DNA from: Dictyophora rubrovolvata
Taxonomy: Eukaryota > Basidiomycota > Agaricomycetes > Phallales > Phallaceae
Direction: 5' to 3'
NCBI GenBank assembly: GCA_029959195.1
Contig: CP114118.1
Span: forward strand, 1,364,001 to 1,428,000
DNA length: 64,000 nt
Shown here: positions 1 to 64,000 of the stretch, piece by piece
Position numbering within the stretch: position 1 is the stretch's first letter
Layout: every line of letters begins with the position of its first letter
Notes under the pieces: generated by a model
Told to the model about the DNA's origin: nothing
Databases searched by the model: none
Seen by the model: the letters and a program-made list of their open reading frames with translations, nothing else
Position numbers and translations under genes: made by a program

Positions 1-594
1 TTTGCGGGTATGTCAATACAGGAAAGCGGGTCAAAATTACATTTGATCAAACGAAGATGGGACAGCCATGCTCTCATTTTTAGCGGGCTTTGTGCTCGTA
101 AAGTTTCGTTTGCAAGAAGCCAAAGAGGAAGAAGAAAACAATGTACCACGAACTAAAGGCGAACTGCCTTCCTTTCAAGATCCCTTTGTCATGTTACAAT
201 GTGTCGGGTTTCGTCAAGTGAACTGCCATTTTTTTTCCAAAGCTTTCGGTCTGATCTAAAGAAAATGATGACAGCCTCCCATAGATCTTTTGGAATCCTA
301 CCATTGGGTATGTATCACATTCACAATGATAGGTTGCGTTTTGATCGCATCGGGCATCCTTTGCTCCGTATGGGCGATGCAAGTCAGAAGTGTGAGCATC
401 TTCAGCAGTAGCTGCATTGCACTCTGTACTTTGGCTTCCTTGTTCGTGATTATCTCCACAGTGAGACAAAAGTAGTTTAAAAACACTAGTGATTTCCCAA
501 ATATTATGAAAAATGACGGTGTCGAGACTCTCCATAATTTCCATAATCCCAGGTCTTTGGCGAATTCTCCGCTGACTTCATACTTACTTCAGTC
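1..594 (+). other. Unresolved stretch, possible 3' end of a membrane-protein gene
   Basis: A short open frame at about 290-475 (+) would encode two strongly hydrophobic segments separated by a few residues, ending in a TAG. Another frame at 68-190 starts with a hydrophobic stretch followed by an acidic, Glu-rich tail. Together they could be the last exons of a membrane protein that begins left of the window, but I could not join them with convincing splice sites. The overlapping minus-strand ORF (194-544) is probably a shadow. Confidence 0.2.
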
Positions 595-2604
595 ATGTTG
601 CAAGGTCTATGCTCAATAACACAGTCTATAGCACTTTTGTCGACCCTTGCTGTGGCAGGAATTGCCATACAACTTGCTCTGCGTCCTTTGTACGGTAGTG
701 TTGCGCCAGCGTTGCATCACACGACAGGCAGGACAGCTGTCTATCTACTTTCGACAATCTGGCCTTTCTATGCGTTTCCAAGTGCAAACGATTCGACTAT
801 CCTTGCCAGTCTGGCGTCTTTTATTGCATGTCTACCATATTTGATTTATACTTTGGGGAAATGGCTGGGGAAACTAACTGGTGACCCCGTCATGGGTGCC
901 AGTCTCACAGTGCTTCCAGCTATTCTCCCTCTAATCTTATCGAGCATTTTATTGCTGAAGCGATGGAATGTCAGTCTATATTGCCAATATTGTCCCTTTT
1001 AACCTTATTTTGAGTTCAAATTATTGAGTCAGGCCAAACCTATCCTAACCATACTGTCTGGATCTGCGGTAATCAATCATGCTACAATATCCATGACTGC
1101 AAACGGTCTGCACATCGTGTTGGAAAGACTGCTCTGGGCATATTTTCCATTTGGAAAATACTTGACTAGCTCTAACATAGTACGCAGATATTATGTTTTA
1201 GAAGCTTGCCGTAACGATAAACGCTTTTATTTTATTTCTGGGAACAGCTTCTCATACTAAGTCAGTGCCTAATGGTCTGGGCAGTACTTCTGAATAGAAA
1301 AGCGAGGAGGGCACCAAAAGGTCAAAAGCCCTTGAGTTTTGTCATTCTCGCCGTTCTGCCCGTTCTGCTGGGGGTTCTGAGCACTAGATTACCACCCATA
1401 ACCTCGCCCCGTTTTCCTTATGTGCGAATGACCCACCAAACCACAAAAACTGCTTCTGTGCGGGTATTGGCCCGGCAGGAGAGCACTACTGGACTTATCA
1501 TGGTCGGGGAACACATTGAAGAAAGCTTTCGCTTCTTACGAGCAGACCACAGCCTGTTGGGCGGAAGGTGGATAGGAACTAAAGTGGCTTCCGACAGCCG
1601 TAACGGTTTAGGGGAGAGCATTTATTCAACATTTGTTCTTCAGGAGGCCATCAGGTTAATCGAACCGAGAGATTTCAGAGTAGAAAGGAAACGAGAACGA
1701 GAACGAGAAAGAGCTTTGTTCATGTGAGTTCAAGACAAGCGTGCCTTCCCAGTGTCCTAACATCTTTCTCCTCCTTTGAAGAGGCTTAGGTGTTGGAATT
1801 GCTGTCGAGTCTTTCTTGGCACGTAGGATAAACACAACGGTCGTTGAGATCGACCCAGTTGTTTACGACTATGCAAGAGTATATTTCGGACTGCCAGTGC
1901 CTAACGAAATATTTCTAGAAGATGCTCGAGGCTGGCTCGAGAAGCGACCTGTTTTAACAAACGACGAAAAATACGATTATATCATACATGACTGTTTTTC
2001 AGGTGGAGGCGTACCGAATCACATTTTTACGATCGAGTTTTGGAACACGCTTAAAACAGTGATGAAGAGAGATGGTGTAATTGCAGTGGTGAGTCTGACA
2101 CCGGACATCAAGTAGGAACTGAGGATCAGATGTTGATGAGCCCGGAGAATTTCGCAGGAAAACTGGGAAGCAACTCATCAAGGGCTATATATCTGACGTT
2201 AGAGGCTAGTTTTGGACAATGCCGAGGATACCATGATCACTTGCACAGGTTTGATGAAAAGCGGTCTTTCTTCAATATCGTGAGTGCCTCAGACAAAAAA
2301 CAACACAATAAAAGACAGTACTTATACCAAAGTCACTAAGGTGATTTTTTGTTCTTCCACTTCCTGGGGCTTCCGGAACGCGGAGGAAGATGATTATCTT
2401 GGGTCCCGCCTGCGAAAGCATATGTTGACGGACGTCGTGCATCGGGAGATACCTCGTTCCAAAATCATCGGAAATGTCGAGGGGAATGAATGGATATTGC
2501 ACGACGGGTCAAATAAACTGACGATGTGGGAGGAAGAAACTGCGCTAGAACACTGGAAAGTAATGAGGGAGGTGTTGCCGGATATTTTTTGGGAGACGTA
2601 TTAG
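595..2604 (+). CDS. Membrane-anchored spermidine/spermine-synthase-like protein
   Basis: Six exons (595-969, 1015-1179, 1248-1723, 1782-2088, 2148-2279, 2341-2604) give 572 codons in frame. The N-terminal ~220 residues hold several hydrophobic membrane segments. The C-terminal half is a Rossmann methyltransferase-like fold of the polyamine synthase family: glycine-rich loop GLGVG at residues 340-344, acidic VEIDP on the next strand, then EDARGWL and HDCFSGG, the positions that in spermidine synthases contact decarboxylated SAM and the amine. Family knowledge says such enzymes transfer aminopropyl groups. The membrane-fused fungal members are not well characterised, so the substrate is unknown. 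The start was chosen because the hydrophobic region begins there. The first two introns are the least certain. Confidence 0.75.
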
Positions 2605-3020
2605 AATTCAAAGTCCGCTCACTCCCTCTTTCCCTGTTCGTCCTTGTTCGACAACGGACGATACAAAAGCAGTACTTTCTTACAAGTACTTGTTTCTCGA
2701 ATCACATCTTTATCTTGTTATCCCAGTGTTTAGAATACGTACAGCGCACGGCTCTTAAGCCTGCTGGCAGGTCATCGCCTTTTTTTAACGAACGAGAGTA
2801 ACTGAACGACGAAACACGTCCCCGACGATCTCTCATATTTCTTTTCGAACTTTATTATCATTCGAAAAAAAAAAGGAACAAAAAGAAGAATTCACTTAAC
2901 TGACAAAGACAACCGTTCCTTCACTAACAAAAATAAACGAACTCCTTGCATTTAGTATGTATTATTCAAACTTTTTTGATGAATTTCTCGGACCATGCCT
3001 TATCGTTCCAATCCGACAGA

Positions 3021-6000
3021 ATGAGCAAATCTCTTACTGCATCAGCACCAAAGATATCTGCTTCTCAACCTCCTGCAACGTCTGCTTGGGCCAAAGGCCC
3101 TCCAAATAGCAATCTAGCACCGAACACACCCCGTTCTCAGTCACCATCCGCTACAACACAGCCTTCTGTCAATCCAACTCCTTCTCACTCTCGCAAGCCA
3201 TCAGCACTAGGCGGTCCATCTAATTTCAATTCTACCTTCAAAGATGGTGTTAGCGTTCCAAAAGGCATCCAACCTTCACAAAAACCAGGTGATTTAAGTC
3301 TTGCATGTGCTCCCATTTTACTCATATTTTCAAACTCGCTTTTTTCTTGCCTAGCTCCCACCCTGTCATTTGGAACGATAGCCGAACCATCATCTCCAGT
3401 TCCAGTTAAATCGGCTGTAGCGCCGTCGCTATCCTCCGAGGGCCCCAGCCTTATCACCTTTGGCACGGTTTCGCTTGATAGTGTTGTTAGAACTGCAACT
3501 GCTAAGCCTGTCACACCAGCAGCCTCCTCAAGTCCTTCTCCCACACCCACGGGAACAGGTGCAAAGCCAAAACTGGATGTTAAAGCGTTATTTAGAACTG
3601 CACCATCCAGTGCTCCGTCGCCTACGAGCGCTACTGCTACCGATAGCTCTCCTGCTCAGCGTCCTGGTCCCCTCCCCCAGGCTCAAAACGCACCGTCCTC
3701 CTCTCATAATTATCCTCACAGACCTAACGGCCCACCATCTGCTACACCCTCCGCCGCCTCACCTCGCATATCCCAATATAATCGTTCCGTAAGCAATGGA
3801 ACCGGCTCCCGAGGTGTACCACCCAATAATCCAGCCCTTAATCCCAGTAGCCCGAGAATGGGACAAGTTTCCGTCACGCAACAACCGCACGCCGGACAAC
3901 ATCCACTTACCTCGCATCCCGTTCCTTCTCCGCATCCACATCCTCCAGCGGGACCATGGCCACCACCTTTTTACGTAGGTCCTTTCCTGGTTTGCATTCG
4001 CGTCTTTTTTGTACTAAGCAGAAATTTAGTACTTTGAAAATCAGCCATTCTGGATGACAATGCCACCAGCACCCTCTTCGTCTCATATATCATCCTCGAG
4101 GCCCCCAGCTCCTGTTATCCAATCCGGCCCTACTCCTTCGAATCAGCAACCCCTTTCAGCTTCTACGCCCTCCCCATTTCCTCCCCAACCGCCCTTCGCA
4201 TACCCATATTCTCCGGCACCTCCCAGCACGCCGCAGACGCCAAGTGGTCGACTTAACTCAACTGCTTTACCTTTCGTTCCGCAGACCAACCGAGCTATTC
4301 CAATACGCCATCCTAACAGTGGCAAGCCCGTGGATTTGTCATCGGTTACCACTTCGCGAAATCCTACCGAAACGCCCAGTTCCCCTGCACAAGGATCGGG
4401 TCATCAACGAAGGCCAACCGAAGCCACAAAGATTCGGATAGAATCGGAAGAGTCTCATAATAAACGCTTAGAAGAAGAGCGCCGTAACAAAGAAAGACAG
4501 GAAAGGGCAGAACAAGAGTCAACTGCGAAGCGACAGCGCGATTTTGAGGAAAAACGCAGGCGTAGAGAGGAGGAGGAGGGGCGGAAGCGTAAAGAGGACG
4601 AAGAGCGACAGGCTCGAGAAGACCGGGAGCGTTTAGAACAAGAACGATTAGAGAAAGAACGGCTGAAACAAGAACGAATGGAAAGAGAGAAGCTGGAACA
4701 AGAGCGATTGGAACGGGAACGACTGGAAAAAGAAAGACTGGAACGGGAACGACTGGAGCAAGAAAGGTTGGAACAAGGTAGATTAGAACGGGAACGATTG
4801 GAGCACGAAAGAAAAGAGCAGGAGGAGCGCGAGGAACAAGAACGGTTGAAGCGCGAAAAAAGAGAGCGGGAACAACGCGAAGAGCAAGAGCGTTTGCGTA
4901 AAGAGGAGGAAGAACGTGAGCTACTTCGGAAGGTAGCAGAAGAGAAAGAGCGCGAACGTTTACGCATAGAGGAGGCGGAAAGATTACGAAAAGAGGAAGA
5001 GGACAAAGCTGCGGTTTTGAAGGAGGAATCTGAAAAGAAGAAAGAACAAGACATCAACGATTCTGGTTCTCCTGCACCTTCCTTAATTATCCCTTCTCTT
5101 CCCTCGAGGTCGTTTCCTTCGCAGATTTCTGAACCGTTTAAATCTAAACGCCCTGTTCCAGGGCCGTTAGATCTCTCAGCTACTTCGAAGCCTGGTCTTC
5201 CGCCATCCCTTCCTTCTGCTTTGGCTACTGCTCGCGCTATAGATAATTTGGACAGGATCCAGTATCCTGATGGCATTCTAAGTCCAAAACCTGAGCTTAA
5301 TGCAGGCGCTTCCAACGGTAAATTTAGGTTAGTAAGATGATGATTTTGACCTCTTTGCAACCCTGATCCCTATCGTATATAGATATGATCGGGATTTTTT
5401 ACTGCAGTTTATGGATGTTTGCACCGAGAGACCCGACTCCCTTCCCACCCTCGATGCGATTGGCTTAGAGCCCGTAACTAACGAGTCTAGCTTTGCGTCT
5501 AATCGTGCTAGAGGTGGTCGACCGCCTCCTGCAAGTATTAGTCTTAAAGGGAATCTCTCACTTGGTAACTCATTTGCAAGCAAAGGTAACACCAGTAATC
5601 AAGCCTTAATGGGACAGTTCACTACAGCGGGTGGGAAAATAACTTCAGATGAACGTTTACCTACTCAAATGGGACGATCTACATCTGTTGGTGGTCCTGG
5701 GCAAGCCGCTTTCCCTAGAGCCACCGCCTTAATGCGAACCGTCAGTCAAGGTGGAGCAGCTCCCCAAGGTTCCCCGCTAAATCCGAGTGGTCGGACGAGA
5801 AGTCAACGTGGCCGGAATAGACAGCATGACACAAACAAACCTGGCACAACGCCGGTCCTCGAGCGTGAGCGCGAACGGACGGCCTCTATGGCCAGTAACG
5901 TTCTAGGGCCGCCTTTCGAACCTATCGAACCACTCAAGGTATCAGAAAACCGCTGGATGCTTTCTCGTCGTGGTGTCCCTGCAGACGCTGATCCAACCGA

Positions 6001-7932
6001 AGTTGTGGAACGCAAGGTTAAAGGTCTGCTCAACAAGCTCACTATGGAAAAATTCGATTCAATTTCTGATCAAATCATTGATTGGGCGAACAAATCTGAG
6101 AACGAGAAGGACGGCCGTACACTAATTCAGGTCATTCGTTTAGTTTTCGAGAAGGCTACTGATGAAGCTGCTTGGTCTGAAATGTACGCTCGTCTTTGCC
6201 GTAAAATGATGGAACGGATATCCCCGAATGTTCAAGATGAGACCATTCGTTCTAATGATGGCAGACCAATAACGGGTGGTCAGCTGTTCCGTAAATACTT
6301 GCTCAACAGATGTCAGGAAGACTTCGAGCAAGGATGGTCGATGAAGGAGGCTGCTGCGAAGGCGGCGGAGAGCAAAGCCGCGGATGATAAAGCCGCAAAG
6401 GATGCAGCAGATGAAGCCCGTGTTTCTGGAAAGGATACTGGCGAAGATGTGCTATATTCGGATGAATATTACGCCGCCCAAAAGGCGAAGCGTCGGGGGC
6501 TTGGTCTTGTCAAATTCATTGGCGAACTGTTCAAATTGCAAATGCTCACTGAGCGAATCATGCACGAATGTATCAAAAAACTGCTTGGGAATGTCGAGAA
6601 TCCGGAAGAAGAAGAGATTGAAAGCCTTTGCAAGTTGTTTACAACTATAGGTCGACAATTAGATACGGAGAAGAGTAGTGCTCGCATCGATGTGTACATC
6701 AAGAGAATGGAAGAACTCTCCAAGAGTTCTCATATCAGCAGTCGAATGCAGTATATGTTACTGGTCAGATCTTTTTACCTGCCTTTTTTGAAAAAAAAAA
6801 ACGTATTGAATTCCCTCTCAGGACGTTTTGGAGTTGCGAGAACGTAAGTGGGTGACCCGGAATGTCCAAATAGCACCCACTACCATTGCTGCTGTACACG
6901 AACAGGTAAGTTCGCAATACGTTTTGAATTTTATCATTACATAAGTATTATTGGCAGGCTGCTAAAGATCAAGTGAAGGCGCAACAAGAGCAATCTTCTC
7001 GGGCAACAGGTAGAGACCCGATGTCACGAGGTGGTTCTCGACGTGGTGAAACTCGTAGCTCTGGCTATTCCATGCAACCCAATGCAGATGGATGGACATC
7101 AGTCGTGCAACCTCGACCGACAACAACTGCAGGCGATTTGACTAAATTCGGCAAAATCGACAAGACAGGGACAACGACACTGGGCCCGGCTAGCGTCTTC
7201 TCCCGCAAAGATGTTAAAGGTCGTGAGAACAGCGTGCCCCGTCCAACTTCTACCTCTAATATGTTTGCGATGCTTAATTCCGAAGTTATTGGAGAACCAG
7301 TGCCTGGAAAATCTAGTCGTCCTCCCAGTCGCAAACCCAGCGCTGATTTCACACAAACTGGTCTTCCTGAAGTGGCTTCTCAACGCAAAAAACTTACTCT
7401 ACTCCCGCGTTCATTACCCAGACCTGGAGAGGACACCAAACTATTAGAGGAAGAAGTTGCACGAAGTGGCGACGAAGTCGAGCCATCGCTTCCTCCAGAA
7501 AAGGCCAAAGCCAAAATTGGGGAAGACCTAAAAGAGTTCTGGGCTCTAAAAAACTTTGATGAGGCAGATTCGTACATATCCAGCTCTGAACCTTCGTATC
7601 GCTCTCAATTCATAGATCAATTGATTGTCAGCACTTTGGAAAGAAAGGATTCAGAAGCCTACATTGCCGGCGAACTTTTGACTCGTTGGGCAAATAGCGA
7701 TCTCTGTCCTCCATCTGTAATGGAAGAAGGCTTTATCTCCCAGTTGGAATTTATTGATGATGTTGCCATTGACGTCCCCGCTGCTTACAGATTGGTAGCA
7801 ATTTTACTAAAAGGGTCGAAATTACCTAGACCCTCCGTTGAGAAACTTGCTGGGAAGATTGTCGTTGAGGGTGATCCGGCTATACATCCGAAAGACAAAC
7901 TATTGAAGGAGTATGACGGCTTGGAACCTTGA
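3021..7932 (+). CDS. eIF4G: Eukaryotic translation initiation factor eIF4G
   Basis: Six exons (3021-3288, 3355-3974, 4030-5327, 5383-6763, 6822-6905, 6958-7932) encode 1541 residues. Order: a Ser/Pro/Ala-rich disordered N-terminus; a very charged Glu/Arg coiled-coil at about 433-634; the eIF4E-binding motif YDRDFLL (YxxxxL-phi) at 730-736, placed immediately after an intron; RNA-binding Arg/Ser stretches; the MIF4G domain at about 930-1180, which binds eIF4A and RNA; and a C-terminal MA3 domain at about 1400-1535. The protein scaffolds the cap-binding complex in cytosolic translation initiation. An MA3 domain is absent from budding-yeast eIF4G, and its presence here resembles the longer architecture. 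The start at 3021 is preferred, but an in-frame ATG at 2979 and out-of-frame ATGs at 2957 and 2995 lie just upstream. Confidence 0.93.
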
Positions 7933-8532
7933 CCTTCGTATTAGATTTTCAGGTATAGCACAACATTTCATTATATTTCGCATGCCCGTTCTTGACTTTT
8001 TTTTTATTGTTCAATTCTCTTTGCATATTATTTCGCATTAACGGAGAATAGTATACTAGACTGTACCATTTTAATGGAAAATTATGAGTACCAATGTCTA
8101 CAACACATTGAAAGTGAAGGAATTGTGCTTAAACATCAACCTCGAAGGGGAATACTTTCTTACTTTAATACCTAAACGGCTGATCCCACGAGGTTATTTA
8201 TATATGCATAAAATTCTTATATATTCTCTAACAATTACAATTATATTATTCTCTTCCTTGATGTACTAATAAGCAGAACCACTGAACTTGAACAAACTTG
8301 TATGGTGAATACAGGGATATACATAGATATCAAGGAAGATGTAATGAAGCATAACACAATGGAGAACATAGACATAAATGAAAGATGGAAAGAGTAACAA
8401 GGAGGACAACACCTTAAAAGCAAGTGCGTATCATATCGATAGCAAAAAAGAGAGGGTTCATAAGAGAAGAGCAAGACAACAAAGCATGAGCGGCAAAGGC
8501 TAGTGTAGTTCAAAAGCCAAAGCTTCTGTGAA
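7933..8532. other. Convergent intergenic spacer
   Basis: AT-rich spacer between the 3' ends of the eIF4G gene (+) and the Cdh1 gene (-). It presumably holds both 3' UTRs. I see no further gene; the open frames at 8084-8269 and 8241-8636 look like chance. Confidence 0.6.
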
Positions 8533-10394
8533 TCATCGGATAAGCTTTGTGTAATCAAGTCGACTTTCTCGTTTAACGGTCTTCTCTTCCTTTTTGGGAA
8601 ATGCACTCCAAAATCGTAACGTTTCATCACCGGCACCAGTTACTATCGTCTCTCCATCGGGACTCCTAGCCAAATACAAAACACGGTGTGTATGTCCAGT
8701 CAGGGACGCTACCATGCTTAGAGAAGGATATCTCCATAGACATATTTGATTTTGAGGAGCTATGGCGGAAAAACCATGGGTAGAGACTAATTCATGCGTT
8801 GTTATTGACCAAATGAGGTTACAAACCTATCTCGATGTTCAAAATTGGGGAAACTTTTTATACAATGTGCATGGATTGACTTACCTGAGACCCCGTATTT
8901 AGTCCATGAAGTAAAGTGCCTGTCTGTGTATTCCAGAATCGAATCATTTTATCTTGTGTTCCTCCACCGGTAGCTAGGACATTAGCTACATGTGGGTTCC
9001 AGGCCATTCCTCGAACGGCGGCCGTGTGTTCATGGAACTTAAATAAAGGGGCTTCGGCAGTTTCAGGCGCCTGGGCCCGTGTAGAGCCGCGAAGGTCCCA
9101 AATACAGACTTTATTATCGTTTCCCCCACTTGCTAATAAAGCTGAATCGACAGAGTCGGTTTTGTTCCAGGTGAGGCCACAAACCTCTTGTTTGTGACCA
9201 GCCCAACGACGAATGGGCCGTGGGGAAGGCTCGCGGACATCACGGCAATAGATTATGCGGTCCCGAGCCCCAGAAGTTAAAATATGCTGATTCCACGAAA
9301 GCGCGCCGATTCGACTAGTATGAGCGTGGTCATAAGTCCGCAATAAGGCCGCAGTGGAGGCGTCGTAAATACGCAAGGAGCCAGACATGAACCCTACAGC
9401 TAACGTGGATCCTTTCTGTACCCATGAGATGGAGCTGACAGTATCTGAGGTATCGTGAAAATTGCATAGCAAATTAACTGCTGCATTTTCTGCAGACCAG
9501 AGATAAACGCTTGAGCCTAGGCCGACTCCCAATACATTGGTCGTGGACCAATCGACCAAATTTAAGTAAAAGTCGTCGGCCAGTTCAGGTGCATCAAGGA
9601 CACGATAGGGAGTCTTGCAGACGCTCCTAAGCTGCCGCCGGGGACTTTCAAGGAGCTGCCTACTTTCTGCTCGGACGGGGCTCCTAGAGTAAGCTTCATC
9701 TGTGGGAACATCGAGGTTAGCAGGAGTTCCAGGATTGCTACTGTGTGTTGGGGTTGTGAAATTAAACAAACGTTGGCGAGTCGGGGTCGAAGGAGAAGGA
9801 GCTGGGAATGGAGGAGGATTGCGGCGAGCGGGAGAAGACGCTCTTACAGGAGAAGAGGGTGCTACCTCCGAATGCAAAACGTTTGAAAAAATTTCGTTTG
9901 ATTGTTCTGGAAAAGGATTTGAGAGAGGAATATCATGATATAAGGTGAAGAAGAAGAAGAAGAAGGACAGAAAGTGGACGATGGACGTATAGTGTCCCTC
10001 TTGAAATTGGGAGGGAGGGAGGGAAAGTCTTGTCCTGCTCACCTTTAATGGCATCTGATTCGGTAGGAATCATCCTGCTAATTGGGTATAGAGTGGGGGG
10101 ACCTTCCATAAGATTATAGGATGTACGAATATCTTGATCTCTTGAAGGTAAATACCTATCACCATAGTCTCTTCTTGGGCTTCTGGAGGGACTAGAGGAT
10201 CTGGCAGTAGGCGTTTGTGAATCGGCCGATAAAGAGGGAACTCCAAAAACCGGACCACGATTTCTTCCACGTGGAGTCGGAGAAGGTGGACAGAGTATAT
10301 CATGGTCATCCACCACATCATCTTGGTCTCGTAATGCACCACTACGACTGGTTCGTAGACGTTTCCCAAAAGGTGAATTGTTCAAATTCGACAT
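8533..10394 (-). CDS. CDH1: APC/C activator Cdh1 (fizzy-related), WD40 protein
   Basis: Three exons on the minus strand (10394-10043, 9906-8885, 8826-8533) give 555 residues. The C-box DRYLPSR is at 79-85. A Ser/Pro-rich linker with several SP/TP sites follows, then a seven-bladed WD40 propeller introduced by the Cdh1-type segment [12 protein letters not shown]. The protein ends in KLIR, the C-terminal Ile-Arg tail that docks on the APC/C. The wording of the pre-propeller segment (FYLNLVDWS) favours Cdh1/Ste9 over Cdc20. Role: substrate recognition for the anaphase-promoting complex in late mitosis and G1. The first intron (136 nt) is longer than its neighbours because of a GAA/CTT run. A cluster of ACGCGT boxes about 355 bp upstream suggests cell-cycle-timed transcription. 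Confidence 0.93.
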
Positions 10395-11706
10395 TGAAGA
10401 GGATCTAAAGAAAATTAAGAATGAAAAAAAAGAAAGGTCTTGCTAGGAATTGAACGGTGTGTGTTGGCTTTCAGCACCTGACTCTTAGATACGAGTTGAA
10501 CGGCCGCGTCGAGTGAAACGAAGGTAGGACATGCAGAAAAAGTAAAAGTAAAAAGCAAAACGGAAAGAAAGAAAAGAGAAAGAAAGAGAAAACGGGCTGA
10601 GGTCTCTTATATAGAAGAATTATAAAGTTTCGTTCTTTAGGACTCACTTGGAAGTACCAGGTCAAGCTTGGTTCACCGCGCCTAATTAGTAACACACGTG
10701 AAGGTGAGCGTGTTTTTCCCACGGCCAAGTCCCGTCACTTGTCCCGTTACGCGTTACGCGTCACGCGCTGTGCCGGGGACACATCTTCAAGCTTCAAACG
10801 TTCACTAGCTCTCTCCGGCGTTTTGGCAGCGCAAGTGGTATAATATCGTGCATTTTTTTTTTGTAAGACTACATACATGATCACCGTTTAGCGAATGACA
10901 GGATCAAACACGGTATTATTCTACTATACAAATTGATCGGAAAATGACAGAGAGATTGTCGTGTTGTTGTGAAATGGTTACTTCACACCGGCTGCTGCTA
11001 TTTCGCGCAGAAGAAGGAAAAAAATATAACTGAGCAGTTACGCGCACATAACAACATATCGTGTAAGGAAGACGAATTTCGGAACTAGTTCCGTTGGATT
11101 GCGGGTGATCATAAAGTATCGGGGAAGGGGAGTGTGGAAGGAAAAAAAGAAGAGGGAAGAGAAGACTAAGACATCGCAGCTGGTGAATAGAAGGAAAAGA
11201 AAAAAAGAGAAACAAAAGTAAGGGGAAAGAATAGTAATAAAAAGTCCAAAGAATATAAAGGATAAGAGGAAGGGTAGAGAACAAAAAAAACCAGTCGAAC
11301 GAAACGTAATAAAATGGAGACCCAACCAGTAGCCCAAAGTCAGTCGCGTGCTCCAAGCCAAAAAGGATGAAAATTGGGACATTCACACTTCATTATTCCC
11401 CTGAAGCCGAAAGAACCACGTAAAGTGCCCATCTTTCATCAATTTCTTTTTGCTTTTTTTTTTTGCTTTTTTCCCCCATGTCCGGGGCAGATCTGACGCA
11501 TTCATGCAGGGCAAATTGAAATAAAAAGGAGGAAGGATAGAAAAGGACAGGGAAAAAAAATTGAGAGAAAAAAAGGGGAGAAAGGAAGGTGAACACGTCT
11601 ATCCACCAGAAGAAGTTGGTATCAACTCGGAAGGGAGGGGTATTGTAGGACATCAGATATCGTCCTATAAAAACAAAAACCGAGAAAATATAACGATGGA
11701 TGCAGT
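10395..11706. other. Intergenic region between the Cdh1 and four-RRM genes
   Basis: It contains the Cdh1 promoter (minus strand, right to left) and the 3' UTR of the downstream four-RRM gene. Long purine runs on the plus strand (pyrimidine-rich on the minus strand) make several open frames of Phe/Leu/Ser, which I do not accept as genes. An ATG at 10728 (-) opens an 85-codon frame with a good splice donor (caa|gtgagt, intron from 10653 downward), so the Cdh1 transcript may carry a spliced 5' leader with an upstream ORF. Confidence 0.4.
10749..10768. promoter_or_regulatory. Tandem MluI cell-cycle boxes upstream of the Cdh1 gene
   Basis: Two ACGCGT hexamers (10749-10754 and 10756-10761) one base apart, followed by a third core ACGCGC (10763-10768). 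ACGCGT is the known binding site of the fungal G1/S factor MBF (Swi6-Mbp1/Res). The cluster lies about 355 bp upstream of the Cdh1 start codon. Function is inferred from the motif only. Confidence 0.5.
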
Positions 11707-14067
11707 TCATTCCAAAGCCTCTTCGTGAACATTTTCCATTTCCAAACCATGCTCGGCAATCATGACGTTGTCTTCCGTAGTGAGCATCGCGTCACTTTGA
11801 CCTTCACCATCTGCAGCACCGGCGGCATTGTTACCGTTACCAGACGCACGACGCATACCACCTGGTCCACCTTGTGGTCCAGAACGAGGAGGATTTGCAC
11901 ATCGGTCTTTACCGTGAGCAATGCGAAGGTTGGTATAATCCGGTTTGTTCTTAATACCATCAATGGCTTTGATGGCATTGGATATATTGGTAAAGTTGAC
12001 AAAGGCACAATTCCTAAGTCAATGTGGTAAATGGATAAATTCCCATAAGAGCGTTGAATGAACTGCCTTACTTTTCCTTTAAAAAGTTGATCAGCTCAAT
12101 ATCACCAAACTCTCCGAAGTCGCGTCTCAACTTCTCCTCGGTAAAGGCATCAAAGTCCTCAATGTTACCGATGTAAACATTACGTGTCGCACCCGAATGT
12201 ACGGCAAGTGCAAGGGAGGGAGGAAGAGGTCCGGAATTTTTACCCCACCCAATTTTCAAACGACGGTTGTTCAACGTTAAACCCTGATAGGATGTGATTT
12301 GATAAAATGTGAATGCAGCCGTTGGGTCGACAAATGTAACAAACTAGAAAGAAGAGGGAAAATGTAGACTTGAGCTTCATACTTTTTTTCTTAATATAGT
12401 CGAGTCAACGTACGGCTATGTGCTTATCGGGCATGAATCTAATGCTATGAAGGACACCTCCTCTGATGGCATTACACAAGTCTTCGAGAGAGGTTTCAGG
12501 ATGAATGTTGCCCAAATACACGGTTCTATTAAGCGCCGTTCCCCCTGCCGCAGCCATACTGGCTAACATTGCCGCACCCGCAGGGGTTGCAGGCATGTCT
12601 GTATACGGGGAAAAGGCACTCTGGGCAAAATTTTGAAGTGAAGCTGCGGCCGATTGAGCAACGAGTGACTGGGCAGCCGCCACTTGAGCGGCTGCAGCAG
12701 CGGCTTGTTGGGACTTGGGCACGTACGCACAACGATCCTTGCCGTAGTTTACACGTTTACCGGCCCAAGCTGGTTCAGTTGGAAGGGTCGCAACCACCTT
12801 TCGAAAGAGAAAGTTAATATGCGTAAGAAAGAAAAAAGGTTTTTTTTTTTTCATGGAATTCGAACCTTGGTGGCAGTGGATATACTTAAAAAATGGACAA
12901 AACCTATGTTCTTGTCTCTTACAATCTTAACTTGGTCGATCAATCCAAACCGAGAAAGTTCGTCCCTCAAATGTTCCTCGGTCATATTTTCATCCAGACC
13001 ACCGAGATAAACGTTGCGAGAAGCATTACTTTGCGTGATGCTAAGCATAACTTGACTGGGTACTGGACTAGCTTTACCCCAGCCGATTTTGAGTTCCTGA
13101 CCGTGGAGTGATATTTTTTTAACAGTGGCGTCTGCATGAAAAGCGGCAGCGGTGGCACCGTCTAGAAAAGAAATAAAGACACAAGATTTTTCTGGCAGAA
13201 CGCGAACTGATTCGAGAGGACCGAATCGAACAAGGTTGAGGAGTTCGTCCACGGACGCATCTGAAGGGAGATTGCCGACATAGACCGTGCGACCAGTTTG
13301 ATTGTTGGCAGCTGCGGCAGCGGCAGCAGCAGCGACCGGAGAGTAAGCTCCTTGGGTAGTTGAGATGGAGAGACCAGTAGGACGTTGTTGCTAATAAAAG
13401 ACGTATTAAACTCTTGAAAATTCACAAAGAAAAGAAAAGGGCGAAAGTCGAGAGGGAAAGAAGAAAGGGAAAACGGACCTGGGGGGAATAAGGAAAACCA
13501 CCTAGGACGCCCATATTTGGGATCCCCATGACATTATTTAAACCATATCCGAAATTACCAAGACCGTATGCAGCACTGTTTCCGTTGGCGATGAAAGGGG
13601 ACGGAGGGGGATTGCCATTAGGAGTTTGCTGTTGAGTAAATGCGGAGGCGGGATTGGGGCTGATTTGAGCCGTGTTGGGACCGTTAGCTATAGAAACACT
13701 TGTGTTGATGGGGGTAGCATAAAGTTGCTGAGCCTGAACCTGGTGAGCAAGAATATTTTGATGGTTGAAGGAATTTGAACCGTAGCCATAGTTTTCGAAG
13801 GCATTGTTGGAACGCATGGAGGGATTGTTAGATAAGGAAGCAGCAGAGTTAGCACCACTGCTATTATCGGCTGACCAACGGGGTTTTTTGACCGACTCGG
13901 GACCAGCAACTTGGTCGATGGAACGCTGGATGTGAGACACAATAGAGCAGTTAGAGAAAAAGAGGGAGAGAGTGAGAGAGTGAGAGTGAGAGTACCTTCA
14001 TCATGTCGAGTTCGAAACCGTAGGGCTGGAATTGGGTAGTGAGGACCTGCTGCGAGGCGTCGTCCAT
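11707..14067 (-). CDS. MRN1: RNA-binding protein with four RRM domains (Nrd1/Mrn1 type)
   Basis: Six exons (14067-13996, 13925-13479, 13390-12866, 12797-12414, 12343-12072, 12013-11707) give 668 residues. The N-terminal ~200 residues are Asn/Gln/Gly-rich and disordered, followed by a poly-Ala run. Four RRMs follow, each with a recognisable RNP2: RTVYVGNL (about 206), RNVYLGGL (about 297), RTVYLGNI (about 434) and RNVYIGNI (about 527). Matching RNP1-like strands such as IGFVHF and CAFVNF are present. Two Ala-rich linkers separate RRM2 and RRM3. Four RRMs with an N-rich head match fission-yeast Nrd1 and budding-yeast Mrn1, which bind mRNAs and act in differentiation and stress. Orthology is inferred from architecture. 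The short first exon (24 codons) was chosen because it splices in frame. Confidence 0.85.
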
Positions 14068-14243
14068 TCGGAGAGAGACAGGGGATGAGGAGATTTACGA
14101 CGAAAGGAAAAGTAGAGATATATTCCGAAAAGAAAAACGAAATATATAAATGGGAGAGGAAGAGGACAAGAGAAGAAAGCAGGTCAAAGACCGGACCAAG
14201 ACACAAAGGAAGACAGAGACAGAGTGTCAGATAGAGAGAGAGA

Positions 14244-14275
<32 letters not shown>

Positions 14276-14774
14276 GAAAAACAAAGTTAGAAAAAGAAAG
14301 AAGAAGAAGAAGAAAAAGAGAAAAAGAGAGAAAAGGATGGATGGGAGGATGAGTCTGTTTGGCCGACTCTAGCAAAGGAGTGTGGGGGGGCTGTGGTGGG
14401 CGAAAAAAAAAAAACAGACACGCACGAAATGCAGATATAGAGTAGTAGTAGCAGTAGAGAAGTATTCTTGAAGGAAAACGAATACGAAAAGGGGGAGAAT
14501 AAAGAGAAGGAGGGGGAAAAGGGAAACAAAAAAAGAGGAAGAAGAGGAAGAAGGCGGGCGGGGGCGGGCAGACGAGGATTGGAATGAATAATCAGTTACC
14601 AGTTACCAGTTACCAGTTACTAGTTGTTACTAGTACTCTACTACTAGCTGGTGCTGACGGGGGGCGTGTGCACGGACCAATCACCGTGTATCTAGGACTA
14701 TCCCGGATGTATCCCACGGATATTATTGTGACAACGTGACTGTATATTCGATTATTTATCTAATGCACACTAGA
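14068..14774. repeat. Low-complexity purine-rich region with short tandem repeats
   Basis: Upstream of the four-RRM gene. The plus strand is a long run of GA/GAA/GGA and GT repeats (about 14100-14570), including (GA)n and (GT)n microsatellites near 14240-14275. It ends in about four copies of the 8-mer AGTTACCA at roughly 14594-14622. It probably includes the promoter and 5' UTR of the minus-strand gene. No coding sequence is supported; the Ser/Leu/Phe-rich minus frames are composition artefacts. Confidence 0.6.
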
Positions 14775-15067
14775 CTAGCAGGTACATCCCCCCTGGCAGG
14801 TGCATCCACTCCCGCTCCCCTTGCAGGTGCACTACAAATACAAGCACCGTCAGTGACTACTCGAGATCTCGCAATGCCACTTCCTTACGTTTTGACTGTG
14901 GCTGGCATTTTCGCATCCTTTGCAAGTGCACGCCCCTTTTTGGCAGTTGCAGGGTTTCCCGGCAGCCGCACATCTGTCGAGCAGTGTGTATGTGTATGTG
15001 GTTACCACAGCCAAGCATTGCAAAACACTCACTTGCAGTTTGGATTGTTGTTGCAAGTACAGGTCAT
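14775..15067 (-). CDS. Metallothionein, 58 residues, 15 cysteines, three exons
   Basis: Three small exons on the minus strand (15067-15033, 14973-14889, 14831-14775) with 57- and 59-nt GT-AG introns give exactly 59 codons. Cysteines lie at residues 3, 5, 11, 13, 20, 22, 27, 29, 32, 41, 43, 50, 52, 56 and 58, nearly all in Cys-X-Cys pairs (CTC, CKC, CNC, CTC, CTC, CTC, CTC), with no aromatic residues. Two Cys-rich halves are separated by a short Ser/His/Asn linker (residues 33-40), which fits two metal-thiolate clusters. Length and pattern match basidiomycete metallothioneins that bind copper, zinc or cadmium in the cytosol. The gene is invisible to simple ORF finding because no exon exceeds 85 nt. 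Splice phases and the perfect continuation of the CXC pattern across both junctions are the main evidence. Confidence 0.88.
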
Positions 15068-15123
15068 GATGGTGATAGTCTGTGATAAGCTCCTGTTTCG
15101 TGTCATGTAGTATATGTCATTCC

Positions 15124-15132
15124 TTTATATAC
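15124..15132 (-). promoter_or_regulatory. TATA box of the metallothionein gene
   Basis: GTATATAAA on the minus strand, 57 bp upstream of the metallothionein start codon. Position and sequence fit a strong inducible fungal core promoter. Confidence 0.5.
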
Positions 15133-15590
15133 GAGCACAGTCCTGACGTCATCAAAACGTCCTCCCTCGTAAACCTTTCTTCAGTATACTTCAAGCTTCA
15201 GTTTCAGTCCCCGTCGATATCCAATACAGTCAGCGGCTTATGGAGCCGGCACAAAAGCATAAATAACGAGTCCACCGCTACACCTTCCAGTGGGTGTTTA
15301 GCCGATGACGCTGCAAAAAACAGCCCTTGCTAGCGTATTGTTTACAGCAAATCGGTCAAGGCTATCATCAGCTGTTACCGTATTTTACAGTACAGGATTA
15401 TATACAGATTGGTGCAGGGACTGAAGCCTATCAAAACATGACTTTTGTTACCTAATAACTTATCATAATATGGCATGCACGCTCCTTCTCTCGCTAATCT
15501 TCTGATAATACAAGTCTCGAGGCCTCGGGCTATATATAATAGGCAGTGCGTTATCTCTGCCAGTGCTCTCACAACGCACATACCACCATA
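15133..15590. other. Divergent intergenic region
   Basis: Shared upstream region of the metallothionein (-) and the DUF3445 gene (+). A TATATATAA-like run near 15530-15540 lies about 55 bp upstream of the plus-strand start. No other gene is seen. Confidence 0.4.
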
Positions 15591-17318
15591 ATGATACTCA
15601 TCATTTTGTTTTCGGTCTGCATTTTATTCCCAGCCTTATACTTTTTAAATATATCGTTCCCCCCCCTGTTCTCCAAGTATTTCAACACCCGTAAACCTAA
15701 TCTCGCGGCCTCCAGCTCTGATCCCAAGGAAAAGCCTTCCACCCCCCTTCCAGATCCTGACCCATTATTCGAGTTCGACATAACCACTGCAACCACGAGG
15801 AACCATGTCTATGTCAATAAACCACTACGATATCCTTACTATCAGGTTAGCACCTCAATATTGCAGATCACCGATTCAGCCCTCCTCGCTTACCGAATAC
15901 CGTTCCTTTTTGATGGGTGATACATATCTACATATTCATCATATAGACAATGGCCCATCAGTCTATGCATATCAATGATTGGATAGAAATCGACAAGGAT
16001 TATATTTGGTATCTTAAAGAAAAGGCTCGCATTATCCAGGAACAAGGTATATCTACACCCAAACTTTTGATGCCAATAACTTTATGAGTCCTTTAATCCT
16101 ATCGAGGTAAAAATGTCGTCGACTCATTCCCCGAAAATGATGACGCATGTAATGAACTTTTACAAATTCTCGTCGACTGGTTACCCAAACGTTATCCAAC
16201 CTTGTTCAAACGTCTTGATAACGGGATATTCAATGAAATTTTTCAAGAGGCTATTATAGATATAGAGAAGAAAAGCGGCGTGGATGCTCTTATTACGGTC
16301 AGCAGGTCAGTCATAGTTACGTGGAACGCGACGCTTCGCTTTTTATCTTCTACACGGGCAGATTAGTACAAGACGATTTTCTCATGGCCAGAGAAAGATC
16401 AGATGGTCATGTATATTTTGTCGGGGGCTTGGTTGCTTTTCCGGGTGCGCGGTTTTTTTTTTTTAGTGTGCAAATGTTGTGAAGTTTTATGCTTCATTGT
16501 TAGGTTTCTATCTTCTCTCGGAAAAGATCGGTAAATCTCTCAAGGAGGCCCACGAACAAGTTCCTTATTTCAATGATAAGCTCCTTCTCAGCGTCGAACG
16601 TACTCTGAAACGATTCAAACCGAACGAGCCATTCGAACGAACTAGTTGGGAAATAGTCGACGATCGAAACCTTTTCTTCCGTCAGTGTTGCGTTGGTCTG
16701 GCTATGCTATGCTAGTATCGCTAATTGGTGGTATAGATAACATAGCCTCAAACTCTGCTATATCGGAAAAAATTCATCCTAAAGACTTGTTTTTCAGAGT
16801 CGATCATCAGACATTCCGGAAACTACCCCGCTCAAAGGGAATTATATTTGGAGTGTAAGAGCATTCCAACTCCTTCCCGGACAGCTAGTACTAATTCCTC
16901 TGCAGAAGACCTATCATGAAAAGACTGGAAGATTTCAAAGACAGTCCTCTTGTTCCCGAGTTACTCGTAAAAATCCATCAGGATTCAGATGAGAGACTTA
17001 TGAAGGTAAATTGACAGAAATACGAGATTATCACACCTTTTTCACTCACCGAAAAATCAGTATAAACTTGCCCCTGCATACGAAGATAAGGCAATCCCAT
17101 ATCTCAAGTCCTTGACACAGTATCAGATTCAAACGGGACTCATCAAGTATGTGTTACTTCAAATAATTATGACTTGGTAGTAACCCAAACTTGCACAAAT
17201 CAGAGGGGATGAATTCATCGCCAATTTCCGTACGCTCGTGGTTGAAGGGAATAGCATCCCAAATGCTCAAACCACTTTAAGCGTGCCTACAGAATCAGAG
17301 TTACTTCAAGATTCGTAG
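15591..17318 (+). CDS. Heme-dependent oxidative N-demethylase-like protein (DUF3445/HODM alpha family)
   Basis: Nine exons (15591-15845, 15947-16046, 16107-16305, 16362-16444, 16504-16680, 16737-16854, 16906-17005, 17061-17146, 17204-17318) give 410 residues. The first ~23 residues are a hydrophobic anchor or signal segment. The rest matches the fungal DUF3445 family: a Trp/Asp segment near HINDWIEID, a central segment ending in VGGLVAFPG, the WEIVDDRNLFFH region, and VDHQTFRKLPRSKGIIFGVR near the C-terminus, where the bacterial relative has its heme-proximal residues. In bacteria the family alpha subunit oxidatively removes methyl groups from secondary amines. The fungal substrate is unknown. 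The next gene starts only 165 bp downstream on the same strand. Confidence 0.8.
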
Positions 17319-17483
17319 AATAATAACTACATATGTATTTAGGCTTCTATAGTCAACGCTTTCAAGTTCAAAACATGCCGATACGAAATACTTAACTTGA
17401 ATAAATTCAGAAGTTCCCACGAATCACGCTCTACTTCCACAATCCTTGCTACAGCTCAAGTCTATCAGCTTAATGTAGACAAA

Positions 17484-20400
17484 ATGAATTCGTATCCTCA
17501 GGAATTTCTTACTCAATTGCGACCCTTAATGTTTGTAGCAGGCTTGGAAAGATTTGTCGCTCCTGCCGGATCGGAAGAAACTTCAGAAGATGACCGCATT
17601 CTGAGCAAGCAACTGCTACTCAGCGACCCATTTATTTCACTTGCTAAACGTCTAAAAGACACGCTGGCGGAGAGATGTGTTAAAAAAGGAACCATTTGGA
17701 TGACTGACGACGACCGCGCTCAGCCCAGTTTTCGCGTTGTGTTTGTTGACAAGGCTCGTGCCTCTTCCGCCCATCGTTTTGACTATCGCTCTCTTATGAT
17801 TCGTTACACAGGACGTGAGGTTTCCACCACAGAAAACAGCAACTCAAGAGCATTCACCATTGTCACCTCTCACGCCAACCTCACCTCTATATCCCGACGG
17901 CCTAATCGCTCCCATTTGGATCAGAAAACATAGTGAACTTCTACCATCCGTTTTTGTCCTTTTTCTTAGGCTTTTCGAACATCCGCAGTCTCAAAGTGCT
18001 CCGTTATCTCCTTTACACAATCAGTCGTTTTCTGAGAAGGTATTATATGAAGCACCTGAAAGTCATCGGTACCTAATTTGCTTTTTTTTTACTTGTAACA
18101 GGAGATGGAAACACGCAAGACAGAAGAAAGAAAATGGGATATTGAGCTGTCCACTGAAATTGCCTCCAGAAAGAGGGTTTGTGCAGATAGAGGCGTGAAG
18201 CTTACCGTAGTTCTATTAACAAGTAGAAAAATGCTGGGTATGAGGCTCTCCTCCATGATATACATTCTATGGATTGTTGGACGCAATAACTAATAGATGA
18301 TCCCAACCTCGACCCCCGCCTCACCTTCATCCGAAGACAGTCTTCTTTAGATTCCCGAGCCGCGCTTTTCGTTCTTAGTCCTATCAACCCCGCAGAACTG
18401 CAAGAATTTGTGAGGAGGTAACGCGCCAAGTTTTTGTTTTACGAGTCAATTATTCGTGGTTTTGATATTTGATTTAGTCTACAGTCAGCATTATATGAGC
18501 CATCTTTGGAGCATTATTCAAATCACTCAAAAAAGGCGAGACGAAAACGAAACCGCTATACTGGTGCTTATGGAACGCTCCCAGCCAGTCGACTTAGTTC
18601 AAGTACATGATCATCAACTTATTCCTTCTTCTCAAAAGTGAAAGATGATGATTCACAGACACTCCCCGGAGTGGATCGCAAGCCCTTAGGTCCCAGGGTT
18701 GGATTATTCGCTACGAATATAAAATGGGATGCTTCGCAGAATTTCGTGGTGAAGAAGAAATTGCTCGAAAGTATGTTGATCTTTTGTCTCTGGTATCCCT
18801 ACCTGTGTGATTCTAAAACTACACAGACATTATCAAAACGCTTGGGAAGGACTCCTAGAGATGTTTGGGTCGGCATCTCTCCTTGCCCCACGTACCAAGC
18901 GGTGGGCAGAAGCCAAAGTATTGATAGATTGCATCAGCTTCAAAGTAAACTCACGTATTTACGATCGTGTTTACGAGATTCGATCTTGCATTTTTAGATT
19001 ATCAAGTTTTATTTGTATAGAGGCGAACATACCCGCGCTATGGCACACTTCAAGGCACATCTTACAAGATTTATCGACTTTAGCACTGGATGGGAGATTG
19101 GACCAGATACGTGGGAGTTCTGGGGTTCGATCTCTCGATGGTATTTCTCATTTAATCTTTTTTCCTCTTATCCTGTCGTCACACCGTTCTTTATGTCGAT
19201 GATAGGTACAGGCTAATCGCCGAGTTACTAGAAATGGGGCTCACCACTTCATTGGTATTGCCGGATTACTCCCCTCCTCCAGAGATAGCCCTCTCGCCAC
19301 CGTCGTCTTCTCAGGAATTTCCATTCGAACCTCATCAGATCGGAATAAACGCAAATTCCATTTTGCAGCACCCGGGTTATTACTATTATGCTGCCGCCAT
19401 GTGTACGCAACGTCGCTTGGAACAATTTACTCTTGCAAGCCAAGCTAAAAGGGATTCTCAATCGAGCTGGGCCAATGAGAAAAAAGTGGACCATCGTATA
19501 ATCATGCTAGAGGTTTGCCTTAAAATCCATAACCCCCACGATTGTTTACCAATTAGTCCTCTGCAGTTATATACGAAGTCGTATGAAATGTTCAAAAAAT
19601 ATGCTCGCGACCAGTCGCAGGGCCGATTTACTTTTCATATCGCCTTCCGAATGGCTATTCTCTATCATGATAGCGGAAAGTATGACATGGCTATCAAATT
19701 TTTGGAAAGAATTGCGAAATCCTATCGACGGGAACAATGGAACTCTATGTTGAGCTCAATTTTGAAAGTATGGCACGCTTGTGCTCGTGAAACGGGAGAT
19801 ATAGCCACGATAATCTCATTGGTGATCGAGATGGCATGCCATGGTCCGTTTTGTTTTATTGATTGATTCAATCTTTTCTCTTTTAATCACTATTGATACC
19901 ACTGTCAGCCGCACGGCCAAACATCGAGGTTCACAAACAACTAGAAGAAACTATCAAGGTTTATTTGACATTATCTCGTAACATATGGAAGTAAACGTTT
20001 TTGTAGGCCGCCCCTTCACCTATGCCGGCTCTGAAACTCGATCTTTCTGAAGCTCCCACACTGTGTAAGCCCTACTTGTCCTGTCCTTATGTCTGCATTT
20101 ATAGAAGATTCCTTAGTTCCAACTACATTATCTTTTTATCAGCATATAGTTGATATCTCTCAGCCGTCGAATTTTCAAATACATATTCAATTTGGAGACC
20201 GGGTACCCGCAGTTCTACGTGCACTCTCATCACTCAAAGTCGAATTTTCTGGTCAAATGTCTTGGATAATCAGTCATCGACCTTCTTCAGAAAATGAAAT
20301 ATCCGCTAAATTACGCACGAAAAACTTAGGCCTGATTCATATGCAACGTCAAGGTGAACTGCATGCCGACTTGAACTTTATAAAAGACGGGACCTTGGTC

Positions 20401-22170
20401 TTGTCAGGAGAGGTGGTTTCTGACACTGCCATCAATCTACGGGTTCGTCTTTTTTTCGTTCGAATAACATCATTGACTCCCCATGATAAACCAGGTCTCA
20501 CGTATAACTTATACCATTAAATTGCCGTGGGAGCTCGATCTGGTTTTTGGGCCAATATCTCAGCCTGTAACTGACTCCCTCTGGTTAACTTCTCTTCTTC
20601 CGCCCGTCTTCACTCCACTGCGTAGGGATGCTTCCTATCTAACGTAATCGCCGAGCAGTCCTATATTTTTTCGGTACTATGCTGACTTGATCAATGCAGG
20701 GTTCGACGTAAGGCATGTCAAGTAGAGCTAATAATCTCACACATTTCTCCTGCCTATCTGGACGAACGCTATCCCATTACTTTGACTGTGGTCAACGTGG
20801 ATGAATATGACATAAATGTTACCCTCGATATACTTCTACAGCCATCGCCTGATGAATCTGGTCAGCCTATCTTCCCATTCACGATGAATTTTATTCCTGA
20901 GCTCTAAAAACAGTTAATAAGGTGTATATTCAAGATGTTAGCTCCTCAGCCTTGATCAAAGGGTTTTGCTTTGGTAGTTTGCGACCTGCGGAATCGGTAC
21001 AAAAGATACTACATCTATGGAGTACGGGATTACCTGGAGAACGTACTTTAGATATATCAGTCCAGGCTTCCCCCGTTGATGTTATAAATGAAGGACTTTC
21101 AACGACCCGCGTCAATGAGATGCTTCGAACGGTTACTATACCTACAGTTGCACCCTTCAGCATCTCAACTATTACTTCGTATCGGCAGAAAAGTGGGACT
21201 CCACCACTTCCATCTGATTTATCCACGTATAAATCTACAGAAGAGCTGGCATGTACTGCATTGGTCAAGACGATTATAGCCAATCCAGGTCCAAATCGCC
21301 TAGTCATTCTCGGAATCGATCATTCCATAGTAGTAAGGTTTTGTCGTGTTTTTTATTTCTGAAAATAATCAAAACTATTGGTGGCAGGAAAACTGTTCGG
21401 GCCTCAAAGCACAATTGGCAAGCTCTTCTCTAAATCTGGATGAAAACCCTTTCCCTTTAGGTATGTTGGGGAATGACGATACGTCTATCCGACGCTGATG
21501 TCAGGAATAGAATTTTGTGTCGATGATTCATACGCGGTGTATTCACATTTCAAAATTTATAACGATGATAATAACGATGGGCCACCTACGTCCGGTAATT
21601 ATCGTGTGCGTTGGTCAAGGTGAGTCAATGTCGTTTGCAACACATCACGACCTCACACATGCGTGCAGAATTCCTTCACAAAGCAATCTAACAACCACCA
21701 ATGTTCCTATACCACCATTTACAGCACAGCCCGATTCTGTGTATGCCGTTTTGGAGCTGCCAGCGATTGGAGTACTCCATGTTCCCTTTGTAGCAGTTTT
21801 AAGGATTCACAATCGTCACCCCTGGAAAACGTTGGATGCGCATTTCCAGCTCGAGCCATCGGATCACTTCGTGGTTTCGGGGCTACGCAGTGGTACATTG
21901 CCTTTGCTTGTTGGTGGAAGCGAAGAACGTATTCCATTCAATATGATTCCTATCTCGTGCGGAGTCGTTCGCCTACCGACTTTCAAGATCACGCACCGCA
22001 AGAAAGAGACATCCACACAAGTGAAGGAGGGAGAGGAAATAGAAAAACGATATCCAGTCATTGATGACCGTCTTGAAGAGAGAAATGAAAGGACTGAAGA
22101 AGTCCATCTCGACCAAACAATAGGGAAGAATGACGCTGAAGGAATCTATATGTCGATATTTCCAGCATAA
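17484..22170 (+). CDS. TRAPPC11: TRAPPC11, trafficking protein particle complex subunit (foie gras/gryzun)
   Basis: Eighteen exons give 1231 residues in one frame. After the start MNSYPQEF an N-terminal region leads to LYPDGLIAPIWIRK and a foie-gras (TPR-like alpha-solenoid) region. That region contains TKRWAEAKVLIDC, an AMAHFKAHL helix pair, the aromatic PGYYYYAAA repeat matching the PGFYYQQAA block of human TRAPPC11, and further helical repeats to about residue 660. The C-terminal half is beta-rich. It ends with the gryzun signature LEPSDHFVVSGLR (about residue 1126), which aligns with VEPSDAFMFSGLK in the human protein. Role: part of TRAPP III in ER-to-Golgi transport and autophagy. The human protein is 1133 residues. 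The end of exon 1 (placed at 17738) is the least certain splice site. Confidence 0.88.
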
Positions 22171-22585
22171 TGTCCGCCCAGCGCTATGCAGGTAATATAT
22201 ATGTCTATCGTTTTATTTTCGCTCAGAGGACGAAATGATGAATGCAAAAGATATATTGCGATGAAACACTGGTGAAACTAATAATGTTATGTAACGAAGA
22301 TGGGCCTGCCTTTGAATTTCACAGCAAGCTCTGAAAAAAAAAAAAGGAGGAAGCATGGTCATGATCTCTGAAACTAGTTCAGTAGACTAAAAGGTGACGG
22401 CAAATTTGAGGAGATAACTGCTTCAAAATAAGGGGCCATCTTCGTCGATGACAACATAATCTAGAAAAAGGTGAGGAAGGGAGCACATTTACACAAAGAT
22501 AAAACCTAATCTAACCCGGGATTGTTTCGCCAGATTTCTTAGCTACAGATTGGTCATTGAGTTAATTAACATTGACGGTGGATTG
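22171..22585. other. Convergent spacer
   Basis: AT-rich spacer between the TRAPPC11 3' end (+) and the small minus-strand gene. It holds only 3' UTR-like sequence. Confidence 0.5.
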
Positions 22586-22991
22586 TCATAACCGATGGAA
22601 CATACGGGGTGGAAGCATCTGAAGACGGAATTTCATGAAAGCTACGTTGGTTTGCATTCGTTTGACAGCCTGGGAACCCTGTTCGTGTTCAAGACTATCG
22701 TATAGTCGAAGTCCTCTTGTGTAGTCGAGACGTGCCAGATCACATTCGTCCATGAGTTCATAGGCTAGCCCTCGTACGCTGAACGCAAAGGGAGCCCAAA
22801 GCTTCGGTGAAGAGGAATCGCAGATCCAGGCAGACAACTGAGCAATCACTTCAGTAGGCTTGTTCCGCAACGATTGTGATAGAGTCTGAAACAGGATGAG
22901 GTGGGGGTTACCAGTTGAATCCGCGTCGACGGTCCTGAGTCAAAGTTGAATATCAGATACTATTGTCGCTAAAGGGGACCGGCACTCACAT
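22586..22991 (-). CDS. Small unknown protein; start codon split by an intron
   Basis: Two exons give 116 residues: only the bases AT at 22991-22990, then a 55-nt GT-AG intron (22989-22935), then 22934-22586. The first ATG in the presumed transcript is this AT|G. Unspliced, the same ATG would be followed directly by TGA. The protein (starting MTVDADSTG) is helical, with a TPR-like pattern in its middle (FSVRGLAYELMDECDLARLDY). No known family is recognised. A TATATAAA box lies at 23134-23141 (-), about 145 bp upstream, and there is no other ATG in between, which supports this start. Confidence 0.55.
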
Positions 22992-23133
22992 GGGTTGAAG
23001 AATTTTAGAGATGAGGCGAGAAATGACTAAAAAAAAATGCAATGTACAGTAAAGACAAAAAAGCCCGGCTCTCTCTGTGCTCTTTAGTATTGAGGGTGTT
23101 TTGATGTGAGGTAGATGCACCCGACTTGCGTCG

Positions 23134-23144
23134 TTTATATAAAA
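23134..23144 (-). promoter_or_regulatory. TATA box for the small minus-strand gene
   Basis: TTTATATAAA on the minus strand about 145 bp upstream of the split start codon, within an otherwise non-coding stretch (22992-23690). Confidence 0.4.
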
Positions 23145-23691
23145 GCGTGAACGAATTGAAAACGTTCTAGAAAGCTACAGCTAGGGATCATGTTCTTGGA
23201 GGCTGGCGATCTTCCAAGGTGAGGCAACAGTGGGTCCAAAAAGCACACGTATATTTGGCGTTGAGAACACGTGTAAACCAGCGGCATAAAGAGAAATTAT
23301 TCTCAGCTTCTCACATACTGAATGTAATAGGTGTATATGCATGTGTAATTCAGTCCGTATTAAAAGATCTTTACAAACGAAAACGTGATCTACACAGTAT
23401 CTTTTCGAATATGTACACGAATCGAACGTGAAGAGAAAAAGTCGTGGAAATCACTACATTAAGCGCAAGGCAAAAGAAATAATATCGCGAGGTATCAAGT
23501 CCGAGAGCTCAAGGTTGAGCGACTGCTGCGTTCGTGGGCACCTAAACAATAAGTGTAGTTTTGAGCATCTCTTCGTGTTGGCTGCACATTTGGGCCTACG
23601 TACCATCTGGTATGCCACACCGCAGAATTGCATGAGCCTTTTTTACGCCAGTTAATCTTTGGGCTCTCGGTGGAGAACTAGTAAAACACAC

Positions 23692-24776
23692 TCACTTGTT
23701 TAGGTTTTTCTCTCTTGAATCACCGAAATCTGTCAAGCCATAATCTGCAAGCAACTGCCTCGCAGTTGGACCTACAAGTTCATCCAGGAGAGTTGATCAG
23801 TAAGAGTTAGTTCATTTCGCATTATTTGTCAGATTTACCATCGAGAGCAAATAAGGCGGGCAAGTCTTTGGGAAACGACACAGAGACTTCGCCGTTAGAC
23901 ATGTAAAGCGGGCGCAAAGGCTCGTTGAAATGGTTGGAACGCAGCAAGGCATTTCGCCGCCTGCTTTCTCTGCACCATGCATGTAAGATGTAATTCACAG
24001 CGGCAATAGGAAAAATGTGTGTGACTCACGAGTTATGCAAAGCTCTTTTAACCTCGTCCAATTGCCGTTTTTGGTCGAACACCTGTTCTTGCAAGGTTGC
24101 CGGGATGTGATAAGTCAGTTGATATTCCACCTGAGCACGAACTTGCTCTTCAATGGCATTGTTAATATGTTCGGCCACTGGATTTGGATTGGAAGAAGTG
24201 ATGAAACAAATGAGACGTTTATAAAATACACGAGTCAAAACGACCTTGCCTTTATAACGCAGGTGATCGACAATTTCATGTTGGAGAACGTCTTTGAGAA
24301 GAGCTGCATGTAGTGTTTTGTTGAGGCTACGCTAAAATGCTGAGGATTGGCCGAACAGACCTTTGATCTCCTCGATCTTTTGCTCTTGTCGAATATCTTG
24401 CTGTTGTATGTGTCTGCGTAGTCTGTGAAGAAGAAAATATTTGAGCACAAAACAAATGAACAAGGTAGAATAATAATTTAAAAACTCGTTCGCTAGACGA
24501 GCTCTCGTACCCATTGATTTGGTTGGCATTTTCTAAAACCGGACCTAATGCCGCGACCCTAGATGTTTGTTCCCCCAGGGAGTCAAAGGTCATCTGTGCA
24601 TGATCGAGTCGTATTTAGTAGAGTCAAGATAACTGGAAAAAAGACGAGAAACATACCCCTAGGGCGGCGAGGGCACCTTTCATAGTACCGAGAATCTCTT
24701 GCACGGCTTCGACCTCGGGGAGAGGAGCGACGGTCATGAGACCGGGCGAAGTGACGTTCGTAGGTGAGAGAGACAT
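23692..24776 (-). CDS. Fungal coiled-coil protein of unknown function
   Basis: Six exons (24776-24657, 24593-24511, 24422-24361, 24303-24030, 23969-23839, 23771-23692) give 249 residues in frame. The N-terminal half is helical (MTFDSLGEQTSRVAALGP, then a Gln-rich amphipathic helix), continuing into a second coiled coil (EEQVRAQVEYQL, DQKRQLDEVKRAL). The C-terminal part is compact and looks globular (NEPLRPLYMSNGEVSVSFP, RQLLADYGLTDFGDSREKN). I do not recognise a named family. The 3' end is uncertain: the chosen TGA lies inside a perfect splice donor (aa|gtgagt), so the true protein may continue into a further exon. The gene is head to head with GNL1, with a 762-bp shared promoter region between them. 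Confidence 0.6.
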
Positions 24777-25538
24777 TTGCACCGATGAGAAAGTGAGTTT
24801 GTAGGGATTGGAGAATATCACTAGTGTGAGCTGCGACACAGAGTCGGAGGTGAAGGAGCGATACGAAGAAAAAATACGCCCCGTAAATGAAATCCAGACA
24901 ATGATCTGTTGCCTCGAGTCATTCGCGTGGTATCGGTACCCGGCACATGTGGAAACCTAAACTGTCCCTGGGATTGGACAAGTTGAAAACAAGCGGAAGC
25001 TGTTTATTCCTTCGACCGAGAAGAAATGGTAAACATGCGTTTTACTTGGAGCTCTATAGACCTTTTCTTAATTCACATCACATATCTCGGAAGTATCATT
25101 ACTTCGTGGTCACTGAAACGTCGAGCTCGCCAAATTTAAGTCCTATGGCCAATAATACGAAGTGTCAGAATTCGAATAGCGCCATTATGAATTCCTCCTG
25201 CAAGTAGAAAGAGAAAGTAGCTGGAAGGGGCCAGCTGTCTATTTGCGGGTTTGTATTTTGTGTGATAAACTTTTGCACTAAGGAAGTAGTCAACACTCTA
25301 TAATTAAATTATTTTTTTTTTGAACCATAGTAAGTAAAAATAATGCTCATCGGTGCATACGTGTAAGATTTCGTAGTGGATTCGACCGAGTCTTGACCCT
25401 GGAGCTTGATGACATGTGACATGACGGGATGTGACGCGACGTGCCCCGCATCATGATGACAAGCAATTACTCCGGACGCTGTACTTCGATAATTATTAAC
25501 TTCAACACTGTCCTTGGCCTCCACTTTCGTGCCACTTC
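24777..25538. promoter_or_regulatory. Bidirectional promoter region between the coiled-coil gene and GNL1
   Basis: The two genes diverge from this 762-bp interval. It contains a cluster of TGAC/GTGAC-type cores near 25408-25440. The 86-codon frame at 24947-25207 has no protein-like features and is not accepted. Confidence 0.4.
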
Positions 25539-27628
25539 ATGCCTCGACGTCAGAATATATCTACGAAACAAAGAAGAGCAGAATTACAGCTCAAAAGAGC
25601 TCAAAAGAGAGAAGATTCACCCTCCCGTTTACCAGAGGGTCAAGTCCAAGCTTTGCCTGCTCGAGAAAAACAAAATCGCTCTGTATTGAGAAAAAGCCTA
25701 CCCAAACAGACCTCAAAACCGCTTGAGTCTTCCTTTGTAAAGGTGCACCCTCACTTCTTGGAAGCGACTAAGCTACTCGCCTCTGTAAACCCTTTGCCCA
25801 GACCTTTGCCGTCAGATGCTGCAATTTTGTCCGAATCTGATATCGTTTGTGATTCAGACAATAATGTCCTTCGATGCCCCGAACGACCCAAATGGCGGTA
25901 TGATATGTCGAAAAAGCAAGTCGAAGCGAATGAAGAAGGTCTATTTCGCCTGTGGCTGACAGAGACTGATACCCATATTTCTCGTTGGAATTTGACAAGT
26001 GAGAAACATACACCTACTCTTTCCGATGCCACAGCCGACCCAGAAAAAAATGCAAAAATTCAGAGTTGTAATCGTGATGCCCCCGTTTACTATGAGCGTA
26101 ATCTTCAGGTCTGGAGGCAACTTTGGCGAGTAACTGAGATATCCCACATCCTTCTTGTTCTCCTCGACTCCAGATGTCCAGCCATACATCTTCCTTCCTC
26201 GTTACAACATTTTCTATCCGCCCTGACACCGACCCGTCCATTGGTTTTCGTTCTTACGAAAACGGACATGGTCCCAAATTCATGTGTATCCGCCTGGACA
26301 ACATGGCTTGAAACCAAGTATCCCAATGCACCCGTTGTCAGCGTGCGAAGCTATCGCGCCACCAATGTAACGGCTGTTTCTAACGAGTTTCTCTCAAAGA
26401 GCAAGAACAATCACGAACCATGTATGGGAGACGACGATTTTTCTCGACTGGTATTCGCCATACAAAAGTCGTACGAGGATTTAATAACGCCTCCTGAAAA
26501 AATACGCCATGACCATCAAAAGGTCAAAAATTGGGAAACCACCCGAGATTTTCCAACAAACCTGCGTTGGGATGATGTAAAGTTAAGAAATTTGCGGAAG
26601 GAAGGTGGAGTGAGTGAAAAAAAACTTACAATTGGTCTAATTGGTTGGAAGAACATTTTACTTGTTTATTTTGGAGGTACTTGCATCTGACTGCTCTCTA
26701 TGACAAGGTCAGCCTAATGTCGGAAAATCGTCACTATTAAACGCCTTGTTTGGAACGCATAAGGTGAAAGCATCACGTACTCCGGGAAAGGTAAGGTATA
26801 CCACACACGACCTATCACAGTGAAAACTTAACAGTGAACTCTAGACAAAACATTTTCAAACGTTATTCTGGACATCAGATATCCGTCTCGTGGACTGCCC
26901 AGGTCTAGTGTTTCCAAATTTCGTTCGCATGGAATTGCAGGTCTGGAAGTTACATGATCGGCGAAATGGTTGTGGCTGATCTCTAGCTTCTTTTTTTTTT
27001 GAAAAAAATTAGGTCTTAAGCGGAATTCTGTCCATATCCCAGATTCCTTCGATCCCTGCTTGCATGTATTATGTTCTCCGACTGATGATATTAGAAGACA
27101 TCTTGAACTTGGAACCCCAAACCGAGTTTCCCATTATAAGTTCTAATCACGACAAGCGAACATGGCGGGAAGCTCAACTCGTGCAGCCAAAGCCATCAAT
27201 ATCCCAGTGGACAACAATGGATTTTTTGACAGCCTTTGCGATTAAGAAGTCTTGGGTCACTGCTAAAGCTGGAAGGCCGGACGTTAATCGAGCAGGAAAC
27301 TATAGTTAGTTTTATATTCTCTCGAACAAACAAACATTGATCTCTTTTTTTTTCAGTCCTTAGAAGTCTAGCAGAAGGAAAAATAAAGTGGGCATTTTGG
27401 CCTCCGGGGATACAAAATCTGCCTATCACCCAGGATTCGGGAATATGGTTGGGCGGGACAACGGAAGACGAGGATTGGAGCGAAAGTACTGAAGACGTCC
27501 AGTCAATATCTAGCGAGGAATTTGATAATTCAAGCACGGTCTCAGATGACGAGACATTCGAAGAAGAATCAGGAGGAATAACAACGCTTGGCCGTTTTCA
27601 AGTCCTGACTCTGGATAACTCAGAATAA
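25539..27628 (+). CDS. GNL1: Circularly permuted GTPase GNL1
   Basis: Five exons (25539-26643, 26708-26790, 26845-26940, 27013-27304, 27357-27628) give 615 residues. The basic N-terminus MPRRQNISTKQRRAELQ resembles human GNL1. G motifs occur in permuted order: G4 LTKTD at about residue 240, then the P-loop G1 GQPNVGKSS at 369-377 (straddling the first intron), then G3 DCPGL near 411. Permuted G4-G5-G1-G2-G3 order defines the YlqF/YawG family, whose eukaryotic members act in ribosome biogenesis and nuclear export. GNL1 is the least studied member. The C-terminus is acidic (Glu/Asp/Ser-rich), and the segment IKWAFWPPG just before it is typical of the family. Confidence 0.9.
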
Positions 27629-27802
27629 CACGAACTAATGTTGAACCCCTTTATTTGTATGGATGGAAATAATACACCATGGAGTAGATCTAACATTGTT
27701 AAATGACGAACTGGCACCAAAAATACACGACGTCATTAATTAAACATGGTATCAAAACTAGAACTGGATATGCAATATATAAACTTCAATAAAGTGAGTT
27801 CT

Positions 27803-30800
27803 TCATGCTGATGCGACGATAGTAGGAGGAATATCCAAAGACGAATTGCCGGTTCCGTTCATTGGGTTCTTTGCCCCTGTGGATTTGGCCTTTTTCTTTG
27901 GGCCAGTTCCGTTGATTTCAGTAATGCCAGGATGGCCTTCGGATGCTCCTTCTGAGAGATCTTGAGCTGGTTTCTTTTTCTTTGTTTCCCTTTTGGCGTT
28001 GGCGATGGCTTCCATCTCGGCCTTGCTCTCGTTCATGGATTCTTTTCCTTTACCCTTCTTTTTGCCAGCTGCGGCAGCAGGATTAACATGTATAACTTGA
28101 CCCAATGGACCTAACTTGGCTCTTGCTAAGCTAGGGATGTCATCGGGAAGCACGATAGAAGGCGAAACATGCGAAAATGAGGTAGAAATTTGAGTTGAGG
28201 TGGAGGGACGAGATAAACCTTCCGCACTGTGAAGGGTCGACAGGCTGGTATCGGATTGAAGGGGCAATGGTTGGACGGCGGGAAGCAGATGTACAAAACG
28301 TGATTGGTAGAAGTCTTTCAGTAATCCTATTTGCGAATCGACCTTAGAAGCTTCCAAAGGAATGAAAGAAGGCGGAGGAGGATAAGGTAGCGATGGTATA
28401 CCAGTATGGGCACTAATGAAAGAAAAGTTTAGTGTAAAAGTCCTTCCTGAACTTCAAATAGAAATTTTTTACCGATCTGCAGATGTATGATCTTCAGAAT
28501 CATTGCCCCTCAACAACCGTCTCGGAACTGAGAGACTCTTCAGACCGTATTCGGCTTCGATGCCTAACTCTCGCAACCCCAGGAAATCTTCGGCGTTACC
28601 CAGGAAGTCGGAAAGAACACCACTAATAACAGACATAAATATCAATGTAATGTCATATTGGGATATCCTTACGATAAAAACATATCGGCCTCTCCTTCTG
28701 CTTCAAGCATATTCTCGTAATTCGGTTCGTCGACAGATGTCTTTGGCAATGATCAATGACACCAGGAACAATAACAACAATGATATGAATACTCACAACG
28801 TCGCGATAAGCGCCGACTAACTTCTTTTCGAGCTCGGTCAATCGTACGCCATACCGTATAATATCATCCTTGATATATCGCTCGAGGTCTTGGATTTCTG
28901 AAATCCCTCCTTCAAACAACGTATGCAGAATGATTTCCTTGTGAATTTCAGATAGCTGTCTATATAACTAGATGAAACTAACCTCGGCGGTCATCGTGCG
29001 GGAATGCCGATCACATAAAAATCGGATTGTTCGACCGACGTTCTGTAGATATTCAGAAACAACCGACGTCAAAACATTGAGAGAAGATGTCGCGCTCCCT
29101 ACGCGCCATGATACATTAGGAGCAATCGAGAGCCGAAGATGACAGGCACCCTTACCCTGAAATCCTGCATGCTGTAAAATCTTCCCAGTCATCCAGCGGA
29201 GACAGTCGTCGGCAGATTGTTGCTCAACTTCCCCTCTAACTTTCCAGCCAGCTTCATGGATGATTGATTCTCCATCTACGTCAATGTCGCTGGGTGGTTC
29301 TAATAGAACGGGGCCTGCTTGATTATTAGGATCAGTGCTTGAATTGAGGATGAGAAATTTGGAGTGAGTTCGCCGGATCCGGGAAAGAGTGGAAATATTA
29401 CGATTCATAAGAGCTAGCAAAGAATTATCTGTCCTACTAGGCTTGGTCCTAATGCAAAAAGCAAAATTAAAAGACAAAACAATAAATAATTGAACCCCGC
29501 AAACCGTTTTTTCCGGCGGTCCTTTTTATGAGGATGCTCCGCTATCAAAGAATACTTTGCGTTCTTTTGAAACTTGGACTCTACTGTTGTAGAAGCGAGT
29601 AATGGTGGAATGCCGCCCGTCAGGAGGACGTCCTTATCCACAGCCTTCCACCAAAGATCCAGTAGTTCCGCTGCAGGGGGACTGGATTCAACTATTGGGC
29701 AGGTGTAGTTTGCAAGCCGCAGTCGTTTGCGAGAATCGCTGGCAGAGGATGGCCTAAACAGATTAGTAAGACCACATTTTTACTGAAAAGAAATAACGAG
29801 TACAGGAACATACCGTCTGCGCTTTAGAATTCGTTCAGGATGGGAACCCTCGGGAGCGTCTTTTTCCACAAGGGATTCATCAGCAACCTCAGCATCGGAA
29901 TCTATTATACTATATAGTCTCTCTAGGAGATGATCTCTTCGGTTGCCGGTTAGCACGCCATCCGAAGGAAATACTGCATCAATATCCTCATTAGAGGCGA
30001 TTTCTAAGGCAGACATGATTTCGCCGTCTAGTTCCCTGAACAAGGCCATCGCTGATGATGTGCGTACGAGCGCTGGCTGATCCTCGAAAGGGATGATTCC
30101 ATGACACGAGGAAGGTGATTGTTTCATAGTATATGACTGTCCCGAAATTGAATGCGGCGACTTAGAGTATGAAGGGCCAGGTGTGTTCGGGGTGACACCT
30201 AAGTGGGGTGTGGTTGGTTCTGGAGAGGACATATGTTCTGAGGGATAAATTCATTCATCGTGTATGAGAAAGAAAGAAAGGTAGGTCAAGTATATATATA
30301 TATATATACCTTTGGAGTATAAGATGCTATTAACGGCGCCATTGGTCACAGGAAGACCGGTAGGTAAGGGGACAGAGGGCTTAGGTAGTCCATTAATGGT
30401 AATATTGTCCGGTCTATCAGAAACATGGGCCAGTAGGTGTTCTGCCTTGCGGCGTAATCGTGTTGCACAGCCTCGTAAGACATGTTCCTTCACACAGGCT
30501 AGAAATCGCAGTGATACAAACTAATGAGATGTACTTACAGGGCCGTTGTTGTATTTGAAACAGTTTTTCCAAATAAGATTCAGATCGTCCGCAAATTCTT
30601 GTTTTGTCTTATATTTTCGGGCTTTTACAGATTTTAACATGGTTCCCAAGTCCATAGGATGCTTAATAACTGGGGGGGATGCATGTATAAAATTTAACAA
30701 GACATGGTCAATGGGAAGAAAGACGACAGACCTTCATAATAGTCAGGATAGTCTGACTTGGGTACTGGCTTGAGAAACGCTTCTGCATCTCTGCTATCCT

Positions 30801-31317
30801 ATATAATGATGAGGACAATTGGAAATCCCGTCTCACATGCATAAAAGAGTGCAAGCGCGTACGGGAGTCACAGTGCGGAGTTCCTGCAACACGCTCTCCA
30901 GACTGGCATAAAAGGGATCGGCTGCTTTTGTGTCTTGAGACTGTAGGAACGTGTTATATTATAATCTCTCTTGTGTCGACTGGAAGATACTTACGCGGAT
31001 GTTGCTAACAGAAGACAACAATAACTTGAGATCTACATCCGGCAGAAACGAACGGACATGGCTTTCACTAATGGTTTTTAACAGATTCTGTGGGGGACAC
31101 TCGGTGAATATACAATTAAATCATAATACACGGTGGATGGCTCACATTCATCGTTGTGCATACCTGCTCTCGTTCCAGTAGATTGTGTGGTAGCACTGCT
31201 CGGCACTTTCCGTCCAGCCCTCTAAGCGCCCAACCAACAGTGCATGCCTAAATGGACCACTGAATGCGTAAGACCGTGGACGAGCCCTTTGGGTTTTAAC
31301 ACACGTCGATATGACAT
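27803..31317 (-). CDS. SPT7: SAGA complex subunit Spt7 (bromodomain and histone fold)
   Basis: Minus strand, about 14 exons (31317-31303, 31247-31164, 31087-30995, 30940-30863, 30798-30732, 30669-30539, 30487-30310, 30237-29814, 29753-29505, 29448-28983, 28937-28797, 28740-28673, 28622-28473, 28412-27803), giving 917 residues in one frame. A bromodomain lies at about 75-185, with the ZA loop [16 protein letters not shown], then HPMDLGTM, and the acetyl-lysine-binding Asn in CFKYNN. A Bromo_TP-type histone fold lies near 560-640 ([18 protein letters not shown], then [13 protein letters not shown]). The C-terminal tail is Lys/Ala/Gly-rich. This order is that of Spt7, the scaffold of the SAGA coactivator. 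The first 15-nt exon and the start are tentative. One intron (30309-30238) contains a (TA)n microsatellite. Confidence 0.82.
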
Positions 31318-31593
31318 ATAGACAAGGATAATATAACACACTTTCATAATGAAAGGATAAGGGTATTTCTAAAAAGAAAGTGACCGTTTGATCAGACATG
31401 ATTGTTATTACAGATAAAGAAAAAAATAATGTATGAGATATATAAAATAAATTAGATAGCGTAGTAATAACAAGTTCATCAGGAAGGATATGTGAGGACG
31501 TGCCGCCAACAGTGAACACCTGTTGCTGAATGTACTCCAGGGCTAGCCTCGTAAACAAGAAAGAAAGCCGTTGGAAGATGTAAAATGATTCTT

Positions 31594-33648
31594 TTAGAAG
31601 GCTCTCCCTTTCCCTTTGTCCCTGTGCTTGGGTACAGCTTCTTCAGCTAGCTCATCAAGCTCAGTATGACTGGAATGCACCCCCGCGGCAGACGAGGGAT
31701 AAGCTGAATTGGCGAGCTCATCAGACCGAGAAGTGGATGCTAGCCATCGAGAAACCTTGTCAAGACCGTTCTGGCCGTACGCTTGACCCGGACCCTCGTC
31801 GGCTGTTTCGGGTAAAGACCGAGGGGATCGCTGTGTTCGCAGTGACCGCGTAGAAAGGTTATTATTGCCCGACAGCGGAAACAACGGTCCGTTAGATTGG
31901 CTGGCCGTGTACAAGACATCAGGATAAAGTCGATCAGTTTCTCTTCGAGGGAAATGAGCGATTGACAGTGGGCTTAAAGGAACATGGACCTCGGAACTCG
32001 TATCTAGATTGACCGAGAACGCGAGACCCCGCTTTGACGCAGATGAAGATGGATTAGGAGCCGAGTTAGGCTTCGGTGGCAGTGGTTTGAACGGATGAAA
32101 GTTCCCCCGATCCATCAAAGTAGTGTTTGGTTGTCGCGTAGATTCCCACCTCATTGGGGGGGGTATCGTTGGTTCGACACGAGCTGTATAAGACGCGGAT
32201 TTTTTCACTCGAGCTGATTTGTTTTCCTTCGGTATCTTCGATTGCCTCTCTCTGGCCAGCTCCTTTTCAAACATGGCTTTGTCCAAGTCCACAAGAGTTC
32301 GATTACCTCCCTCCCGAGGTGTCTGAGCACTCGATTTAAAGCCAGGTGGAGGCTCAATCTGCTGAGATGATCGCACGCTCATTGTTTTTCCACGCTTTTC
32401 GAGAACAGAACCGCTGCGCGTGATAGGTATACTTCTAATAGACATGGCCTTCCTGTTGGCGTAGCAATTAGACATGTCGCCTGACGTCGACGGCGAGCTA
32501 TAAGAAACTGGGGTATGAAGTGAATGCATCATCGGATTTCCCGTGGCATTATCAACAGAGACGTGGTTCTCTCTTGAAGGTGATATAGGAGTGATAGGTT
32601 GCCAAGACGGCGAAACCGGATGCACGTGGTATAAAGATTCACTGGGACCAGAAACCTTCGGGGATGAAGTAGATTCACCGAGAGTGACACTGGTGATTGT
32701 GCCACCGTCAGTCGAAAGAACAGGTAAAGTCCGCACAGCCACCGTGTCAGGCGATGTGAAACTAGACAGCGTTCGCGACGAGTTTTCATGGCCCTGAGCT
32801 GAAGACGAGTTATCTAGGCGGGAGACGGTTTGTAGAGGCGAACCAAATGAAGGTGAAGATGGGGTAGGCAGTTGGGAAGAAAAATAAGTGACAGGTGATT
32901 CCGCACGATAGTGATCTTTTACACTCGCAAACTGGGTTTTTGGAGAATCAGTATCTGGCGAGGGAGTATAGTGAGCGCGCATGAGTTTGTCGGCCATACG
33001 GCGAAAAAAGGAGCGTTTGGGTTTCAAAGAAACGAGATTTTTGGGACTGGATTCCGGGGTCAGAGAGCTGCAAGGAGAATGAGAACATTATCAACTAAAA
33101 GAAAGGGTGGAACATTACAATCTCTCAGAAAGTTTAACACTTTGGTTGTTTACTAGCAGCGGTTCCTGAAAACTAGAGGCGTCCCATCGTACTGACGGAT
33201 GCGGTGTCGCTCTGAATGGATCGTCTGCAAATATACGCTCGGGTTCATGTTGTGACCTCGACCTTGACCTCGACCTGCGAAAAGAAAGTCGGGCAACAAA
33301 GGACGTTCGGCGTGGAGGCGGACTAGTCGGAGAAAATGGAGCCAAGTTGTTGGCGTTGTTGTGGTTATTGTGGTTGTGGTTGTGGTTGATATTCGACGCC
33401 GACGAGGCCACGGCTCGGTAGGATGATTCCTCGGACACAGTCGAAATTTCCTTAGCAAGAGGAGACAGCGGCAAGGTCGTGCGCTCAGGAATCGAGGACC
33501 GAGAAACATCTGACGTCCGAGGACCTTTTGGTCGCTGACGAGGGCCAGTCAAAGTCACTCTAGAAGAGGTGCTGGCTGAGAGTATGGAGCGAGCATCGTG
33601 GCCATACAGTGAAGCGCTCTCTTCATCTCTAAAAATGTGTTCGTCCAT
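31594..33648 (-). CDS. Ser/Pro-rich disordered protein, unknown
   Basis: Two exons (33648-33119, 33067-31594) joined by a 51-nt intron give 667 residues. The sequence is dominated by Ser, Pro, Thr and Arg and is probably disordered. It has an Asn/His tract near residue 90, an RS-rich patch (FRRSRSRSRSQ) and a basic helix FFRRMADKLMRAHY that is the only compact-looking segment. There are many SP/TP sites. The C-terminus ends in a charged KHRDKGKGRAF. No domain is recognised. The single open frame and clean intron support a real gene. Confidence 0.65.
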
Positions 33649-34177
33649 AGAACTCCTCCTCCGGGACCTTAAAGAGACCTTGACTTGAATGACTGGCGTA
33701 GGAAGAAGTGCATTTTGGGACGTGCGAACGGCCGGGCTCGAAGACCGGCGGTACGATAGCTGCTAGCCTGCCAGAACGGCGACTGAAATTAGAATAGACT
33801 AGTTAACTTAATAACAAAGCAAGTATAGTACAGGTATCATAATAAATGGTGCTAATGCCATGCCCAGGTACGATTCACGATTCACGATTCACGATTGAAA
33901 TGGGCTTTATTTATTCCAGTGGGGTATTTTTTGAGGAGATAAGCCATCGTCAAGTAATTTAATTCGCCCGATCACGATGTATCAAACGGCTTTCAACTTT
34001 GCCCCTGCCAAAATCTGGCGGTACAGCAAGAACAAAGAAGACATAGGAGGAGTGGTCATGCAAATGAATCAAGCGTATTGTGTTTTCCTCGGGTAGAATG
34101 TTATTTGTTATATCTATCTGGCAGTGAGGGTTTTCAGCCTTGGAATGCGAGGAAAGGTAAAGAAGTGAGCTTTATTG
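33649..34177. other. Intergenic region with a 9-bp tandem repeat
   Basis: It holds the 5' region of the Ser/Pro-rich gene and the 3' region of the next minus-strand gene. The 9-mer CGATTCACG type repeat occurs about three times in a row at 33871-33896. No gene is seen. Confidence 0.5.
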
Positions 34178-35585
34178 CTATGGAAAATAATAGAAAAGGA
34201 AAACACATACAAAATTTTGGGGCGTCAAAATCCCAGCCTTTTCTGGGTAACCATAGTTCAGCGAAACAAATAATCCACCCCCTTCGGGCCAACTAGTGTC
34301 AGTTTTGGCAAACGCTTCAGCTAAATAGGACGAGGAGGAACCGGGAGGCTTTTCTGAGGAGGTTATTTTTACAACGGTTGATTTCAAAATACAACAGAAG
34401 ATTATCCGGAAAGGCGGTTCGATGGCAGAGCTTTCAGTTCTAGTTGCAGTGTCAGATGAGTCAAATGGATAACAAGTAGACCATATAGACACCTCGCCGA
34501 GTAATATGCCCAATGATCTTTATCTAAAACATCCCCTAAATCAAAAGCAGCGTCAATAGTGGTAGCATGTGGTCTTCCTTCTTTAACCATGAGAATGTGC
34601 GAAGACGGTGAATCATGGTGAGCTTCATTCCTACTAGTGGACATGGGTAACACCACGCTAACAGGAGAAATTTCCTTTTCCAGGCGTCGCCTTATTCGTC
34701 TATCATCTTCACAAACGGCAGTGATAGTTGTACTAGAAAGTTTCCTCTTTACTTCTCCCATTTTGCTCAAGTCGTCGAATACATCTCTCCCAATAGACAC
34801 TAGTTGTTTTATTCGATGATCGTCTAGAGGGGCCACGTATCGTTGAAATACTTGTTCTCGCGATTGATTGCACCGAGGATCTGTCTTCATCGTTCCAAAC
34901 AGGGAATCAATGAGTGCAGAGCGAGCCTGATCCAAGGAAATGTGACGACCGGAAGTCCTGCATAAATAGGGAACCAAGGGATCAGCTGCAGGCGTATTTT
35001 CGGCATATAAGTACAGGCCTACGTGACGCACGAATCAATTTGAGAGCTTGAAGGGCCGCTGGATCCCCCTCTCGAGTCGTCTGAAAGTTCTCCGAGCTCA
35101 CGTTCAACTCCATCCATTGTACCTGTACGTGTTGATTGTCCAGGAGAAGGTGGCTGAGCGAAAATAAGGGCGGCTGTATTAAGCGACTAGAAACAAGGAA
35201 ACAAAGGGGAAAAAAGAGGAATATGTATTGACTTGTAAGAATCACCAGCGGAGAAGTCGAATCGGACATGGCTTACTGAGTCGGTGGTGCTACTATTTGA
35301 CGCCGTGGCACTGGGTACAGAAGCTGTCAAACCCAAATCCAGACACAAGACATTCTCCTCGTTAACACGACAATTCTCGGTGGCAGCATGAGAAAGAGAG
35401 TGATGAGAATGAATATTGACTGGGGAATATGACAGCCAAATCCGTTTGACGGCCTCCAAGGTGAGTTTATGTTCCGGGTACTTTTGTGGAAATGCAGAAA
35501 AACCATCAGAGTCGTCGCGGTGTTTGAGTAGGGTTGCTGAGGTGGTGCTGGCAGGAATATGGAGCCTTAGTGTAGGGAAGGACAT
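34178..35585 (-). CDS. Unknown protein, four exons
   Basis: Four exons (35585-35233, 35186-35028, 34957-34493, about 34430-34178) give 409 residues in frame. It begins MSFPTLRLHIP. A predicted helical core includes HISLDQARSALIDSLFGTM and RIKQLVSIGRDVFDDLSKM, followed by a basic segment (DDRRIRRRLEKE). The C-terminal exon ends in a Tyr/Phe-rich tail (FVSLNYGYPEKAG, then an aromatic run). No known family is recognised. The third intron donor is GTCACG, weaker than its neighbours, so the boundary at 35027 is less certain. Confidence 0.5.
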
Positions 35586-35737
35586 GACGAAGGGGCAGGG
35601 ACGGTTGTCAGATGTCGAAATGTCAGTGCCAGTGATGGCCCGTCCATATATACCACAAACCAAACTCCAATGCACTATATTATTCTAACTAGTATCATTT
35701 ATATCAATTGATATCAGTGTGTGCATGTATATATACA

Positions 35738-36010
35738 TCAGATCCAACGACCTCGGATCTTTGTCAGCTTATCAACAATCGCTTCATTTCCTGAAGGAGA
35801 TGATGGAGGATCGCAATAGCGTATGAGGACGTCTCGTACATCCTCGTTCCTATCAGGAGACCGTCAGTAGCCTATGTCCGACACCACCGAGTCATTCATG
35901 GTTTAGTGTAGAAGGCGCCCAACTAGTTGTCGAACCTGAAGGAACCCGGCGCTGTTGTGTCGATCATCGTCTTGCGCATCGTTGGACGACGCAAGTACCT
36001 AGATATTGAA
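35738..36010 (-). pseudogene. Orphan 3' exons of an unidentified gene
   Basis: On the minus strand a protein-like stretch (ASSNDAQDDDRHNSAGFLQ, about 36000-35942) is followed, after an intron-like gap ending in AG, by an exon with DRNEDVRDVLIRYCDPP and ending at a TGA at 35738-35740. No upstream exons are found in 36010-36470, so this looks like the tail of a gene whose 5' part is missing or decayed. Confidence 0.3.
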
Positions 36011-36470
36011 CTTCATTCCATCACCCGCGGTTTAAACAACAAAGTCAACAGTGTTCATTCAACATATAAAGGGGTACAGGACGAGTAGAAAAAATCGGAA
36101 TAAATAGTACACGGTGAAGTTGCGAGTGTCCGAACAACAGTAAAGACGCGTCGACGCCTGTATATGCTTATTACGCGGAGACACACTCATACCCCAGAGA
36201 ACGAAAATTACGAACCGGCAATCCGCGGTACTTTTCAACGATATGGAATCTGGATGTTAAGTCCGTCAGTTACGCGAAGGGAGGAGAGTAAAGAAACGAG
36301 ACAAACCTAAACGATGAGTCCACTAGTCCCAGACCTAAATAGACGTCATATATAAGGTTACTAGGGTGTTGAAAATAGCTGATACCGTTGCGTAGCGTGT
36401 GCGTTTTAAATCGTGTCAAGGTCGTTAGTTGTAAGTACGAAAAGACGAATCTAAACAGCGACCCATTACT
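36011..36470. other. Stretch without a recognisable gene
   Basis: Stops occur in all frames and no splice-joined exons were found. It may be remnant sequence of the orphan gene to the left or the 3' flank of the trypsin-like gene to the right. Confidence 0.4.
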
Positions 36471-38190
36471 CTAAATACTTAAAGCGGCGTATAAAGGGCG
36501 CAGAAAATAAACGGTCTTCGATGTTGTTGTTACTGGTGAAACACCTAGGCGACGACGCCGAGGTGCGCGTTGGGGAACCCGTTCGCTTTGATACGCTCGA
36601 GGAGCCAACCAGAACGGCGTGGCATAGCTCATATCTGAAGATTTTGTCTTACCAGAACCACTGGTAAGCATGCCACCGATACGGCCACGGATGTTGGCGA
36701 TTACTGAGCCCGAATCGCCACATTTCGAAAAGACTTCTGACTTGCTGTTGTAGTTGATTATCGCCCACTCCATGGAGGTCTGGTTGATGGACATGTCGTT
36801 GAAGTAGTCGCGAACGACAGAGAAGACGCCGTTCGCGCGGCCGATGGTGGTGTCAGTGGCATTGCCGCTTTTGACGACCAACAAGCACGGTTCGTCGTCC
36901 GAATCCCACATGTCAGGGGTGCGCATCAAGTCGTCGGTGATGACGCCCTTAAGTGGAAGTAGGCGGTCTTCAGGATATTCGAACCTCCAGTTGGCGTCTC
37001 CGCGGGGGAAACATTTGACTGTGAACTCGTCGGGTGCCAGCTTCGTTCCTAGATATAAACAACATGTTAGTAGAGGGTCTTAGTCGGATAGTCAAAACGC
37101 ACCAAGGTCCATCTTATTGCCCTGGAAGCCGTCACCGAGCTTGGCCCGGTTGACTAGGAAAATTCCCCAGTCCTCCGTGAAGCGGTGCTCACCAACACCG
37201 AGACTGATAGCTGGGGAGCGGAGAATGTGGCTAAGGACGCGGTTGTCGAGTTTGTTCCATTGTTTATTGACCCGATTGTGCAACGCTCCAAGTGCCTCTA
37301 TCGCCCTCTCCGACTTGTTCAGCAACCCCTCAGTCTCAATCCGGGCCGCCTTAGCCTTCTCGACATCGACGAGTGGGTCTAGATCACCGACGGGTTCGAG
37401 ACAGCCTCGCGCGTGTAGAAGGACTCGCGGAAGTCGATGTCGACATCGGTGATCTGGTAGTCCTTGAGAAGGGCCAGGACGTCCTGAGCCGCGTCGTGGG
37501 CAGCCGTAGCGGAGGTAGACTCGGGGGAGATGCCAATCCAAATAGTGACAGGACCGACGACCGGTTTCTTAACCTCGACCATTTCTTCATTCTCCACCGT
37601 TTCTCCATCCTCCACCGTTTCTCCATCCTCCACCGTTTCTCCATCCTCCACCGTTTCTCCATCCTCCACCGTTTCTCCACCCCCCATCGTTTCTTCATCC
37701 TCGGCGTCTTCTGCGTCCTCGACCATCTTGAAACGAACGACGTCTATCGTCGTAAAGTGGATCTAGAAATCCCAGTTAGCAAACTCTACTATATATGATG
37801 GATATGCACTGACCGTGTGAGCGTCCATAACCTCGACAACCTTCCAGCCCAAGTCGTGGTTCCAGACCTTCGTAATCGGATGGGTGAAGACTTCGCGCAG
37901 CTCCTTCAAATGGAGCTGGGCTTCAGGTCCTCTGGGCGGGGACCACTTCTTTTTGCCCGTGCGGTAAAGTAACGTGGGCTCAGAATGCAGGCCTGCATAG
38001 TAGGACTGACCCTCCTCCTCGGAGACAACCCACGGATCAGTAGTGTAGGAAGTGGTGCTGGATGCAATGTCGACGTGGTGGTGGCGGGGAAGATTGGTAG
38101 CGTTCTCATCAACAGAGCTCTGAGCCTCCTCGTAGCTCTTAGCAAAGTGAATGTAATCCTCGACTTCGGGATGGTTAGTGTGAGATAATC
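36471..38190 (-). pseudogene. Decayed trypsin-like peptidase family gene (basidiomycete-specific family)
   Basis: Minus strand, at least three exons. In order: an N-terminal block ending LKELREVFTHPITKVWNHDLG, the VRFK strand, a repeat insert, TIWIGISPES, a central helical block (ALGALHNRVNKQWNKL), then IGRANGVFSVV and the serine-nucleophile motif CGDSGSV near 36715. The family (often called trypsin-like or hypothetical in Agaricomycetes) normally has about 100 residues between the SNPS segment and the central helix, including the NCHVL histidine. Here an in-frame TAG stands directly at that join (about 37380) and the histidine region is absent. The gene is therefore probably inactive. The N-terminal acidic repeat is described separately. 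The 5' end is not resolved. Confidence 0.6.
37592..37690 (-). repeat. 18-bp minisatellite coding for EDGETV repeats
   Basis: About five and a half near-perfect tandem copies of an 18-bp unit (plus strand TCCACCGTTTCTCCATCC). In the gene frame each unit encodes six residues (EDGETV). It lies between two conserved blocks of the trypsin-like gene and keeps the frame. Confidence 0.9.
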
Positions 38191-38992
38191 ATAAATCACT
38201 AAAAGAAAATTACATACATCTAATCAGCTTATCAGTCTGAGCCCGGGATACCGTGAAAAAGAGGCTGGGTGCCGGAGTGGCCCAAAACCTCCAGTGGAAT
38301 TGATACACAGACGCTCAAGGATGTACAATACAAAAACAGACTAGTATAGAAAGTCAAGGAAAGAAAAAAGGGGGCGGAGTGGGCTGGGTGACGAAAAAAA
38401 ACAACGGTGTTACTACCTCGCGATAGGCAGGGAGAGAAATGGGTGAGGAGCTGAGTCCTCACTCCCGGTGAGAACTCGTTATGCTGCGATCGTCCGCTAT
38501 GTGGCCATATCGTCGTATTTTGACCGAATCTGCATTTTTCTGAATCCCAGATTGAGAAGTATGCTCATTTCTGTCAATATCTTAAATACATGATGAGTAT
38601 ACACACAGATCCGAAGATTAAACTAACTGTGTCGAAAAGTGTTCGTTGCATCACATCGTTTAGTTTGATTCCGTTCATTCGGGCTTCCGATTAGTCGCGC
38701 GCGCTATCTTTTTCGTTCGCTCCTTTCCTTCTAACCACCGCCATCACATTGCCCTCATCCGCCGCAGACATTCTTGGGCCAAAGTTGAGTAACATTGAAT
38801 TTCATTCGTCTTCTAAAGCCTAACTGTCCATGTAATTGACAGTGCATTCCCCGTTTTCTTCTTCTTTTGAACTAAGGCAACCCTGGAGTGACGCATATAC
38901 TCATTTCAAAATAAATGTGCGTACTATCTCTTCTTCAGACGTGAGTAAACCTGACTGTCAGAATAAGGTACCTGTCTCACCGACGCGTTTTC
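38191..38992. other. Intergenic region
   Basis: No coding sequence is recognised. It may contain upstream exons or the promoter of the trypsin-like relic on its left and a TC-rich leader (38710-38780) for a possible plus-strand transcript on its right. Confidence 0.4.
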
Positions 38993-39276
38993 ATGGCCAA
39001 TGATATGCAGTCAGATACTATAGGATCAGGCCGTTTTGACAACAGTCGGGACTACAGTATGCGTGCATTTAGGGTCTGTTATAAAAGGTATGGCGATTAT
39101 AAAGTCTGTTACTCTTTGATTTAGCTGATTGGCAGGCTCGACACTCTCGCACGGTATCTGTATCTATGCACGGAGACCTTGGTATGTGTTTTTTTTTGTT
39201 TCTGATATGCTTCCTGACTCTTATCATCTAGATATGGTGTTTATACCAGCGTGTACAAGGTAAATCGCTCCAATAG
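38993..39276 (+). CDS. Possible small three-exon gene
   Basis: Three exons (38993-39087, 39136-39181, 39232-39276) joined at good donors (ag|gtatgg, ttg|gtatgt) and acceptors (ggcag, tctag) would give 61 residues, starting MANDMQSD and containing a Tyr/Leu/Cys-rich middle. No family is recognised. It could equally be the start of a longer transcript or chance. The only support is the in-frame join of three short exons. Confidence 0.27.
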
Positions 39277-40212
39277 CTTAGCATATGTAAATAAGCCAAA
39301 TTATAATAAATAATAAATAATAAATATTATTTGAACAATACAAAGTGGGAAAGCATACTGGACGCGATACAAGCAGACGCAACGATCAATCGACCAGAAA
39401 GCAGCAGATGAGTCGCTAATCTAGCAGAAATTTCATCTGCTATTGTATCCACATTTCGTCCTCCTTCGGGCAATTTGTGCGACGGCATATCGGAGCCTTA
39501 ATTCCACGATGACAGCACAACGAGTTTTCACCGGGCCTCACTATTCGAGGTTATATCAACCTCATCGAGCTGAGACATTGCTGACAATGTCTGAGACATG
39601 GCCCCTAAATCTCTGCAAATGGCCGCGGCCTCAGCACGAGTGGGGGTGTCATGTGACGGGCGCTCTGACTGCTGATTAGACCGTAGTAAACGATACCGTT
39701 TAAACACTAAGAAAAGACATCCCGGGGTGTCTGTGGGTGTTTTTTGTATATTATGTAAAATTAACGTAAGCAAAAAAGATGCTTTGTAGTGCGCGAGGCG
39801 CAGCCGAGCAGACCCACGCGTGCACACAGGTAGATAGTCAACAAAAACACCCAAATTTGAGCCGGTTTCTACACAGACCTGACACTTTTCAATAAAATAA
39901 TATTTTTCGTATTTTTTAAATAAAAAATAAAAAATACAGGTATCTTTATTTTTCGAAAAAAAGCAAATCTTTTTTGAGGCTCAAAAAGCCTATTGTGGAC
40001 ACCTTCGTGGTAAACTGCTCGCGGGAGACCACCCCCTGCTCTTCCGGGGTACCTTTCCACTATTGTGGGGGAAGTGGAACAGCCCCCACCTTAGAACAAG
40101 TTCCAACTCAAACACTTTTGAGATTTACTATTATTTCTATAATGTGAGAGTTATTGGATATGCAATAGTTGAAATAAAATTTAATTAATTATTAATTATA
40201 TTATATTTTATA
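39277..40212. other. AT-rich flank left of the Helitron
   Basis: It contains one copy of the 16-mer GCGAGGCGCAGCCGAG (39795-39810), an A/T palindromic run at about 39890-39960 and an intron-like stretch ending in TATAG at 40212. The 5' end of the Helitron probably lies here, but I could not fix it. Confidence 0.4.
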
Positions 40213-40277
40213 GGCAACCTACAACACCTGAAAGAGATAGAAGAATTGAACAGGAGAGAGAACGGGATGGACGTCAA

Positions 40278-42113
40278 ATGACTTCTCCTACTTTGAGAAG
40301 GGAGAGAAGAGACAATTTGATAAGGCAAAATCCAGTAGTGGGACCCATCCCCTACCGACTACCAATAGATCCTGATCCAGCTATGGGTGAGGATCCCTTT
40401 GATCCTATACCAAGAGAGCAGGTTAGACAGCTACGCGAGCAGCTGGATGACATTCAGTTACAAGGTCATGGTAGGAGGAATAATGGAGTGGTTCCAGATG
40501 AAAACTTAGGTATCACTGATATTGCCAATTTATGCGCTCAGGCAGATCAGCTTCAACTGCAGCCTCAGTGTGGACGAGGTAGGGGTAGGGGTAGAGGTCA
40601 GAACTTGAATGTTAGAGCAGGTTTGTACAACAATCTAATAGGTATTGCTGGAGTTACTAATCTATGAACGAAATTTTAGATATTGCTGATGCTGCCAATC
40701 TACGTGCTCAGGCAGATCAGCTTCGACCACAACCTCAATGGGGGCGAGGTAGAGGCAGGGGTAGAGGCCACAACTTGAACATCCAAGCAGGTTTGTACAA
40801 CAATCAAATAGGTATGTTAGAGTTACTAATCTATGAATGAAATTTTAGATATTGTTGATATTGCCAATTTACATGCTCAGGCAGATCAGCTTCAACTACA
40901 GCCTCAACACGGACGAGGTAGAGGTAGAGGTAGAGGTAGAGGTCATAACTTGAATGTCAGAGCAGGTTTGTGTAATAATTTAATAGGCATTGCTGGAGTT
41001 ACTAATTTACATACTCAAGCAGCACAATTAAATAATCAGCCACAACTGCCAGTTGGCCAGCCAGTACAAAATGCTCAACAAAGACCAGTCATTGAACAGC
41101 CTCTTGAGGATAGAATGCAACCTGAACCTGTTGTAAATGCTATCATACCACTGCCCCGTGCTAGACAGCCTGTTATTGAAGATGAAGTCCATGTAAATGA
41201 TCAGGGACCAATGACTGTAGAGTGTCGAAAGTGTAGGGCTTTACATTGGTCTGCGGAGCGGCTGGCAAAGTCTTATGTTCGTACTCCAGTTTTTGGAATG
41301 TGCTGTCTCAAAGGGAAAATTCTTCTTCCAGATTTGCAGCCACAACCTGAATTACTAAGACATTTGTTTTGTGATCAGACGGCTGATGCAAAAGAGTTCC
41401 GAGAAAATATTCACCAGTATAATTTTGCATTAGCATTCACATCTCTTGGAGTGGAATTTGATCAGCAACTTTTGGAAAATCATTGTGGACCGTATGTTCT
41501 CAAGTTACTGGGGGGACTATACCATAACCATGGGAGTTTGTTACCTGATGGGAATGATGTTAATGGTGATGGTCATCAAATAGCACACTACGCGCAGCTT
41601 TACGTTTTTGATCCCACAACTGCACTTCAACATCGCCAGAATAATAATCAAAACCGACTTAATCCTAATACTCTGTCTGATCTTCAGGAATTGATGTTGG
41701 CTATCAATCCTCTAGCAGAGCTATATAAACAGACATATGAACGATTACGGGCAAGTGGTAATCAGATGTTGGAGGCACGATTAACATATCGAATGTTTCA
41801 GGATCCACAAAGATACAATCTTCCCAATCCTAACTTACAAGAAATTGCAGCTGTCTTACCTGGTGACGATCTTACAGCAGCACAACAGGATATTATTTTA
41901 CAATTACAGTGTCCACCAGATGCCAGACATAGGTTCCAATGTATTACTAAAGGCCATGCGCGCTATGCACCTTTACAATATGTACTATTCTTTCCTCGAG
42001 GTGAGCCTGGATGGCACTATCGGATACCTTATCAAAATGCAAATTTTGTACTGGAAAATCCTTTTGAAATTCCCATAGCAGCTGGGAATAACAATCAAGA
42101 TCAATCATGCTGA
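40278..42113 (+). pseudogene. Helitron transposase, N-terminal part
   Basis: A charged N-terminus is followed by three tandem copies of a ~165-bp RG-rich unit, a Pro/Gln linker, the zinc-binding CRKCRALHW...MCC segment and the conserved Helitron N-terminal domain (LAFTSLGVEFD, GGLYHNHG, AQLYVFDP, LQYVLFFPRGEPGWH). Two stops interrupt the repeat part (ends of the first two units), and a TGA at 42111-42113 separates it from the Rep part in the same frame. Confidence 0.85.
40510..41005 (+). repeat. Three tandem ~165-bp RG-rich coding repeats
   Basis: Three units beginning near 40510, 40672 and 40838 each encode a block of the form AQADQL..QPQ.GRGRGRGRG..LN. The units differ by scattered substitutions and by the number of RG dipeptides. 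Confidence 0.85.
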
Positions 42114-42122
42114 TGGCTTACC

Positions 42123-43930
42123 ATGGCAAAATATTATGCTTACCGTCTAATGCACCGCCGGGATGAATCAGAGACTTTGCTTCGAGGAGGGAAGCTCTTG
42201 CAGCAATATATTATTGATGCATGGGCTGCTTCTGAACAAAATCGCCTATGTTGGATTCAGTCTAACCAATCCACACTCCGTGCTGAGCTATATAACCAAG
42301 CTATAGATGCTTTCACACGGGAGGATGTGGATCTTGCTGAGGTTGGAAGAAAAGTTATTCTCCCTGCAACATTCACAGGAAGCCCTTGCAATATGCTGGA
42401 ATCCTGTCAAAATTCTCTAGCAATTTCACGAAAACTTGGGAATCCAATGATTTTTCTTAGTATGACTGCTAATCCTCAATGGCCAGAGATTCAGAATGCA
42501 TTACTCGAAGGACAAACTATTCAAGATCGTCCCGACTTGGTTGTACAGGTTTTTGAACTGAAAAAGAAAGCTCTGTTAAAAAGACTTAGAAAGGACAAGT
42601 ACGTCTTCTATTGGATTAGAGAATTTGCAAAACTGATTATATTTAGATATATTGGAGAAGTCACTGCTCATGTATATACCATCGAATTTCAAAAACGAGG
42701 CCTACCCCATATGCATCTTTTGATATGGGTTAAGGAGAATGCACATCTTCAAACTCCTACAGATGTGGATTCTCTGATTTCAGCTCAGCTACCGGATCCA
42801 CTCACACATCCAAGGCTATTTGAGTTAGTCACAACAATGATGATGCATGGACCATGCGGCCGCGATAATCCTAATGCACCTTGCATGGTCAATGGGAAGT
42901 ATAGTAAAAACTTTCCCAAAGAATTTTGTGAAGTGACCACACTCAGTGATGATGGGTATCCCAAATATGCCTGTCCAAATAATGGACAGACATTTATCAA
43001 GAATGGGATTACTTTGGACAACCGTTCTGTGGTTCCTTTCTGTCCTATCTTTCTGCTCGAGTTTGCATGCCATATAAATGTGGAAATGACAGCTTCGATC
43101 AGAGCGATAAAATATATTCATAAGTATGTTTATAAGGGACATGACAGGACTACTTTGGAAGTCTTGCCAGATCAGCAGGGAAATCAAGCAAATGATGAAC
43201 TTCCCCGTAATGAAGTCAAACGTTACTTGGATTGTCGATACATCAGTTCCCATGAGGCAGTCTGGCGACTCAATGAGTTTGAAATGCATCGCCAAGTTCC
43301 AACTGTCATTGCACTTCCTGTTCATGAGGAAAATCAGCATATGGTGGTTTTTAATCCAAATGAGCCTCCAGAAATTGTACTTGATAGGCTTGAACATCGC
43401 GAAACCAAGCTTACTGCTTATTTCAAAGCCAACGAGCAATATGAATGGGCTAGGGAATTACACTATCTTGAGTTTCCTCAACATTTCGTCTGGAAAGAGA
43501 ATACCTGGAAACCCCGAAAAAAAGACCCCGCTATTGGTCGTATTCATTTTGCAAGTCCACATTCGGGTGAACGATTTCATATCCATACTCTTCTTACAGT
43601 TGTATGTGGTGCCCAGTCATTCACAGAACTTCGCACGTTCGAAGGAACAGAGTATGCAACTGCTAAAGAAGCCTGTTTGGCCAGAGGTCTCTTGGAGAAT
43701 GATAATGAATGGAGAACTTGCCTACAAGAGGCTGCAGCAATTCAATCAGGTCATCAGCTCCGAGGACTATTTGTAGCCATTCTTACACATTCAATTCCTT
43801 CTGATGCACTCGCTCTTTGGATGGAATTCAGAGATAATCTATGTGATGATCTCTTACGTATTATACAACAAGAGTATGATATACTAAATCCTACACCGGA
43901 AGATATCTATGATTTTAGTTTATATAGAAT
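42123..43930 (+). pseudogene. Helitron transposase, HUH Rep nuclease part
   Basis: In frame with the preceding part. It starts YYAYRLMHRRDE. The HUH metal-binding motif is in KRGLPHMHLLIW (about 42690-42725), and the tyrosine motif with two candidate catalytic tyrosines is in KYIHKYVYKGHD (about 43110-43145). This domain nicks and joins single strands during rolling-circle transposition. The frame is cut at 43930 by insertion of the MITE. Confidence 0.88.
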
Positions 43931-44339
43931 CTGTCAGGGCTACTCACTCAGACTAGAGGGAGGGGATCCTAAGTAAAATGTATTTGGTAGAAATACTAAC
44001 TCACCTAGAGGGAGGGGATCCTAAGAGAACAAACTTAGGGATCCCTCCTCTAGGGCTACTAACTATATACTATGAAAAAACGGCGAAGGCCACACGCGGC
44101 CTTCGGTTCATGGACTGGGCGCGGATACGCGCTGGTCCCGGACTTTTAGCTGGGGCCTAGGCCATGGCTCTGATGGGAACGGGCGCTCAGCGCCCATTGG
44201 AGGGAAAGAAGGGAATACAGAAGGAAGGGGGAATGCAGGAAATGGGATAAAATACAAGAAATAAGGAAATGAATAAGATAAACCGGAATCGAAGATAAAC
44301 AAAGGAAAATAAGGGGACGACACTAGCATACCCTGACAG
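43931..44339 (+). mobile_element. 409-bp MITE, copy 1 (inside the Helitron)
   Basis: Ends are inverted: CTGTCAGGGCTA at the left and, read inversely, CTGTCAGGGTA at the right. A 3-bp target duplication AAT flanks it (43928-43930 and 44340-44342). The host Helitron frame continues across the insertion point. The inside is a series of hairpins: CTAGAGGGAGGGGATCC with its complement about 45 bases on, a CGAAGGCC/GGCCTTCG hairpin, and GGGCGCT/AGCGCCC. There is no coding sequence. The superfamily is not identified; 3-bp duplications are known for CACTA and PIF/Harbinger, but the ends match neither well. Confidence 0.85.
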
Positions 44340-44361
44340 AATTGATATCATCCTTCACAAA

Positions 44362-45861
44362 ATGGGACGAGCACTGACTGAGTGGCCTGAACTACCTGCT
44401 ATAACTGGTGATTGGCAGCGTATTGCTCTAAATAGACTCATTGCAGAACAGCTCGACTATGATATTGCAGCTGAACGTAATCATGCAGAAGATATGTATG
44501 GTCAGCTCAATGCAGGTCAACATGCTGCACATGATGCAATCCTTGGTTCCATTCATAATAATGAAGGTCGACTCTTCTTTCTTCATGGTCCTGGCGGTAC
44601 TGGAAAGTCATATACATGGAATGCAATTGCCCATTCCTGTAGAGGGGAAGGAATGATTGTGTTATGTGTAGCATCTTCAGGCATTGCTGCACTTTTACTC
44701 AAAGGAGGACAAACATCTCACAGTACTTTCAAGATTCCACTTAACATTCTTCCAAATTCAATATGTAATATCGGGAGAAACACCCTCCGTGCAGCGCTGA
44801 TGGCTCAAGTTCGCTTAATCATATGGGATGAAATGTCTATGCAATATCGGCATACATGTGAGGCAGTTGATTGGACGCTGTGGGATATTTGTAACGAACC
44901 CGATCGTCCATTTGGTGGTATCACTGTAGCATGGGATGGGGATTTTCAACAAATCCTTCCAGTTGTTTCTAAAGGTTCCAAGGAGCAGATTATCAATGCC
45001 TGTATTCAAAGGTCCCCACTCTGGAGAAATGGTCAAATACTGCATTTGATAGAAAATATGCGTATTGACCAGAGCGTTGAATTTGCTCGATGGCTTCATC
45101 AGATAGGACAAGGCTCCGATCTTCCACTAGATCACTCTTTCAATATTCCAGAAGGCATGTGCTGTGACCCTTCCATACAAGGTCTCATTCAAGCTATCTA
45201 TTCACAAATTGATATGAATCATCATGACAACTACTTCCTCGAACGTGCAATTCTTTGCCCAAGAAATTCCGAAGTCGATAAAATCAATGATGAAATCCTC
45301 AATCAATTTCCAGGGTGAGCAGAAGTTTGTCATAGTATTGATTCTGTAAGAAGAGAACTCGAAGATGACTTATTCCCTGTTGAATACTTAAATTCCCTTA
45401 ATGCTCCCGGTTTGCCACCTTCGAAGCTCAATTTAAAACTCAACATGCCTCTTATTCTCCTTCGAAATCTTAATCCCGAAGCAGGGCTTTGTAATGGAAC
45501 CTGTGTTCGTCTCATCCAAAAGCGCCACAGAGTCCTTCAGGTCTGAATTCTTACTAGTCCTGCAAGAGGAACTATGGCCTTTATTCCACGAATCAAGCTT
45601 TCTTCCAATGATCTGCCCTTCGAACTTCTGAGGTTGCAATATCCTCTCCGACCAGCTTTTGCAATGACAATTAACAAAGCACAAGGACAATCATTAGGTC
45701 ATGTTGGCATTGATTTACGTGCTGAAATTTTCTCTCATGGATAGCTTTATGTTGCTGTCTCAAGAGGCACTAATTTAGGACAGATAAAAGTACTTCTACC
45801 ATCAAATTCTAATGGAAAAACAGTAAATATTGTTTATAAAGATGTATTACTCCATCATTGA
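44362..45861 (+). pseudogene. Helitron transposase, Pif1-like helicase part
   Basis: Walker A GPGGTGKS (about 44590), Walker B IIWDEMSM (about 44820), motif III GDFQQILP (about 44940), motif IV region ERAILCPRN, and, further on, motif V/VI segments [13 protein letters not shown] and YVAVSRGTNLGQ close to the end. This is the 5'-3' helicase that unwinds DNA during Helitron transfer. Stops at about 45316, 45544 and 45742 interrupt the C-terminal third. Confidence 0.88.
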
Positions 45862-45927
45862 TATACCATAATTCTTATCTTTGTATCTATCTAAAATTCA
45901 AAACTTGCTCGGATTAAGCCTTAAACA

Positions 45928-45959
45928 GGGCGCGGCTTGCCGCGCATATTCTCTGCTAG
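45928..45959 (+). repeat. Helitron 3' terminal hairpin and CTAG end
   Basis: Stem GCGCGGC / GCCGCGC with a 2-base loop, a 12-base spacer and CTAG, followed by T. This is the standard 3' terminator of Helitrons. Confidence 0.85.
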
Positions 45960-46170
45960 TCAATAAAAGAAAAGACAACGGGAATGCTGACAAATTAATT
46001 ACGTAATGCTTGGTCAGCATCGCGAGGCGCAGCCAAGCATTAGAGAAATGCTGAGTTGAGCTGAGCCTCCCAGCCAATCGCGAGGCGCAGCCGAGTTGCT
46101 GGTGAAACCTGAGTCTGAACTGAGTCTGTTAGCCAATCGCGAGACATAGCTAAGTGGCCAGTGAACCGGT
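45960..46170. repeat. Flanking repeat with GCGAGGCGCAGCC units
   Basis: Right after the Helitron end comes a segment also found after the second Helitron end (51726 onward). It contains the inverted pair TGCTGAC...GTCAGCA, then three copies of a unit beginning CGCGAGGCGCAGCC or a variant, at 46021, 46079 and 46138 (58-59 bp apart). Confidence 0.7.
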
Positions 46171-46696
46171 GACTGAATAAGCGCAGGTTGACACTCCCAC
46201 TCAAAGCCATTTACCAAATTTAAGACCCTTTCCATTCTACAGTGAACTATCATGAGCAGCCACTGAGACTAAGATAAATAAATAAGTAACAATTAGAGAA
46301 CTAACTTTTGAGAATAACCTAAGATAAATAAGGAACAATTAGAACTAAATTGAGATCATAATTTAGGATATTATTAGGACTCTAAAAACAATATTAAAAT
46401 ATTATAGATATGTCAAAAACAAAGTTGAAAGAGATGTATTTTGTAAGAATTACCAATGTTTGATAGTGAGTGTGGCTTTGCTAAGTAATAAGTATTGTCT
46501 TTTGGTTCATAAACTGACACATGGAATCTGATATATTAGAGGTATTATGTGCCAGAATGTGCGTATGAAGTCTGGTGAGGTTAGTATGAGAGGTAATGGT
46601 AGGCTTCAACTTGCTCTTGAGTTGCACCCTCACTGTGTGCATCCGTTAACTTCAAGTTGCACAGTTGTGATGTCTGACATGGGGAGTGCTGTTAGG
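46171..46696. other. AT-rich stretch, nothing recognised
   Basis: No gene, repeat end or RNA is recognised between the GCGAGG repeats and MITE copy 2. Confidence 0.4.
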
Positions 46697-47055
46697 GCAA
46701 CTCAGGGCATACACCTAGAGGAGGGAAAACCTAAGATCTATTCATGGGAAGTGACTAGCTACTCACCTAGAGGAGGGAAAACCTAAGAGAAAAAGCTTAG
46801 GGATCCTCCTCTAGGGAAAATGACTATATATCTACGAGTACAGGTGCTCAGTTGATCCCCATGGGATCTGCAGTGATAACAAACGAAAATGAGAATTCAG
46901 TTGAAGACCAAATTTGAGAGAATGAGTTGAAAACAAGAAATAGTCAGAAATATGAGAAAGTGAGAAAGGGTGGAATAAACACAGAAAGAGCATGAATACG
47001 GGAGAATGGAAAACAGGAAAACAGAAAGTGTCGCTAGCATACCGTGACAGATGCT
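46697..47055 (+). mobile_element. MITE copy 2, diverged
   Basis: It shares the doubled CACCTAGAGGAGGG...CCTAAG block, the CTTAGGGATCC complement and the right end GCTAGCATACCGTGACAG with copy 1. The central hairpins have diverged. The ends are not exact, so it is an older copy. Confidence 0.65.
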
Positions 47056-47475
47056 ACCCATAGTGAGGAGAGAGATTAAGAAGAAATGAAGGTGTTTTAG
47101 AGAAGCATGGTGTAACAAGTAACAAGGCAAAACTTCTATTGATATCAGAACAGAAAAGTAGATATATTAAATTGATCCTTTTATAGAAATGAAACTTGAT
47201 GACAAATATGAAAAAGGATGACACAGACAAGTTTAGAAATGACAACTCCGGGGAGTTGCCCAATAAGGAATGAGCAGGGTTTCAGGAAGTTAAGTGAGGT
47301 TATGTACACACTAAGCAGGCATAACAAGAGGGTAGTTCTACAATCATATCATTGGATGAAGTATATAGGAATGAATGTAATATAATTATCCATAGTATAA
47401 AAGTATAGTAAGTTATTGTTGAATAAAGAATAAGCTAAGCTTACAATAAAATCAGATTAAACTGTAGAAATAGGT
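47056..47475. other. AT-rich stretch, nothing recognised
   Basis: No gene or known repeat is seen between MITE copy 2 and the solo LTR. Confidence 0.4.
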
Positions 47476-48132
47476 TGTCACGCCCCGCATGACCCATAGT
47501 CCAAATCCGGACATGTCTGAACTCCATACTCTATTCCATCTCACTTCCCAAACTCCATACTCTGCATTCTTGTCCGTACCCCATATCACAGAATTTCCTT
47601 ATAGGGAATTCTATCCCACGCACTTAGCAACAAGGTACTTAGATTATAATATCATCATCTTAGCTTGCACTAGTCAATTCCCACTTTCCCTTATTTGTCA
47701 CTATCCCCATTTACGTAGTTCCGCTCCCTCCTGTATTTAAACCCCAGCTCCCTCAGCTGTGGATCCTCAGTCTGAATATAATCAGTTTAATCAGTTACTC
47801 TCTCATCTCTAATCCATCTCGTACTCTTAATCCATATTGCATAGTTAGCTCAGACTTAACATTCAAGTCAACTCGTACTTATCATTCACATCATCTTTGA
47901 TGACGTGGACTTGTACTCCGTCATCGTATCACATGTTGTCGGACTTGTACATACTTACGTACTTCCTCATATTCTGAAATCAAGGGATATCGTAAGCTGG
48001 GCAAGTGGGCGCAACATATAAGTTGAAGCCAAGTCCCTCACCCCATACTTCAGTACTCTGTCTCCCGTCTGACCCTGTGATCCGGACTTCTTTGAAACTA
48101 TCCAGAATAGCTTTGGGCCACCATACGTAACA
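47476..48132 (+). mobile_element. Solo LTR, Ty3/gypsy-type, family 1
   Basis: 657 bp, starting TGTCACGCCCC and ending TACGTAACA, flanked on both sides by the perfect 5-bp duplication TAGGT (47471-47475 and 48133-48137). There is no internal region, so it is a solo LTR left by recombination. The same family occurs at 57649-58304 and, as a partial LTR, at 63179-63436. Confidence 0.85.
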
Positions 48133-48178
48133 TAGGTTTTAGAAAGTGTATCTCTGTATATTCTGTAATCTGTATATA

Positions 48179-48302
48179 TGTTATATATGGTAGTCCAAGA
48201 CTATTCCAAATAGTTCCAGATAACAGAGGGTGGAGGATGGAAGTACAGAGTGAGGGACTTGGCTTTAACTTATATGTTATGTCCACTTACCCAGCTTATG
48301 AT
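48179..48302 (-). mobile_element. LTR fragment, family 1 relative
   Basis: On the minus strand this matches the last part of the family 1 LTR (ending ATATATAACA) but is more diverged. It is cut off at the junction with MITE copy 3. Confidence 0.6.
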
Positions 48303-48768
48303 ATCCCTCCTCTAGGGCTACTAACCATATATTATGAAAATAGTGAAGGTCGCACATGACCCTCAGTTCATGGACTGGGTGCAGATACATGCTGGTCCCA
48401 GGCTTTTAGCTGGGGCCTAGGCCATGGCGCTGATGAAAATGGGTGCTCAGTGCCTGTTGAGGGGAGAAGTGGGAATATGGAGGGAATGAGGAAAGTGAGA
48501 GACAGGATAAAATATGAGAAATATGGAGATAAATAAAATGAACAAGAACCAATGATAAATGTAGAGAAAATAGGAGGACAGCACTACCCTGACAGAATGG
48601 GTGCTTAGCACCCATTGAAATGAGAAATGAAAATATGGGGAAAACAGGGAATGCGAGAGATAGGATAAAATACAAGAAATATGTATGAAGATAAATAAAA
48701 AAATAAATATGAACTGAAGACAAATATAGGGAAATAAGGGAATGGGGCTAGCATACCCTAACAACTTC
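48303..48768 (+). mobile_element. MITE copy 3, rearranged
   Basis: It begins inside the left hairpin block (CCCTCCTCTAGGG) and carries the central hairpins. It then has a right end (CTACCCTGACAG near 48590) followed by a second partial copy of the central and right parts, ending CTAGCATACCCTAACA. It is a composite or internally duplicated copy. Confidence 0.65.
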
Positions 48769-49425
48769 TCAACTAACTACTAATTATTACTTTAGTCAAT
48801 ACAGTTATGTTGAAGATGGACAGTGCCACTAAGTGTGAGTGCTTGTGTAGTTAGTTTTAGCTTAGTCACACACTCGCCTAAAGGTTCAAGGTGAAGCCTT
48901 GAACTCTTTAGGTGAGCTATTTCTTTTTCATTCTTTTTCTGTACATATCTAATGTTAAAGGCTTCATCTTGAACTCTTTAGCTATATTCTGCTGCTTGTA
49001 ATATAAGCTATATTACTCTAGCTGTTGTTAAGTTATACTTGAACTGTTAGATTAATCTAATATTCAGACTGAAGGTTATAGTGGAAATACTACAGGTTTA
49101 TATATAAATTTAATATAAGGGGATACAAATGAAAGAAGCTCCAGGCAAACTTATTTATAAGTGCTAGATGATTAGTCTTTGCATAAAGACTAGACAAAGT
49201 ATGGATATCTGGATAAAGTATAAATTGGGGAAATAATTAGGATTCAGAATATGAGGCACATGAGTTATAACAGTCAGCAAATTTAGGCTAACTCTACTTA
49301 ATATGAGCTAAAAGTCAAATTCAGAACTCAGGAATGTTGAGGTATTTTGAATACACAGAAATTTAATTTTTAATAATAAATAGTCTTTAAAATCTACTGG
49401 CTGAGATTAAGCCTTGAACACACGC
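48769..49425 (+). mobile_element. Helitron 3' part, left of the inserted LTR-like unit
   Basis: The last ~30 bases (AGATTAAGCCTTGAACACACGC) correspond to the segment just before the terminal hairpin of the first Helitron. The hairpin and CTAG end resume at 51696-51725, on the other side of the LTR-like insertion. The rest of the interval is AT-rich and non-coding, so this is a non-autonomous or truncated Helitron. Confidence 0.6.
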
Positions 49426-50249
49426 TGTAACAATCCGAAGATAATAGCTAAATGTTGTAGCTATATATACAATCGGAAAAACTACGAAGATATTTTGTTT
49501 GAGGCCGTCTAGTCTCCGTGGAGCGGGTCCTGGTGCTGATTTCGTAAGGAGGAGGGTGGGGGAATAATATGATATTTAGTGAGTGTGTGTGCGTTGATAT
49601 AAAACCAACAACAACAAAAAAATGATGATCCTAAGATTGTGTGTGTGTGAGGGGGACGATAAATGTGAGTTGCGATAAAAATGGTGAGTCAATACGCCGT
49701 TGATAATACAGCGATGATAATCTGTTTTAAAGTTAGTAAGGCTTCAACGACAATACGAATCGTTGAGTTTATACTCCGAGGCCTCACTCAGAGTAATCCA
49801 AAGAAATAGACGTGAGCATAGAAATAGACTAGAGACAAAACTTGACTTGAGCTTGACTTAAACTGAACTAAACTTGAGACAACCATTCCGGTAGATTGCT
49901 GCTGTTACAATTATTTACATGCAGTATATATACCATTTGGAAATATAAAGGAAAGCAGAATGATCACTCATCATTTGCCATGATAACAAAAGGAAACAAA
50001 AAGAGAACAAAGAAACAAAAGAAAAAGGAGAAAACGATGGAGGATACAATTACAGAAAAAGGGGAATTGCATATGTGGTTAGGGGGAATAGGAGAAATAT
50101 GTTGAAACAAAAGAGAAACAAAAGAGAAACAAAAAGAGATCAAAAGAAAACAATGAAACCGGATTCCCAGCATATCTTTACCAAAATCACCATCTGGCAC
50201 TTCTCGCGCTACCTCTTACCCAAAACTATAATCTTACCATCCCAAACTT

Positions 50250-50829
50250 CTTACTGATCTGGTTCTTGTTGACGAGGTCTGCTTCTTCGTGGCTGTGGCG
50301 CAATAATAATGGCTATGGCAACACTTAACAATACCAGATCTTGAACAAGATTGGATTGGAGATCGGAATAGGAAGGGAGGGTTTGATTTCCAACAGAGTA
50401 GTCGGGAGGGGATGGGATGGCAGATAGGGGTGCGTCTATGAATAAGAATTGAGTATAACTTCAAAATTGATGACGAAAGACCAGTCTCCAGATTGATTCT
50501 TCTTGACGATTTGTTGAAAGGAACTCGACAAACTCATACGATTCATCCATGACATTGACGTTAGTTCGTTCGTACAGGGTTAAAGCTCATGGATATCCTA
50601 TCTCCAGATCGTCATAAGGAATAGTAATCTCCATTAGTGGCTGTGGAGTAATCGGAAGCATTGTGGAGGGGTCGACATCAATTTCAGAAACAAGAGTATT
50701 GTAAACGCGAAGTCGTGAGAGGAAATTAGGGTTGGGTCCGAATCTGAGAGAAGAACGATATTCAAAAGGGAAGAAAGGGAGTTGAAAAAGGGGAATAGGG
50801 GAAGTAGGAGTATCGTTATTGTCCGACAT
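50250..50829 (-). pseudogene. LTR-unit ORF B, unknown protein (copy A, broken)
   Basis: Counterpart of the 188-residue ORF B of copy B, starting MSDNNDTPTSPI. This copy is broken. The family has no recognised domain. See the copy B entry for its features. Confidence 0.55.
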
Positions 50830-50940
50830 GATGATATGAGTTAACCAAAATTTTCAAGCGCTAATGAAATATCCAAAAAGAAAGAAGGAGATGAAATACA
50901 AATCTAATCGCTTATCCTAATCAAGCCTTTTGTCCTAATT

Positions 50941-51567
50941 TCATCCAAGAAGGTTTGAGCAAACGCGTTGGATCTTTCGGAAGGATCGTTTGGATGGAGA
51001 AGAGGGGAGAGATATTGGTTCTGGCGAATGGGGTGAAAAACAAGACATTTGAGGATCTACAGGAACAAGATTGGCTGGTCTATATGGGCTATGTTTTTGC
51101 GTTTTTATGTTTTTCATGACAACCCAACGACTTGGCACATCTAGAACCAGGAATGTAAATTTGAACCCTTCTTGTGTCACTAACCAAATCCGATATGAGT
51201 CTTTAACAGCTGATTCGGGTGTAGAATAAACATTGATAATTGTAAACCAGTCTAATCGTTCCTCGATATAAACCTTTTCTCCAAACATGAGACCGGGGTG
51301 AACCAAATCCGAACTTCTGCATTGACGAATAATAAGAGGTGGAGGGAACTTCGGGAGGTACGTTTCTTCGTCGATGTCGAGACTCGCATATTGGGAACTA
51401 TAGATATAAAGAGTCGTATGCAGATCCAAATCGTATGTCCTTGGACTGGAAGGCGAAAAACGAAAAGGTGATATAGATTCATTGTCGGAGGGGGGTAATG
51501 ACTCGGTGGGAGATGCTGGAATGGGCAAAGAGATTGATGATGTATAGTGAAATAAAAATGCGGCCAT
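50941..51567 (-). CDS. LTR-unit ORF A, unknown protein (copy A)
   Basis: 208 residues starting MAAFLFHYTSS. A Ser/Pro-rich N-terminus is followed by a mixed alpha/beta core with SLDIDEETYLPKFPPPL and RIWLVTQEGFKFTFLVLDVP, and a basic C-terminus (KRSFRKIQRVCSNLL). No known domain is recognised. It differs from copy B by only a few residues over its whole length, and the frame is open in both copies. Confidence 0.6.
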   Translation of the reverse strand: MAAFLFHYTSSISLPIPASPTESLPPSDNESISPFRFSPSSPRTYDLDLHTTLYIYSSQYASLDIDEETYLPKFPPPLIIRQCRSSDLVHPGLMFGEKVYIEERLDWFTIINVYSTPESAVKDSYRIWLVTQEGFKFTFLVLDVPSRWVVMKNIKTQKHSPYRPANLVPVDPQMSCFSPHSPEPISLPSSPSKRSFRKIQRVCSNLLG

Positions 51568-51695
51568 TTTTTTTTTTGTAAGGGTTTTGATTTCGAGAGG
51601 CTGTGGTGTATCGGTTAAGTTTTTGGTAGTTTGACACTCCGCTTTGAACCAAAAATCAGAACGTTTCCTTATTAGGAAGATTTTGGTGCGCGACA

Positions 51696-51725
51696 ACGCG
51701 TGGCTTGCCGCATATTGGACACCCT
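51696..51725 (+). mobile_element. Helitron 3' terminus, right of the LTR-like insertion
   Basis: GCGTGGCTTGCCGC hairpin remnant, 12-base spacer and CTAG followed by T, matching the first Helitron's end. The stem is split by the LTR-like unit, with ACGC duplicated on both sides. Confidence 0.75.
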
Positions 51726-52834
51726 AGTCTATGCATGAAAAGAGCACGATGACTAAGTAGAAGCCTGACAAATTAATTACCTAATAATTATGTAATACTT
51801 GGCAGGCACTGCGAGGTGTAGCCGAGCATTAGGGAAATGCTGACTGTAAAATGTAATGCTGGCGAATTTACAGTCAGCAAGTCAAAGCACTGCTCTGGCC
51901 CCTTGCCCTCTGCCCCCTCCATCTTGCTCCTCAACTCATACCTTTCTGATTCAATTAGTATTTTTGAAGTGTGTAATTATTCTTTTGATGTTCTCTAACT
52001 GAACTCTGTCTATTTTTTCAGAGAACCACTTGGTTATTTTGAGAGTTTCTGTGTCAAAAAAAAGTGAGTGTTTTTTTTGTGCTCCTGGAATGATTTATTT
52101 AAATATTCTTTAGCTCCTTTATTTCTCAAATCCCCTTCTCTTCCCACACCCTTTTTCTTGGTTTTTTCTTTCTTTTCTAGCTCTCTCTTTCCGTCCTGGC
52201 TTTCTCCCTTCCCTTTCTTTCCTGGCTCTCTCTCTTCCTTCCTTGCTTTCTTTCTGTGTCTTTCTGCTTGGGCTCTTTTGCAAGTTCAACCTTGCACAGC
52301 TTGCTGAGTGTTTGAAAGAGTAAACCTTGGTAGATCAAGCCTATAGTGTGTGAAGTGCGCCCATGCGGCCTTAGTTCGCTGCTGCCAAGTACCTCTCTCA
52401 TGCTGTGGTGTGAGTAGCCTAACTTGGTCTATTTTTGCACAATCTATACTGTCAGATATAGTCTCGGGTCATATATAGGTGTTTATATCTCAGCACTGTC
52501 TGCGGCGAATTCCCTTGGGATGCTGCTTGCTATAGTACTCAGTGGGGGCTCAGCCGGGCTCCATCTAAGCATCCTCCTGGATTTCTGGATTCTTTCTTGG
52601 ACTTGGCTCTTCTTGGCTTTCTTTAGTTCCTTTTAATTCTTCTGTTTTATCGGAAAAATCCCTCTGTCTTTAATGTAAGTAAATTTAATATATTTCTGTA
52701 TTCTATTTTTAACTCTCTTTCATAGCTTATTATCATCTTGCCATCCTATTATCTCCTCAAGACTATTCTATTTATAACAAATATATGTTTATTTTGATTT
52801 TATTTTTTCAATAACTATATTCATGTTATTTCAG
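51726..52834. other. Flanking repeat and pyrimidine-rich stretch
   Basis: It begins with the same post-Helitron sequence as 45960 onward (CCTGACAAATTAATTAC, then a GCGAGGTGTAGCCGAG unit at about 51810). It continues with a CT-rich run (52110-52280) and AT-rich sequence. It may include the 5' end of the second Helitron. No gene is recognised. Confidence 0.45.
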
Positions 52835-52910
52835 AGATCAGCCTAATACACTGGAGCGAAATCAGACACAAGAGCGTGCTGCAGAGCATGCAAATCATAT
52901 TATGACCCCT

Positions 52911-53318
52911 GTGTCAGGGTATGCTAGCACCGTCACCTTATTTTCCTACATTTATCTTCGGTTCTGGTCTATTTTATTTATTTCCATATTTCTCATATTC
53001 TATCCCATCTCTTGCATTTCCCTCTCCTTCTGTATTCCCATTTTCCCTTCAACGGGCGCTGAGCGCCCGTTCTCATCAGAGCCATGGCCTAGGCCCCGGC
53101 TAAAAGTCCAGGACCGGCGCGTATCTGCACCCAGTCCATGAACCGAAGGCCGCGTGTGGCCTTCACCGTTTTTCATAGTATATAGTTAGTAGCCCTAGAG
53201 GAGGGATCCCTAAGTTTGTTCTCTTAGGATCCCCTCCCTCTAGGTGAGTTAGTATTATTCCTAGAATATATTTTGCTTAGGATCCCCTCCCTCTAGTCTG
53301 AGTGAGTAGCCCTGACAC
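52911..53318 (-). mobile_element. 408-bp MITE, copy 4 (inside the second Helitron)
   Basis: Same family as copy 1 but inverted: left end GTGTCAGGGTATGCTAG, right end GAGTAGCCCTGACAC, flanked by the 3-bp duplication CCT (52908-52910 and 53319-53321). The length is within one base of copy 1 and the hairpins are intact. It is clearly close in age to copy 1. Confidence 0.85.
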
Positions 53319-53959
53319 CCTGCTACTGAGAGGCGTGAGCAAGCTTGTGAGGAATTTGTTTTAGATTTAGAATAGGCTTAGTTCCTAATAAAATATAATA
53401 GAGTTTTGTTTAGGAATTGTTCAGCAACTAAAAGTCCTGTTATTGAAGGTGAGACTCTTGAAGGAAGATTTGAACTTAAGAATTAAGTTCAAATTAGTAG
53501 AGATAGATAGAGACTTATTACTAAGTCCTTGAGAATAGAGAAAGATAAGAGGAAAAAAGACCAATTTGATTGGTAAGCACTTTGGTGCACAACAGTAGTT
53601 ACAAGATAGCTTCTTTACAAGAAAAATGAGCCCCTATTTATACACCTTGAGCAAGTACAAATAGCTCCAAACATTAGTAAGAGAAACATCATGTGAAAGA
53701 TAAGAAATTACTTAAAAAGGAAGTGAATGAATAATAGTGGATCAGGGGAAATTATAGTGAGATAGAGAAGTGGAGAGAGATGATAAGAAAATAAAGGGGT
53801 TCCTGGAACTAAGTCATCTGACTGTTCCTGAAAGATAAGATACATTACAAATAAAGGATTATTAAAGCAAGCAGGAACTAAAAAAAGAATAAAGGAAATA
53901 CTTGTTTTTGGGTAGATAAGGGAGGAAATCATGAAATACATGACAAAGCTGCAAATGCT
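53319..53959. other. AT-rich stretch within the second Helitron
   Basis: No protein-like frame is found between the MITE and the Pro-rich coding remnant. It may be an intron or inserted sequence. Confidence 0.35.
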
Positions 53960-54651
53960 CAAAATCGTCAGCCTCCATTACCACCCCCTTTTCCTCAACA
54001 ACCCCCTGCTCCTCAGTCACAAAATCCTAATGCAGATCCTTTTCTGGAACTGACTCCACGTACGATGATTACTCAAATATGAGCTCAACTACCACCTACC
54101 AATCATCCTACACCTATTATTGGATCTGCAGGGATAGTACAGTTACGTGCAACAGCTGATGTCACAATGTTAGTTATGAATACAACTTGGGGTAGAGGTC
54201 GGGGTAGACCAGCACTGCATGCTCCTGAGGTTGGTGCTATAGCTGGACCAAGTTGTAGTCATGGTCATGGTCAGACTAGAGAATGGCTTACACCTGTCCC
54301 TGAAGTTCCAGCAGGATCCAGTCGGGGTTGGGGTTGACCTCCCATTCCCCCTGTTCCCCCTATTCCTCCTGCTCTAGCTCCAGCTTTTGTACCTGCTCCT
54401 CCAGCTCCAGCTCCTCCAGCTCCAGCTTCTGCTCTAGCTTTTGCCCCTGCTCTCCCTGCTCCTGCTCCTATCCAATGCCCTTTACGTTTGCCTATTCATC
54501 CTATTCCTGCACCTGAGCCTGGAAATTATACTCAAGATCAGTTGCAATTCATGAGCTGGCTGCATGTGGAAATATTCAAGATAATATTTCTAGATTTGAC
54601 TGTGGTCCTATGGATATTGCATGTCAATTTTGTGGGGCACTACACTAGAAT

Positions 54652-55266
54652 ATGGAACTTCTTGGTAAATCAACAGCAAATAACTTTCTTTTTGGCGGAT
54701 GCTGTTTGGAAGGAAAAATAGAACTTCCTGAACTACAAGAACTCCCTGTTCCTCTAAATACTCTCCTTACAGATCAGACACATGAGGTGGTTTCATTCAG
54801 GCGGGATATTCGTCGATATAATTCTACTCTTGCCTTCACTTCTTTGCAAGCCACCTTTGATCGTAGAGTATTAGATGGATGTGGACCATATGCACTCAAT
54901 TTACAAGGAGCTTTATATCACAGTCATTATCCTTTCTTGGCACGCCATGATAATCCACAAGATGCTATTTATGCTCAGCTTTATATCTATGATGCTCAGG
55001 TTGCTTATCAAACTAGAATGAATCGAAACGAACAAGCACTCCATGGGCCCACTTTACATGCTTTGCAGGATATGATGGAGGCACATAATCCTTATGTTAC
55101 ACAATACAAAAATACCATACAGTGTATACGTGAAAGTGGTCATAATGATAGGATTCGTATCTTTCTGTCATATGATCAGACTACCGATTGTTATACTCAT
55201 AATTTACCTACTGGGGATGAAATTGCGGCTCTTATTCCTGATGGTGCTTTACTGACACAACCTTGA
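54652..55266 (+). pseudogene. Helitron N-terminal domain of the second element
   Basis: 204 codons with FGGCCLEGKIELPELQ, LAFTSLQATFD, GPYALNLQGALYH, AQLYIYDAQ and LQDMMEAHNP, all matching blocks of the first Helitron's N-terminal domain at moderate identity. Further frames to 55380 (MPLHYVLLFPHGE) extend the match, after a stop at 55264-55266. Helitron family identity is clear; function is lost. Confidence 0.8.
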
Positions 55267-55716
55267 CAGGTTACTATGGAGAGGGCTACAGGAGAGTCTT
55301 TTACTATCTCATCTCTTCACGCTCTCTACATGCCACTTCATTATGTTCTTTTATTCCCTCATGGTGAACTGGGGTAGCATCCTGGCATTGAGTTGTAGAT
55401 ACTAAGTTGTCGCTATCTGGTGTCAACCTAATATACTGCAATAATCTCTAAGATGGAAAGATGATTTAATTCGAATAAAAAATGAGGATTAAATACAAAA
55501 GGTCTGAGGACCACAATGTAAGCTAAGGACATAATAGAAAGACTAAAAATGAGGACAAGAAAGGAGTGTCCGTACGGACAAATGAACAATGAGGACAAAG
55601 AACCTAAATATACTCTAAACGGGCGCTAGGGACCTCGTGTAGGGAGCTGTGCTCCCTTACATCTCCTTGGAACTTTGAATATTGACTGTCCTCGGTCAAT
55701 CGAACTAGAAAAAACA

Positions 55717-56838
55717 TCAAGCCTGCGAGTCATTGACGATGGTGACGGGTATGAGAGTATGAGAACGGGGGTGATATGGAATGACGTGGAAGCCAGCGAC
55801 AGGGGTCTTGAGAACGGCTCTGTCGAGTTCTGCCAGAATGTAAGCACTATTGCATGTTTTACGAACGACGACATAGGGGCCCATGAAATGCGGTTTTGAT
55901 TTCTTGTTCAGGTCTGTGTCTAAGGCAGAGTTGCGCATAAGAACGAGGCTGCCCATCTTGAAATCGTAGTCGACAATAAGGTTCATGTGATCTTTTTCGA
56001 ATTGGGCAATGGACTGGTATCTGGCTTTGAGAACACATTCCTTTATAGTGTCTAGGTCGTCTTGGCGTTTCTCGAGCTGTCTCGTGCATATGATGATGAG
56101 TTCGTCGGTTGTGAGAGCTTTGTCGATTTTCGGGACAAGAAAGGTAGCTTCAGTGACATCAAAGGGGAGAACGGGTTCGACGCCATGGACCATATGGAAT
56201 GGAGAATAGCCGATACTCTTGCGAACGGTGACGCGATCTGCCCAGAATATATATGGAGTGACTTCTGGCCAGCGGGAAATGTTGCCTGTGCAAGCTTTGA
56301 CAATGGATTGGTGGACAGAGCGGTGGCTGCGTTCAACGATGCCATTGGCTTGCTTGTTGTACGGTGAGATACGAATGTGCTGGATGTGGTATTTGTCAGC
56401 CAACCACTTCAGTGCAGCGACGATTGGGGTTCCGTTATCAGTGATAATTTCTTCAATGGTGCCCCAATGACAGATGAGCTCTCGGAAAATGAAATGACCA
56501 ACTGTTTGCACGGTTTCAGAAGTAAGCATGGCATATTCGGCATAACTGGTGAGGGAGCAACGTGCTTGAATGACAAACTGAAAACCCGATGATTTCGGCA
56601 TATGGAATGTATCGAGGTGAATGCGTTTGAACAGAGGTGCAGGCTCTGGGACAATGGGTGGAATAAAGAGGTGTTTCGAAGATTTGACATTCATGGCAAG
56701 TTTTGACATACCAGGCAATGGTGCGGTCCATTCCTGGCCACCAGAACCTATCCACAAGATTTTGTCAGGTCGAAAATGCTTGCTTATGCCCCAATTGGTC
56801 GTGTGCTTGTTTAATAAGGTCGAGTCATTTGGTCGCAT
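55717..56838 (-). pseudogene. Ty3/gypsy integrase part
   Basis: DDE integrase core of the fossil gypsy element: first Asp in HLDTFHM, second in IITDNGTP, Glu in GIVERSHRS, followed by a chromodomain-free C-terminal region with KPHFMGPYVVV. It is part of the broken element. Confidence 0.85.
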
Positions 56839-57648
56839 TGAAAATAACGAGTTGGTGTCTGCTTAAGGGGTGGTGTCACCATAGTTTCTCTTCTCATATG
56901 AAGAATTGTGCCGCATACTTGATGAATCGTTTTAGGCTGTTTTCATCCATATCGGTCAGTTTCGTCATTGTTGTCAGAAATTCGAGTAGTTGTGGGAGTA
57001 ACACGTCGATGCATTTGTCTTTGTCCATTTGCATTAAGGTGAGATCAGAAGGGAAAGGGATAGTATAGGAGTGATTAAATGATGGGAAGAAAGATAGAGA
57101 AAGGGGATTAGAAGGGGGATTTTCGAGATTAAAAACAGGAAAGTGAGCAGGAGAAAAAGAAATGGATGTATCTACTTGAGAATCATTATTTTGAATAGAG
57201 AAAGAAAAGGAAACAGCACTCTCGTTGCATTGTGGGGTTCTCACAGGGTCTGAGAGCAAGACTTGGATTATCTCAACTTTAGATATGTTTCTTTCTGTTT
57301 CTTTTTTCAGAAAAATTATAATTAAAATAATACTATTTGTTCTTATGTATTTTTCCTATTATTTGTAGTTAGTATAATTAGTCTTATTGAAGGGAAACAG
57401 CCTATATGCAGCTGTATCTCTTCTAAACTTGTCTTTCTTTCTTTTTTTTGATTTTAAAGAGTTTTTAGGGACAAGAAGGACGCATTTTTGGCTATAGAAA
57501 GGTTGTTGGGACAGAAATACCTCTAGCATGGGAAGTTCAGACCAGGAGGCTGGACAGGGACATGTCTTCTATTGTGCTCAGAGCCTGGACACCTCTAGGG
57601 CCAAATGTGAGGTATTTTTGGAACAATGGTTGGACTATGCTGGACACC

Positions 57649-58304
57649 TGTTACATACGGTGGCCTGAAGCTATTCCGGATAGTTCCGAAGAAGTCCGGA
57701 CCACGGGGTCAGATGGGAGACAGAGTACTGAAGTACAGGGTGAGGGACTTGGCTTCAACTTATATGTTGCGCCCACTCGCCCAGCTTACGATATCCCTTG
57801 ATTTCGGAATACGAGGAAGTACGCAAGTACGTACAAGTCCGACGACGTGTGATACGATGACAGAGTACTAGTCCACGTTGTCGAAGATGACATGAATGAT
57901 AAGTATGAGTTGACTCAAATGTTAAGTCCGAGCCAACTACACAATACGGATTAAGAGTATGAGACAGACTGGAGATGAGAGAGTAACTGATTAAACTGAT
58001 TATATTCAGACTGAGGATCCACAGCTGGGGAGCTGGGGTTTAAATACAGGAAGGAGTGGAACTACGGAAATGGGGATAACAACAAATAAGGAAAGGTGGA
58101 AACTGACTAGTGCGAGCCAAGATGATGATAATATAATCTAGGTACCTTGTTACTAAGTGCACGGGACAGAATTCCCCATAAGGAAATTCTGTGATATGGG
58201 GTACGGACAAGAACGTGGAGTGTGGAATCGGGGGAGTGGGACGGAATAGAGTACGGAGTTCGGATATGTCCAGATTTGGACTACGGGGCACGCGGGGCGT
58301 GACA
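57649..58304 (-). mobile_element. Solo LTR, family 1, inside the gypsy element
   Basis: 656 bp on the minus strand, starting TGTCACGCCCC and ending ATGTAACA, flanked by the perfect 5-bp duplication ACACC (57644-57648 and 58305-58309). It is the same family as 47476-48132 but with visible divergence. It lies between the RNase H and integrase parts of the gypsy fossil. Confidence 0.85.
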
Positions 58305-58517
58305 ACACCAGGACTTCTGAGTCTTAGTTTTGTATATAAACCCTCTAGTTAGTTCTTATAATAAATAGTTCGGAGTTTTCCCCTTTTTCTCTCTACATTT
58401 GAGCCCCAGAAAGCAAATTTTATTTCCCTTTTCTACTTCTATCCTACTCTCTTTTTCTATCTAAAAGTTCCTTCTAGATATCTTCCTTACTTTCCTGCTA
58501 GAGTGCTTCGGCTCTCC

Positions 58518-59129
58518 TCAGCATGACTGCTTGTGACTCTGAGCGTTCATGGATAACCATGTATCGACCCAAATACCTAAACCCAACTGTTCATCAACCC
58601 ATGTATCCTCCTCTACCTCATCTCCTTCCACAGGTCTTCTTCGCAACAATCCATCAGGGCCTGCATGGTCCCTTCCTGCAATGTGAATGAGTTTGAATGG
58701 AAATAGAAGAATTGCCGCGATCCATTGGTTCATCACATTGTTGGGTTGAACATCGGGGTTGTTGATCATCCCTTTGATATATTTTGTGTCGACTTCGAGG
58801 TTAAAGGATGAGAGTCCAATTAGGTACAGTCGCAGAGCTCAAAGTGCACAATAGACGCCATATAATTCTAACTTAGCTTGAGAGTATCTTGATTCAACAT
58901 CATTCCAAGCAATTGAACTGTATCGTGAAGGTCTTCTCCATCCTTGTGTGTCATCTTGGAACAGGATCCAACCTACAGCAATATTTGACGAGTCAACAGC
59001 AACTGTAACGGTGTGGTTAGAGGCATAATCTAGAGGGACGAGTACCAGTGCTGTAGTGATTTTCTCCTTCAGCATAGCCATCGCTTGCTGTTGGGCTTCT
59101 TCCCAGATGAATGGTGTGTCTTTCTTCAT
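58518..59129 (-). pseudogene. Ty3/gypsy RNase H part
   Basis: It contains the RNase H-like segment LVPLDYASNHTVTVAVDSS, then AVGWILFQDD and SQAKLELYGVYCAL, typical of gypsy RNase H, and farther down FPFKLIHIAGRDHAGPDGL. It belongs to the broken element. Confidence 0.8.
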
Positions 59130-59207
59130 GAGATTTACTAAAGGTCAACTAATCTCTGCATAGCATGCAATAAAAATACGGACTACTCCGCACGTTCCAA
59201 GAAATCC

Positions 59208-60125
59208 TCAAACTTCAGAAACGTTCTGGCAAGGTGGCCAGTCGACTATCTTGGCAATCTTGGTCTCGTCCAGGATGCATCCATCGTAGGTACATACATG
59301 GCCAAGTACTTTAAGCTGCGGAACTCCAATATACAATTTCTTCCCCGAAAAGGTTGTGCCAGCATGTCTGATACAATGTAAGATTTGATTGACATCTTGA
59401 AGGTGTTCCCAAACAAAGCAGCGGATGTAGTGATTTTGAGGAATCGTCTCAAATGAACCGTCATTCAGCTCGTATCGTGATTTGGGGCCTAGGATTGGTA
59501 TGTCATTGGTGAATGGGGTAGTGGTGTCGTCTTCATCTTGCAGTATGAACTGAACATGGCCGTGAAAAATTCCAACAGCATTAGTCCATCCCATCGGGAT
59601 ACAACGAAGACAAAAAGTCCCAATAGGCGTTTGGAACATGGTCAGGTCTCGAGACTGCTCTGCAATCAGTGCATGATCATAGCCGACATAGAGATCACCC
59701 AGAGAATACAGTGCTCGTGCTGCACAATTTTCGACATATGGCTCTATATTAGGAGGGACTGCTGCGTCTTTGATAGTGACTGTGTTAAGTGGTTGTAAGT
59801 CGTGAATCATACACAAATTTTTGTCTGCCTTTGGAATAACAAACCACTTAGATCGATAGGATGAACTTGAGGGCTCGTAGACTCCGCTGGCAATTTTCTT
59901 CTTGATGGTCTCTATCACTTGCTGTCGTAGACCTGGAGGGATCGGGTAGTTTCTCTCTGCCCATGGAATATGCTCGATGGTTGGAATAACGACTGGCGTG
60001 AAGTAGTCTTCTCGGAACGTGCCTCGTTCTTCATCGGTCCAAGCAATAGCACCTTCATTATTCTTCAGCAGAAAGAATACTAACTTGACCTCTTCCTCTG
60101 TAAGAAACTCTTGTCCTATCTTCAA
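59208..60125 (-). pseudogene. Ty3/gypsy reverse transcriptase part
   Basis: RT fingers and palm segments: YPIPPGLRQQVIETIKKKI, SSSSYRSKWFVIPK, MIHDLQPLNTVTIKD, TPIGTFCLRCIPMGWTNAV, and a later thumb/connection segment LKVLGHVCTYDGC. The usual catalytic dipeptide region is altered. It belongs to the broken element. Confidence 0.85.
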
Positions 60126-60491
60126 CGCATTCCATCGTTCTTCAGTAAGTCGATCTGTGAAGCTGGTGATTGGTGGTGGGTTTGGGGTTAAGGGAATAAG
60201 GGATAAAAGGGGGTCTTCAGGAAAATGTCATTTTGGTACAGCCTCTTCTGGCATTGTGGTCGCAACTGGTTTGACTTTCCGATCAACGGGCTTATACTTC
60301 AAGGCAGACTGTGACATTAGATGGCTAGCAAGAAGTAGATTTACCAGTGTGATCTGAGGTATGTCCGATGTCGCGCACCAAAATCTTCCTAATAAGGAAA
60401 CATTCCGAATTTTGGTTCAAAGCGGAGTTTCAAACTACCAAAAACTTAACCGATACACCACAGCCTCTTGAAATCAAAACCCTTACAAAAA

Positions 60492-61124
60492 ATGGCCGCA
60501 TTTTCATTTCACTATACATCATCAATCTCTTTGCCCATTCCAGCATCTCCCACCGAGTCATTACCCCCCTCCGACAATGAATCTATATCACCTTTTCGTT
60601 TTTCGCCTTCCAGTCCAAGGACATACGATTTGGATCTGCATACGACTCTTTATATCTATAGTTCCCAATATGCGAGTCTCGACATTGACGAAGAAACGTA
60701 CCTCCCGAAGTTCCCTCCACCTCTTATTATTCGTCAATGCAGAAGTTCGGATTTGGTTCACCCCGGTCTCATGTTTGGAGAAAAGGTTTATATCGAGGAA
60801 CGATTAGACTGGTTTACAATTATTAACGTTTATTCTACACCCGAATCAGCCGTTAAAGACTCATATCGGATTTGGTTAGTGACACAAGAAGGGTTCGAAT
60901 TTACATTCCTGGTTCTAGATGTGCCAAGTCGTTGGGTTGTCATGAAAAACATAAAAACACAAAAACATAGCCCATATAGACCAGCCAATCTTGTTCCTGT
61001 AGATCCTCAAATGTCTCGTTTTTCACCCCATTCGCCAGAACCAATATCTCTCCCCTCTTCTCCATCCAAACGATCCTTCCGAAAGATCCAACGCGTTTGC
61101 TCAAACCTTCTTGGACGAAATTAG
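60492..61124 (+). CDS. LTR-unit ORF A, unknown protein (copy B)
   Basis: 210 residues starting MAAFSFHYTSS. Ser/Pro-rich N-terminal ~60 residues; core with YASLDIDEETYLPKFPPPL, EKVYIEERLDW and RIWLVTQEGFEFTFLVLDVP; then a KHSPYRPANL segment and a basic C-terminus. There is no signal peptide and no known domain. The core shares ordered residues with ORF B just downstream. The frame is conserved between the two copies of the unit. Confidence 0.6.
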   Translation: MAAFSFHYTSSISLPIPASPTESLPPSDNESISPFRFSPSSPRTYDLDLHTTLYIYSSQYASLDIDEETYLPKFPPPLIIRQCRSSDLVHPGLMFGEKVYIEERLDWFTIINVYSTPESAVKDSYRIWLVTQEGFEFTFLVLDVPSRWVVMKNIKTQKHSPYRPANLVPVDPQMSRFSPHSPEPISLPSSPSKRSFRKIQRVCSNLLGRN

Positions 61125-61229
61125 GACAAAAGGCTTGATTAGGATAAGCGATTAGATTTGTATTTCATCTCCTTCTTTCTTTCTGGACATTTCATTAGCG
61201 CTTAAAAATTTTGGTTAACTCATATCATC

Positions 61230-61796
61230 ATGTCGGACAATAATGATACTCCTACTTCCCCTATTCCCCTTTTTCAACTCCCTTTCTTCCCTTTTGAATA
61301 TCGTTCTTCTCTCAGATTCGGACCCAACCCTAATTTCCTCTCACGACTTCGCATTTACAATACTCTTGTTTCTGAAATTGATGTCGACCCCTCCACAATG
61401 CTTCCGATTACTCCACAGCCACTAATGGAGATTACTATTCCTTATGACGATCTGGAGATAGGATATCCACGAGCTTTAACCCTGTACGAACGAACCAATG
61501 TCAATGTCATGGACGAATCGTATGAGTTTGTCGAGTTCCTTTCAACAAATCGTCAAGAAGAATCAATCTGGAGACTGGTCTTTCGTCATCAATTTCGAAG
61601 TTATACTCAATTCTTATTCATAGACGCACCCCTATCTGCCATCCCATCCCCTCCCGACTACTCTGTTGGAAATCAAACCCTCCCTTCCTATTCCGATCTC
61701 CAATCCAATCTTGTTCAAGATCTGGTATTGTTAAGTGTTGCCATAGCCATTATTATTGCGCCACAGCCACGAAGAAGAAGATCTCGTCAACAATAA
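61230..61796 (+). CDS. LTR-unit ORF B, unknown tail-anchored protein (copy B)
   Basis: 188 residues starting MSDNNDTPTSPI, 105 bp after ORF A. The core has SEIDVDPSTMLPITPQPL, ALTLYERTNV and SIWRLVFRHQ, then YTQFLFIDAP, parallel to the ORF A core. A single hydrophobic helix (LVLLSVAIAIIIA) near the end is followed by a basic tail PQPRRRRSRQQ, suggesting a tail-anchored membrane protein. No known family is recognised. Confidence 0.6.
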   Translation: MSDNNDTPTSPIPLFQLPFFPFEYRSSLRFGPNPNFLSRLRIYNTLVSEIDVDPSTMLPITPQPLMEITIPYDDLEIGYPRALTLYERTNVNVMDESYEFVEFLSTNRQEESIWRLVFRHQFRSYTQFLFIDAPLSAIPSPPDYSVGNQTLPSYSDLQSNLVQDLVLLSVAIAIIIAPQPRRRRSRQQ

Positions 61797-62622
61797 CCAG
61801 ATCAGTAAGAAGTTTGGGATGGTAAGATTATAGTTTTGGGTAAGAGGTAGCGCGAGAAGTGCCAGATGGTGATTTTGGTAAAGCTATGCTGGGAATCCGG
61901 TTTCATCATCTTCTTTTGATCTCTTTTTGTTTCTCTTTTTGTTTCAACATATTTCTCCTATTCCCCCTAACCACATATGCGATTCCCCTTTTTCTGTAAT
62001 TGTATCCTCCATCGTTTTCTCCTTTTTCTTTTGTTTCTTTGTTCTCTTTTTGTTTCCTTTTGTTATCATGGCAAATGATGGGTGATCATTCTGCTTTCCT
62101 TTATGTTTCCAAATGGTATATATACTGCGTGTAAATAATTGTAACAGCAGCAATCTACCGGAACGGTTGTCTCAAGTTTAGTTCAGTTTAAGTCAAGTTC
62201 AAGTCAAGTTTCGTCTCTAGTCTATTTCTACGCTCACGTCTATTTCTTTGGATTACTCTGAGTGAGGCCTCGGAGTATAAACTCAACGATTCGTATTGTC
62301 GTTGAAGCCTTACTAACTTTAAACAGATTATCATCGCTGTATTATCAACGGCGTATTGACTCACCATTTTATCGCAACTCACATTTATCGTCCCCCTCAC
62401 ACACACACGATCTTAGGATCATCATTTTTTTTGTTGTTGTTGGTTTTATATCGACGCACACACACTCACTAAATATCATATTATTCCCCCACCCTCCTCC
62501 TTACGAAATTAGCACCAGGACCCACTCCACGGAGACTAGACGGCCTCAAACAAAATATCTTCGTAGTTTTTCCGATTGTATAGATAGCTACGACATTTAG
62601 CTATTATCTTCGGATCGTTACA

Positions 62623-63307
62623 CCGGGATGTCGTCTGATGGGCAATCTGATTCAATGATGACCAGGTTGCTGTGGCTAGGGTTCCCAAGGTGTGGTCTGG
62701 TTGGGATGCGAATTGTTTTCTTGGTTTGTGGGTCCTTCATAACAAGGGTTTCACCCACGTCTGCTGTGTCGATCTGTCCTACCGACTGGAAGGGACGTCC
62801 GAGGAGGAGCTTGTACAGTGCATTGTTGATAATGAAAGCTTGCACAAACAACGAGATTCCTCCAACTGTCAGTTCTAAATTCTCAATAATACCATATGTT
62901 TCTTTCTCTCCTCCGTTAGCATCCTGCATTGTTAACTTTACATCAGTAGAATGCATGAGTCCGAGTTCCTTCATTGCTTCAGTGCTGATGCAGACAAGTG
63001 ATGCACCTGGGTCATAAATGCCAGTCACATGGTGTCGTCCCTGAATATACAAATTGAATTCTCGTACTGGCAGCATGTGAGGTGCAATTACAGCTGCATT
63101 CACAGTTGCTGTCTTTGGGATTACTGGTGTTGCAATCATGCTCAATGTGGTAGGTACCTGTGTGACTTTGATATCTTCTGTTACGTACGGCGGTCCGGGA
63201 CTATCCCGGATATCTCCGAGAAAGTCTGGACTGCTAGGGACGGATGGAAGATGGAGTACAGAAGTATGGGATGAGGGACTCGGCTTCAGCTTATAAGCTG
63301 CGCCCAC
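62623..63307 (-). pseudogene. Ty3/gypsy protease part
   Basis: Retropepsin-like domain with the active-site segment GIYDPGASLVCIS, a flap region TYGIIENLELTVGG, and LLLGRPF at the expected C-terminal position. The frame begins inside the partial LTR. It belongs to the broken gypsy element and is separated from RT by copy B of the LTR-like unit. Confidence 0.82.
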
Positions 63308-63436
63308 TCGCCCAGCTTTATATATCCCTCAATTTCGGAGTGGCAGGGACTTAGAGAGTACAAGATGAGACTAATAAAGCTGATATTCAGACTAGGGATC
63401 CACAGCTGGAAACTGGGGGTTTAAATACAAGAGGTG
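63179..63436 (-). mobile_element. Partial LTR, family 1, of the gypsy element
   Basis: The minus strand ends TACGTAACA, like the solo LTRs, and matches their 3' half (for example the GGGCGCAG.TTATAAG block). Its 5' half is missing: at 63437 another LTR-like sequence begins. Confidence 0.7.
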
Positions 63437-64000
63437 TCAAGACCCAGATCTGCCGATAAACCCACTGACCGATATTACTCCGAATTATGACTCCGAAGAT
63501 TATGAAACTTACGTCACATCTGTTATGATTATGTTTTCTCCGAAGTAATCTGTTAAACCCGAATTACCCGAATTAGAATACAATAACTGATTGTATTCCA
63601 AATCTGCTCATTCCCATTTTAGTCTTATTGTTTTATTGTAATCTGAATTGTGTTTTATTGTTAAACCGCTTTTATCAGTGCTGACAAACTAGTACATTCC
63701 CATAGTATAAATAACCCTGAATCATGTATCTAGTTCCTCAGTTCTGAAATCAAACTAGTCATCTGACTCGTGACTATTCTTGTTTGATACTACTGTCTCT
63801 AAAATCTGACTGCTAAATCCAGACTCACTCTGAACTCTGTCCGAACCTCTGACCAATATATCTGCTATCCGTGGAGTGTTGCGAAGCAAGTCGCTGAGCA
63901 CGTACAAGTAAGTGGTGCAACACATAAGTTGAAGCCTGCTCAGTACACCGATTGTCTGTGACATCGGTTCCATGAGTCTGCCCGAATTAACCGAAGTCCA
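63437..64000 (+). mobile_element. Start of another LTR, cut by the window end
   Basis: It begins TGTCAAGACCC directly next to the truncated family 1 LTR. It has a TATA-like AGTATAAATAA at about 63702-63712 and a segment near 63918 (CAACACATAAGTTGAAGCC) resembling family 1 LTRs. The right end is outside the window, so identity as an LTR is inferred. Confidence 0.5.

Follow-up and report, generated by a model that had tools for sequence, protein, structure and literature searches.

Mouse mammary tumour virus, a retrovirus that has gag, pol and env genes, carries a single ORF in U3, encoding sag, which is expressed either from a spliced RNA or from the 3' end of the genomic one. To our knowledge, protein-coding U3 regions are very rare, and no report of such U3 genes in fungi was found in the open-licence literature searched. 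The units described here resemble the mouse virus in their putatively protein-coding U3, a likeness of description and not of compared sequences. The closest precedent is crapaud of Podospora anserina, which has several long terminal repeat (LTR) subfamilies with variation mostly confined to U3 ahead of the TATA box, and for which 1455 terminal repeats were retrieved compared to 150 full copies; the available part of that report describes the full copies as containing gag and pol and does not mention U3 genes (PMC10787394). Two groups of DNA transposons also invite comparison. The accessible text on Ginger1 gives TGTNR ends (a pattern of both Gypsy and Ginger elements), terminal inverted repeats of 40-270 bp and a Gypsy-integrase-like transposase (PMC2836005), while that on PlavakaA, from Agaricomycotina, gives a transposase of its own (PMC12730594).

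The window, a stretch of 64,000 nucleotides from Dictyophora rubrovolvata, contains two units of interest, whose features are as follows.

60369..62622, + strand: unit copy 2 (family A), 2254 bp, TGT...ACA
60369..60386, + strand: left terminus of copy 2, TGTCGCGCACCAAAATCT
60365..60368: left flank of copy 2, CCGA, target duplication with one mismatch against CCGG
62623..62626: right flank of copy 2, CCGG
60492..61124, + strand: ORF1 of copy 2, 210 aa, intact, with a predicted all-beta domain at approximately residues 43-154
61230..61796, + strand: ORF2 of copy 2, 188 aa, intact, predicted strand order as in ORF1
62117..62125, + strand: TATA box TATATATAC of copy 2, followed by the TGTAACAGCAGCAAT motif, common to the aligned A, B and C units
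62145..62622, + strand: R-U5-like 3' part of copy 2, 478 bp, no ATG, putative start at TATA + 28
49426..51695, - strand: unit copy 1 (family A), 2270 bp, with ORFs partly disrupted
49422..49425 and 51696..51699: duplication of copy 1, ACGC on the + strand, exact 4-bp
50941..51567, - strand: ORF1 of copy 1, from its ATG, ending early with a stop at codon 209
50263..50829, - strand: ORF2 region of copy 1, interrupted by stops in frame at codons 81 and 123, end coordinate calculated from the intact ORF length

The two copies aligned end to end with 97.2% identity, and both have the left end TGTCGCGCACC and the right end GTTACA, bearing out a preliminary description of two near-identical units running from TGT to ACA. 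The 4-bp flanking repeats that it reported were exact at copy 1 (ACGC) and differed by one base at copy 2 (CCGA/CCGG), and the TATA box that it placed about 500 bp before the unit end was found approximately 505 bp from the right end in both copies (unit position 1749 in copy 2 and 1764 in copy 1). Its two ORFs per unit are intact in the plus-strand copy at 60369, while in the minus-strand copy at 49426 both ORF1 and ORF2 contain stops, so this statement holds only in part. Copy 2 is located within an older minus-strand Gypsy-type element, with the protease frame on one side and the reverse-transcriptase frame on the other.

Throughout the genome, at least 180 ORF1-bearing units, whole or partial, belong to three families: A, which is the window's own, and B and C, whose ORF1 is approximately 31-53% identical to that of A. 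In the examples read, the layout runs from the left end through ORF1 and ORF2 to the TATA box, which lies 400-505 bp short of the right end, and finishes in ...TTACA. The terminus TGTCGCGCACCAAAATCT is common to families A and B and nearly so in C, and all three families have two genes at the U3 position. With copy 2 as the query, and the best 40 of 194 candidates scored, 36 of the 42 matches listed spanned positions 1 to 2254 with 95-100% identity. Searches allowing up to three mismatches identified 113 matches to the right-end motif and 158 to the left-end motif, compared to three each for the reversed-pattern controls. These full-span matches, together with end motifs far above the control, indicate that the units are repeated far beyond chance. 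The 30 family A copies measured are young (median terminal branch 0.18% in non-CpG columns).

Among the 59 units with both flanks read (four further rows with an unreadable second flank are outside this number), the 4-bp duplication is exact at 24, differs only as a decayed CpG at 25, and is of neither kind at 10. Exact or CpG-decayed duplications therefore occur at 49 of the 59 units, young ones included, and variable ends without duplications, which the preliminary description had regarded as refuting its interpretation, did not occur. Twenty of the 24 exact duplications are NCGN, with CCGG, CCGT and ACGG together accounting for nine of the 24. Three ordinary LTR insertions read in the same genome have 5-bp duplications, not 4-bp NCGN. 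By eye, the 12-bp sequences flanking the 59 units had nothing in common that resembled a primer-binding site (PBS) or polypurine tract (PPT). Some of the 59 units share the same repeat as their target.

The sharply defined ends, and the 4-bp duplications that flank 49 of the 59 units, contradict the reading that a non-mobile pair of host genes has undergone segmental duplication; this reading appears most improbable even though a few copies do lie within inverted duplications (L012/L014, L004/L005). It is also unlikely that the units are non-autonomous DNA transposons, moved by a cut-and-paste transposase such as one of Ginger1 or PlavakaA type and carrying the ORFs as cargo. In favour of this idea, in the portions of the sources available, Ginger1 shares TGTNR ends and CG-core 4-bp duplications with the units, although its duplications are CCGG or CCGT/ACGG as opposed to the broader NCGN of the units (PMC2836005), and PlavakaA shares the TGT..ACA termini but has 2-bp duplications instead of 4 bp (PMC12730594). 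The units have no long terminal inverted repeat (approximately nine of the first 15 positions agree by eye), and neither Ginger1-like inverted repeats nor a Gypsy-integrase-like transposase were found in them. In addition, only seven of 69 integrase-core matches have no reverse transcriptase within 6.5 kb. Five of these seven lie in frames 103-224 codons long, and the other two, of 763 and 934 codons, have the same scores as integrases adjoining a reverse transcriptase. Finally, the pN/pS ratios below 1 reported below would be unexpected for pure cargo.

The preliminary description also proposed a search for paired copies enclosing an internal region, and held that their absence would refute its interpretation; among the units listed, none were found in like pairs around an internal region, PBS or gag/pol. 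Same-family pairs 3-15 kb apart numbered 15 in direct and 20 in inverted orientation among the units listed, and this lack of an excess of direct pairs argues against LTRs. The 15 listed direct pairs enclosed no like-oriented reverse transcriptase or integrase (13 pairs had neither, and two had them in the opposite orientation); three pairs were examined further and 12 were judged from match lists alone. Several candidate elements were rejected: the C7 pair L031/L013 (93/99%) contains units with their own duplication, the units of a B/B pair on C8 carry their own duplication, and the C9 pair L052/L018 (91/97%) encloses part of a reverse-oriented B unit and no recognisable gag/pol frame. B units upstream of Gypsy reverse transcriptases (C1, C4, C5 and one on C8) were considered as 5' LTRs and are read as nested insertions, since they occupy different points of one repeat and the flanks differ past their ends. 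As a positive control, the same kind of search found an ordinary Gypsy element on C8 (LTRs in L099/L100), which shares TG..CA ends with the units but has an identical pair of 600-bp LTRs approximately 8.8 kb apart, with reverse transcriptase and integrase between them and the 5-bp duplication GGCAG. The TGTTGTGCACCAAAG pattern, found 47 times compared to four for its reversed control, falls within this element's 600-bp LTR.

It is possible, though less probable than not, that the unit of 2.2-2.4 kb is a whole mobile element that moves singly, with another element providing the recombinase in trans. The outward-pointing late TATA box would then read across joined ends, in a circle or tandem, into ORF1 and ORF2. 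The lack of paired units in the three families among the units listed and the duplication that 49 of the 59 units have of their own are consistent with this possibility, as is the limited space for a promoter ahead of the ORFs (ORF1 of copy 2 begins at base 124, and in 29 of the 31 A copies the first ATG falls at base 117-139). Of the 158 left-end matches, 100 starts were listed, and 92 of these have an ORF1 match just inside; among the eight that do not, L058, L105 and L106 are truncated C units, and two more can be explained, one by a mirror copy and the other by nesting of units. Among the starts accounted for in this way, no autonomous partner sharing the left end was found, which also fits a whole element. 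However, neither ORF matched a recombinase in Pfam, PDB or Foldseek searches, and a direct joint would create an ATG upstream of ORF1 that, judged by position, appears not to be in the ORF1 frame in most A copies. The combination of a CpG-centred 4-bp target with no pairs found even among young insertions raises the question of whether an LTR-like unit can move alone. A doubtful answer is a stand-alone LTR-shaped element, in which one U3-R-U5 unit would be RNA-copied with enzymes acting in trans, would insert at CpG, and would have its genes turned on when the ends meet.

The TATA box and a motif resembling a transcription start site appear, from the alignment, to be kept across A, B and C units, while U3 is only 45-49% identical between families. 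Compared to family A, four family C units (L034, L035, L043 and L044) are 48-49% identical in U3 but 86-97% identical in R-U5, and a fifth, L032, has approximately 80% identity in R-U5. Site patterns grouping A with its subfamily member L031 against C were compared to those grouping A with C against L031. In L044 these numbered 732 and 43, respectively, in U3, compared to 6 and 28 in R-U5; L035 (14 and 26) and L043 (19 and 26) showed the same direction in R-U5, while the reversal was absent in L034 (49 and 21) and L032 (67 and 16). Three of the five tested C units thus combine a 5' 1.7 kb of their own with a 3' 0.5 kb resembling that of A; the changeover falls at the TATA box, and the site patterns are reversed across it. 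A switch at this point is expected from U3/R-U5 exchange during reverse transcription, which indirectly favours LTRs, and it is not predicted for a whole element moving singly. Additionally, the R-U5 of copy 2 resembles a 5' leader, with no ATG in 478 nt compared to 3.1 expected (P = 0.04), and R-U5 lacks ATG in 11 of 31 A copies, one C copy and one B copy. Against LTRs, ATG depletion was not significant (P = 0.10-0.12) in a leader that would cross the right-end/left-end joint.

On balance, the units are probably U3-coding LTRs (U3-R-U5) of a retroelement group, solitary here. Solo LTRs are the best fit, although the paired partner that would define them is missing: this part of the earlier proposal is not supported, while the TGTNR-type ends on both sides, the duplications, the late TATA box with its start-site-like motif and the U3/R-U5 switch agree with it. 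It also counts against this interpretation that the 30 measured A copies are young, yet none is known at full length. The U3 would be unusually long (approximately 1.7 kb) and carry two sister genes. A retroviral-type integrase may insert the DNA through 4-bp staggered cuts on NCGN, RNA would start at the late TATA box, and template switching between two packaged RNAs could have generated the C chimeras. Recombination between two identical 2.2-kb LTRs may have deleted the internal regions in this strain, leaving solitary units. The U3 proteins might be expressed from the genomic RNA 3' end or a spliced form, like sag, and act as accessory proteins aiding the element's own propagation.

ORF1 and ORF2 are sister genes with a common predicted all-beta fold. 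The window's ORF1 and ORF2 had no match in Pfam, and of 16 relatives only one matched, to a minor capsid family (E = 0.12). Nothing at E <= 0.001 was found for either ORF by PDB sequence search or Foldseek against PDB, or for ORF2 by Foldseek against BFVD; no relative was found in IMG/VR (ORF1 and ORF2) or GTDB contigs (ORF1), and Rfam gave nothing on window positions 60000-63000. The ratio pN/pS is below 1 for ORF1 in families A, B and C and for ORF2 in families A and B, which indicates that the U3 proteins matter to the element. The three divergent families all carry a tandem sister-gene pair at the U3 position, with the ratio below 1 in every case tested. Within family A, the ORF1 ratio was 0.34 in one calculation and 0.61 in another; L024, which has a gap in ORF1, is the suspected source of the higher value.

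Two LTR-like units in the window, each with two ORFs, had been described as almost the same sequence, and they align end to end at 97.2%:
49426-51695, minus strand, unit copy 1
60369-62622, plus strand, unit copy 2

A search of the genome containing the window, 28.2 Mb in 11 contigs, with the unit as a DNA query yielded at least 42 rows, 36 of 42 covering positions 1-2254 (best 40 of 194 candidates scored). Protein queries gave at least 151 matches for ORF1 (150 of 210 candidates scored), at least 150 for ORF2 (150 of 184) and, at E <= 1e-20, at least 70 for an ORF1 query from the most divergent family (150 of 201). Merging matches by position and splitting families by identity to the query produced a lower bound, fragments included, of at least 180 ORF1-bearing units: 83 in family A (the window's), 58 in family B and 39 in family C. 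The examples read (A: the window and L001-L031; B: L036-L041; C: L034, L035, L042-L044 and others) have a common layout: a left end of TGTCGCGCACCAAAA or a near match to it, ORF1 and then ORF2, pyrimidine-rich sequence, a TATA box accompanied by a TGTAACAGCAGCAAT motif, and a right end that closes in TTACA. Uninterrupted examples measure 2.20-2.36 kb, and of 158 left ends, 100 were listed, 92 of these with an ORF1 match just inside.

The previously proposed 4-bp target duplication is borne out: among 59 units (63 rows, less four without a readable second flank), the 4-bp flanks are identical in 24, differ solely as CG/TG/CA at the middle positions in 25 and do not match in 10. Exact duplications read NCGN in 20 of 24; the central dinucleotide is TG or CA in the other four. 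Two pairs of near-identical neighbouring copies (L012/L014 and L004/L005) are not independent, L012 being among the non-matching units. CpG-type changes account for much of the copy decay, which suggests CpG methylation; copies often differ from their nearest neighbour by about 1% when every site is counted and by 0.1-0.3% with CpG columns masked. 5-bp duplications flank two further types of solo LTR in the loci (by eye); with 4 bp at the units versus 5 bp at the three ordinary LTR insertions read, integration geometry therefore differs.

Families A and C are related differently on either side of the TATA box. Against four C units, identity to A is 0.13-0.76 per 75-bp window over the first 1.7 kb (counted from window 1 where the unit start is present) and 0.76-1.00 from the TATA box onwards, or 0.59-1.00 in a fifth, L032. 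In three of the five C units tested, the relation is reversed between the 5' and 3' parts. In L044, 732 sites of the 5' part place A with L031, a member of its own subfamily, apart from C, and 43 place A with C; the 3' counts are 6 and 28. Agreement is weaker in the 3' parts of L035 (14 and 26) and L043 (19 and 26), and there is no reversal in L034 (49 and 21) or L032 (67 and 16); even so, the 3' part of each is much more similar to A than its 5' part is. The reversed site patterns indicate that the R-U5 (the part after the TATA box) of some C units derived from an A-like element. A switch located at the promoter would be expected if the first strand were transferred between two packaged RNAs; gene conversion at the DNA level may instead be the source. 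For crapaud, an LTR retrotransposon of Podospora anserina, most of the variation is likewise reported to lie in U3, upstream of the TATA box, and first-strand transfer is discussed there among other causes (PMC10787394). The ORF1-ORF2 spacer (window 61125-61229) differs by 0.7% between A copies and L031, versus 5.6-15.7% by part in the rest of the unit. One C locus, L045, has C-type ORF1 and ORF2 followed by an additional A-like ORF2; therefore, gene content recombines too.

Paired copies enclosing gag/pol, the expected parent, did not emerge among the units listed. Of these, 15 same-family direct and 20 inverted pairs lie 3-15 kb apart, and none of the direct pairs encloses a same-orientation reverse transcriptase or integrase (13 have neither; two have them in opposite orientation only). 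The same kind of search recovered, as a positive control, a Gypsy element on contig C8 with reverse transcriptase and integrase between two identical 600-bp LTRs and a 5-bp duplication, unlike the units with their 4-bp duplications and no such pairs among those listed. The units work like LTRs. The defining full-length partner was looked for and did not turn up among the units listed, so they cannot be filed as solo LTRs of a known retrotransposon. Since the A copies measured are young (median non-CpG terminal branch 0.18%, 30 copies), total loss of internal regions is noteworthy; how surprising it is would depend on how often repeats of 2.2 kb recombine with each other. That a stand-alone unit is the whole mobile element is a minority possibility; we somewhat favour U3-coding LTRs, here solitary.

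The 478-bp R-U5 of copy 2 has zero ATG against 3.1 expected (first-order Markov model, P = 0.04). ATG is likewise absent from this part in 11 of 31 A copies, one C copy and one B copy, others having up to three; this hints weakly at a leader role. The longer leader that would span a right-end/left-end joint has no significant ATG depletion (P = 0.10-0.12).

AlphaFold models of ORF1 (16-row alignment, mean pLDDT 62) and ORF2 (12 rows, 68) predict confident all-beta cores (about 43-154 and 31-140) with the same strand order, and a weak match links their two profiles across 58 columns (hhalign probability 43%, E 2e-4); the two are taken as paralogues. No known relative by sequence or fold was found at E <= 0.001. 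Every pN/pS or dN/dS comparison made is below 1: between A and L031, dN/dS is 0.23 (ORF1) and 0.30 (ORF2) and pN/pS 0.33-0.35; within A, ORF1 gives 0.34 and ORF2 0.60 in one analysis, 0.61-0.63 and 0.60 in another; B (both ORFs) and C (ORF1) fall between 0.43 and 0.74, CpG masked or unmasked. Within-family changes are probably mostly post-insertion, pulling these ratios towards 1. Our guess is that the proteins help the element, for example against silencing.

Other repeats accompany the units in the window:
52912-53317 and 43932-44338, a 408-bp TGTCAGGG...CCCTGACA repeat, frequent in unit flanks and probably a solo LTR (5-bp duplication at 52912, by eye)
59208-60125 and 62618-63307, minus strand, an older Gypsy-type element interrupted by copy 2, with aspartyl protease on one side and, below Pfam's cut-off, reverse transcriptase on the other

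Elsewhere, four B units (L053, L054, L055 and L057) occupy different points of one repeat, a possible target preference, and three of them (on C1, C4 and C5) lie upstream of a same-orientation Gypsy reverse transcriptase. Inverted duplications, recognised by units or pol domains that recur in mirror image and have the same or almost the same identities, occur in repeat-rich regions of contigs C1 (about 875.5-900.3 kb), C3 (520-529 kb), C7 (1555-1565 kb), C8 (694-713 kb) and C10 (1383-1399 kb), and may represent true palindromes, centromere-like structures or artefacts of the assembly.
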